In this document: piece by piece, positions 1 through 64,000 of the stretch | Position numbering within the stretch: position 1 is the stretch's first letter | How the letters are laid out: each line of letters opens with the position of its first letter | Assembly: GCF_016808095.1 (NCBI RefSeq) | Contig: NC_068970.1 | Location: 41,699,630 to 41,763,629, forward strand | Origin: Vigna angularis | Taxonomy: Eukaryota > Streptophyta > Magnoliopsida > Fabales > Fabaceae | Length of the DNA: 64,000 nucleotides | Direction of reading: 5' to 3' | The notes under the pieces: generated by a model | Databases searched by the model: none | Told to the model about the DNA's origin: nothing | Seen by the model: the letters and a program-made list of their open reading frames with translations, nothing else | Translations under genes and position numbers: made by a program

Positions 1-1489
1 TGAAGGATTTTAAGAAATTTTCAACTAACTTCTTCAAAATATACTAAGAGGAATATGCAACAACTTCAAATACCTAGTTGTACTAAAAACTTGTGATAAG
101 GGATAACTTGTATTTTGATTTCCCTTAAGGTTACTTAGTCAACACTTTACATTTTTGTTGTTTCTAGGGTCTAGTTGCGATGGCAATATAGGTTCAATGA
201 CCACTATTGGAGAAGCCTCCTTAGCCACTGCATCACTATGAGGAGGAAGGGTCAAAAGCTTCATAAAATCTCCCTTTGAGGGAAACAATTTGTATGAGTA
301 TCATAGAAAGATTCTTCTCTAGTGTGAATGGGGGAGAATGACAACCAAATTGGAGAATACATAAAGGAGAGTAGAGAAAGCGAGCAAAAAACTTGTCAAG
401 GGTAACTTTGAGCAAGTTTCGAAATAGTATAAGTGCAAAATTATAGGCAAAATTGTTGTAGAAGCTGACAATATCACAAACAAAATTTTTCGAGGCATGT
501 AGATCACTGTTCTTAAGGACTTATTCGTATTGTATTGCGCAAGCCCCTGGAATACAACATGAACTTCCTAGAAATTTTTGAGGATCTTAGAACTAGCAAG
601 GAACTCTAAAGATGGTAAAAGAATAAACCCAGGATTTTTAAGAAGAAAAGAGAAAAGGGAGAAAAAAAAAGAATGAGAGGATGAGAGAATTTTTTTTTTG
701 GTGTGTAGAAAAGTTTATTGAAGTGCTCTATTTATAGAGCTAAAATTGAAAGGGTAATGACCTAATGGTGCCATAACTTGGGGGCTACACCTAGCATCAT
801 GGTTTGAAAAAAATCATTCAAGCCATAATTCCCTAGGCTTGCGGGGAAAGATTGCAACGTTAAAAAAAAATAACGTTCATTCACAAAAAGAAATAGTATT
901 TTGCAATACTTTATCCAACACGTATAACAATCTCCCACATATTGCAAAAGATGAGAAACAAAGATTGAAAGAAAGAAAAGAAGAATTTTCTTGGGTTTTA
1001 TAAGATGTAATGCATCAGAGTTGGTATAATAAACTATATGAACCAATCTTAGATTGAGAAACTTAACAAACAATGTAGTTGATATAACAAGCTATATGAA
1101 CCAAAGACACTTGAGTGTGGTAAAGATTTATCAATCACAATACACCCCCATAATCCTTGCTATTATCGTTATATTGCGCTTATTAAGCGTACTTGATATT
1201 CTTGACTGCTCTAGAGATCATGCCAAAATCTCATGCAAGCGGCCCCACTTGACACTCATATTGGTGATTTCATCAAGTATATGTTGCAAATCATACACCG
1301 CCCATAAGGGATATGAGAATCATTAAAACCTTGTTTAAAATAAAATTCTTTCACCATATAGAATTTTAATTACAAAGTTAGTCTCTCAATAATGTAGTCT
1401 CTAACACTTTCACACACCATAAGAATGAACATAATTGATTTAAAATCCAATTAGTGCTACCAGAACTAACAAGTGACTTGTTTTTATCC
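1..1489 (-). other. Unassigned DNA downstream of a decayed copia pol, possibly its 3' LTR
   Basis: No credible gene is seen here. On the minus strand this DNA lies directly downstream of the copia RNase H remnant, where a 3' UTR and 3' LTR would be expected. A palindromic TATA-type motif (gctctatttatagagc, 725-740) fits an LTR promoter read on the minus strand. Short imperfect direct repeats around 1030-1100 share the word ctatatgaacca. I found no second LTR copy and no target-site duplication, so the LTR reading is inference. Confidence 0.35.
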
Positions 1490-3875
1490 GTATGAACCTT
1501 ATTCATGGGATCTCCAATCACATAGGTTGGGTTACCATCACTTGTTTGTTTGCTAGTGGCTTCAGTCCCATTCCCCTCGATGTTTCTAGGATAATATTTC
1601 TTCCCAAGGGTGTTTTCAGAGTATACGCTAGATTCTGTTCTGACTTCACTTAGTCAATGGAAATAGTTCCACTCTTTAGCAGCTACTTCACCAAATTGTG
1701 TCTCAATTGTATATGTCTTTTCTTTCCATTGTAATTCTTGTTTTTAGTTATAGCTATTCCCGATTGGATATCACAGAGTATTAACACCGAATATGATGGT
1801 TTCATTCCTAGTGGAATGTTTGCTAAGAAGTTTTTCACCCACTTAGTCTCACTATTAGGTGAAAAATCATCACATAGCAATACATTATCAAGTTTTTCAT
1901 GCCTTTGTTTTGGTGCTTGTTTCAACCGATACAAATATTTTTAAAGTTTACATAGTTTATTCTCTTGACTAAGTACAACACACCCTTTAATTTGAGTCAT
2001 ATTAATTTCCTCCTCCAAATCACCATTCAAAAAAGCAGTTTTAACATCAATTTGGTGTATCGCTAGCTTATGGATAGTTGCTAAGGCTAACAACACTCCA
2101 ACAGAGGAAATCCTAGTCACAAGGGCAAAAGTGTCAAAATAGTTTATGTTGGGTTTTTGAGTAAAACCTTTTGCTACTAATCTTTCCTTATACTTCTTAT
2201 AGATCTATCAAGGTGATACTTTTTCTTAAAGATCCACTTACAACCAATGAGTTTTTCTGCTTTAGGCAAATCTAGTAAGGTCCAAGTATTATTTTTTTGA
2301 ATTGATTAAATTTCAGTCCTAATGGCTTTTTTCCACTATTTTGCATCATAAGTACTAATAGCTTTTATAGAGCTACTAGGATCATTACCAACAAGATAAG
2401 TATAAAAATCATTAGCAAAGGAAGTTTTCTTCCTCTGTCTTTTACTTCTCGTTAAATCCTCACACAAAGCATCACTACTATTATTATCACCAACAAGCTG
2501 AGACGTCTCATTAAGGAAAACACATGTTCAAAAAAATCAACATTTTTTTGTCACCATTATAGAATTTCTCTCAATTATATCACTTTTAAGAACTAGAAAC
2601 CTATAGGACACACTATGTTCAACATAGCTTAAGAACATGCAATTAAAGGTTTTAGATCATATTTTACTTTTCTTAGGATCAGGTAACATTACCTTAGTTA
2701 GGCACCCTCACACTCTTAGATATTTAAGGTTAGGTTGATAACCTCTCCAACACTCATAAGGAGTTTTACCAGTTTTCTTATGAGGTATTCTATTTTGTAA
2801 AAAGCACGCAGTAAGTAAGGCTTCTTCCTAAAGATTATCAGGTACACTAGAACTAATAAGTATGACATTCATCATTTCCTTAAGAGTTCTATTCTTTCTC
2901 TCAACTACTCCATTAGACTTGGGCGAATATGGTGGAGTTACTTTATGGATGATACCTTCTTAAACACAAAAGTCATTAAACAATATATATTCACAATCTT
3001 TATCTAATCTAATCGTCTTAATTTTCATATTTAGTTGATTTTTTTCTTCTGCTTTATAGGTTAGAAACACATCAAATGTTTTATCTTTATGTTTGATTAA
3101 ATACACTTTATTGTATCTAGAATAATCATCTATAAAAGTTACGAAATAATTTTTACTGCCTCTAGACATTGTTTGTTTTAAATTAGCTAGATCAGCATAA
3201 ATTAACCCTAACAATTGGTTATTTTGATTTCTAGACATATATAACATCTACTAATTTGTTTATCATGTATATTAATTAATCCTAGTCACTATAATTTCTT
3301 AACATAGGAAGAATTCACATGTCCTAATTTAACATGATATATATCATATGAATCAACAATATAAGCAGAAGAGGATTCATTAGTATTACAAAAAATGTTG
3401 AGTATAAAGGGACCTTAATCACAATATCCCTTATCCACAAAAAGACAATATTTTTTGTCACTACAAACTTGTCAGACTCAAATGACACTTTAACCCATAC
3501 TTTTCCCAATAGTGCTATAGAGATTAAATTAACTTTGACTGATGACACATGTAGCACATCACTCAAGGCTAAAGTCTTTCCATATGTGAGCTTGAGAAGA
3601 ACTTTCCCAATTCCTAGAACAAAGGGTAGACATGTTTTTCTTCATCCCCTACACTAGTGTAAGAGGTAAAGGCACTTATGTTTGCACAAATATGCCTAGT
3701 AGCACCAGAGTCTACCACCCACTTGCTCACATTGATCATCAAATTTACTTGAGAAATGACCACAACAATAATGTCATCTCCTTTGGCTATATTTGCCCTA
3801 AGAGGGTTATCGTTTCTTGCTCTGCGCCTTCACTAGGGTGTGTTGAGACTTTGGCAAGTGTACCAAATCGTATCA
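1490..3875 (-). pseudogene. Decayed Ty1/copia pol (protease, integrase, part of RT, end of RNase H)
   Basis: Read on the minus strand, the remnant gives copia pol domains in the right order. The protease motif VVDSGATRHIC lies near 3690-3715, followed by pre-integrase text (SDVLHVSSVKVNLIS, about 3510-3566). An integrase core follows (IYADLA, FVTFIDDYSRY, about 2960-3247), then RT (QIDVKTAFLNGDLEEE and YRLKQAPKQ, about 1890-2080). Near 1853 the RT text jumps directly to RNase H (KWVKNFLANIPL, GKKRHIQLRH), so the catalytic YVDD half of RT has been deleted. Stops and frameshifts are scattered throughout, for example a stop just before YRLKQAPK. Gag is missing on the right. The element is old and inactive; the copia assignment rests on domain order and motifs and is secure. 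Confidence 0.85.
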
Positions 3876-4337
3876 AGTAATAAACCGGTAAGACCGAATA
3901 TCTATTCCAAGAGATTCGTGTCACCAAACAATCGTATAATTTCTTACTAACTTAGACTAAAGAATGATTCCATATTTTTGGCTTTTCATGCAATTAAAGT
4001 AAAGATGAAACATAAATGGTAAATGTGATCTTTGATAATTCAAACACTTAAGAATGGAAAGATTAGTGTTGATAGGGGGAGCAATATAAGTGCTGAACTC
4101 AATCCCTGATGTGTTTGTTTTTTATGATGACAACTGATGTGAGCTGTCGCGGCCCGTCAAATTTAATGTGCAATTAAGAATGCAGTATAGTGCTAGGAAG
4201 TGACTCCTAGGTCGTCTCTCAGGGACCAAATGTGGTTCAGTCTTGGGTCAACACGTAGTGGGGGGTTTTATGGTTTTGGTTGCGGATAAATTAAAAAGCA
4301 TTGAAATAAAGTTCAAAATAGTAAAACGAAATTAAAA
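3876..4337. other. LTR-retrotransposon scraps, unassigned
   Basis: No reading frame of note. The words ggcaagtgtaccaaatcg (about 3852) and cctaggtcgtctctcaggga (about 4207) resemble sequence I associate with the LTR/leader regions of plant Ty3/gypsy elements. That is recollection rather than proof. No boundaries can be set. Confidence 0.3.
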
Positions 4338-5098
4338 CAGTGAGCATCTCTTGCTCTCCACCTCTCATGATTCATCTGGCGATCTGCCACTGGCCACCTG
4401 CCTAGCTCACCTGATCATGGAAGGATGTACTCGTCTGAGCCCGATCACCAAACCTGAACCATGGGCTCTAATACCACTGTTGGGGAGGTTCGATATACAC
4501 ATATATCTCCACACTGGTAAGATATTATCCACTTTGGGCCAAACCCTCACAGAATTGCTTTTGGTACCACTCCAAAAGGTCTCTTACCAATGGAGGTATC
4601 TATGTGTATATCGAACCTCCCTAACAGTGGTATCAGAGCCTAGTTGATTGATTCTTACTTAATCAATCAGAAATTCTGCAAATGTGTAGTGGAGCATGGT
4701 GTACATGTGAAAGGAGAATTTATGGAGGATCTGATCATCATTTGCTTATATGTAGACGATTTGCTTGTTACTAGATCAAATCTAGTGGACATCGATGGAT
4801 TCAAGAGATGCTCAGTGTTGACCATGGTGTGCCCATGGTGTACTCGATGATTAAAAACACTTCCGCAATAGGGGAGGAAGGAGAACCATAGTCCTTTGTT
4901 TGAGGGAAGATGTTGGGGTACAAACAAAGTCCCACATTGAATAAAAGAAGAGTTGGACATGGGTTTATATACACATAGATACCTCCATTGGTAAGAGGCC
5001 TTTTGGAGTGGTACCAAAAGCAAATCTGTGAGGGTTTGGCCCAAAACGGACAATATCTTACCAGTGTGGAGATATGTGTATATCGAACCTCCCCAACA
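4338..5098 (+). mobile_element. TRIM-like LTR element rearranged into an inverted chimera
   Basis: The right half is an ordinary small element: an LTR end at 4626, a primer-binding site gtggtatcagagcc (4627-4640, initiator-Met tRNA type), a short internal region, a purine run, and a 3' LTR at 4911-5098 that starts TGTTGGGGTAC and ends CCCCAACA. The left half (4338-4600) is the same internal region, PBS and LTR end in reverse complement. It matches, in inverse orientation, the internal region seen at 16784-17020. The two halves are joined inside a hybrid LTR (4478-4626), so that piece has inverted ends (TGTTGGGGAGG and CCTCCCTAACA). The join falls in the word tatgtgtatat, which both parental sequences contain. 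Confidence 0.7.
4644..4806 (+). pseudogene. Copia reverse-transcriptase fragment with YVDD box
   Basis: A 54-codon open stretch inside the small element translates to copia RT text around the catalytic box, including IICLYVDDLLVTRSN. It begins just after the primer-binding site and breaks off where the element's own internal sequence (agatgctcagtgttgacc) resumes. It is far too short to function. Its presence suggests that the TRIM-like element derives from, or picked up a piece of, a coding copia element. Confidence 0.65.
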
Positions 5099-6675
5099 AG
5101 ACCGAACCCCGGCAAAGACGTGAACTCCCTATTCATCTTTGGGTCACACTGTTCGCTTCCGGGACCACCACTGTCGACACTTCTTTCTTCATTCGAAATA
5201 TAGATCGGGAGTTGGCAGCCACGCTGCCTCCCTAGCGCGCTCTCTGTTCGAAATATTTCTTTGTTTTGATTGGGTTTGTGTGTGTTGGACGAGAATGCTA
5301 GCTGGATGGAGGGGATGAAAATGATATGACCCTGAATGATTGTTCAGACAGTGATTTTATTGGAGGAAAAAGGTTGAGTCCGGAATTTGTTGAAGATGAT
5401 GAAGAGGTGAGAAAGAAGATGAACATGAAGGGTAAAGATGAAGGAAAATGTATTGGTTGATGATGATGAATGGAGCATGGGGTTGAATCTGCTCTGTGAT
5501 TTTATTTGTGTGAAAAATGATGGGAATGGAGATGAATGATGAGTTGTGTTGAAGGGATGCAAAGATAAAGTATGAAAATGGTGCTGTCGAGATGGTGATG
5601 CGTTTTTTATATTTTGAAAGGGTGAAGAAGGGGTTGGAGTGGTATTGAAAAAGAGTGGAGAGGAGAAGAAGATGGAAAGAAAGAATTTAGAAAATGAAAG
5701 GTGGGGTGAGGTGGGGTGCACCAGTGGAGTGAAAAGAGAAAGATATTAGGATTTGAAAAAAAAAATGAAAAGGTAAAATAAAAGTAAATAATATTTATCT
5801 AAGTTACTTTTGGAATTATGAAAAATTGGGGAGTTACAAGATAAGATAAGGGTGTGATGGTGCAGGGAAAAACATTCTTAAATTAGTTACTCAACTTTCT
5901 ATTTTGGAAGCTTGTATATCTACCCACCAATGTTAAGATACTTAAATTTGGAGTATATTCATATTATAATGGATGTTAGAGTTGAATTCAAGTATTGAAT
6001 ATAAACCAAAATTTGATTGTAAAATCTTAGTTCTCAACCAAATATTTTTTTATCATTTAGCATCATTCACAGAAGTCCAACAACCTTTAAATATACATCA
6101 CTGGGAGTCCACACTTGATCATTTTTATTCATTATTATCTTTGCAAAGTTGTTACTAATTTAAGCGTCATAGATAGTTTTGGAAGTAAACTTCCATTTAG
6201 TACTCCGACAAAGCAATCAAATCTTAAACTCAAGGAGTCCACTAGTGCAGAAAGGAGACTTTACTCTTTTCCCAACTTGTCCAATGAGGCTCTCTCCCTT
6301 CTTATAAGAACAAGTTTTGTAATTGAATTTAATGAGACATTGTACTTGTTTTTTCTAACAATTTATGGTATTTAATATCTTGTTGTCTGGTAGTGTGATG
6401 ACAGCTAATCTCCAATAAAGTAATCATTTAATTTACAAATCAAATATAAGACCAATTACTTTCTGGTAATTACATCAGAAATATACCTACTAAAGCAACA
6501 AACAGCTTATGAAGTTATGATACAAAACATAAATAAAACAGTAGATCCATCAGCAACAATTTGTACAAAAGAGCTTATGTTTTCAAGTTTCATGGTTTTA
6601 GATTTATGTGCTGCATGTCAACTAACACTTATTCCAGACAAAACTGAGCTACCAAGAATTAGAGTCATCAGCTGG
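5099..6675. other. Intergenic DNA between retroelement and gene
   Basis: No supported gene. 5099-5260 is locally richer in GC. 5280-5760 is purine-rich (ga-repeats), and the open frame on its minus strand is a low-complexity Ser/Phe/Pro string with no recognisable domain. 5760-6675 is AT-rich and contains the 3' flank of the auxilin-like gene. No poly(A) signal can be pinned down with confidence. Confidence 0.4.
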
Positions 6676-9600
6676 CTAAAACGAAACATCTTCGGAAATA
6701 AATGCAGCCCATGCATCCTGTTTCAATGTGAAGATGAAATCAACAATGATCCTCAGACCTCGGTGAATACTTTATCGCCTAAACAAACAATGATAGAAGC
6801 AGAATTTGTTTATATATATGGTCTAGAAATTTTACAAACCTGAAGAATTGAGAAAGCCTTCTCTGCTACATACTTCTGTAGGGATGTTGCTCCTCTTTGC
6901 TGCAGTTTGTCTGGATGCAGGCATAACCTTGCTTTCTGATAAGCCTTTTTCACTTGTGAGCTTTCTAGTAGACTCATAAGAGGAATAGCACGCCAACCAC
7001 TCTCAAGACATAGAATCTAGTAATTAAAAAAAAATCAGGTCAATTCTCCTGTTGTGTTTGTCAAAGTGGTATAAAACTGCAGATTTGATAAACCGTCAGC
7101 TGTAGGAAATCAACAAAGAAAATCTTACATGATGCAGTGTCGAAAGTAGTAGCCTAATATCTCTTTGCTTGCCAGATGACCACAATCTTATATCTCCGTC
7201 CAATTTTTCTGTCTCAGTCAGTCGCTTCTGTAGAAAAGACACAGCTATCAATAATCTTAATTTTAACGACATACAAATAGAAATAAAGGAAAATCCTAAT
7301 ATGAACTAGTGCCTTTACAAGGTATGCAAGTTTTAATTGCTTCAAAAAATACAAGTGCTTTTAGCTAGAAGTTAACTTTTACTCATTTTTAATAACATAC
7401 ACTTTCTTTATCATTCTAATCTGATTCTGAATCTGTATGGTTTTGATTTCATTCTTAGTTCAAAAATCACTTATATATACAAAAGTATATTCTGCCATTT
7501 ATTTTTTTAAACAGTATCTTTTAGCAACTAGTAAAGTGATACTGTGAATTGGTGGTTGTGTCATCAATCAATCTTTAACGATTGGCCAAGCATGGAATGA
7601 TTGAAATTGAAATTACTTCAAAAAGGATAGGTTGTTATTAGATTATTGGCTTTTTCTAAAAGAAATTTGTTTTAAAAAAATATCTGGTTAATCTTTGTAT
7701 CAGTTATATGACATGATCTTCTGATTACTTATTTAAGCATATCCAATACATTACCTCCATTGGGTAAATTATTCGAGTCCCATCATCATGGTGGTATTCA
7801 CTTGCATCAGATCTTCCTGCACATAAGGATACAAATGTAAGTGTCTACTATTGTCTGTTTCAGGACTAAAATATGTTGTTAACTTCGTAGGAAACTTGTC
7901 TTTTTCAAAGATAATCACCTTGTCTTCCAACAATTTGCTCATTTCTCGCGCTTGATTCTTCATCAGAGTTTCGTGATTGAAACTTCTCTTTGGCCCATGC
8001 AATTGCATCATCAATGGCGGATGCTCCACACTCTTCCCTTCCCAGGTTGGAGTTGAGTTCAATGACATAGGAGCTCATAACTTCATCATCCTCATCTTCG
8101 TAATCATCACCTTCTATAATTTGTTCTGAGAACACGTGCTCATGGACTGAAAGTTTTGTCTGAGGTTCTTGATAAAGCGAAGAGGAGACAACAGAAATTG
8201 GGGAATTGAGCTCCCAGTCATCGAGAACTTTGATGTTTTGGTACGAATTGGATTCAAAACTAACTGTTTCTGGGGACGAGACTCTTCTTGAGGATCCTAA
8301 AGGGGAGCTTCTGAAGTTCTGCTTGAATTCGTTATTATCCTGAAGCTGAAATTCAAATAACTGATCATTGCATGCAAAAAGTGGCACCCCATGTTTACTT
8401 GAGTATTCCTCAGCCTCCGGCATTACGGTGGATGTGTTCCATCTCCATTGAACATTGATTGGCCTGTAGCAATCAATAGGAACACTCAGAATTCCATTAC
8501 TGCATTACCATATTTTCATGAAGTTGTTCTTATTCTTTAATCTAATTCTATAAAATCAACGTATTTAATTGTAGAAACTAGAAAGCCTAAATAGTGATAG
8601 ATTAAAGTTATTGACAATGAAATGGTTTCGTTTAGACTGCAACTTTATGGTGCTCTGCTTAGCTGAATCCTACTTCTAAATAATCTCTAATGTTGGTTGG
8701 ATATTTGGTTATTTTATTTCAAAAAAAGAAACTATTCTTGCATCAGTAATTTCGAAAAAGCTAGCCCCCAAACTTTACAGGTCAAATTAAAAGCATGTAA
8801 AGACACATTGCTACGTATATTTAGTAATTGTTTCAGATAATTTAAATTTAAAATAGAAGTTCTAAAATTCAATAAAAATAGGAACTTAAGGAAAATGAAT
8901 TTTTTTATCCTATCATAAATTGATTAATAAGTTATATCTTAAATGGTTTATCATTGATTGATTACGTCTGTGGAAATAAGAAAAGAAAAACAAGAGAAAT
9001 GTTTCCTTGCGCTCTTTCTAAACCATGACGTTTTATTTGATTAAATTTTATATCTTTTAACCAAATTTTAACCAGTAAGCATTCTTCTCATTCCACCGAG
9101 AAATCCAATTCAACAATCCAAGAACAAGAGATAGCACATACAAACATACCTTGGCACCAAGGGCTTAAATTTCAAACTATAAAAAAAATGGAAAGAGTTT
9201 TTAGTTTTGTTCTCAAGTAGGAATCTTATCCGTTACCAGTACCTGTGCTTTGAAGAAAAACCACAGAGTGCCACGTCATCTCCAATCGCCGGCCGTCGAG
9301 GGCTCAGCTCCTCCGAACTCAGTGCCGACGACGAATTCTCCTTCGACAGCGACCTCGACCGCTCTCTCGATTTCCGCCCATCGTCCGACCCGAATATGTC
9401 GCTGTAAAATCCCTCATTCCTCGCCGGAATCCTGAACACTGGCAAGCTCCGGCCACCCTTCGCCACTGGACACGTAAACTCTGGCGCCCTGAATATTTCT
9501 TCGTAAAACGACCCGCAGCTTGAGATTTTGTGCGCCAGCAGAGTCCGCGGTGGCCCCCCAAACACATCAGCGAAGTCGTCAGCGTCCAAGGCTTCCAAAT

Positions 9601-9715
9601 TTCCGGCGCCGGAGAAGAGGGCCTGTCGCCGCCGGGTTGATGATCGGTCCTCCAGCGGTCGACGGCGATGGAAACCCCGCATTAAGCCAACGCCGACTCT
9701 CTGCGACTCGTCCAT
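6676..9715 (-). CDS. Auxilin-like J-domain protein, six exons
   Basis: Exons on the minus strand are 9715-9243, 8463-7919, 7816-7755, 7227-7129, 7016-6840 and 6717-6676. All introns are GT-AG and the phases agree, giving 466 codons including the TAG stop (465 residues). The N-terminal part has the auxilin-family signature DFADVFGGPPR. The middle is acidic and serine-rich and probably disordered. The C-terminal ~95 residues are an auxilin-type J domain with DIRLWSSGK, KKAYQKARLCLHPDK (the HPD motif near residues 427-429) and the end DAWAAFISEDVSF. Such J domains stimulate Hsc70 ATPase to strip clathrin from coated vesicles; plant relatives include JAC1 (chloroplast movement) and the AUL proteins. 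The C-terminus fits neither subgroup exactly as I remember them, so no symbol is assigned. The start is the first ATG after a TATA box. No damage is seen. It is the only intact host gene visible. Confidence 0.85.
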
Positions 9716-9808
9716 TTACGGCGACGTTCACCGATGCCGGAAAACACAATGCAGAAGGCGTGATTTACTTTCAATTATTACTATTGTTTGAAGCATGGAG
9801 CTACACTA

Positions 9809-9817
9809 ATATATATA
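9809..9817 (-). promoter_or_regulatory. Probable TATA box of the auxilin-like gene
   Basis: On the minus strand the sequence reads CTATATATATT, about 95 bases upstream of the ATG at 9715. This is a normal plant TATA-to-ATG distance. The transcription start itself cannot be read from the sequence. Confidence 0.55.
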
Positions 9818-9829
9818 GAGAAGGTTGAC

Positions 9830-12800
9830 ATAGCAATGCACGCATAAAAGGATTTGAAAATATAGTTTGAAAAAAATAAAAAGTAAAGAGATTATTGAAA
9901 AGGATATTGATTGACTTTTACACTTACTTGGCTGCTACTACGTATTTCTTTTTTTAAAATTAATTTTACACTGTAGTACTTTTCACAATGATATACAGAT
10001 GCAAGAGTAATAGTAATTGATACTAAGTATTAATTTAAATTGATCTAAAATAAGTTTATTGTACCGAAGGATGGAAATGTTTTGTAGAAAAGGAAGAGAA
10101 AAAGGTGAATTGAATGAACATGGTTTCCAAAATGGTGTGTGATAATTGATTGAAAATGCAAGGTGGGATTGAATTGGTTTCCTTACCTGGAAGATGATTA
10201 TGCGGGAATTGAAGTCCCCACAGACAACATAATGAGGGTTGTGTTTTCTTTTCCATGCTTTCGATTTTCTTTTTGGGTGGGGCATGCAATTCTGTGTTAG
10301 CCTTTCGGTTGTCTTCATGCCCCAATTGGAGTTTCTAAAGAAGAAAAAGTGAAGAAGAAAAGGTGGAGGAGGGAAAGAATGGTTGATGCCTCAAAAGGGG
10401 ACAATGCATGCCTTAAGTTGATTTGAGATCATCTTCAACCCTTTATTATCATTCCATTTAGAGATCATAATCAATACTCTTTGATCTTTTTTGATTTTTA
10501 GGTGAGGTGATGTAAGACTACCACCACCTAAACGAGTGGTCTTAATCATTCTCTTCTCTTCTATTTTTCCATCCTACTTTCCTTTCTCTAGAGAGAGGAT
10601 TCACTTTGCATTATATTATTTTCGGTCTTAACTATCATCACAAAAACATACCAAGAATAAATTAAAGTAAAATATTAACAGAAACTTTTACCTTCTTCAA
10701 GATTGTTCGATAGGAAGCACATTCTCTCTTCACAGCAATATAGGAAAATCACACATATTTTGTCACAATAAGAAAATATGAAGAAGTTTTATTTCAATGA
10801 CTTTGAAATATGACAAGAAACAAATTACGTAAGATATATGTTTTGTTCAACTTTATAAGTGTTTCGTTCAACTGACACTATAATATCTTGTAACTTTTAT
10901 TTTTTTAATAAGTAAAATGTTCATTAAATAGGACACAAACTTATGTTTACATTATACTTAAAAAAAACATTCTTGAAACTTATTATTGTATTGTAAAGAA
11001 TGTCTTGAGCTTCTATCTATCAAAATTATTCGTATAAAACACTAGTCTAAATCAATATCTCTTGGAATACCAATTGAAGTTGTTTTGTTTCAACAATTAT
11101 CATGATACAAATTTTGGTCAACTTTGGTATAGTTATCTATCTTGTAGATTCTTTGTGTTTACTTTGATTTTAGAAGTTATCTAGCCTAACAATGATAAGT
11201 ATTGATAGTTATTTTCAAGTTGTATGAATAGTAGTTTGACATTTAATTAATGGAGTGCATTAAATACACCTTTAAGACCACACTCATGAGATGAAGAAAA
11301 GGAAGCTAACAGACTTCAAAAGCTCTCAATATTCATAAAGGATTTTGCAACAAAGTTAAAGAAAAGAAGAGATGTGATCAATTACAAAGTACCAAAATAC
11401 TGTTAATATCTTTTTATAATCTTAAAATCTTTGTAGAAGAACATTTTTGTGTTCACATAGCAAATTAAAAGAGAGTGCATATGTTTGTATATTTTGTGAG
11501 ATACTAACACTCATTTTGTAAGCAAACACTTTTGATATTTGTGATCACAATTTTATACAAACCCTATTTGTTTGGCTAAGAGTGATTGTTTTCTAAAGAA
11601 TATTCATTATCTTACCTAGGAGTGATTGTTGTCTAAAAAAACTTTGTATTAGCCAATAGTGGTTGTAGTCCAAACAATACTCAGAGAGGATTATCCAGGA
11701 TAGTTAAGATTCAAACAAAACTCAAATTTTTGACAATACTAAAAAAATAAATACTTTGGGTTTAATCATGGAGTGATTGAGTATTTAAATAATACTTGTT
11801 TATTAGCCAAGAGTGACAACATTTCAAACAATACTTAGTTTGAAACTTGCAGTAGTAGTCTGTAGTCTAAAACTAAATAAGTTGATTGAGAATTGGACAT
11901 ATGCACTATCAAACGAACTAGTATAAAAATTAGATAGTAAATCTTTTCACTTATCCTTGTTCATTATATATTATTGTACTACATTAACAAAAGCAAGAGA
12001 TATTCACAAACAAATCTTTAAAAAGATTTTTAATAAGATTTTTAATAGATCATTTGTCAACCTAAAATCAACATTTAACTACTTGATATTAGAAGATACA
12101 TTGTGAAATTTCAAAAAAATCTGAAACACAATTCAACTATCTTTTCATGCTAAGCATAATAATGTACTTTGACATCTTAGCTTTGTTGACATCACATAAT
12201 AAAATTTATTAATAGCAAAAAGAAATTTAAAAAACATGTGGGGTGTCAAACCAAACCAATGTATGAGAAAAAAACAAACAAGAAAAAAACAACACAAGAT
12301 CAATTCTTGAATATATCCAAGAAGATATGTTCTGCCCTTGGAACAATCCAAGAGGATACAATCCTAATAAACTCGTAATTACTTAACAGAATAAACATTA
12401 AAACACTTTCAGCAACTAGGAAAATGTACCATGATTCATATTAGAAGCACAACACAAGGTTAATTCAATACAAACTCTTGACAATTGAAAATAACTCAAA
12501 TGATCTTAAAAGAATTTGTATTTTGTTAGACCAGGCAATACAATTTTATTGACGATAACAAAACACTATTAAGTGATGAATGTAAAATGTTATTATCGTC
12601 TAATATGTTTAGTTGTGAATATGAAGGATTCCAAGATGATAACTTTTCATTATGAAAGGTTATCAAATGACAAGATGACTACAAGACCTTGTTTATTGTC
12701 TAGTATCTATTTTATGACTAGTGTTTTATATATTTTGAACAAAATTGGTAAAAGCTAAATTGTTTAACCGATAAGAGACTGAGATAAAGCCAATTTTAAA

Positions 12801-13466
12801 ACTTATTTTTCTTTTAAGATATCAAAATAAAACAATCTAAATCCTTCACAAAACTTAAGTGATTTTAATCTATTAAAATCTAATTTTAATAGGGTAAAAT
12901 AGAAAGCTTAAAACTACTCATAGTTCTAAGTGTTTCTGATCTATTAAAATGTTTCCTATAGTCATTGTAAACCATTTAGGAATAATTTAACAAGTTGAAA
13001 ACATCTTTTAATAATGAAAAAGATCCTATCAGGAAGATAAACTCTAATCCATTTGGAAAATATTTCAAACTACAATTTTAGTATCAATGAAAGAGAAACT
13101 TACATCAAATCCTAATCAACATAACACATCCTAAAACATACATAAAACATACTAGACCATTTCTAAATTTTCATGATGATTTCCTGTGTTCAAATTTTCC
13201 ATGAGAGTTGTTGGATTCATCATATGCATCATAGCTCCAACATTTTATATATGTAGGATGGAAAAATAATTATCATAAATTCTTCATTATAAGATCTTCT
13301 TATTCTTCATCTTACATTTATCCACGTTCAAGCTTGAAGATGCATCATACAACATTAAATGAATAAATCTTCTTGATGAAACTATTTGATACATGACATG
13401 ACTCATCAGTCTTAAATCAAAAGTTTTTTTCCCAAACTGTAATAAAGCAAGGTACCTAATAGGGTT

Positions 13467-13506
<40 letters not shown>

Positions 13507-13866
13507 CTTTTTCAAAAAATTTGTTTGCATAGAGCAACTTTAGACATATTCTCAAAAAAAATCTTTGATGTAAGCACTTCATTATGAGATTTTCTCTAAG
13601 AAGTAAATAGATGAACATTCTCTACAAGCCTTAATACGCATTTTTACACGAAATGTTTCATACTATGACTACTTATTATTTTTGCAAACAAAATTTCATC
13701 AGACGATGTTATATAAACAAAATATTATATTTGTTTTATCAAAAGAAACTCTTAAATATGTTGATATATGATACTTATAAAACCTATGTGTCATACTTTA
13801 TTATTAAGCATACATCAAAACAGCTTAGAAATATATTGGACTTTACTTAATATTGTGTTCTTCCAA
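9830..13866. other. Intergenic DNA, AT-rich, with LTR-like scraps
   Basis: No gene is supported; the open frames at 9983-10325 have no domain and overlap low-complexity sequence. 11560-11860 holds degenerate ~50-60-bp repeats built on gccaagagtgattgt, followed near 11917 by cgaactagtataaaaatt. Similar text (gtgaactagtataaattt) recurs near 17993, so both places may hold the end of one LTR family. 12000-13440 is featureless AT-rich DNA. Confidence 0.4.
13470..13504. repeat. (AT)n microsatellite
   Basis: Uninterrupted AT dinucleotides, about 17 units. Any open frame across it is meaningless. Confidence 0.95.
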
Positions 13867-15030
13867 CACTAGTACAAAATATACTTCTTATAGCGAATAT
13901 TTATACCAATTATAATCCACCTGGTATAAAAACGGACATGATGTTATAATTGTAAATAAAATAACACTTTTTATACCAATTGTAGTTATAATAGGTATAG
14001 AAAGTGAGTGTTGTGACATTTTTAATAAAAATGAAAAGTTTCTATATCGATTCTAGTTATAACTAATTTAGAAAGTGGAAGCAGTGATATCTTTGTAATA
14101 AATAAGAAAACTTTCTATATTGGTTCTAATTATAATCGCTATAGAAAATGGAAGCCGTGATATTTGTATAATAAATAAGAAAACAGTCTATACATATTCT
14201 AATTATAAACCGTATAAAAAGTGGACACGATAACATTTTTGTAATAAATAAGAGAAAAAAGTATATTAGTTCTAATTATAATTGGTATATAAAATGGACA
14301 CGATGATATTTTTGTAATAAATAAGAAAATTTTCTATACTAGTTCTAATTATAACCGATATAGAAAGTAATTTCTTATTATTTTTTAAAAATTAGAATAC
14401 ACTAAAACCCTAAACTTTCCATATCTTAGTCGAAACACTCACGTGAGCACCTTCTTCCTCCCTTCACACTTCAAGCATGCGTGAACACTTTCTTACTCCA
14501 TTCACACTCCTTGTACCATGGATCTACAAACGCGGACCTTTTCCTCTCATGGGAGGCTTGCTCCTTCCCGTTCTCTAATTCGCAATTTAACTTCTCTAAC
14601 ATTGTATCTTCATCTCTAGGAAGCCACAATCGAAGACATAGTTCTCTACAATGTCATTCACTATTGCTCATCAACGGAGCCTAAAGCCCATGCTTTTTGA
14701 ACTCTTTTGTCTCTTGAAAATCACCCTTGTTGGTGGTTCCATTCCAAAATGTTATGGAAGTCGCTTGTACTACAATACTAATGAAAAGTTGTTTGCAAAA
14801 CACCATTACCCAAGGTTGTCACTCCCTTCGCTACCATTGCATTGGGCAAAATTTAAAGATGTTTTTTTATATCAATTATACATTTAACCTATATAAAAAG
14901 TGACACTTTATATATCAATTATAAAATCGGTATATAAAGTCAATATTTTTTATATTGTTTCAAAACCGCTATAAAAAAATCTTTTTTAACCAATATAAAA
15001 CGACTTTTATACATAATTTGTTACACTTAT
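13867..15030. mobile_element. Probable non-autonomous CACTA-like element (right end unclear)
   Basis: It begins CACTAGTACAAAAT, a CACTA-type terminus, and is followed by many copies of a short subterminal motif of the form ctata..ggttctaattataaccg..tatag. That arrangement is typical of En/Spm elements. A middle section (14400-14870) has more balanced base composition. The subterminal motif reappears at 14870-15010. The expected right terminus (TAGTG) is not intact: near 15016-15030 there is only a degraded atttgttacactta, and no 3-bp target duplication could be paired with the left flank (caa). No transposase is present. Confidence 0.55.
13965..14395. repeat. Six tandem ~72-bp subterminal units
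   Basis: Units begin near 13965, 14037, 14110, 14183, 14258 and 14330. Each contains tctaattataa flanked by weakly complementary ctata/tatag words, then a spacer with gtggacacgatgatattt and gtaataaataag. Each unit could fold as a short imperfect hairpin. CACTA subterminal repeats are the known binding sites of the transposase. Confidence 0.75.
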
Positions 15031-15626
15031 TTCAAAATAATAAATGTAAACTCAATTACGTTTAGTAAATATAATTTTATATATTTTTTATTAAGCGTTT
15101 TCCAAATATTATTACATAGGTTTATTAATATAGTTGTTTTTTTTATGTTTGTTATATTGAATTTAATTTATTTACAAAATCATATAATTGTTACGTTTTA
15201 TTATTTCAAAAATTAAATAAATACTATTTTCATGTATTTTATTATAATTAAATGAAAATTAATATTAAATATTTTAATTAATTACAAAACTGAATAATTA
15301 ATTTCGAAATAATTATGACATTTTTTATATTTCAATTGTAATATTTAATATATTTAAATAAATATAGTTCAATTAATTTTTAAATAATTATTACATATAT
15401 TTATATTTTGATTGTGATATTCATTATATTTAAGTAAATGTATTTTAATTATTTTTTAAGTAATTATTATATTTACTTATATTTTAATTATAATATTTAT
15501 TTTTATTAATATATGACAATAAATTTAGTTTTATTATTTTTTAAAAATATATTAAACTTATTTATATTAGATTAAAATATTTCTTATATTTAAATAAATA
15601 TATTTCAGTTATTTGTTAAATAATTA

Positions 15627-15635
<9 letters not shown>

Positions 15636-15671
<36 letters not shown>

Positions 15672-15690
15672 TACATATACATATATATTA
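15636..15690. repeat. Compound (AT)n/(AC)n microsatellite
   Basis: About 13 AT units pass into acacacacatacatatacatatatat. Simple sequence. Confidence 0.9.
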
Positions 15691-15986
15691 ATTTTAGTAT
15701 TAATTATATTAGTATATTTTACTTATTTCTCAAATAACTTTTAAATTTATTTATATTTTAATTGTAATATTTATTTTATTTAAATAAATAAATATATTTC
15801 AATCAGTTCTGAAATAATTATTTTATATTTTATTTATAATATTTATTATATTGAAATAAATATATTTCAATTATTTTTTAAATATTTATTTATTTATTAC
15901 ATCAAGATTTTAAAAGAAAATATCCAATGGAAACCTAATTTGATTTGGGGATATGCTACCGAATGTGAAAATGACAATGACAAAAA

Positions 15987-15989
<3 letters not shown>

Positions 15990-16048
<59 letters not shown>
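15990..16048. repeat. (AT)n microsatellite
   Basis: About 29 uninterrupted AT units. The Tyr-Ile open frames that cross it on both strands are artefacts of the repeat. Confidence 0.95.
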
Positions 16049-16052
<4 letters not shown>

Positions 16053-16390
16053 TTCCAAAGTTTGATATGCATGTAATTAAAAGCACAATTGAAAACATTT
16101 GGAAACATATAATATCAGCTGGTGGGCCAAACTTTAAACTAGTATAGATGTAGCTGAACATTCAGCACTTCATAAGCTGACATAATTGTAGAAAGTGCCA
16201 TTTCAAACGCGTCAATTTAGCTAAACAGATCACAACCTCTATCTTCTTTTATTCAAGATATTTCACACATCGCTGTATATACGTAAACAGTGTAAAACCT
16301 TCCAACAACTGTAAATTGATTGCTAACAATATCAGCACGTTTATAGTATGATAATTATTTTTTCATATTACCTTGAGTTGGAAACATAAC

Positions 16391-17353
16391 AAAAGAGTAC
16401 TGGAACAACTTCGTTGATTGATTGAATGACATTATTGTTGGATAAACTTAAATTTTAGAGATTTATTAAAATTTTATTTTATTAATTTTGGGTTTAGGAA
16501 TATTTAATTTGATTTTGATAGAGATAAAATAAATATAGGTAGTTTTGATTTTTCTTTTATTTAGAAGAGTATTATTTTATTTTATTAATATAAGATAGAG
16601 ATAGATTAGGTAGATTTTATTTTAAGTTAGTTGATATTCTATTGTTAGTTTTTATTATTTGTACTTTGCCCAAGGTCCTATTTGCACCTATTTAAAGGTT
16701 GCCAATGTTCAATGAAAAATAACCCTAGTGAATTGAAGAATATTATTATTTATGTGGGTCACGTTTTTTCCAACAGTGGTATCAGAGCCCATGGTTCATG
16801 TCTGGTGACCGGGTTCAGTTGAGTACGTCCCTCCATGATCAGGTGAAGCCCTGGCAGGTGGCCAGTGGCAGATAGCCTGGAAGTGAATCATGAGAGGTGG
16901 GGAGCAAGAGATGCTCAGTGTTTGACCATGGATTGTGAAAGAGAGAGTGTTGACCATGGTGTACTCGAGGATAAGAAAAAGACTTTCGCTGTAGGGGAGG
17001 TGGTCCTTTGTTTGAGGGGAGGATGTTGGGTACAAACAAAGTCCCACATCGGATAAAATAAGAGACGAACATGAGTTTATATACACATAACATACCTCCA
17101 TTGATAAAAGGCCTTTTGGAGTGGTACCAAAAGCAAATTCGTGAGGGCTTGGCCCAAAGCGAACAATATCTTATCACTGTGGAGATATCTATGTGTATGT
17201 GTGTGTGTTGAACCTTCCTACAGTGGTATCAGAGCCGATGGTTTCTCTTGGTGTTTAAAAATTTGAAGGAGAAAGTATTATTATTTATGTGGGTCACGTT
17301 TTTCCAAAAAGAGTACTGGAACAACTTCGTTGATTGATTGAATGACATTATTG
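16391..17353 (+). mobile_element. Composite TRIM-like LTR insertion framed by 47-bp direct repeats
   Basis: The order is: a 47-bp repeat (16391-16437); an LTR of one family (16436-16775, TGTTGGATAAAC to TTTTCCAACA); a primer-binding site gtggtatcagagccc; a ~230-bp internal region without coding capacity; a purine tract (gaggggagga); an LTR of a different family (17024-17222, related to 4911-5098); a second PBS; a ~36-bp tail that repeats the end of the first LTR (attattatttatgtgggtca); and the second 47-bp repeat (17307-17353). The two 47-bp copies are identical by eye. The presence of two LTR families and two PBS copies shows recombination or nested insertion. A 47-bp duplication is far longer than the 5 bp that copia integrases make. 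Confidence 0.65.
17024..17222 (+). repeat. LTR of the TRIM-like family (copy 2)
   Basis: It starts TGTTGGGTACAAAC directly after a purine tract and ends CTTCCTACA. It matches 4911-5098 and the inverse of 29036-29225, sharing the words tcccacat, cttttggagtggtaccaaaa and gacaatatctta. Three copies in 64 kb suggest a common family in this genome. Confidence 0.8.
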
Positions 17354-19429
17354 CTCTAACAGTGCAGAATCAAATAGCACAAAAATATTATTAAAAAGAT
17401 AATTGTGAACTAGAGAACAAAATTCAAATAAATTCTAACTTCAATAATAAAAGATAAAAAGTATGTGAAAAACATAAGTTGATTTAAAATTAAAGTATTG
17501 AAGAATAACGTTAAAGATTCAAATTGGAAATCATATTGGAGAAATTGATCAAATTATTTTAAAAGGATTGTAAATTAAGAACGTAACTTAAATTCCCAAT
17601 GGTTATTAAATGCAATAGCTATATAAGGGATGCAAAGTCTTACAATAATTGAGAAATTGTCATATGATTTGTGAATTGGGAAGAGAGTTTACATATTGTA
17701 TATCCTTCACTGAGTGAAATTATAACCTATGAATTGTATTGTATATTTCTGATGTGAGAGTGTTATATGATTATTCATTGTAATTGAGAGCTCTTGATTT
17801 CAAAGAGAGATTGAGAAGGATACTTGGAGAGATTGATATTCAGTATAGGCTAGAGAGGTATGTACTATGTATTTGAATAGACTGAAACTCATGTATCCAA
17901 GAGAGGATGATACTCGTTATTAGTCAAAGGTGTTGATTATAGAAATTTTTTAAGCATGTTGCATAGAAGATTGGGCATAGCCCTAAGTGGAGGTGAACTA
18001 GTATAAATTTATTGTGTACATTTTCTCTATCCCTACTCTATTATTTTGATTAGTAAATTTGTTTGTGATTGTATATTTGTACATATGGTTTTTGAATTTG
18101 TTTTCAGTTTATATTCACCCCCTTTTAAAGCCACATTACACCGACATAAACAAGTCATAACATGTAGTTTTCCATACATCACACCCTTAGCAATGCATGT
18201 GAGTATTGAATCTAATCTTGAAGTTGCACATATAATATAGTCTCCGCCTTTATCATCATTATAAGACCCAAGAAAAATTTAATAATGCAAACGTACTAAG
18301 TATTTAGTAATGAGAAAGAATATACATTTTAATCAGAAAAGTGTAACTTAGTTGTGTGAGGGGCATGTACTTATTTTCTAATATGTTCATGTTATGTGTT
18401 ACTCTTGTTTTCTTTTACGTTGTATAGTCACCATAAGATGTAAATAAGGTTTATATGAATTAAATTGCATGTATATGATCAACTATGTATGCTAATTGGA
18501 TTGTAACTGTGTAGGTGGGTTGTGTGAAGCAGCGAGGTTTGAACCTTGGCTACTATATGTTGGGTATTTGCACTTTATTTTTCATGTTGTCGTTAAGGGA
18601 AAAGTAGTTGGGCTCTTTGGATCGTTGTACCTGACCAAGGAGGCATTGTTTGGTTAATAAGTGTTTTTTTTTCGAAATGGGCCAAGATTCTAACAGTATA
18701 AGGGGATTTTAAAATAGGTAAATTTTTTTAAGCTCATGGGCCAAGAGTGTGACAAAATTAGGGCTAGGTTAAATATTATAAATATTAGGGTTAGAGGGGT
18801 GGCATAGGCATAAAAACCTTACAGTAGTAGTGCGAGAGGTTTGAGAGGAAAGCATTATTTTTTTGCTAAGGGAGAAGCCTAGGAGCCAAACTATTAGGAA
18901 GGCTTATAAGATCTAGAACTCTTTGTTGCATTAGAGGTAATGGGAGCCAACTTTTTAGGTTCATGTTATCTAATTTGTGTTGATGGTGTGGGACCCATGT
19001 TATTTGACTATCAAAATTATCTTTGGTTGATCTTGCTGATAGATATTATGATTTGTGGCATTGTGATATGCAATGCGTTAGAAATCTATGTTGAGAAATA
19101 ACCACCATGTAGATGATAACCACGCAGATCAATTACATTATGGATGATTGATGCATGTCTTTGTTGTGCGTTTGATTTCTATTCTTTTGATGGTTATATT
19201 ATCATGGGTAAGGTTCAATCCTTGAACGGTTCCCTATTCTCCCATTAACAATAATATTAACATACGAACTTGTGCATGGATATGAGGTAGGGTATTTCTT
19301 CTATTCTGTTTCACGTAAACTATTTCACATAAACTATCTTGGTGCTAACCACGTGTTTGTCCAAGCCGCTTATTTATTACCATGAGAAAAGGGAAATACT
19401 TGGTTGTTGTGACATGATGCATTGCTATC
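17354..19429. other. Intergenic DNA with LTR-like scraps
   Basis: No gene seen. 17640-18060 has the look of the right part of a decayed plant LTR (repeated gagag-rich words, then gtgaactagtataaatttattgtgt). No partner LTR, PBS or target duplication was found. 18240-19429 may include the lost left part of the CACTA element that follows, but nothing in it is readable. Confidence 0.35.
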
Positions 19430-21884
19430 AGGTGAAGAATATACAACCAGGTGTAAAACATTGATGTTGTGCTCGAAAAATATCAAAGGAGGACCATTGA
19501 GAAAAAAATTTGGAAGAAACGATCAATATTTTTTAATCTTTCTTATTGGTGTAAACTTGATGTACGATATTGTATTGATGTGATGCACGATGAGAAAAAT
19601 TTATGTGATAATGTCATTGAGACTTTACTAAATGTAAAAGGAAAGGAAAAAGATAGAGTAAAAACACGACAAGATTAGGCGGACATGTCCATTCGTTCTG
19701 AGTTACATCCACATTCAATTAGAACATGCACCTACCTTCCCCCAACCTGTCATACTCTTTCTAAAAAAGAAAACAAAGCTTTTGTAAGTGTTTAAGCAAT
19801 GTGAATCCTTGAGTCAAGAGGCGTTGAGAAAGATGGAGCTTCAAATGGAGGAAAGACTCAACCAATGGATGACTACTATGGAGCAACACTTTATGGAATG
19901 CTTCCAACAACAATAAGAGATACATAGGGCATTTGAAGAAAACTTTCACTTCATGACCCAACAGAATGTCCATATCCCCACTGAAGCTCCAATAGAACAC
20001 CATGTGAGCACAAAAGGCTCATGCTTTACTACAAATCATACTAGCTACACTACTCACTTTGAGCTATTGGTTGATAGAGATCCCCATGTGTAGTGGTCAT
20101 AGGTCGAGTAGTTGAAGGAGGAAGAACTATTCATGGTGCTCTTCTATTGTCTCACTATGTGTGGTGATTATTCATGAAGTTCAAGATCCCCATGCTCAAG
20201 TGCTTGTGCCAACTTCACAAATCCATTTCGTGGGGGAGGCCTTAAGCACATTTATAGATTGGCCTAAGGCATTGATCATGTCATATTTTGACCCATCATA
20301 GGTATTATATATTTATTTGTCAATATTTTTATATTTTATGTCAAATTTATAAATAAAGGATGGATAACTTTTAAAATCTTTATTTTAGTACTGCCATCCA
20401 AAGATGTAGCACATATGTTAACCTATGATCCATGAAGATAATGACATGGAAGAAGTAGAGGATGATCCTCTAGAAAAGCTTATGATGAAATTATACAGGT
20501 TGAATAGAGGACCAGTATAGTTAGGGTGGGATTTAAGTGTATTTGGCCTTTAGTGTAATGTGCTAGTGTATATTACTCTTAATGATGCACTGGAGGTCAT
20601 TGGGGGAGACATGATGTTAAACATTTCAATCATACACCTATGGTCCATGTAAGATTTTTCATTGTCTTTCATATTTATATATTATAATTATTACTTTGCA
20701 ATATATACTAAACTTTCTTGTTATAGGTACAAGGACATAGTCATTGTGGACCATGATCGGACATCAATGTATCGATTTATTGAACCTCAAGTCATTCAAC
20801 CTTCTAGAAACACATTTAATCACAAGCAAGCATACTTGCAAACATGGATGTATGTGTCTAAAAGAGAGATGTACCTTGCACTATACTTTGATCGGTATTT
20901 GTTATTGATTGTAAAATTTTATGAAGGTTTACTTAATTAATGGACTAAATATTTATGATTCATGGTAGGGCCATTGGCAACTGATGGTCATCATACTAAG
21001 ACAATGCATAGTTGTATGGTTTTATTACCTACATAAGAAGATGAAACTTGACTTCAAATCCTTGTTACAAGTGTAAGTGTTACATATTTTCATATAAATT
21101 ACCTAGTTATATTAGTATTAACCTATGTTTGAAATGTTTCAAAATATAATTAGAGTTGTGGGAACTCATTAATCTTTAAGTTATTAATTTTCGTATGTCA
21201 ACTCATGACCTAGATATGTGATTTTTTTTGTCATGTTTAATGTAACAAACAGCTAGATTCATGGGAACGTAACTACTATGTCATGTCTTGGATGAAGATC
21301 ATCAATTGAGCAGGAATTAGTGTGCAATGTATCTTCTAGAGTTATGGAGTTAGGACATACTCAACATGTAGCAACCATTGATTTTTTTCTTGAAAACATA
21401 CATTACTTCAACTTTTAGTTTTGGTACCTTTAGTTTTTAGTTTTAGTTTTGATTAGTTCATTATTTATAGTAAATATGTTTTGGAAACATTAAATATTGC
21501 AAATTATGTCAATTTTACTTTTCAATTTTGATAAAATTGAAAAAACATATAAATTATTTTAAAAAAACTACAATTGATGCTTGTTATGGCATTAACAAAC
21601 ATCTATTGATGTTTGTTACCTCTTGGTCTAACGTTAATTGATCTATGTTAATGTCTTGGTAGACATTAATTCTCCCCTTTGCCATTTCTCGAAACTTTTG
21701 CTCAACGGTGCAGGCTCGTGTCGCTCAGAAAAAATTTATGTATGTTAGCATGAAAATCGACAGTCTTTTGATGTTTGTTTTGAACTTTCGATGTTAAAAT
21801 AATGTTTGTAAGAATGATGTCAAAACTTGGACTAATGTCAAACATCAAAAATAACAAACGTCAAAGCTTGTTATTGTAGTAGTG
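19430..21884 (+). pseudogene. Remains of an autonomous CACTA element: Tnp2 transposase and Ulp1-like protease
   Basis: Plus-strand text at 19460-19790 is recognisably Tnp2 of CACTA elements: KKIWKKRSIFFNLSYW, CIDVMHDEKNLCDNVIETLLN, then after one in-frame TAG, ELHPHSIRTCTYLPPTCHTL. A plausible splice donor (gtaagt) follows. At 20720-21060 the C-terminal cysteine-protease (Ulp1-like) region appears: SMYRFIEPQVIQPS, SKREMYLALYFD, then GHWQLMVIIL. The right terminus is ttattgtagtagtg, ending at 21884, preceded by subterminal repeats of the word acatcaaa/gatgtttg. The left terminus was not found. Several stops and missing blocks make it inactive. Confidence 0.75.
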
Positions 21885-24800
21885 AGAGTGCAAGTTAGAA
21901 GAAACCTACTTGTTATACATTTGCAATAGTCTTTTCACCACTAAAATGGCCTCCATATGGTGAGTTGTGAGAATGTCATAGAATGTCTTTGATTTCATTT
22001 CCATATATGCACCTTCTCAATAATCCATCGACATAGATCTTAAACAAGTATGGATAATCCCAAACGAATTGTTTTGCATCCTTGAGTAATCTTTGTTTTT
22101 TGTGCCATGTTAACTCTTATAGAATGACTTTAGTAGATTTATAGTTAGCTATGTCAGCAAACCATGGACTTTTTTTGTATTGTTTCTTCATTTTTCTAAC
22201 CTGGAAAGGTGATCTGCCACATTATTTTCGCTTTCCTTTTTGTCCTTAATCACCATATCAAATTCTTGTAGAAGCAAAATCCATCTAAAAAGCCTAGGTT
22301 TTGAATCTTTCTTCTTCATCAAGTATTTAATAACTATGTGATGTGTATACATAGTGATTTTATAGTCAATTATGTATGGTTTGAAGTTCTCTAGCCCATA
22401 GACAATAGTTATAAGCTCTTTTTCAATTGTAGCATAAATTACATGGGCTTCATTGAGAACTTTACTGCATAATGAATGACATGGAACTTATTTTCCTTTC
22501 TCTTCCTTAAAACAACATCAATAGTATGGTCACTTGCATCACACATAATTTCGAGGTTAAAATTCCAATCTGGTAATGTGATGACGATTGTAGAGCTTAG
22601 CTTGCACTTGACATGTTCAAAAGTTGTGAGACAGTTTTGGTAAAAAAAAAATTTTATCCTTGACCACCAGTTTGGTTAAAGGTTTGACGACTATAGCAAA
22701 GTACTTTATGAATCTTTTGTAGAAAACTTGCATAACCTAGGAAACTTCTTACTCCTTTTAGATTAATAGGAGGAGGAAGCTTGGAAATGACCACCACCTT
22801 AGCATGATCAACTTATATGCCTTTCTCTGAAATTCTGTGGCCTAAAACTATCATTCCTTAACCATAAAATGACTTTTCTCCCAATTAAGCACCAAGTTAG
22901 TTTCTATGTATATTTTCAGTACGTTGTTGAGATTTCTCAAGCACGTATCAAACAAATCACCATAAACAAAGAAGTCATCCATGACACTTCAATGTTTGTC
23001 TCAATCAAGTCAGAAAAGATAGCTAACATGCACCTTTGAAATGTAGGTGGAGCAATGGACAAACCAAATGACTTTTTTCTATAAGTAGAAATACCAAATG
23101 GACAAGTGGAAGTTGTCTTTCCTTGGTCTAAGGGATGGAAGACTATTTGATTGTAGCTTGAGTATCAAATAAGGAAACAATAGTACTCTTGTCCAGTTAG
23201 TCTTTCTAGCATATGGTCCATAAATGGAAGTGGAAAGTGATCCTTCCTTGTAGCTTGATTGAGTTTTCTATCATTGATGCTCATTCTCCATCCTCGTGAC
23301 TATTTTGAAGGGGATTAATGTGTTCTTCTCATTGTAAACGACTTTCATCCCTCCTTTCTTTGGCACAAATTATATTGGACTTACCCATGGGATAACAAAG
23401 ATTGGGTAAATCATTTATGCTTCAAGTAACTTGATTACTTCCTGTCTAACTACCTCTTTCATGGTAGGATTAAGTCTCCTTTGTGGCTAAGTGATAGGCT
23501 TGTAATTTTCCTCCATTAGAATTCTTTGCACATAATATGAAGGGCTAATTCCTTTTAAATATGAAATAGTCCATCCTATAGCCTTTTCATTGGCTTTTAA
23601 CACTTCAAACAACCTCTATTCTTCTTCATGTGCAAGAGAGTTTCTTAGAATGACTGGCTTGTTGTAGTCTTTCTCTGGATATGCATACTTTAAGTGAGGA
23701 GGTGGTTGTTTCAGTTCTTCTATCTACAACTTTGTATCGCTTCAACTGTAGTTCATGTGGTTGCAATGTTGCTTCAACTTTGGCAGTAGCTTTTGAGTTT
23801 GTTTCTTCTTGCAATGATTTGGCCTTGTCAAATTTTGTGATAATTTTTCTTATCTCTTCTTCATAACGAGAATCTCCTTCTGCTTCAATATTCATTCAGG
23901 CTTTCTGTAGAGAGTCTGCTAGTGAAAACGAGCTCTTTACATCCATGCAAATTCTATCCAGCACATTTATTCTAAAACAATCTTTTCTTTCAATTGGATA
24001 TTTCAAAGCCTCAAACACATAAAAGTTCACTTGTTCATCTTGTACTTGAACTTTTAGCTTGCCATTGTCTACATCAATTATGACTTTGGCAGTTTCCATA
24101 AATGTTTTTCCAATAATCAATGGTACTTCTACATTTTCCTCTATGTCCATTATCCAAAGTCTACAATGAAATAAAATTTATCTACCTTCACCAACAGGTC
24201 TTCTACTATTTCATAAGGATGTTTGACTGATTTGTCGGTCAATTGCATCGTCATCCTTGTAGGTAAGAACTCCACATCACCAATCTTTTTAATCATTGAT
24301 AGTGGCACAAGGTTGATACTTGCTCCAAGGTATATATCGTAAGGCTTTTCCCATTGTCAACTGTCATATGGTTATAGGCAGTGTGAAGCTACCTGGATCA
24401 ACAATATTTTATGGCAGGGACTTTTAAATAATTTCATTATATCAAGCCTCTAGTTCCATAATTTCATCTTCTAAGATTCATCTCTTTTTGGTTAACAAAT
24501 CTTTCATGAACTTTTCATAGCTAAGCATTTGCTCCATGGCTTAGTGAATGATACATTGATCTGAAACTTTTTAATCATATTCAGGAACCTTGTGAATTGT
24601 ATTTTCTTGTCCTTCCTGGTTGATCTGCAACTTTTCTTCCTCTTTCTTTTTTTTATCTTGTGATCTCTCTTTTTCTCATTCCCCCTTTCACTCCCTACTT
24701 CTTCTTTTCTAATAAATACACTTTCCTCATATTTTTCTACATTTCATTTTTCTCTCAATTTTACACAATCGTGGTCACACTCTTTTTCTTTTTCTTCTCT

Positions 24801-26290
24801 TAGTTTTTCTAACTCAAGTTCACAATCCTTCTCTTTTTCTCTCAATTTTTTTACTTAATTTCCTCTCTTCTACTCTCAAGTCATCACCAATTTATTTACC
24901 TATAATAGTTTTTTGCCTAGTTGTGATGGCTTTGCATTACTTTGGATTAATCTTGGTTTTGGTCGTGAGCTTTGCTTCTTGTTATTATGTTAGTTGTTGT
25001 GCTAGCTGTCCAATCTGCACCTCTAGGTTCCTAAGCGATCCTTCTCTATTTTTTTTATTTGATGTAAACACCAAGATGAATTGTGTTAATGAATTCTTAT
25101 TTTTTTATACTTTATCCTAGTGTTGAGATTATTGTCCATGATAGTTTGTTCGTGCATATTTCCTACAGGGTCAACCACCATCTTGTATCCAACTTTGTTG
25201 TTAATTTTTGTTTTAATTTGATATCCAATTGTTGGAGTAGTTATATGGTCTTCTGCTATTATTCATGAAGTTTCATTCTTCTTCCCTTGCAATTTTAGTA
25301 GCAAAACGTTGACCATTCTAGTGTTCACCTAACAAAAGTCATAATTTAAAATATCCTAGATAAAGTCTTGAGCTCACGACTTAAGATGCAGCTTTGCCAT
25401 ATGCTTTTTCAACTCTTCCATTTGTTGAGAAATGAGTTTGTTTTGTGCCAATATGTCATCCTGCATTCCTAGCTTTAGTATTCCTCTTTTGGAAGGTTGA
25501 TTATTATCATATTGTGTTTGGTGATCACTAGTTGTTAATGATTCGATGATTTTAGTAGCCTCATCAACACTCTTCATCATCATAGTTCCTTCTACCAAAA
25601 ACATTCTTGTTTATGCTCTAATCCACTATAGAACATGTTGAGTTGTGCTACTTCATCAAATATATGATAAGGACATTTTTTTAGTAAGACTTTGTACCTT
25701 TCCTATGTTTCATAGAAATGCTCATCCAATCCTTGGGAAAAGGTTGCAATGGCTACCTTAACACATATATATTTAGATGGTGGGAAGAATCTAGCCAAAA
25801 AATTTCTTTCCACATCCTTTCAACTTGTTAAAATTTGATATAGGTGAGATTGTAATCAAATCTTGGCCTTTCTTGTATTGTCTTTATTGTCTGCTCTTGT
25901 TGATGTGCTTTTTGATAGTGCGTTCAACCTTTGGATCAAAAAATCAACCTATTTTTGAATTCTCCTTTTCATATAAAACAACTCAAACAGTTGTGAGCAA
26001 CGTTAAAACGCAATAATCTATCCAGAAAAAAGTGTAGAAATCAATTTAATAGTAACTAAAAAACAGTAACACAAAAACAAAACAAATTTCGTAGCTTATC
26101 TACACTTTAATACAACCTTGTACAATGATAAATTTGTTTTAAACAAATATTCTCTTGTCTCAAATCTGCAACAACGACCCCAAAAACTTGTTCGTCTGCA
26201 GTTTGCAACCCCAAACATACACTAGATTGTTGTAGTATAAAAAATGTCGTATCCACAGGGATTTCTCAATAAATACTATATTTTAACTAT
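21885..26290 (-). pseudogene. Decayed Ty3/gypsy element (gag, protease, RT, RNase H)
   Basis: Minus-strand reading gives gypsy domains in order from right to left. Gag is at 25374-25760, with text such as SVDEATKIIES and LAQNKLISQQMEELKK. The aspartic protease region is at 23896-24150 (VPLIIGKTFMETAKVIIDVD). RT is at about 22780-23560, with MDDFFVYGDLFDTCLRNL and NLVLNWEKSHFMV. RNase H is at about 22195-22470, with [18 protein letters not shown] and [14 protein letters not shown]. The integrase end is not readable before the CACTA terminus at 21884. Many stops and frameshifts are present. The motif style is close to Athila/Tat-type elements (inference). The text gtcgtatccacagggattt near 26240 is probably the leader next to the 5' LTR. 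Confidence 0.8.
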
Positions 26291-26419
26291 CTTGATCTTT
26301 TATAAAATAGTAGTCATGTTTAAAATGTAAGGAAAACATATTTATGTTGGTGAAAATGTTTTAAAATAAGTTTCAAAATAGTTTGAATTAATAGATGAGT
26401 GACTTTTAGATGATTGAAA

Positions 26420-28410
26420 TTGTGTTGGAGTTTGACTTCGCAACGTCTCTCTTGCCTCAGATTTACCCTTAAATATGGAGCTACAAATGATCAAGTCCGT
26501 GGAATTCACTTTGGTGTAACTCTAGGTCCATCCTTGACACCTAGAGCTTATGATCATCACCTTTCAATATGATTCCTTAGCATCTAAAAGTCCATAGGAA
26601 AATTGATTAGATCACAACTCAAGACTAGTTCACACTGAATCTTAAGCTAGTGAATAATACGAGTGATCAATTCATCCAACGTTAAGCATAAATCAATTAA
26701 GAAAATTTAGATAAAAAGCAAGCATACATAAATGAATGATTTACTGAATACAAGAGACTCCAAAGTTGAAACATCTCACTTCAATACATGAGAGATTTAG
26801 CTCTTCATAAATGATAGAAAGAAGTAACCACAAGGAAGAGAATCCATCTCTTAATCTAAAGAAGTTCTATTAATTACAGAGGATATGAATGAAAAGACTC
26901 TCTAAAGTCTCTCTCTAAAAGTGCTCTCAAAGTCTCTATAAAATTTTCCAATCTGAAGTTTCTTCTAAGTCTCCAAACAAATATGAAATTATGGTATTTA
27001 TAAATGCTGACAACATGGCTCTAACGGTGTGGTAATTGTTCCAACAGTGGTTCATGGCTCTATAGTCGATGGGTTTCCTCCTTAAGTGGGTTTCCTCAAC
27101 GGGTTTACTTGTGAGTTCCTGGGCTGGAGCCTCTTGAGATTACTTCATGATGAAGAATTCTCCATGGCTTAAGCCTCAAGTCAAGGCTTAAGGTTTCCTT
27201 CCATGTTGAGTTTTCTTCTCACAGCTCAAGCCCTCATCTGGCGTTGTAGTCGTGCTATGACATAATGCGTGAAAAGTGTTTGAATTTCTCTATTTTTCTT
27301 TAAAAGTGTAACTTTGACTCTGTTAATTCTTCTATGCCTAGAAAACATTGGGGTAGTTATCATGAATTTTACACAATTTTAAAACAAGATAAGTGTCAAT
27401 TCAACATTGAAATCACCTAATACTAGACATTTATCAAAAGTACTCTTAAATGTAACTTTAGGTCAATTCTTGACACCTAAAGCCTAAGATCATCAAACTT
27501 GAGTATGATTCCTCAATGACTACTTGAATGAATCACATGCATTAAGATCAGGACTTTATACTCTATAACTAGCTTAAACTTTAAATATATATATAGCATT
27601 TGAAAGTAAGAGGAGAATTAGTTTGACCACAACTTGGAACCGAATTCCACTTAATCCTAAGATAGTGAAATAAGATGAAGGATCAATTCATGCAACAACA
27701 AGCACAAACTAGTTCACAAACATGTAAACAAAAGCACACTTTGATAAATAAAATAGTACCAGTAGAAGAAAGTTCTAAAGGGTTACATCATAACCTCAAC
27801 ACAAGATGGGTGTAGCTCCTCATGATAGATGAAAACATTACAATGCTATGAATAGTCATGCCCTCTTATTCTCTTTAAGGATATTCAAGAAGTACAGAGA
27901 AAAGGTTCCCAAAGAGCTCTCTACAAACGCCTCTCCAAAAGTCTCTCCCTAAACGATATCTAACATAGAGGTGCAACTCTGGTTTTGTACAATATCTAGA
28001 GTAGTGCTCAACAATGCACTTGTGGCTCAGCAACAAATATTTTCAACCTATATAGGTTTTCTTTCATGGTTCAACTTCATGCTCTAAGGCTCATCTCCTG
28101 AGATAACTTCTTTGGGAAAGAGTCTCCCTTGCTTAGTTGCAAGTGTAATGCTTGAGGTTTCCTTTTCCAACAAGTTTTCTCTTTGTGGCTTAGGCTCAAT
28201 TTTGTCGCTTGCCATGTCAATCACAATTTGCCCAAAATTGCATGATTCACATCCAAATTATTTATGGTTTCACTTTGACTCTCTTTGATGCTTAAAACTA
28301 CAAAATAAACTAAGTTAGGGGTGAATTTAGCAGGAACTTAACAAGATTAAAACAAGATAAGTGTCAAAACTATCTTAAAATTCACTCAATTGAATACTTA
28401 TCAAGATCCA
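26420..28410 (-). repeat. Two diverged ~970-bp direct repeats, LTR-like
   Basis: 26420-27440 and 27441-28410 are related along their length. Shared words include ttgacacctagagc/ttgacacctaaagc, tatgattcct, gatcaattcat.caac, tagctcttcat/tagctcctcat, tcactttgactct-type text and aaaacaagataagtgtca near both ends. No coding sequence is seen. They abut the gypsy remnant and may be its old 5' LTR plus a second LTR, or a tandem duplication. The element boundary was not found. Confidence 0.45.
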
Positions 28411-29035
28411 ATCACAATATTAAAATAGTTAAGTTCCCCTAAAACATGTCTACACAATCTTGCCAAAATAAATATCGTCTGCCTTCCCTCGTCTGCTCTA
28501 CTCATTTTAGCATAACATCCATGATGCTTCGATGTTTGTCAACACAATGTCTACTAGTATCAGATGCTTGACAACACAACGTCTAATGTGCCTCCTTTAC
28601 CTTACCCTTCTACTCCCGCATCATCTAGCATACATCTTGTCTACTCCATACTTAACTTGTTTCAATCAAATGCACTTGGTTATACCAATTTGTTATCCCT
28701 CTTCACCTCTCATACCAATTTTCAATCAAAGAGTGTCTACTTTGTGTAACTACATTCAACATTTTTTACTCTTTAGCATCTAATCCTTTTCTTAGCATTT
28801 TTTTCTTTCTCATTTATACCATTCATGTACTCTATGATTTGTTACATTATTTCATATTCTTATAGAAGAAAACCATTAAAAGGAATATAACTAGAATATA
28901 AATATATTTGAAAAGATAATTACACTCCTTTTGGGTTTCATTCGTTGTTTTCATCTATTTCTTGATATAGTTTTATGTGTGATCTTGTTATTTGATATGA
29001 AATCCTTAATAATCTACTATTTCAGGTGAAATCAA

Positions 29036-29225
29036 TGTAGGAAGGGACAACACACACATAAGATCTCCACACTAGCAAGATATTGTCCACTTTGGGCTAA
29101 GCCCTCACGGATTTACTTTTGGTATCACTCCAAAAAGTCTCTTACCAATGGAGGTATCTTATGTGTATATAAACTCATGTTCATCTCTTATTTTATCTGA
29201 TGTGTGACTTTGTTTGTACCCAACA
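29036..29225 (-). repeat. Solo LTR of the TRIM-like family (copy 3, inverted)
   Basis: In reverse complement it starts TGTTGGGTACAAACAAAG and ends CTTCCTACA, matching 17024-17222. The flanks are atcaa and gtcaa, a 4-of-5 match consistent with an old 5-bp target duplication. No PBS or internal region is attached, so it is a solo LTR left by LTR-LTR recombination. Confidence 0.8.
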
Positions 29226-32200
29226 GTCAAAACATTACTAAGTCTTCTATGATTTTCTGTGGCTAGATGTTAGATGAGTAACGTCCATTTTGTGTTAGTA
29301 TGTTGAAATATTGAAATTTACTCATACTCACAAATGCTTTAATCAAATATTGAAATTTACTTTCCACATTAAAAGATGCATACGCAAGAATGAAATCTTC
29401 AATATCTAAATCATCCCAGGATAAGAATTAAAAGAACATTTGATTATAGTCAAGATTGTTTTTTTCCAATAACGATCATTATATAGGATTAACATCATCA
29501 ATAGTTTATATAGTTGAATACATTATTAATTATTAGTAATTTTTATAATTTTATAATTGTTTATGCATAAATAATATAAGCTTTTATTTAAAAAAATTAT
29601 TTATTGAGAATTATATATATTATGCAGAGAATACTATTATGCTGTGGAGGAAAATTATTATAACAAACAATATTTTCTTGAAAAACTAATTTTTCTATCT
29701 CGTTTGTAGCTTAAACATTCAATTAAATTACAGTTGTTAAAAATACTCTAATATAATCGCTTTTTAGAATTTTCTATAATGGGTCTTTTCAATTAGCTTA
29801 AAAAAGTAAACAATGTTGTTTCATTACGATAAGAAATTTTATCTTTTTATATTATCTACATATCTATGTTAAAATGAAATTCATTTTAACCATTATAAGA
29901 AATTCATGTTACATTTTGTGTCAGTCTTATACGGAAGTTTAAGCTCGGGCTAACTTTATTTAGGTTATGTGAAATTAATACTTTTATTAATAAAAAATAT
30001 TTAAAAAAATAATAATTACTGAGCCTATTAAGGATAATTAATTTGTTTTTCTTAAAAGGCTCCTGATTGTATTTAATATGATCTTGTTTCTTAATTTATA
30101 AAGGGACCTATTAATTCTTAATTTAAAAGCGTGAAATATAATTTTTAAATAAAATAATTGTTTTATTAATAATTTGAAACATGTAAAAAGTGGTTTTAAA
30201 ATTAAAAAAATTGAGTCGGTGTGCTGCCTTTGTAAAATCCACACCTAATAATTTATAAAGCACATGGCATATTGTTCTCGTAAGATTAACGAATGAGTAA
30301 TGAGAATCTTGATGAGTATATTATGTTGTTTATAGTGGAGAATTTCTTCATTGTTATCTTTCTTAAAAAGTTTCTCAAGAAGTATAAAAGATCGAAATGA
30401 GGTAGCTTTTGGTGATTGAATTAGAAAGAAAGAATGGCATGCGTGAAAATTTGTGGAATTTGTGTGACGTTGAATGTTAGGTTGTGGGGTCAATTAACAA
30501 TGTGCTTCCTACCCCAAATGTTTGGTTTGCCATGCAGCTGCAGCTACTATTCACTACGTTGTAGTTGCAACTAAAAAGAAATAGACTAATGATTTTTATA
30601 TTTTGCACAGAGGACATGATCAAGATGTTTTTACTTTTTCAATGATTTTGTTTCTTACTTTTTCACTACTTTAAATCATATCGATTTAACTCTACCTTGT
30701 TGTTTCAGAATTTTTATATTCATTTTTCTTTTTCGTCTAACTCATCACGTATTTGCTCATTGCTTAAGAAATAAGACCTCTGCCCTCGAATATAAATTTG
30801 CTACACTTTTTATTATTAACTGCCAACTATGAACTATATAACTCATGTAGATACTGTTTAAAATAGTTTATCACCCTTAGGAATGCTAACGGTCAGACTA
30901 TCATATCTATCTGGTATTAGTCTTATATGAAATATCTCTTCGGTTATTTGGTGAGTATTCCTTAAAAATATTTATATATATTTTAAATTTAAAATAAAAA
31001 TCTTTAAAACATAAATTTAGTCTAAAAAATTAATTTTTAAATATAATTTAAATTAAATTACTTAATAAATGTTTAGACAAATGAATTTTGTCTTTTTAAA
31101 CAGTAAAGTAAATGTTAATAACTTGGGTGAAAATATAAACTTTAAAAAATTAATCCTTTAGAAAATTTCAATATCATATGTTTATATAAAATAATGGTAA
31201 TAGGTATTAAATACCGGAAAACTTTTTTCAAAAGATAGTTTAACAACCTTGGTAAGAATTAAACAGTTTATATAAGTTTTTAAACACTTGAGTTATAAAG
31301 TTTTGTTCAAACTGCATGTTCAAAAATAAATATTTTTCAATCATCTAGTTAAATCTCCTGTAGTGTTTTGATAAAGATAAGTCTTAATAAGAATAACGTT
31401 TGGTGACAAGAGCTTTTATAAACGGTTGAGTTAATATGCAACTGCAGAGTTTATAGGAAAACTCTTTAGCACGACTGAGGTAATAAACAAACAATTATTT
31501 TATACTGGTTCACTTCACTAAACTACGTTCAGTTCTCCTCTAAGAGTTCAATTGTAATCTTGAAAAAGATTATAATTGAGAATTCGCACCACTCTTCGTA
31601 TCATCTGGTCAATCCCAATAACTCTCGTTACTCTGACTAGAACCAAGTATCACCCACTTCTGGTTGTACAGTATTCTTCACCACTCTTGGTATCTTTAGA
31701 AAATCTCGGTATCTCTAGAAAATCTCGGTATCTTCTTGATATGTTGTCTAGTTGAGTTTAACCCACTACTACTTTCCACTAGATAAACCCGTCTAGCTAC
31801 ATTTAACTCACCAAGTTAAGCGTTAAGCGTTTGTATTCTCTTCAAAATGTGCAATCAATTAGATCGTTTACAAGTCTTTAGACGATTACTCTCACAAAGA
31901 GGATGTGTTTACAATACAATTCAATCTAACATACTTTTAGAGTTTTCTCTCTTCTTACAAATGTAAGCTTATGATTATATGAAGCTTGTTGAGAGTATTT
32001 TCTTTTCTTTTAAGATTTTTTTTCTTCTCAGGTGATTTCTTTCGTATTCATGTGCTTATTCTCTTGATCTTCTCTTCAAGGATCTTCAATTTATAGGTTT
32101 CAAGAAAATTTCATTAAATAGTAATTGTTTTGATCTTTGGATCTTCTTAGTCTTTTTGTAGGTAGCAGTTGTAGGTTAAAGTTAACTTGTCGGAGTAGGC

Positions 32201-35200
32201 ATGCTTTTTCAGTACTTTATCAAAAGTAGGTTGTCAAACTTTTTGGAGCAACTTTTGATAGAGAGAACATTCCGTTAATGTCTTTTTTGTCTCTAACGTC
32301 CACTCTTGACTTGTATATGATAGAGTATGTGGGTGTTTGGCATAGGTAATCTAAACTTAGTAGAGTAGATATGCATGTAGGCAAATATGTCATTTTTCTT
32401 ATCACTTTTGTTGGTTTGAAATGTTGTGTGTTTAATACTCTTTAATGCGCATTCAGAACAACAATAAGTTTTTCCAATTTTCTATTGAACAAGATTTGAT
32501 CGTTCAAGATTTTTTGTAGAGATACCAAACAGTTTATAAAAGTTTCATCGTTGGATGAAAACATTATTTTGGTACAAGGTATCGTTTGGCCCATTTAAGG
32601 TGTTTCCTAGTAGCGCTTTGTTGACCTTTGTTTGGTTCAGGAGTGCGTTTAGCAAGATGCCTTTCAACACATGTTTTTGGAACAATGTTTATATCTTTTA
32701 ACTTGTTTACCATAAACATCATTTTGTACATTATAGTGAGATCTTATTTAACATTGTTTAGAAAAAGTATAGCAAGAGCATGTTTAGCAAGACTCTCATA
32801 TAGCACATTGACGCATTTTCTGAGAAAATCGTTTTAGTGTGTTACTCAGATATTAATGTGTTTATTAAAGCTTTTCTTAAATTATTTAAATTTCAAAAAC
32901 CATTTTTCACAAAACGTTTATCTTTGAACTTTATTATTTTCCCAAAGATAACACTTTGTCATATGCTCATTTCGTTTATTGTTGTTTGTTAAATTTCAAA
33001 ACATATGAAGATATTTAGATGATTCAATCTTATAGACAATCTTGTCTTAACAAAGTCTTTATAAAAAATGAAAATATATGAAGATAAAATTTAAATAATT
33101 TTCCCATATTAATATTTTTTATGTCTAATATTTAAATATAAAATTAAAATACTTAAACAAAAGGAGGACATAAAGTGAATTGTGTTAGAACGCTTAAGTA
33201 AATCAAACGATGATATTTTTGAGATATATTGAGAAATTATATTGACTTATGTGAAGGGTTGGAATGAGTTTCTAGGCATAGAAGAATTATTTATGAAAAT
33301 TAAAGTATGTCAAAGTGGGAATGTATTTAGAGGAGAATAAATTAAAGTATGTCAAAGTGGGAATAATATATATTTAGATGAGAATAATTAGATTGAGGGT
33401 AGAGTTATTGATTAAATAATATTTTGTGAAAGAAATGGTTATATTCTTTATCTAAAATGTTTTGTGAGAAAAGCGTGAAAGGGTTAAATATTGAGACAAA
33501 AGTTATTTAGAAAAATAAATCAAAAAATGGGTTACTTATTTCCCCTTTACTGTAATTGTCTAAAGATTTCCATATGTGGGTTGGGTGAAAGTTAACATTG
33601 ATGTTGTTTACGTGTTGATACTTATGTTATGTTGCGATTTTTAGTGGTATTTGAGGTGATTATATTGCTAGTTTCTCTTATTATATGAAGATTCAAAACT
33701 CTTTATTTGTCAATATCATGGGAGTGATTCTTCTTATTGAGCACTCTTAGATAGTTGGTTTTAGAAGGCTTTGACTTGAATGTAACTTTTTTTTTTGTTA
33801 TGTAAAACTTTTTCCTCCTTTTTGGTGGTGTGTTAGAGGAAAGTAGAAAAAATGTTTGAAGACTTATGAACATATGGAGTTTAGGATATCACATGTCTTT
33901 TGGGAAGAGAATCATTATGTTGATAAATTAATCAATTTAAGGATTGACAATAAGATTGATTTTAAAATGGTATCCTCTCATGTCACTTGTTATTGGTTTG
34001 GATTTTCTCCACTATAGGTTTAAGATGTTTCATTTCCCCTCTCCTTTTTTACTCATTATTGTGTATCATGTTTCGTGTATCATGTTTCTTTAGTGTTATG
34101 ATATGGTCCATGTGATGAAAAATTATTGGTGAATTTTAGAGGTGTAAATGTTTATAGTGATAGTGATGTCTCACGTGCCTTTATAATAATACATTTTATG
34201 AGGTAAATAATTTCACTATTCATTAATTACTGCATTGATTGCTTGCTGGCACACTTGGTTGACTTGAGCGTCGGAGTGTCTTTTGTAGACATCGCTCCTA
34301 TCCGACTCGAGAGAGACAAATATTTGAAAAAGGACGAGCACCTAGTGAAGCATAAGATTTGGAGTACCTAGGAGTTTTTGAATAATATAACTTTGGCTAC
34401 ATAAGAACACAACTAAAAAGTTATTTTTAACATGTTTTTATATTTTATTGTCAATAAACTCAATTATAACAAATCCTAATTAAAACAATCTTTTAAAGAA
34501 TAAAATCAAATTAAAAATCAAAGATTAAAGGTTAAATGAGGGCATAAATATGCACTCATATCATAGTCTGACATGAAATTGTTTAAATTAAGGCTTACAA
34601 CTTAGGGATGACGCTAACGACCATGGTATTATTTGTGAATGTTGTGGACATTGTGGAGACCATTTTTATGGTCTAAATCGGTGTGGGTTTTTATAGTGGT
34701 TGACACTTTTCTCTTATTGCATTGAAGATTTGTAGGTTTAAGTGTGTCATTGAGGTTGATAGTTATATATCTACTCTATTATTGAAATTGAATCGTGATT
34801 GTTTTTTAGGATCCTAATCAATAATGCATGAATATCTCCATTAACATTTGTGTTTCTAATTTGTTGTTGTTTATCTCGTTGTTTCCCATATCCTGAACTT
34901 TGTTATATCATTCAAACTATAATTCTCATAGCACTATGGTTCATTATACGTAAATTAACATTGGTATTTTTTTGCTTTTTAGGTTTTGGCTTAAGCCAAA
35001 GCTAACTAAATTTTTAAAAAAATGTAAAATATTTACATTGGTGTTCACCTAACGAAAATTTATATTGAGTTTTTTTTTTCAACTTAAATTTAAGTCACCT
35101 ATGTGCATATCAAAATGTTACCGACTTAAACAACCATAAATATCCGACAAAATAAGCCTATTTTATGAGAGAAAAAAGAAGATAATAACAACCAATGTGT

Positions 35201-35712
35201 CATGTGCAAACATGAAAAAAAAAATATGCTAATTATTATTTGCATTTGGTTCACTTTATTTTCTAGTTAGATATCCATTAAAATTTTCTTATGTTGTTAT
35301 CCATCTTATTTGTTGAAAGAAAATTTTGTGTTGATCCTTAGAGGTTCCAAAATAACTTGTGATATATTTATCCTTAATTGTTATATTTTTATTAGAGGAA
35401 GATTTATTATATTAGGTTACGTGGGTATTTCCTTCACAGGGTCTCCAACATTAAAAATTTTGGTGCCTATTAGTTTCCTTTTTTGTATTTAGTGCATCTC
35501 ATTGTGTTGTCTACTATTATTGTTTGCATGATATTTTGTTGGAGCCTACTTTTATTTATACAAGTAAGAATCCATCTAAGTTTTTTTTTCTTATTATTTT
35601 TGTTATCTAAAGTAAGAATTCATCTAAGTATTTCTTTCGCTTGTTATTTTTGTTATTTCTCTAATGATTAACATCAAAGCTGATGTTAAAAAGCTCGTGT
35701 TAAGAGTTAATT
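29226..35712. other. Intergenic DNA with LTR-like scraps
   Basis: No gene could be supported on either strand. 31380-32060 resembles a plant LTR in inverse orientation (ttatactggttcacttcac, then a pair of 19-bp repeats tagaaaatctcggtatct around 31690-31735). 34240-34330 contains gacttgagcgtcggagtgtc, a phrase common in plant LTR elements (recollection). The remainder is AT-rich DNA without structure I can name. Confidence 0.35.
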
Positions 35713-35841
35713 CGTTACAAGAAAATTATTAAGTAACAATCAAATTTAGAGATAAAAAATAATTATTTTTTATTTTGATTCTAATGAATAATTATTTTTT
35801 GTTTTTAAATTTGATTGTAATTTAATTATTTTGTTGTAGTG
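35713..35841. mobile_element. Small palindromic CACTA-type MITE
   Basis: The two arms are inverse copies for roughly 55 bases with a short loop. The right end in reverse complement begins CACTACAACAAAATAATT, and the left end reads CGTTACAAGAAAATTATT. Both arms share ttacaatcaaattt followed by aaaaataattatt. The flanking trinucleotides att and gtt match at 2 of 3 positions. No coding capacity. Confidence 0.7.
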
Positions 35842-36449
35842 GTTGGTGGGAGATGGTGATGATATTGGAACCATGATTAAATTGGATTCTAGTAATTATT
35901 AAATATGAAAATCCTAATGGGAAAGATATTTTATTTTACAAACACCTATCAATTTTTTGAGTAAGGAATTATTGAAATACAAGGATAGTTTCTATGTGGC
36001 AGAACACTTACATTATTATTGCTTAGTTCGTTATCGGAAAATTTTGAAATACAAGTGATAGTTTTGAAATACAAATATGGTTCTATATGGGAGAAAACCT
36101 AAGTATTTTTTTAGAATATGATGAATCAGTTGATATGATGGTTAGATAATAAGTTACATTGTTATTACTTAATTCACTACTAGACAACTAGTGGACATGA
36201 TATCTCTAAACAATTTTGTTCCTAATGAGAAACTGACTTTCGGCAAGGTCAAAGATATTCTATATAACCCTTCACTAGTGTAGTCAAGGGAAACGACAAT
36301 GGTTATTTTCGCTCATAGGCAGCGGTTCTTGAACCGAGACATATATAGCGAGGTAAAAAGTCTACCTCTTTTTGCCTCAGTTGTGAACCGAGACAGTATC
36401 TCAGATTCTACTGTCTCGGCTAGGACTTGAACCGAGGTAGTAGAGTGTT

Positions 36450-36860
36450 TTCCAAAAGCACAACAATACCACCCAAAGCTACAACCATACCACCCAAAGC
36501 TACAATAATGCCAATGTAAGCATGCTTCCAATCATTGTAGCGATCCCCTACGGAAACCTCCAATGCCTCGAACCCTTTAAATATGTTGATGATACTAATG
36601 ATTATGGTGGCGTATCCGATGGCGTAGTGGTAGAAGTTCCAGTAGATTTCTTATTTTGTGATCCTTGTTGGGCCTCAAAAGTAGAGCAAAAACCTGTATT
36701 CAGCGAAAAAGGTAGTTTCTTTGAGCCCCCATAACATTCAAAAGAAGAGGGTTCGGAAACAAACAAACGAAGAACATCTCATAAATCATACCTAAAGGGT
36801 TCCAAGGTAGAAGAGGGTGATTCCGAGTGCTCTATGGGTGTCGTATGCAAGTGAAACAAA
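36450..36860 (-). pseudogene. Captured fragment of a cytochrome b561/DOMON-domain gene
   Basis: On the minus strand, 36860-36792 reads LAYDTHRALGITLFYLGTL followed by TAG where family members have Gln. A GT-AG intron follows (36791-36694). Then 36693-36450 reads VFALLLRPNKDHK, a one-base insertion, WNFYHYAIGYATIIISIINI, FKGFEAL and DWKHAYIGIIVALGGMVVAL. These are the THR, HKYRFYWN.YHH and WK.AYIG segments of plant cytochrome b561/DOMON membrane proteins, including their fourth and fifth membrane helices. The text stops at LLE, where CACTA subterminal repeat begins. The intron is retained, so capture was at the DNA level. The nonsense change, the frameshift and a small internal duplication (VALGG twice) show that it is not functional. 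Confidence 0.8.
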
Positions 36861-37497
36861 AGCAACAATTTTCTTCTACCACCACAACAACATTACAAAT
36901 TCAACCGCACTTCCACACCGACAAGCTTCAATATTTCAGCATCACAATTCCACACAGTATGTTATCACTTCATCACATTCTCCTCCAACAAAAGTCCCAA
37001 AGTCTAAAACAATTATCCAACTTTCTTAGCACCTAGTTAATTTTCCAAACCAGAAGTAGGAACTAAAATAAAACCCTAATTGAATAATTTCTTAAAGGAT
37101 GAACTTCTCCACTCAAAACTAAGAAAAAAAACATAACCCTAAGAATTCCCAGGTCCGCCGAACAACGAAGCCAGAAAATTTAGATGTCCCGGAAGGTGAT
37201 TCCCCACCCTAGCCGCCGACACTTCTCCAATGACCTACTACTGCTGACGTTGGTGATGAGCAAAGAGCGACGCCTACTGTTGCGACACTGACACGGCGGC
37301 GGGCTGCACGACCATTTCTGGAGCGGCGACGAAGCTCCAAATTTGTCTGAAATCGGGGCTAAAAGGTAGGGCCACAGTCCGGGCGGGGTAGAGGGGCCCA
37401 CGGAAACAATGTCGTCCTTGGAAGTGTCATCGTCGGTGCGTATGCGCTTGCCGAGGATGAAGGGCGTGGGAGCGAGGAGCTGCAGCTTGTGGTCGGA

Positions 37498-37570
37498 GGC
37501 GGAGGAAGGCGAGGATAGAGGCGCAAGAAGGCGAGGATAGAGGCGCAGGAAGGCGAGGATAGAGGCGTAG
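37498..37570. repeat. 22-bp tandem repeat, about three units
   Basis: The unit cgaggatagaggcgcaggaagg occurs about three times, near-identical. It lies in the GC-rich interior of the CACTA element and gives artefactual Arg/Ala-rich frames. Confidence 0.8.
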
Positions 37571-38097
37571 AGTTGGCAAAAAATAGGTACTTACATTTCT
37601 TCTTCTTCGAAATGAACCCCCGCTTGATCTTGCTTGACTGGCACCAGAAAGAAGATCCAAACTTTTCTTAGATTGGATGTTGGACAAAGAATGCGATTGA
37701 GGGGTAGAATCAGAGAGAGGAAAGGTTTTACGCGAAATGGGCGAGGAAGAAGAAAACTAAAGGTTGTTAACCCCCTGGAAGCGATACTACTTCGGTTGGC
37801 AGTTAAACCGAGGCATAAACACGTTTTCATACCGGTTCTGGGTGAACCGAAGCAGTAGGTTAAGCTCAAAAAGCTGAAAAGTCTATTGTGTAGAGGGGTA
37901 GGTGGAATTGCATGTTGTTAGGCATCGATTGTATGCTTTAACCGAGGTAATAAAGCTTATATGCTTTGATTCCCTTTGAACCGAGACATATAAGTTCGAC
38001 TAAACTACAAAAATGCCACCATGTTTTAATAAGCTTCAGTTTCACCTAAACCGAAGCCTATTGTGCGAGTTTAAATAGCGTTTTTTTACTAGTGCTT

Positions 38098-38901
38098 GCT
38101 AAATCCTCCTCGAGTTATGTAGAAAATTCTATCAAAAACATTTGGATGACCATAGTGGAATCGCCCTAGAATTGAAGAAATTGAGTTATGTGAAGTATTA
38201 CCCTAATGCCCAACAATGTCGTTCCTAAAGCCCATCTCCAACTTCAATGTCAATCTCTCTCCACCTTCATATCAAACACACCAACATCTCTTTCACGACT
38301 CCTAATACAAACAAATAACATATCTAACAAAATAGTAAAGTAATACAAAAAGCAAAAAATTAAGAAATTATGAGAGGGAGTTAGATAGGCGATTATCCCT
38401 TTCTAGAATTACTGAAAGAATGGAGATGGACGAGATGAACCTCAGCGATCCAGGCAATGACCTTGAAAATACTCGTTGATGCCAATGAACGTGAATCGCA
38501 ATAGCTACTTCAAGTTCTGCAACGGTATCTGAGGAGGCATAAAGGGGGAAGGACGTAGTGAAAAAGAATATGAAATTGAGAAAAGGAAACTCTAAAATTT
38601 TGGGAGAGAATGTTAAAAGAAGTGAGGGAAAAAGTGAAATTCGCATTTAGGTTACTAACCTCTTTTAAAAAAATTTAAAACCCCCACAATTTTGGGCCTT
38701 GCAAGAATTTTTCAACATTATCCTAAATAATCTATTTGTGGAGGGTTTTAATAATCTCTACAAACTAACCTCCACTAAATATAGTTTTGTGTTATGTGAA
38801 CTGAAAATGAAGCTTTAATCGACGCATTAAGTAGCTTAAAGAATGAATCATTTTGCACTAGTTTCAAAGAAGAGATTGAAAGACAAAAATAGAGTGCCTC
38901 T
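38098..38901. other. Intergenic DNA between CACTA and hAT elements
   Basis: No supported gene. The minus-strand frame at 38368-38646 begins with a hydrophobic stretch but shows no family signature and sits in low-complexity sequence. Confidence 0.4.
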
Positions 38902-41070
38902 ACTGATATTAGAGGTGTCATTTGAGCTCTTGCCATAGCCATGGGTTGACTCTGACCCTTTCTAAAATCAAGCCTTATTTTTCTAACCCACTTAATATGG
39001 GGCTTTTTAAAAGTCTCAACCCCTAAAACCCCACATAAAATGGATTGGGGTAGGGTTAGGATTAGAGCTGTCAATATATTTTTTAGTCCCAAGGCCAGCC
39101 CTGGCCTTTCCTATCATTTAGCCCATTTTTTTGACCCATGTATTAGGGGGCTTTTCTAAAGCCCCTGACCCCAAAAGCCCCATAAAATCGGGTTATGATT
39201 AAATTAGGGTCGGGTTAGCCCCGTAGCCCCCAACAACATATTTTTTCTTTTGACCCTGAATTATTCTCTGTTCAAACACTTGCTTAAGAGCTAGCAATTG
39301 CAGCATAGGTAGACGACAGTACAAAGTCGACGGAAGACAGCGATGCATGGTGGACGACAACACAAAGTAGAGTCAACAACAGCTCTTTACGACAACGGTG
39401 GTACAGACGACGAAGAAGAATCAAGGTTAGCTTCTTTCAAATACTTTCGTGTTTTTTCTAAAGATTGTTGTGTGCGATTTCATCAATGATTCATAAGCTA
39501 CCAAATCACTTTTGGAGACCCCTACAGATTCCTTTTCTGAGAATTTCATTTTCCCTTTTTTTATCTAAGCAAGTAACAAAATTGTATGTATAGATATATA
39601 AATATATAGTCTCTCCCATCAAAGTGCTAATTGTTGATTATGTTTTGAGAATTTTCAAACAAATGGTGTCAGAAATTGTGGCTTTTAAATAAAAATTGCT
39701 AACTGGTTCCCATAAAGTTTTCTTGGATATTGATTCTGTTTGATAACAGAAAATGCTAAGACAAAGGTCAAGGGTTTAATTTTTTTTTTGTTGAAGGAAA
39801 GTATGTAAAAATTTGTTTGTATGCGTAGCATTCTTCATTTGCAACTTTGGTGCATGGATATTAGGAAACCAAGTGTCATACAAAATGGACCCACCATTAT
39901 CTCAGTTGCCCCTTTAGGATTTTGGTGAAAAAAAATTTCTTCTCAGCTCCCTTCTTTGATTGGCAGGAATTCAATGTAGTGGATCATAAAATGTACAAAT
40001 ATAATCTCTTAAATGTTCTTATTAATCCTTGTCAGTAAAATGTGTTTGATATGTTATGAGTGTGAAGTGATGAGCACTTTTGATATCTTAGGACGGTAAT
40101 ATCTTAGATGATATCCAAATATCATTTTTAGATGGAAAAAACCAGATTGTGTAATGATATTTACATAACTTTATGAGGGGGTGAGTAGTGGTTAACCTTG
40201 AAATTGGCTAGAGAATATAGGTTAAAATGAAAAGTTGATGTGTCATTTTCATTAGGGAAGAGTTATATGACACTGCATTATAACCATTTGAGTGAACACT
40301 GCATTATAACTTATAATTTATAAGATTGACTGGTCTCTTTATTCCATGATATGCATCATATAGATATAGTATTTTCCTTTTTAAGAAGATAACTTTCACA
40401 AGAAAACAAATTTAAGCTTCAAGAAGAAGTATTCTTTTTATTCAATGTAACTTTTATCATTTCTCAATTTCAAATTAAATAAATTTAGTAATTTTTTCCT
40501 TCATGTTATTATATTGTTAATTTGCTATTGTTCTCCTTTGGTTGGTTTCGTTTTTTAAATATTGTGTTTGTTGATTACCTATAAGTTTTAAACGCGGACA
40601 ACCAATACACTGCTTGTTTTATTAACAGGTATTGCACTTTTGATTGCTACTCCACGGGATAAAAACATAACGGGTAAATGTTACTAATGATCCATTTTGT
40701 TTTATCTGCCTTTTGTTTTATTTTTTGTTTTTTTGTTTTATTGAACTCCTGCAGTCTGCATTCTGAGTATTGAATGGGTGGGATATTCTTTTTTTCTTAT
40801 TAAGATAACATTCGTTTTTTGTTTGAATTTTCATATTAGGTATTATGCTTTATGTTGTTGTCTTTTCATATATGGATAAATAATTTTAATATCATGATTT
40901 TAATATGTTGTTTTCTTTTCATATTATGCTTTATGTTGTTAGCTATAATGATTTTAATAGTGATTTTGTGACCTTTAAACTTAGTTGGTTCATATTTAAT
41001 AACAGGATTTGGATCTATTTTGGGCATCTTTTGTCTTCCCCTTTTTCTGCCTTAAATTTGCCTCTTAAAT

Positions 41071-43289
41071 ATGGACCACTTTAAGAGTAACCCTTTAACT
41101 TTGGTTGATGATCTTGCATCTGAAACTCCTGGTCCATCTGAAAGTGCTACCAGAAATAAAAAAGAAGTTTCAAATATTTGGAATTTTTTCACAAAAATAG
41201 GAAAAGATGAGGATGGCATTGAAAAGGCTGCATGTAAGTATTGTGGCAATAACTACAAAGTTGGAAAACACCCTGTTACTAAAAATAATTATGGAACTTC
41301 ACATTTAAGTCGACATGTCAATGCGTGTAGAAGTATTGCAAACTTAGATGCGGATATGAATCTTTTCCAAGAAGGAAAGTTTGGGACACGAAAAATCAAT
41401 CAAAAGATTCATCGTAAGTTACTTGCAAGAGCCATAATTAAACATAGTCTCCCTTATAATTTTGTTGAATATGAAGGAATCAGGGAGTGGATAAAATACA
41501 TTAATCCGAATGTTGACATGAAATGTAGGAACACTACTGTATCAGATGTGGAAAAGGAATACATTGAACAAAAGGATAAAGTTAAGCAAATCATGTCTAA
41601 GATTCCTAATAGAATTTGTTTAACCTCTGATGTTTGGACTGCAGTTACTTCTGAGGGATATATTTGCCTAACTGCACACTTTGTTGATGAAAACTAGAAA
41701 TTGACAAGTAAGATTCTTAACTTCTATTGAATGAAACCACCACATACAGGTGTTGAACTAGAAAGTGTTGTGTTTGATTGCCTAAAGCAATGGGGTATTG
41801 ATAAGAAAATTTTCTCAATTACCCTGGATAATGCTTCTGCCAATAATAATTTTCAAGACATTTTAAAAAGCCATCTTTGTGTTCATAGAAATTTATTATG
41901 TGATGGTGAGTTTTTCCATGTACGATGTTGTGCTCACACTCTTAATTTGATAGTTCAAGATGGTTTAAAGGTGATTGACAGAGCACTCCATAGTATTAGA
42001 GAGAGTATTAAGTATGTTAAATCATCAGATGGAAGAACTCTCAAATTCAAAGAATGTATTAGTGATGTTGGCATAAATATGAGTATGGGTTTGAGATTAG
42101 ATCTGACTACAAGATGGAATTCAACCTATTTAATGCTGGAAAGTGCAATCAAATATAAGAAAGCTTTTGAAATTCTCAAAGTGGTTGATAGAAATTATAA
42201 AAATTGTCCATCTTTTGAGGAATGGAATGGGGGGAGAAAATATGTCAATTCTTAGAACCATTTTATGAGATTACAAACATGATGTCTGGTTCATCTTATC
42301 CCACTTCAAACTTGTATTTTATGCAAATTTGGAAAATTCAGCTTATCATTGAAGAGAATTTGTTGAATGAAGATCTCACCTTAAAGGATATGGCTTGGAA
42401 TATGAAAGAAAAGTTTCAAAAGTATTGGAAGGAGTATAGTATTGGGTTAGCTTTTGGAGCTATTCTTGACCCACGACTAAAAGTTGATTTTATAACATAT
42501 TGTTATAAAAAATTGGATCCTCTAACCTATGCAGAGAAAACAAAGAAAGTGTTAGAGAAGTTCAAGAGGTTATTTAAAGAATATGTAAAGAATTTTTCTA
42601 TCCCTGGTGTTTCTCTTTCTCAATCACCTACTGAATCCATCTTGATGTCTCAATCTTATACTGAAGGGAAAAAGTTTAAGAGATCAAGGATTATTTCGGT
42701 AAGCATTTTATGTCTAGTGTTCATTTTTTTTCCAGTTTTTCTAGTTTCGTTTTGATAATTAATATGTAATGCATTGTAGGATTTTAAGATGTATCAAAAT
42801 GAATCAAAATCTATTGTTGGAAAGAACGAGATAGATGTTTATTTAGATGAACCAACAATAGATGATGATGAAGACAGTGAAGATTTTGATGTGCTCAAAT
42901 ATTGGAAGACTAATGAGAAAAAATTTGCCATATTGTCTATAATGGCTCGAGATGTATTTAGTATTCCCATTACTACAGTGGCATCAGAGTCAGCTTTTAG
43001 CAAAGGTGGGCGTGTACTTTCAAAATATAGAAGCTCCATTTTTCCTGAGCATGTGCAAATGTTGATTTGTACTCAAAATTGGCTATATGGATTTTCTGAA
43101 AATCCTAGCGGTGAGTGTATATGTTATTATTTTTAAAATTACTTTATATTAAAATGATTAATTATATAGGCTAGTTGTTTGATTGTATTTCAATTGCTTG
43201 TGATAGATGAAATTGTTGAAGATATTTTTGGTCATAAGAGAATTGATGAGTCTAATCTTTTAGAAGATGTTGAAAGTCTTCAACATTGA
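41071..43289 (+). pseudogene. hAT transposase (BED finger, hATC), broken
   Basis: Exons are 41071-42698, 42780-43110 and 43207-43289, with GT-AG introns and compatible phases. The protein begins with a BED zinc finger (ACKYCGNNYKVGKH, then HLSRHVNAC, residues about 48-90). The catalytic RNase H-like region follows (ICLTSDVWTAVTSEGY; FHVRCCAHTLNLIVQDGL). A hAT dimerisation domain ends it (LSIMARDVFSIPITTVASES, then SAFSKGGRVLSKYRSS). Two in-frame stops occur soon after HFVDEN, at 41695 (TAG where Trp is usual) and 41728 (TGA). A frameshift occurs in the G-run near 42230. The rest is well preserved, so inactivation is fairly recent. The family is the plant RICESLEEPER/Ac-like group. Domesticated relatives exist, but the intact terminal repeats show this one is a transposon gene. 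Confidence 0.9.
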
Positions 43290-44311
43290 ATAAAGGATGT
43301 TTCATTTGACTTTGTCTCAGGTACTTCCCTTTCACTCATTTCCTTTTCTCCATGTTGTCACTGATTTGGGCTTTCCAAAAATCAATGAGTCACTCTATGA
43401 TTAACTACGTTTGATTGTTTTTGAAGTGAGAATGGTTTGGGAGGGTTTTGGTTCCTCCTGAAATTCTCTTACTGTAATGATTTATCTATGCAAATATTTA
43501 TATTTTATGATGCCCTCATAAAAATATCCAAAGAAGTTGAAAATGCAAAAGAATAAAATTGAAAGTTGGTATAGGGGAAGAGATTAAATGCTCTAAGATA
43601 TCCCTGCATTTGGTGTAGGATTCAACTTCTATGGATAATGCAAATATTTATATTTTATGACTGCTGGAAGTTCATTTTAACCTAATCTTGATTTAATATT
43701 GCATTATTCTGAAGCTGGAGATGGCTTTTAAAAGAGAGCTTGAAGAAGCCTCAAAAACTTCAAACATCAAGTTTTGTTGCTTGTTGGTTTACCATTTACT
43801 TGCATGGATGTGAATATTATGTGGTGTTACAACGCACATACTTCTTAATGGGACTTTATTGATTGAGTTTCTATTAGTTGTTTTCACTAAACTACAATTC
43901 ATCTGTTAATTTTTAATATTGCTATGTTCTAACAGACAGTATGTTTCAAAATATACCAACACATTCTCGCACGGGTAGAAGAGCAAACTTATTGGATAAC
44001 TTTTCGGTTTCTCAATTTGGGATTTGAACTGGAACTCTATTTTGTTCATGATTATTGCATGGTATACTGGTATACTTATGTTGTGTTGATAAAGCTTGCG
44101 GAGAAGAAACATCTCTAGATGTCAATGAGCAATGACTCTGGTGTTGTCTTGTACTGAATCTGACAAATGGAACATTGTTTATTTTTATCTTAGTAGTAAT
44201 TGATGGATGAAACATGGTGATGTTTTTCTCTTGGTACTAACTGGCTGCTCCCTGATATCCATGTACCAAGAAAGGATGCATGATTGATTTGACTAGATTT
44301 TTTATTCTTTG
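43290..44311 (+). other. 3' untranslated part of the inner hAT
   Basis: AT-rich sequence between the transposase stop and the copia insertion. No gene is supported. The small frames on both strands have no domain or codon signal. Confidence 0.5.
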
Positions 44312-45370
44312 TGTTAGCAAAATGATGAAAATGAAGTTTTGATGATGTCCAAATCAAGTCAAGAAGAAATCAAGATTCAAGATGTTATGAAGACTTGTAT
44401 TGTTATGGAAAGCTTTTGTAATACTCTTAGAAATATGTATAGGAAAAAGAAAGTGTTTTGTAAAATTACTGTAGCAAAATACTATAGCACATTACTGTAG
44501 CAATGTACTGTAGCAATGTACTGTAGCAAAACACTGTAGCTAATCGATTAACAGAGGGTGTTAATCGATTAACGCTAATCGATTAACAGAGGGTGTTAAT
44601 CGATTAACACAGTGACCGTTTGAAAAACTAGCCGTTTTTAGAGCCGTTGGACTATCCGTTGGAGTGTTAATCGATTAACCACTGTAGCTAATCGATTAAC
44701 ACAGTAAGAAAGGCTGAAAACGAAAAATGGAAGAGTCTTTGGATGAGTCTATAAATAGACTCTCATTTCCTCTCAGAAAGAAAACCAGAGACACAGAAAC
44801 TCTTCCCTTGTGCTCAAATACTCAGAAATTCTTGAGACTTGTGTGTTCTTGTTCGGCTTGTGAAACTCGTGTCTGTGGAGCTGGTGAAGTGCTGCTACAG
44901 TGACAGAGGAAATAGCCGGTTCATCCTTGGTGTGTCTAAGGAGGTGTTCGGAAGAGAATCATCCTTCGTGAAGTATTCGGAGGAGGTGTTCATCCTTCGT
45001 GAAGTATTCGGAGGAGGTGTTCATCCTTTGTGAAGACTCAAAGGAGGTGTAGTTTCATCTCTTGTGGTATCAAGAGAGGTGGTTTCTAAACTCTTACAAA
45101 TTGTTTCTTTGTGATTGTAATTTGTAATTGTTTTGTGATTAGTGAATTGTTTATCTTGCTTTGAGATAAACGACTGGACGTAGGATTGGTAAGATCCGAA
45201 CCAGGATAAAATCATCTGTGCAAATTTCTCTCAACCTTACTCTCTTTATTTGTCTTTATTAATTGCTTGGTAAGTTTAATTGAGTAGAAATTAAAAGGCA
45301 CACGTTCGTATTAAAAACCCTCTTGGTTTGTTATTCCACGCTAACCATTCCGCTGCAGCCGCTCCTGACA
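44312..45370 (+). repeat. 5' LTR of the gag-only element
   Basis: TGTTAGCAAAATG to CCTGACA, 1059 bp. The U3 part carries a TACTGTAGCA repeat cluster (44465-44545) and six or more copies of taatcgatta (44549-44705). It also carries the words aactagccgttt and gccgttgg, then a TATA box tctataaatagactc (44748-44762). Downstream (44935-45045) there is a repeat of ggaggtgttcatcctt.gtga. Confidence 0.95.
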
Positions 45371-45386
45371 ATTGGTATCAGAGCTT
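45371..45386 (+). promoter_or_regulatory. Primer-binding site (initiator-Met tRNA)
   Basis: attggtatcagagctt directly follows the 5' LTR. It is complementary to the 3' end of plant initiator methionine tRNA, the usual primer of copia elements. Confidence 0.9.
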
Positions 45387-45404
45387 GCTTTGATAGTCAT
45401 TCAA

Positions 45405-47018
45405 ATGGCAGGATCACATCAAACCTTTGCAGAGGGTGCTTCTATCAATAGACCACCACTATTCACAGGTGAAAATTACGCATTCTGGAAGGTAAGAATG
45501 CAAATTTTTATGGAATCTATTGATATAGATATTTGGGATGCTGTTGCATCTGGTCCTTTTGTTCCAATTAACAATATGCAGGAACCAAAGCCCCGTGACC
45601 AATGGACTGCTCAAGATAAGAAAAAAATTGGTAATGATGTAAAAGCTCGTAATATTATTTCATCTGCTTTAACTGTTGATGAGTTTTACAGGATTTCTAT
45701 TTGTAAAACTGCACAAGAAATGTGGGAAGTACTTAAAGTAACCCATGAAGGTACAGATGATGTTAAGAGAGCTAGAAAGAATACCTTAATCCAGGAATAC
45801 GAAATGTTCAGGATGAAGCAAGGGGAAACAATAGTAGATGTTCAAAAACGCTTCACCAACATTGTCAATCATCTCATTGGACTAGGTAAATCTTTCGATA
45901 CTGATGAGCTTAATATAAAAATTCTGAAATCTTTAGACAGGTCTTGGCAACCAAAAGTGACTGCAATTTCTAAGTCACAAAATCTGAACACCATGACTAT
46001 GGCGGCACTTTTTGGAAAGTTGAGGGAACATGAACTTGACCTCGGAAGACTAGATGAAGAAGAAGCAAAAGCAAAAACTAAGAAAAAGAGTCTAGCCTTG
46101 AAATCTGAGGTTGAAAGAAGCAAAGGTAAATCGGAAGATGAAGACTCAGACGAAGAAGAAGAATTGAGACTCATGATAAAAAGGCTCAACAGGTTCATGA
46201 AGTCTAAAGGCAAAGGAAAATTTAGATACGAAAAGAAAGATAATCCAGTATCTTCCTCAAATTACCGATGCTATGGTTGCGGAGAAAAGGGGCATCTAAA
46301 AGCAGACTGCCCAAATCAAAAGAAAGGTGAAGAAAAGAAATTCTTCAAGAAAAAGAGAGCGTACATCGCATGGGAAGACGACAATGAGACCATTTCAGAT
46401 TCAAGCTACTCAGATGAAGAAGCAAACATCTGTTTAGTGGTAAATGACGACGCTGGAAGCCAAGTAAGTACATCTAGCGATTCTGATAATTCTAGTCAAA
46501 TTAGTGAAAATGAATTGCATGAAATTTATGCTGCTTTAATAGTAGAATCTGAAAAATTAGATAAAGCCCATCAGAAATTGAAAAAGGATTTCAAAGAGTT
46601 AAAATTGAATTTTGAAAATACTCTTGAAGAAAATCAAAATTTAAAAACAAATTTTGAAACTATTATTGATGAAAATAAAACTTTGAAAAATAGAGTTTTA
46701 TTTCTTGAAAAGGGTAAATTTACTAGTAGTGATGAATGTGTTTCTTGTGAAAATTTTAAGAAACTACTAGAACAAACAACCTCAGGAGAATGTAGTAAAA
46801 ATAATGAAAATAAGGTTGTTAAAAATAAGTATGTTCCTAGAATTAAAAATAAGCATAATTATAGAACCCGTAGAACTTGGGTAGAAAAAGGAACAACTTA
46901 TAGGAACACAAATGTTGTATCATGCTTTTATTGTATGAAAAAGGGTCATACATCTAACAAATGTAAAATTAAGCATTATGGTGTTCCTAGTGGTAGATAT
47001 ATTTGGGTTGTAAAATGA
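45405..47018 (+). CDS. Gag polyprotein, intact (537 residues)
   Basis: The start is ATG at 45405 (MAGSHQTF); the open frame extends upstream into the PBS without another ATG. Residues about 25-200 form the copia Gag (UBN2-type) domain, with PPLFTGENYAFWKVRMQIF and KRFTNIVNHLIGLGKSFDTD. A lysine/acid-rich linker follows. The first CCHC zinc knuckle (CYGCGEKGHLKADC) is at residues 289-302. A long coiled coil lies at about 380-445, and a second CCHC knuckle (CFYCMKKGHTSNKC) at 507-520. There are no stops or frameshifts. Gag forms the cytoplasmic virus-like particle and packages RNA. Here it is the only full coding region of its element. The homologue at 56613-57915 has lost the first knuckle. 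Confidence 0.92.
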   Translation: MAGSHQTFAEGASINRPPLFTGENYAFWKVRMQIFMESIDIDIWDAVASGPFVPINNMQEPKPRDQWTAQDKKKIGNDVKARNIISSALTVDEFYRISICKTAQEMWEVLKVTHEGTDDVKRARKNTLIQEYEMFRMKQGETIVDVQKRFTNIVNHLIGLGKSFDTDELNIKILKSLDRSWQPKVTAISKSQNLNTMTMAALFGKLREHELDLGRLDEEEAKAKTKKKSLALKSEVERSKGKSEDEDSDEEEELRLMIKRLNRFMKSKGKGKFRYEKKDNPVSSSNYRCYGCGEKGHLKADCPNQKKGEEKKFFKKKRAYIAWEDDNETISDSSYSDEEANICLVVNDDAGSQVSTSSDSDNSSQISENELHEIYAALIVESEKLDKAHQKLKKDFKELKLNFENTLEENQNLKTNFETIIDENKTLKNRVLFLEKGKFTSSDECVSCENFKKLLEQTTSGECSKNNENKVVKNKYVPRIKNKHNYRTRRTWVEKGTTYRNTNVVSCFYCMKKGHTSNKCKIKHYGVPSGRYIWVVK

Positions 47019-47688
47019 TTTCAAATTTTTAAATTAACCCAAAGGACCCATACAAAATAGTTGGGTACCTATTGTTTAAAATTTAGAATTTCCTTAAAAC
47101 AATATTTAAGAAAATATTTAAAAATTGTTTTTGTTCTAAATATTTGAAAAGAAGAATTAAGAAATTTTTATTCCAAGGTAGATGGAACTATTTTTCAAAC
47201 GGAAAACATTTGAAATAGAAGAATGTGTGCATGTTGTCTTTGATGAAATTGTAGACCTTGAGGCAAAACCTCTTGAGTCATTTGAATTACATGCAGGTAA
47301 TGACGAAGATTTTTAGAAGACAACAAATGAAGCAAAGAATGATGACAATCCTCAAGATGAAGATCTCAACAATGTTTTATAAGCTCTTTCTCCTAAAAAT
47401 ATTTGCTTTAAATATCCTATTGTGCATGTTTGAATGAATCTTTAAAATTGAAATATTTTTACCTCATATGCATACATGCTTTTATTAAGGGGGAGTATTA
47501 TCTTATGGGGAGAACATCAAACACAACTTTTTAATTATGATCAAAAAGGGGGAGAAAATGTTTAAAGCTTATTTGCCTATTTGTGCTATTTGTGCTCATT
47601 CACTAATGCACTCTTTCTTCCATAAGTTGTGTTTTAAATACAGATTATTACCAAAAGCTTTAAATCAAGGAGTTTTTGATCATCATCA

Positions 47689-47701
47689 AAAAGGGGGAGA
47701 T
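47689..47701 (+). promoter_or_regulatory. Polypurine tract next to the 3' LTR
   Basis: aaaaagggggaga lies next to the LTR start TGTTAGC, the position where plus-strand DNA synthesis begins. Similar tracts occur near 47490 and 47545. Confidence 0.85.
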
Positions 47702-48746
47702 TGTTAGCAAAATGATGAAAATGAAGTTTTGATGATGTCCAAATCAAGTCAAGAAGAAATCAAGATTCAAGATGTTATGAAGACTTGTATTGCTATGGAA
47801 AGCTTTTGTAATACTCTTAGAAATATGTATAGGAAAAAGAAAGTGTTTTGTAAATTACTGTAGCAAAATACTGTAGCACATTACTGTAGCAATGTACTGT
47901 AGCAAAACACTGTAGCTAATCGATTAACAGAGGGTGTTAATCGATTAACGCTAATCGATTAACAGAGGGTGTTAATCGATTAACACAGTGACCGTTTGAA
48001 AAACTAGCCGTTTTTAGAGCCGTTGGACTATCCGTTGGAGTGTTAATCGATTAACCACTGTAGCTAATCGATTAACACAGTAAGAAAGGCTGAAAACGAA
48101 AAATGGAAGAGTCTTTGGATGAGTCTATAAATAGACTCTCATATCCTCTCAAAAAGAAAACCAGAGACACAGAAACTCTTCCCTTGTGCTCAAATACTCA
48201 GAAATTCTTGAGACTTGTGTGTTCTTGTTCGGCTTGTGAAACTCGTGTCTGTGGAGCTGGTGAAGTGCTGCTACAGTGACAGAGGAAATAGCCGGTTCAT
48301 CCTTGGTGTGTCTAAGGAGGTGTTCGGAAGAGAATCATCCTTCGTGAAGTATTCGGAGGAGGTGTTCATCCTTCGTGAAGTATTCGGAGGAGGTGTTCAT
48401 CCTTTGTGAAGACTCAAAGGAGGTGTAGTTTCATCTCTTGTGGTATCAAGAGAGGTGGTTTCTAAACTCTTACAAATTGTTTCTTTGTGATTGTAATTTG
48501 TAATTGTTTTGTGATTAGTGAATTGTTTATCTTGCTTTGAGATAAACGACTGGACGTAGGATTGGTAAGATCCGAACCAGGATAAAATCATCTGTGCAAA
48601 TTTCTCTCAACCTTACTCTCTTTATTTGTCTTTATTAATTGCTTGGTAAGTTTAATTGAGTAGAAATTAAAAGGCACACGTTCGTATTAAAAACCCTCTT
48701 GGTTTGTTATTCCACGCTAACCATTCCGCTGCAGCCGCTCCTGACA
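47702..48746 (+). repeat. 3' LTR of the gag-only element
   Basis: 1045 bp, nearly identical to 44312-45370. It lacks one 13-bp unit of the TACTGTAGCA cluster. Confidence 0.95.
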
Positions 48747-48982
48747 CTTTGGTGCTTGCATAATGCCTTGTGTGAGTGATCTGTTTGGTATAATTTGATA
48801 TGATGATTTTATATTTTTGTACATAAATTTTTGTACAAAAAAGGTCCATGGGCTGGCCTTGACCCATAGGACTTTGGGGGCTTTTTCAATAAAAGATTTT
48901 TTTTGGTCCTGTGGGCTTTTTTGGCCCCAACCCACATGGGCTAGGGCCAAATCTTGTTAATGAGGCTGACTTGACAGTTCTA

Positions 48983-50108
48983 GTTAGGATGGAGCTAGCC
49001 CCCCAAAACTAAATTAATTCACTTTTAATGCATTTTTAGTTATTTATTTTTATTTATATAAATATTGATTTTATAAAAAACTATTTAAAATAATTTTGTA
49101 ATTATAAGTATATTTTAAATATATAATTTTATTATTTTGAAAAGTTAAAAAAGAAAAGTTTTATTATTTAAAAGAAAAGAAGAAGAAAAAATTTTAAAAA
49201 ATTGTAAAAGTAATACAGTTAAAAATTTGATTTTTCAATGATGAAATTCTGATATGAAAAAAAATATTATTCGTATAAATATTTGAAATATTAATTATGA
49301 ATAGATTTTAAATTCAAGTATAGTATTTGGATGAATTTTTAATATCAGTGTAAAATTTTTATTTTTATAGTTTGTCATATAAATTTTTTTTCAATGTTTT
49401 GTATAGATATTCATATATTAAAAAATTAAACCACAAACTTTATAAAAATTTAAATTTAATTTCACGTAACAAAAGAACTAATTTTTTTTAGTAAAAATCC
49501 TTGTTAGAAAAAATTCTTATAAATATCATATATGTTAGTATACAAAATCTAGATGTAATCCTAGCGATTATAAAATCAACTAAGATTTTGTTTTTCTAAC
49601 CTTTTAGATTAAATTAATATTTTAAAAGCAGATCTATCTTTATCCAATAGACATTGTTTTATTATTGAATTATTTAACCATAATTGAGCGGATTGTAATA
49701 AAAAATAATTAAATAATAAATACAGTATTTTTAAATAAATATAATGTTATAATTTATAACATTAAAATTAAAATTATTATTATATTTAATTATTAACATA
49801 TAAAATAAATAAAAATTATAATAAAAAATAAATTACATTAATGTATAAAAAAGACAAATGAATATAATATAAAATATATTAAACAAAAGTTAAAAATTTA
49901 AGTATATAGTTATATTAAATACTAAGATAATAAGTTTAATATTATATATTTTTCATTTTAAAAGGAAAGTTTATGGGTTAATCCTAACTTACAAAATATA
50001 TGATTTTGTGAGCTTTTTTAATTAGAATTTTTTTTTGATTTTGTAAACCTTTTTTTTCTCAACCCACATAGGTTAGAGTGAAATCAATATACCTATTTGA
50101 CAAGTCTA
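48983..50108. other. Right part of the outer hAT element
   Basis: AT-rich, non-coding. It begins with the second GTTAGGAT copy and ends at the outer terminus TGACAAGTCTA. The last 150 bases carry the subterminal words ctcaacccacataggttag. Confidence 0.7.
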
Positions 50109-50543
50109 ACTGAAATAATAAAAGAAATCATAAAAAAAAGAAAAACGAAGATAACTGTAATTAATGTTTTATGTACATATGTGCAAATGCTAGATTAAAT
50201 TGGAGAAGGGGGTTTTATATAAATTATTCCATGTATTTGATTTTTTATGTTGTTTAACTAGATACTCATTTGAGTTTTTCTTATATTATGCATATTGATA
50301 AGTTTTTACTCTCATTTGAAACTTCAAGAAAACTTTTTTTTTTTAATTATTATTAGTGAAAGTTTAACTGGACTAAATTCTAACGAATTTGTTAACAAAT
50401 TTATTTTCCTATGAAAACGTCATTATTATTGCAACTCGTCTAATTCAACAGTGGTAGGAAGTGTACTTGTGCTATACAGAGACGTGGATAGGATAAAAGT
50501 GCACAATAGTGAAAGGATGGAGGTTATCAAGTTACATAAAGAA

Positions 50544-50546
<3 letters not shown>

Positions 50547-50634
<88 letters not shown>
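50547..50634. repeat. Long (TA)n microsatellite
   Basis: About 44 uninterrupted TA units, the longest simple repeat in the window. It ends about 15 bases before the LTR of the next element. The exact length may vary with assembly. Confidence 0.95.
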
Positions 50635-50639
<5 letters not shown>

Positions 50640-50648
50640 TGAGAATAG

Positions 50649-51692
50649 TGTTAGAATCGCTGCAACGGAATTATTAGCGTGAACCAACCAAGAGGGGGGT
50701 GAATTGGTTATATACTATTATTTTACCTTTTATTATTTTTCTCTTAATTTTTCTTACTGAGCAGATAATTAAATATAAATGACAGAGTAAGGGAAAGAGA
50801 AAAATTGCACAGGTGATTTTATCCTGGTTCAGATCACACGGATCCTACGTCAGTCGCTTATCTCAAACAAGATAAACCTTTTTCACTAACACAAAACAGG
50901 TACAAATATTAATCACAAAGAAAAACAATTTGTAAGAGTTTAGAAATACCACCTCTCTTGAAACCACAAGAGATGAACTTACACTTCCTTTGAATCTTCA
51001 CAAAGGATGACCACCTCCTTCGAATGATTCACGAAGGATGATTCTCTTCCAGGCACTTCCTCGGATACACCAAGGATGAACAAGCTATTCCTCTGTCACC
51101 GCAGTAGCACTTCAGGACTTTGCAGACAAGAGTTTCCTTAGCTTCAACAGAGTTCTCAAAGAGTTCAGAGATCTTTAGCACAAGGGAAGAGTTATTTTTG
51201 AGATAAAGAGTGAGCCATTTTATAGACTCAGCCTAATACTCTTCCATTCTTCGAAAACGGGCCATCTAACGCATATAATCGATTAACACAAGTATTAATC
51301 GATTAAAATGAGTACAACGGCTAGTTTTTCAAATCTGAAACCCACAACGGCTAGTGTTAATCGATTATTCTCAGGAATAATCGATTAACTAATTGATTAT
51401 TATTAGCTTTAATCGATTATTACAGTGGCAATTGGGTTTTCAGTGTCAGCCTCGTTTTAATCGATTAAAACTGGGTTTAATCGATTAAGACGGCTTGTGG
51501 ATGATTCTCAACAGCGAGTAAATCAAATATAAATTACAAGAATCAACCCTAATACATATTTGAGCACTATTACATCAACTTTGATTATTATAAAAGCTTT
51601 ATAAAATACAGAGATCTTCAATCTGTCTTTATGGATCTTGACTTGTGCAAATCTGTTCATCATCAAAACTTCATCTTTGATTTTTGCTAACA
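50649..51692 (-). repeat. 3' LTR of the full Sirevirus-type element
   Basis: In reverse complement it starts TGTTAGCAAAAATC and ends GATTCTAACA. It carries several taatcgatta palindromes (51275-51490), the word aactagccgttg, and a TATA-type tctataaaatgg (near 51220-51232). Confidence 0.93.
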
Positions 51693-51860
51693 TTCTCCCC
51701 CTTTTTGATGATGATCAAAAATTCTTCTGAGTGTAAAGCTTTTTAATAATCTGAAACAACCACAACTCACGAAAGGAGAGATTAATAGAAAAATAACGAA
51801 ATAAAGAGTTTAAACTATCTTCTCCCCTTTTTTGATCATAAGAAAAAAATGGGCTCCCCC
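51693..51860 (-). promoter_or_regulatory. Multiple polypurine tracts
   Basis: On the minus strand, aaaaagggggaga lies next to the 3' LTR (near 51695-51710). Further tracts aaaaaaggggaga (near 51830) and taagggggagccc (near 51855) lie upstream. Clustered PPTs are a recognised Sirevirus trait. Confidence 0.75.
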
Positions 51861-51973
51861 TTAATAAAAACAAAGTATGCATACAAAAAGAAATGAACAA
51901 CAACTTGTTATTGAATTTTAAAAAGAAGATGCATACAATCAGAAAGATAAACAACAAAACAAACAAAGAGGAT

Positions 51974-53095
51974 CTAGAACTCATCACTTGCGTCACTATT
52001 AAAGTGTCGCTCTAATCCTGAAATCCTAGTGTCTAGATTCCTGAGATGAGTACATATTTCTTCGTGGCGAGTGTTTTGAATGTTCATCATCTCATTTTGG
52101 AGGCGAGCCATCTCAGTCATTTGTCTAGAGAGACTCTCTATACTATATTCCTCATGCACTTGAGATGGGCCGGCAGCATGTGTGGGGTCAGGCATGGGGA
52201 TATCCGCAGCTTCGTCTTCATGTTCTGGCCCACCAAGGGCATCCTCAGGGTGGATGTAGGAGAGTCCTTGTTTGATAAAACCCATTTGCCTCAGGGAGTT
52301 ATCTCCAACCTTATGACCCGGAAGAACAGTCTCATAATGTTCATTTGTGACATCTACCCCTTTGTACTCACAAATTTGGGAAACAAGAAGAGGATATGGA
52401 AGAGGTGCAGCATCTAACCTTTTGGCCTTGAACATTATTGTCTGTATCAGGTGAGGCCAATTCAGTGGAATGCTCTAAAGTATTCCATACATAATGATGA
52501 GATCAGTCTCAGAGCATTGGGCATGATTTGACCCTCTAGGGCACAAAAGCCACACAATAAGGTAGTGCAAGAGGCGTTCTTCCATCTTGAGTCCACCAGC
52601 AAGGAAGAGACGAGCATTGTGTTGTCGAGGATTGCGGAGAAATGACTGGTACACCATTATCTTGTTGAATTGAGCAAAGTCATTTGGAACAAGTTGAGAA
52701 TTTTCTAAAACAGGGACTTTTGCTACATTCGTCCAAATGTCATTGTCCAAGACAATGTCCACACCTTTCACCCTTGTTTGGAAGAACCCATCACGAACCT
52801 TTAAATTAAAATAGAAGATGCGAACAAGATCCGGATAGTACCTTCCACGGAGTTCAATTATGTGTTGAACTCCTTGTTCAATGATGAGATTGGGAAAGGA
52901 GAAGTTGTAGGATGTGTACCAAGCGAGATCAATGAATTTCTGTTTGATGAGCTTCCTTTCCTTCCAAAATTGTGAGAAAGACTGTTGATCTTGCTCATCA
53001 GAAAGCCACCCTTCTATGGTAGCATCTCTTCGGCGAACAGTACTCTCCGAAACTTCACTGGTCCTTCTTCTCCTTCTTCTTGAAGGTTCAGCCAT
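51974..53095 (-). pseudogene. Third ORF of the Sirevirus-type element, one in-frame stop
   Basis: The frame runs from ATG at 53095 (MAEPSRRRRRRTSE) to the stop at 51974. It has 374 codons, interrupted once by TAG at 52475-52477. It is not gag or pol. The N-terminus is arginine-rich and could be a nuclear signal. Residues about 25-200 (for example FPNLIIEQGVQHIIEL, RYYPDLVRIFYFNLKV, TRVKGVDIVLDND) resemble the putative plant transposon protein domain found in ORFs of other plant retroelements. The C-terminal part holds a coiled coil (SLSRQMTEMARLQNEMMN and following). It occupies the place of the env-like ORF of some Sireviruses. However, I see no signal peptide and only one short hydrophobic stretch (LLHYLIVWLLC), so an envelope role is not supported. 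Its function is unknown. Confidence 0.75.
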
Positions 53096-53158
53096 GGAGA
53101 TGGATGGAAAGCAAAGAATTTGGTGAAAGAAAGGAGAAGGCAAGAGGGATAAGCTCAA

Positions 53159-53440
53159 GATTGGTTCAAGTATGGAAAGTGGGGACCAAGTGGGGTTTAA
53201 ATAGGCTCAAGAATGCTCCCCAACGTCTAGATTTTGGGATTTTGCCCGTTAATAGCCGTTGGCAACGGCTAGTTCAATGAAATCTGCAATATTTTTCGAA
53301 AAAAACAGTCTGGAGCGCATTTAATCAATTAAATTGGATTTTAATCGATTACGTAATCAATTAATACTTGGATTAATCGATTAATCCATTCGTAAATGTA
53401 TGGATAACGCTTTTAATCGATTTACACACAGATTAAACAC
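53159..53440 (-). promoter_or_regulatory. LTR-like promoter zone in front of the third ORF
   Basis: Read on the minus strand this non-coding stretch contains taatcgatta-type palindromes (around 53320-53420). It then has gaactagccgttg, which is part of a 19-bp palindrome at 53253-53271, and a TATA-like tatttaaa (53196-53203) about 100 bases before the ATG. The LTRs have the same order: palindromes with aactagccgttg, then a TATA box. A private promoter for the third ORF is inferred. Confidence 0.5.
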
Positions 53441-53479
53441 GTTAAGCAACGAAAAATGCAATATTGAGTCCAAGAATGC

Positions 53480-56400
53480 CTATTTTACTATTTCTAATAT
53501 GCCTAGATCTCTTCTAAGCTCAAAAAATCTATCCTTAGGCAATGCTTTGGTGAAAATGTCCGCTAATTGATGCTTAGAATCTATGAATTCCATTTCACAA
53601 TCACCTTTTTGGACATGGTCTCTAATGAAGTGATGCCTAATTTCTATATGCTTGGTTCTAGAATGCATGATAGGATTTTTGGTAAGTTTTATAGCACTTG
53701 AGTTATCACACTTAAGCGGAATATGATCTAAATGAATATCATAGTCTTCTAATTGTTGTTTCATCCATAAGATTTGTGCACAACAACTACCCGCAACAAT
53801 GTATTCAGCTTCAGTGGTTGATAAAGCTACACAAGCTTGTTTCTTAGAGTGCCAAGAGACTAAGGAACTACCTAAAAAGTGACAGGTTCCACTAATGCTT
53901 TTCCTATCTATCTTACAACCTCCATAATCAGCATCAGAAAATCCTACAAGACTAGGCTCAGCTCCTGAAGGATACCATAAACCAAAGGATGTTGTCCCCT
54001 TAAGGTATTTAAGAATGCGTTTTACTGCAGTAAGATGAGACTCTCTAGGGCTTGACTGATACCTAGCACACACACATACACTTTGCATGATATCAGGTCT
54101 ACTAGCAGTAAGATATAATAGAGAGCCAATCATACCTCTATATTTGGTCTGACTTACCTCTTTACCTGTCTCATCTTTGTCTAAGTAGCAGGATGTTCCC
54201 ATGGGAGTTGATGCTTCTTTAGCATTGTCCATCTCAAACTTTTTAAGGATTTCCCTGCAATACTTTGTTTGAGATATAAAGGTTCCTTTCTCCATTTGTT
54301 TGATTTGAAGTCCGAGGAAGAAAGTAAGTTCTCCCATCATTGACATCTCAAATTCTCCCTGCATGGACTTAGCAAAATTCTCACAAAGAGTTGCGTTAGA
54401 TGAACCAAAAATAATATCATCGACGTATACTTGAACAATTAGAAAATGTTTTCCAATTCTTTTAATAAATAATGTTGAATCAATTTTTCCTCTGTTGAAA
54501 CCATTTTCTACAAGAAAATTGCTAAGACGTTCATACCAAGATCTAGGTGCTTGTTTTAAACCATATAGTGCTTTCTTTAATTTGTAGATGTGATTTGGGT
54601 TTTTAAAATCCTCAAAACCAGGTGGTTGTTCAACAAATACATCTTCTTTGATATTACCGTTTAGAAAAGCACTTTTAACATCCATTTGAAATAATTTAAA
54701 TTTCATTATAGATGCATAAGCAAGAAGTAGGCGTATTGCCTCTAACCTGGCAACTGGAGCGTATGTCTCATCATAATCTATACCTTCTTCTTGACTATAT
54801 CCTTTTGCCACAAGCCTAGCTTTATTCTTGGTGATGTTTCCTTCTTCATCCAGTTTGTTTCTGAACACCCACTTTGTTCCAATTACTTGATGAGTGTCTT
54901 TTCTGGGAATTGATTCCCACACTTGATTTCTTTCAAACTGGTTGAGTTCTTCTTGCATTGCGATACACCATTTTTCATCTTGAAGGGCTTCTTTAATATT
55001 CTTTGGTTCAAGCTGTGACACAAAAGCAACATTCATACAATAATTTACAATATTACTTCTTGTGTTTACCCCTTGTGTGATATCGCCAATTATGTTGTCC
55101 AAAGATAATCCTCTAGGTTGTCGCCATATTTTATTTAAATCTTCATCTTGAGGATTGTCATGATTCGTCTCTTCATTTGTCTCCTTTGATGAATCTTCAC
55201 TTGTTCCTACATCAGATTCTTCTGACTCAAGAGGTTTTGCCTCAAGGTCCACAATTTCATCAAAAGTAACATGTATGGATTCCTCTATTGTGAGCGTTTT
55301 CCTATTAAAAATTCTATATGCTTTGCTTGTTAAAGAATAACCAAGAAATATTCCTTCATCAGCTTTTGAATCAAATTTTCCCAAATTTAGTTTTCCATTG
55401 TTTAAAACATAACATTTGCATCCAAAATTTTTTAAATGGGAAACATTTGGTTTTCTATTTTTGAAAAGCTCGTAAGGAGTACGTTTTAAAATAGGTCGAA
55501 TTATCATTCTATTTAAAACATAGCAAGCAGTACTCACAGCATCAGCCCAAAATTGTTTAGGAACATTATTTTCATTTAACATAGTACGAGCAAGTTCCTC
55601 TAAGGTTCAATTCTTTCTTTCTACAACTCCATTTTGTTGAGGAGTTCTAGGTGAGGAAAATTTATGAGAAATACCATGTTCTTCACAAAAACTTTCAAAT
55701 AATTCATTTTGAAATTCACCACCATGGTCACTTTTAATAGCTTTTATTCTTAGATCCTTTTCATTTTGAACTAAAACAGCAAACTTTTTAAATTCTTTAA
55801 AAGCTTCACTTTTAAGAGTGAGAAAGAAAGTCCAAGTGTATCTTGAAAAATCATCAACAATAACCAAAGCATAATAGTTTCCACCAAAACTTTTTATCCT
55901 TGAAGGACCAAATAAATCCATATGTAAAAGTTCCAAAGGTTTTAAAGTAGAAACAATATTTTTTGAATGAAAGGAATTTTTAACTTGTTTACCCTTTTGA
56001 CATGCATCACACAATTTATCTTTTACAAACTTTAATTTAGGTAATCCAATTACTAGATCTCTAGATATAAGTTTGTGTAATTGTTGCATATGTATATGAG
56101 CAGCACGCCTATGCCATAACCATGGGTTTTCTTCTTTAACAACTAAACATGAAATATTTTTATTTGATGCATTTTCTAGATCAATTAAATAAATATTATT
56201 ATGTCTAACTCCTTTTAATGCAATTTCAGAAGAATCATTCTTAAAAATAGTGCAAGAATTCTTCTCAAAGGTTACCTTGAATCCTTTGTCGCACAGTTGA
56301 CTTATGCTAATTAAGTTATGCTTTAGTCCTTCTACATATAGCACGTCTTTGATCATCAAGGTGTCTTTGCTTCCTATATCCCCTTTTCCAAGAATTCTTC

Positions 56401-56542
56401 CTTTGTTGTTGTCACCATAGGTAACAAAGCCTTGTTCCTTTTCTTTAAAATTTGTGAACTTCGTCTTATCTCCTGTCATGTGTTTTGAGCAACCGCTATC
56501 GAGACACCACATGACTTTTCTTGATTTCTGTAATACCTGCAA
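53480..56542 (-). pseudogene. Copia pol: protease, integrase, RT, RNase H, one nonsense codon
   Basis: The protease motif CLDSGCSKHMTG lies near 56480-56515. The integrase zinc-binding part is at about 56000-56110 (HRRAAH, CDACQKGK). The integrase core has LLHMDLFGPS, IKSDHGGEF and VVERKN. The reading frame then meets TGA at 55607-55609, where an Arg codon (CGA) is usual, and continues in the same frame. RT has QMDVKSAFLNGNIKEDVF and the catalytic YVDDIIFGSS (near 54417). RNase H has SDADYGGC, LSTTEAEYI and KCDNSSAIKL. The end is KALPKDRFFELRRDLGI. Apart from this one stop, pol looks complete. Gag and pol are separate frames in this element. Confidence 0.92.
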
Positions 56543-56612
56543 AAGAAAGGAACAACCAAGCTATTTTAGGTACCCAACTTCTTTGTATGGGTCCTTTTGG
56601 GTTAGATTCAAA

Positions 56613-57915
56613 TTACTTAGCAACCCAAACATATCTTCCACTAGAAACACCAAAACGTTTAATTCTGCATTTGTTTGAGGTATGGCCTTTTCTCATGCAG
56701 TAAAAACAGGATACAGCATTTGTGTTTCTGTTAATCGTTCCTTTTTCTACCCATGCTCTGCGGGTTCTATATTTATTTTTAGGAACAAATTTCTTAACAG
56801 CTTTATTTTCAGAGATTTTACTACATTCTCCAGTGGTTGTATTTTCAGAAAAATATTTGAATTTTATGCAAGATTCACATTCATTATTAGCAATATATTT
56901 TTCTTTTTCATAATATAAAACTTTACTTTTCAAATTTCTGATTTCTTCTGCTTGATATAAAAATTTATTTTTCAAACTTCTGTTTTCTTCAGACAAATTT
57001 GTAAATTCGGTTTTCAAAGCATCATTTATTTTAGAGAGATTTTCAGAAGTAAACTTCAAATTTTCATTTTCTTCAAGAAGGTTGTCAAATTCAGATTTTA
57101 AATTTTTAAAATCCTTTTTCAGCTTTTTATGAGAAATATCTAATTTTTCAGATTCAATTAATAATGCAGCATATGTTTCATGCATTTCATCTTCATCAAT
57201 GTGACTATCATTATCAGAATAGTGTGAACTACTTACTTGGCTGACATTATCATCATCTGCCATCAAACAGATGTTTGCTTCTTCATCTGAGTCGCTTGAA
57301 TCTGAAATGGTCTCATTGTCGTCTTCCCAGGCAATGTAGGCCTTCTTTTTCTTGAAGAATCACCTTTGGTTGCCACGACCTGTCTAAAGACTTCAAGATT
57401 TTAATGTTAAGTTCATCGGTATCAAATGACTTACCTAGTCCAATGAGATGATTGACAATGTTGGTGAAGCGTTTTTGAACGTCTGAAATTGTTTCTCCTT
57501 GCTTCATCCGGAACATTTCATACTCTTGGATTAAGGAGTTCTTCCTTGCCCTCTTTACATCATATGTTCCTTCATGCGTCACTCTAAGTACGTCCCACAT
57601 TTCTTGAGCAGTTTTGCAGACAGAGACCCTGTAGAACTCATTAACAGTCAATGCTGATGCAATGATATTCTGGGATTTTACGTCATTCTGAAATCTTTTC
57701 TTTTCTTCAATGGTCCATTGACCACGGGGTTTTGGTTCCTGTGTATTGTTAGTAGGAACAGAAGAGCCAGACGCAATAACATCCCAAATTTCACAGTCAA
57801 TAGATTCAATAAATATTTGCATTCTTACCTTCCAAAATGCATAGTTCTCACCTGTGAATAGTGGGGGTCTATTGATTGATGCACCCACTGCAAAGGTTTG
57901 ATGTGATCCTGCCAT
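56613..57915 (-). pseudogene. Gag with an internal ~380-bp deletion and frameshift
   Basis: ATG is at 57915 (MAGSHQTF). The N-terminal Gag domain is intact up to SLDRSWQPKV (near 57360). There the sequence jumps to what is, in the intact homologue at 45405-47018, 380 bp further on. The first zinc knuckle is lost and the frame is shifted, giving a stop at 57313. The rest continues in another frame to 56613, with the coiled coil and the second knuckle (CFYCMRKGHTSNKC). The word aaaggtga at the join also occurs near the far breakpoint in the homologue, suggesting deletion between short direct repeats. Confidence 0.88.
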
Positions 57916-57931
57916 TTGAATGACTATCAAA

Positions 57932-57949
57932 GCAAGCTCTGATACCAAT
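57932..57949 (-). promoter_or_regulatory. Primer-binding site (initiator-Met tRNA)
   Basis: Minus-strand attggtatcagagcttgc directly follows the 5' LTR, identical to the PBS at 45371. Confidence 0.9.
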
Positions 57950-58994
57950 TGTTAGAATCGCTACAACGGAATTATTAGCGTGGAACCAACCAAGAGGGGG
58001 GTGAATTGGTTATATACTATTATTTTGCCTTTTATTATTTTTCTCTTAATTTTTCTTACTGAGCAGATAATTAAATATAAATGACAGAGTAAGGGAAAGA
58101 GAAAAATTGCACAGGTGATTTTATCCTGGTTCATATCACACGGATCCTACGTCAGTCGCTTATCTCAAACAAGATAAACCTTTTTCACTAACACAAAACA
58201 GGTACAAATATTAATCACAAAGAAAAACAATTTGTAAGAGTTTAGAAATACCACCTCTCTTGAAACCACAAGAGATGAACTTACACTTCCTTTGAATCTT
58301 CACAAAGGATGACCACCTCCTTCGAATGATTCACGAAGGATGATTCTCTTCCAGGCACTTCCTCGGATACACCAAGGATGAACAAGCTATTCCTCTGTCA
58401 CCGCAGTAGCACTTCAGGACTTTGCAGACAAGAGTTTCCTTAGCTTCAACAGAGTTCTCAAAGAGTTCAGAGATCTTTAGCACAAGGGAAGAGTTATTTT
58501 TGAGATAAAGAGTGAGCCATTTTATAGACTCAGCCTAATACTCTTCCATTCTTCGAAAACGGGCCATCTAACGCATATAATCGATTAACACAAGTATTAA
58601 TCGATTAAAATGAGTACAACGGCTAGTTTTTCAAATCTGAAACCCACAACGGCTAGTGTTAATCGATTATTCTCAGGAATAATCGATTAACTAATTGATT
58701 ATTATTAGCTTTAATCGATTATTACATTGGCAATTGGGTTTTCAGTGCCAGCCTCGTTTTAATCGATTAAAACTGGGTTTAATCGATTAAGACGGCTTGT
58801 GGATGATTCTCAACAGCGAGTAAATCAAATATAAATTACAAGAATCAACCCTAATACATATTTGAGCACTATTACATCAACTTTGATTATTATAAAAGCT
58901 TTATAAAATACAGAGATCTTCAATCTGTCTTTATGGATCTTGACTTCTGCAAATCTGTTCATCATCAAAACTTCATCTTTGATTTTTGCTAACA
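57950..58994 (-). repeat. 5' LTR of the full Sirevirus-type element
   Basis: 1045 bp, nearly identical to 50649-51692, with the same palindromes, aactagccgttg words and TATA box (near 58523). Confidence 0.93.
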
Positions 58995-58999
58995 AATAG

Positions 59000-59195
59000 G
59001 TGGACCTTGTATGTCTATATGTGAGCATGAGTGGACTCTATCAATATCTATATGAGTAGGAGTGGATTCCATTAGTCTTTGTGTGAGCAAGAGTAGAATC
59101 TTTAAGTCTTTATGTGAATATGAGTAGACTTTGTAAGTTCCTGTGTGAGCATGAATCGAATCTGTAAATCTTTGTGTGCGTATGAGTTGGTAAGC
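59000..59195. repeat. Degenerate ~31-bp minisatellite, about six units
   Basis: Units built on gtgagcatgagtggactctgtaagtctttgt recur from about 59018 to 59190 with roughly 70-85% likeness by eye. Looser relatives of gtgagcatg continue to about 59350. Confidence 0.7.
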
Positions 59196-62100
59196 TAGTG
59201 TGGGTTGAGATATAGGATAAACTTTGTGAAACAAGTGGTTCAAAGCTCTATGTGAGCAAACATAGATAGTTTTAAATGAACAAAAGGCTAAAAGCTTTGT
59301 ATGAGAGTAATAATTGATAGTTTCACATGAGCATGGTATTTGGTAGTATTGTGTGAGCTAGCAGCTCAGTGTGAAGTGTGAAGTGGTGGAGGTTTTTAGT
59401 GAACCCGTGACTCTGTGTGAGTCTCAGACCTTGTGTTGTGATAATGTGTGATCATGTGTATACGTTACAGTGTCATAAGTTGTGAGAATAAAGATTATGT
59501 TGTATTTTTAAACTATGGGTTATATGTTTTTATGTTAGCTCACCCTTCAATTTGTTGTGTTTGTGTTTGTGTTTGACTGAAATGATCATGACTTATGAGG
59601 GAAGCATATGGTAGTACAAGTGTTGAGAATGATGCATAATAAGGATTAGAGTTTTAGATAGTTTTCAGAAGTAGTTTTTTTAATTACTTTTAATATTTTT
59701 ACAAAATAATTTCCTTTCGTTGTAAAGATTTTGTTCAGATGGCAGTTTTATATTTTGAATAGTGGGATGTGCATTTCTTTTCATCTAGAGAATGAATTCA
59801 TTTTTTATTTATAATTAAATAATGGTATAAGAGTTACAAGTGTTATGTGTGTTATAGAAACGTTACATAATGAATTTAAGTATCACTTTAGTAGTAGTGT
59901 TACATTGGACCTTTATTTTGTCTTTGATGGTCAAATTTGTTTCTCAAATACACAAAATTTGGGCTTTGTGTAGTTGATCCAAAGAAACCACTTGAGTCAT
60001 AGAGTTTTAATATGTAATAGAGATTCACGTTGATAGTTTTATGTAGATTTTGTGCAAAGATTTAAGGGATTCAACCAGTTTCCATTCGTAGAGTACTCAA
60101 TTGATAAACAACATTTTTTAGTGTCAAAAAGCCCCATAAATCTTGCATAGAATAATATCCTTAATGACAACATTATTTTGTAGAAACCCAAACTCAACAG
60201 ACGATCCAATGGGCACTCAATGCATCAAACAATACACAATAAATGAAGTCCTCTAGACTATATAGAGTAGACAAGTTCATTAAACCATTCTAGCGAAACA
60301 TAGAGTAGATGCGTCTAATACTCATAACTTGTCTTGAAATCTTCTTTTTTCAGTTTTCCAACTCACTTTACTTCTTTTGTAAGCTCATGATCTTATCTTC
60401 TCTTAGTTACTAGAATTCACCAAATATCAATCATGCTAGCATCATTTATATTCTACCATTATTTATAGGGTCATTAGAATATTTATCGTTGTATCATCTA
60501 TAAAGGATTTATAAGCTTGATTACACTTCAGCAACAACAACACAAAGAAGGGTTAGAATGCTTAGGAAACATCTATGCATTTTATTATATTATCAATACT
60601 TGGTTCTTGGATAGTACATCAAGTCGTCTAAGGAAATTCCATAGACTAGACTCTCTAATTAGACTTTTTAAGCTAGAGTATCTACTGCATTTCATTTGCC
60701 TAAATTATTTACCATCTCACAAGGCTTAAAAAACTAATTTTAGTGAATAGTTTGATTTAAAGCTCATTTTATCATATTTGGATAAATCCTAGTTAAAATA
60801 GTGGATTTAAAATCAATTATGATTTAAGAAAGCTAAGATGAGATAATCCAAAAGTGCATAAAAAAAACACTCATTAATTAGTAATCATATTAGAATACTA
60901 TCCTTTCTATAGTTATGCGAAACTCATTTTGTTCCTTTTCATATGTGTAAGGCCAAACAAATTTATCATAAACTTAGTATTAAGACTTTAGGTAGCTTAG
61001 ATAAGACATCTAGATGTAAGAATACAATTTCTTTCTTATAGGACACGACAAGAGGGTATTTCATCTAGGTTTACGGTAGATAAGGTTGAGCGGGTTGAGG
61101 TCATTAAAGAAACTTGTGACTTTGATCAAATCGATCTCTTAGCAGAATAGTTAGAGATCTTAGAAGAGCTCTTGAAAGATTCTTATCCCCTCTGGCTAGA
61201 TCCTTATCATATTTTGTTGATGCGAAGGATTTACTATTGTAGGAATAAATATTTGCTCTTATGTATTTTGATTTTACTTCTACTCTTTCACTTTGTATAT
61301 TGATTTTACTCTAACATATTTTAATAAAAAGTTGGGTATTTTGTATGACTATATAATGGAAACCCATTTAGGGAACTGAATTGATATTTATCCAAGGAGC
61401 ATAAACTTAAGCTAAGGTTAAGAGAGTGAAAGTAGAAGAAGGACTTTCAACCTTATTTTTGCTTTTCTCCAAGCCTTAGAAGACATTGGACCTCTCATGG
61501 TCAAGAAGATGGAAAGGGAAGATGGAACTTCAAAAAGATACTCTTGTGGAGGATCACATTTTAGTCTTCTTCTTTTATCTTTAAACACTTTTGTAAATAT
61601 GTGCATAAGTCTTTGTTTTGGACCTTGTATTTTGGCCAAGTTATCTTCCTTTTTCTAGATTTGCTTTCACATCACCTATTTTTCGTATTGCAGTTGCATC
61701 TAGCTCAGAGGTCCAAATGATAAGTGCTTATAGTTACTTGAAATCTATTTGAGTCTAGTTTCCAACAAAAACAAGAATTATCTCATTTGAAACTCTATGG
61801 AAAAAGTTATGATTCAAACACTTAGCAACGATACTTGGAGAAACACGATTTAAAAATATGAGTTGTTATATTTAATCAGTTAAATAAAACTCTTAATAGA
61901 TTACTGTAACAAAATTTTAAAAAAATAGTTGCAACATCTATTTTATATAAAAATTTATTATTATGTATTTTAATTGATTAAACCCGTGCCTCATTGAATG
62001 ATCAAAACTAATTTAATCAATTACAAAATATTATTAAAACATTTAGAATTTGAAAAACACTTAAAATATTCTCTAAATTAATAAATAATCACATTAAATA

Positions 62101-63413
62101 ATTGATTAGTTGTTTTAAACCTCAAAAACATATTAACTTATTACTGATAAATATAATTGACTAAAAATGCTGAAAAATGTTTTTGTGCTTGATTTTAACT
62201 TTGGAAAAATATTTTATCTTTTTAATATAGGTTATGTGCTTAATTAAAAATTCTAATGAATATATGTGAAAAACACATTTGTAACAAAGAATTATACTAA
62301 GTTCATCATGAAAACCTTAAAACATCATTAAAGCATCTTCATTTTCTCTTTGGTCTTTGAAGATTTTCTTCAAAATCAATACATAACATACAAAGAAAGC
62401 TAAATACTAAACACATCTTCCTTCTTCGGTCATCATTAAAATATCTTCTCTTCATACTTAAAGACTTCACTTCAAGTCTAATATCATTCTTCAAACTATT
62501 ACTCACAAGATGATTTTTACTTCATTGGAGCAAGTCTCTTTGTGCAATTCAAGACTTTAGTTAATATTGTTGAAGTATTCTAAATTTCAGTTAAACAAAA
62601 TCATTTTCTCATATAAAAAATAGAAAATAGAATAGAAAAATAGCATGATCAATTAAAGTTAAACCCAAATCTACTTAAAGATAACAGAGAAAATAATATC
62701 AACCTAAACAAACCAAATTAAAATCAATATCAATATTTTGATATTTATGAGGATTGAGCAAAGATGTGAACAATTTTTAAAATCCCTCAAATAAACATGA
62801 TTCCTTCTGTTTTTAAAGGTTCATTTAATTATTGTTACATTACCTTAAATGATCTTTGCCTCTTATTTTCCTTTTTTTGTTTATAATTATGACATGTTTC
62901 TTATTTTGTTTCTATTTGAGATAACTTATTTAATTTAGTTACGATTAATAATTTGTTTATGTACATTTACTTTTATGCTGATTGTTATATCAATTTAAAT
63001 TTATTATTTCAAGTAATATAACTATATCAATTTGTTAAAAGTAAAAATAATTAACTTAGATCTAGTTATTTTAGAACAAATTTTTTCTAATTTATTTATA
63101 AAATATTAGTTTTGTATCTTGTGTGGTATGATTGTCCAGTCAACAAAGACCGGACAGTCCATGTCACAGAAGGTCAATGTGAACGTCTCATCCTCTTTTG
63201 CATCACCCACCAAATGATTGATCATGATCTCGAGCTTTAATATTAATAATGATCAAGTTTATAGGTAAAGTATGTTTATGAGTTATTGGGTCATAATTAG
63301 GTCTATACTAGTTATAAGCCCATATCGAAACTTACATTAGAGATGATGTTAGGAGCTTCAGAGTTAAATGTAACAAAGTGTTTTGATTGTGATAAGAGAT
63401 CCCATGTCTATTA
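59196..63413. other. Intergenic DNA, AT-rich, repeats undecided
   Basis: No gene is supported. 59520-59600 (gttagctcacccttcaattt, then gtgtttgtgtttg) has the flavour of a Ty3/gypsy LTR, but no partner is present. A short open plus-strand stretch at 61070-61150 has no recognisable family. 61690-61800 and 63115-63330 look like pieces of dispersed repeats. The rest is featureless. Confidence 0.35.
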
Positions 63414-63570
63414 ACAATATTTTTTTGACAACATTTTAATACTGTCTACGTGTCATTCTATGATTGGTCTATGTTGGTGTTTATGATTGTTATTATTGAT
63501 TGTGGAGTAATATTGGACCAATCACAGAATGACACGTAAACAGTGTTAAATGTTGTCAAAAAAATATTGT
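63414..63570. mobile_element. MITE with ~56-bp terminal inverted repeats
   Basis: The left arm starts acaatatttttttgacaac and includes ctgtctacgtgtcattct and gattggtc. The right arm is its near-perfect reverse complement (ggaccaatcacagaatgaca to aatattgt), with a loop of about 45 bases. No clear target duplication could be assigned, so the superfamily is open. Confidence 0.8.
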
Positions 63571-63981
63571 CAAAGTATCATTATCCCACGTCTAAAACAC
63601 TTCTTCTACTTAAATTTTATTTTATAATGGAATTCATTTTTATTTTTTATTTCAAAGTTACTTTATATTTTAATTTTTTTTTTAAAATAAAGTCTTCAAA
63701 ATGTACTCTAGAAAGTGATTATCTTTTTCTTTTGTTGAAAAGTAAGTCATTATCTCCTCCTAAAATTATCTTAGCAAGTAATAAAGTTCCTAAGTCTCTC
63801 TTACTTTATCTCACTTGGTCTACGTACCGAAATCTTTTTCCATTTTGATTTAAAATCTTAGTGGAAAAAGAGAAAGGTTTAGGAAGGTGGAAGAGACTTT
63901 CCCTCCTACACTACACACTAGTAAACTTAGCTAGTTTTTCTCCACACGTTTCATTCTTACGTTTGTATTCTATTGTGGCAA
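63571..63981. other. Possible promoter and leader of a gene at the window edge
   Basis: AT-rich DNA with pyrimidine-rich text towards 63900-63980 (tttccctcctac, tttctccacacg), which is usual in plant 5' leaders. No definite TATA box is seen. Confidence 0.3.
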
Positions 63982-64000
63982 ATGGCGACGGAAATGGAAT
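63982..64000 (+). CDS. Possible start of a gene cut off by the window end
   Basis: ATG in a good plant context (caaATGGCG) opens a frame reading MATEME before the window ends. It follows a pyrimidine-rich leader-like stretch. Six codons cannot identify a product, and the ATG may be chance. Confidence 0.3.

Follow-up and report, generated by a model that had tools for sequence, protein, structure and literature searches.

A CACTA-type element carrying pieces of a cytochrome b561/DOMON gene and a TCP7-type gene in a Vigna-like legume

The element and its ends

The window analysed here, a stretch of 64,000 nucleotides (64 kb), holds a CACTA-type element of 1,822 bp at 36273-38094, whose two termini are flanked by copies of the trinucleotide CTT and adjoined on the inside by clusters of short repeats. 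Its structural features are as follows.

36270..36272: target-site duplication CTT, left copy
36273..38094: CACTA-type element, whose 7-bp ends form the only such pair in the window to be flanked by a 3-bp duplication
36273..36279, plus strand: left terminal repeat, CACTAGT
36329..36445, plus strand: left subterminal repeats of AACCGAG type (ACCGA at 36333, 36387 and 36431)
37790..38055, plus strand: right subterminal repeats (ACCGA at 37807, 37846, 37941, 37980 and 38050; TCGGT at 37792)
38088..38094, minus strand: right terminal repeat (ACTAGTG as read on the plus strand)
38095..38097: target-site duplication CTT, right copy

CACTAGT occurs eight times in the window and ACTAGTG seven times. 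Under a rule that asks for a spacing of 300-20,000 bp and a matching 3-bp duplication, the two ends of the element are the only pair of such 7-bp ends that passes. When the ends are relaxed to CACTA and TAGTG, the same rule passes 20 pairs, so that ends of this kind, even together with a duplication, are unconvincing by themselves. Subterminal repeats clustered near both ends are a trait of CACTA elements, and here nine ACCGA/TCGGT motifs fall within 200 bp of the element's left end and 350 bp of its right end, as against 43 in the whole 64 kb. This is the highest count among the eight of the 20 looser-end pairs that were listed; the other seven have 7 and 3 motifs (two pairs sharing one element end) or 1 each (the remaining five). 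With its CACTA...TAGTG ends, its CTT/CTT duplication and subterminal repeats clustered at both ends, the element has the features of the CACTA superfamily, and the preliminary description of it as structurally complete holds on all of these points.

Perfect agreement between the two termini extends over no more than 7 bp, further positions agreeing at chance-like spacing, and the repeat is shorter than the 10-54 bp that one account gives for terminal repeats in the superfamily (PMC4938662); decay of the element's left end may be responsible. So short a repeat could be taken to mean that CACTA-like ends happen by chance to frame an ordinary duplicated pseudogene. This we find hardly credible, given that ends, 3-bp duplication and subterminal repeats coincide, that no second pair of this kind exists in 64 kb, and that the gene matches described below all end inside the element. 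No transposase reading frame is present among the frames listed for the element. Nor did blastn find a second copy in the window, returning the self-match and a 17-bp subterminal repeat pair inside the element only.

The b561/DOMON and TCP7 pieces

Between its ends the element carries coding DNA of two host genes, as is characteristic of a Pack-CACTA. From right to left, which is the direction in which all of the pieces read, the cargo comprises the following features.

37595..37720, minus strand: b561/DOMON linker exon A, residues 170-211 of the family by P0011 and P0004
37578..37594, minus strand: splice donor GTAAGT with the first bases of a probable b561 intron, truncated by the TCP7 piece
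37142..37577, minus strand: C-terminal coding part of a gene for a TCP7-type transcription factor; it contains three TAG codons, a 22-bp tandem repeat and, near 37360-37384, a change of frame
36858..37141, minus strand: intervening stretch of 284 bp, in which the best similarity to the tail of P0001 did not exceed that of shuffles
36792..36857, minus strand: 3' part of b561/DOMON exon B, certain from 36845 and probable to 36857, with TAG at 36792-36794
36694..36791, minus strand: retained b561 intron of 98 bp, GTATGA...ACAG (GT-AG)
36453..36693, minus strand: b561/DOMON exon C, decayed, placed by tblastn with P0004; extra base near 36648 and a 21-bp tandem duplication

Of 1,653 candidates in a protein search with a joined query, 257 had E values of 1 or less, and 120 of these were listed. 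One half of the query finds full-length legume cytochrome b561/DOMON proteins, with P0004 of Vigna umbellata at the head of the list (E 4e-48; 89% across the part that matches). The other half finds TCP7-type proteins, with P0001 of V. mungo the best listed (82%, E 3e-58) and TCP7-named legume proteins among the best matches listed. When nine proteins from this search were aligned by tblastn to the whole window, every match fell within 36273-38094. Full-length P0004 is placed on the minus strand twice, by residues 171-212 at 37717-37592 (E 5e-16) and by residues 275-369 at 36857-36474 (E 8e-36). The cargo had been described beforehand as a piece of a minus-strand b561/DOMON gene confined to the element. 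Its identity and its confinement stand, and the account was incomplete, having overlooked both the second b561 piece at 37595-37720 and the TCP7 piece, which takes up a large share of the element's middle. The fragment had also been said to face inward; it reads instead toward the nearer, left terminus.

Of the b561/DOMON gene, the element retains the linker and the final portion of the b561 domain. Neither domain, DOMON or b561, is intact, and for the joined fragment the Pfam family Cytochrom_B561 gives 20.7 bits (E 5e-4), below its curated cut-off of 23 bits. A stop and a frameshift had been reported in the fragment, and they are seen as the TAG that ends exon B and as the extra base near 36648. 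The internal duplication, put at 24 bp in the same account, has a period of 21 bp (36462-36503), with 20 of 21 bases alike. The GT-AG intron between exons B and C is kept, and exon A is followed by a GT donor with a few intron bases, so that capture took place as DNA and not as spliced message, much as first proposed. The predicted protein P0106 switches to unrelated letters just before QVFALLLRP, at the position of the window intron; this apparent read-through suggests that an intron sits at the same position in other plants.

Within the TCP7 piece, P0001 aligns by tblastn on the minus strand at 37546-37142 (E 2e-36), and P0003 covers the same stretch in two frames. The start of the piece is certain to about 37518 and tentative to 37577, where 13 residues of P0002 agree at 77%. 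It begins past the TCP domain and stops near the end of the coding sequence. Pfam gave no family match for three TCP-like pieces, the TCP DNA-binding domain included. The 22-bp tandem repeat, in 3.3 copies at 37496-37567, lies in a serine-rich tract. Solved structures yielded no convincing match for the b561 query (best E 0.059) or for the TCP7 query (best E 0.047). Searches for DNA-level relatives returned none for P0004 in viral_contigs and genome_contigs and none for P0001 in viral_contigs, as is to be expected for a plant gene.

The 284 bp that separate the TCP7 piece from exon B were considered as 3' flank of the TCP7 gene, the tail KKIAASVSLA of P0001 resembling window text that adjoins exon B. 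Shuffling gave this no support. The best score for 36849-37141, a region that omits the last residue of the KKIAASVSLA match, was reached by 27 of 300 shuffles, and the alignment giving that score was a different one.

On the minus strand, then, the order is b561 exon A, TCP7, and b561 exons B and C, all directed toward the left terminus, with about 62 b561 residues (213-274 of P0004) missing at the position of the TCP7 piece. Nested capture, or the filling of a break, would be the simplest account of this order.

Relatives of the hybrid and decay of the window copy

The same order recurs in P0007 (LR48_Vigan11g114900), a 206-residue gene model of Vigna angularis, the adzuki bean. The hybrid thus exists beyond the window too, and carries a gene annotation there. 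P0007 aligns with exon A of the window at 88% over 49 columns, both read in the same frame, which is not the native one, and with the TCP7 piece at 37529-37449 by 21 of 27 residues, in a frame foreign to TCP7. It then carries b561 in the native frame, up to ...LLEA. The part of P0007 that aligns lacks the 22-bp repeat of the TCP7 piece. On both sides of that piece P0007 retains b561 sequence that is missing in the window; the two are therefore not unaltered copies of one hybrid.

When the two non-native frames served as query, P0007 was the single protein out of 177 candidates to reach E 10 or better. With P0007 as query, 550 candidates yielded 89 proteins with E no higher than 0.001, and P0006 of V. 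umbellata ranked next after the self-match. P0006 likewise ends at LLEA; a TCP7 piece could not be established in it. P0097 (V. angularis VIGAN_09082300) holds part of exon C only, flanked on both sides by unrelated text, and may likewise have come about through shuffling or through annotation. All three are known as protein models only. In a tree of the b561 part (143 rows, 93 columns, built by a quick method, mostly with weak support and with 4 of 119 inner branches starred), the window fragment is not grouped with P0006, P0007 or P0097, and lies closer to full-length P0004 (path 0.052 vs 0.073). Since the tree does not join them, the kinship of the hybrids rests on their shared order of pieces.

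These comparisons bear on where the hybrid arose. It could have formed at a chromosomal locus, as a broken b561 copy filled with TCP7 DNA, and been taken up whole by a CACTA element later. The two b561 pieces come from one gene and stand in order and on the same strand around the TCP7 piece, which showed no terminal repeats of its own in the repeat search, and P0007 may itself be such a locus. This route needs an extra, unobserved locus, and otherwise nothing speaks directly against it; we regard it as rather unlikely.

P0007 also raises the question of function. Being an open model that joins both b561 pieces with the TCP7 piece, it would be the putative working member if the hybrid were expressed in Vigna as a new chimeric gene, with the window copy a dead one. 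Such a role seems very improbable: in P0007 neither exon A nor the TCP7 piece is read in a parental frame, the model has no precomputed Pfam domain, it was the single match to the query of non-native frames, and the window copy bears stops and frame changes. The case also suggests that the cargo of a transposon has entered the adzuki annotation as at least one gene model.

How far the window copy has decayed can be gauged from 242 residues aligned in six segments with P0004 or P0001, a comparison that skips the surroundings of the frame change in the TCP7 piece (about 37358-37383) and the last stretch of exon C. There are 26 differences, 3 of them in the region of the 21-bp duplication, and 20 that come down to a single unambiguous base change. 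When the relatives' residues are taken as ancestral, C>T or G>A accounts for 17 of these 20 (11 and 6, respectively). All four stops within the 242 residues are TAG where the relative has Gln. Methylated cytosine, including that at CHG sites in silenced elements, deaminates to give C>T and G>A changes, and the substitution pattern fits deamination of this kind in a silenced, presumably methylated element. Judged by these lesions, the fragments in the window copy are pseudogenised and encode no working protein.

It had been suggested that transcripts across the cargo could give small RNAs against the parent gene, a proposal that can now be extended to both the b561/DOMON and the TCP7 parents. 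The element does hold long similarity to both genes and is probably methylated. The two fragments share one orientation, and the repeat search reported no long inverted copy of either inside the element (longest reported arms, 19 nt), so that no self-made hairpin is evident. Decay, moreover, reduces the match to either parent. We consider a silencing role of this kind improbable.

Origin of the element and known CACTA systems

We conclude with considerable confidence that the element is a non-autonomous CACTA, of Pack-CACTA type, in a legume that the best protein matches mark as Vigna-like, and that it represents a nested capture from two genes that is now pseudogenised. Its cargo would derive from the genomic DNA of one cytochrome b561/DOMON gene, beginning with the linker exon and reaching almost to where the b561 domain ends, along with its introns, in the middle of which a TCP7-type piece replaced part of the b561 sequence. 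On this account the b561 segment would have been taken up between two CACTA ends; a break within it would then have been filled by TCP7 DNA, unless the TCP7 piece was present already; the hybrid would have been mobilised and spread; and the window copy would have decayed under methylation. Whatever mobility the element may have would depend on a transposase supplied from elsewhere. Gap filling with template switching has been described for animal Pack-TIR elements (PMC8277862), and tandem insertions that are re-mobilised have been described as an uptake route for plant Pack-TYPE elements (PMC8903248).

The element resembles the Pack-CACTAs in being a non-autonomous CACTA with captured coding DNA. 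In maize it is common for such elements to draw on more than one source locus, and several loci are described as entering one element through tandem insertion and re-mobilisation (PMC8903248), whereas here a piece of one gene lies inside a piece of another. The same source reports that some Pack-CACTAs of Arabidopsis have been misannotated as protein-coding genes (PMC8903248); P0007 may be a similar case of transposon cargo called as a gene.

Among legumes, the 5.7-kb soybean element Tgm-Express1 is described as having captured five fragments of host genes, and its chimeric transcripts are proven (PMC1947982). Like it, the window element is a legume CACTA whose cargo consists of pieces, exonic and intronic, of host genes that are unrelated to one another. 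Unlike it, the window element measures 1.8 kb and draws on two genes, one inside the other. The small element pvCACTA1 of Phaseolus vulgaris, said in its description to be absent outside Phaseolus, has terminal repeats of 145-158 bp (PMC4938662). As a non-autonomous member of the CACTA superfamily with a 3-bp duplication, pvCACTA1, from a related legume genus, is similar to the window element, which differs in its 7-bp terminal repeat and its gene cargo. Captured fragments have been described for CACTA elements of Chenopodium as well (PMC8978399). Of three papers listed by our literature search on cytochrome b561 together with CACTA, none is titled on such a capture, and we claim no wider absence.

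CACTA elements with several captured gene pieces are thus a known kind, to which the window element adds one more, a compact legume case of gene shuffling. Its points of some interest are that one gene piece is lodged inside another and that the hybrid is present in an annotated adzuki gene model. Since one captured piece lies within the other, a comparison of copies can reveal in which order the capture proceeded. More speculatively, the nested-capture hybrid may have been spread by CACTA transposition among Vigna species and, in one or more of them (V. angularis, P0007), may have become an expressed chimeric gene or a source of small RNAs acting on a membrane redox gene and a TCP regulator. 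We hold this broader scenario to be improbable; were the hybrid expressed, or a source of small RNAs, a transposon would be tied to a redox gene and to a growth regulator.

Elsewhere in the window, two minus-strand frames of 172 and 160 residues at 7905-9715 have no Pfam match at E 0.001 and look like host-gene exons. On the plus strand at 41071-42755 there are hAT-type transposase frames in pieces, with a BED zinc finger at 41071-41697 and a hAT-like RNase-H fold at 42222-42755. Two copia-type retrotransposon stretches lie in opposite orientation, at 45372-47018 (plus strand; gag and zinc knuckle) and 53480-57948 (minus strand; integrase and reverse transcriptase), and their gag N-termini are similar.
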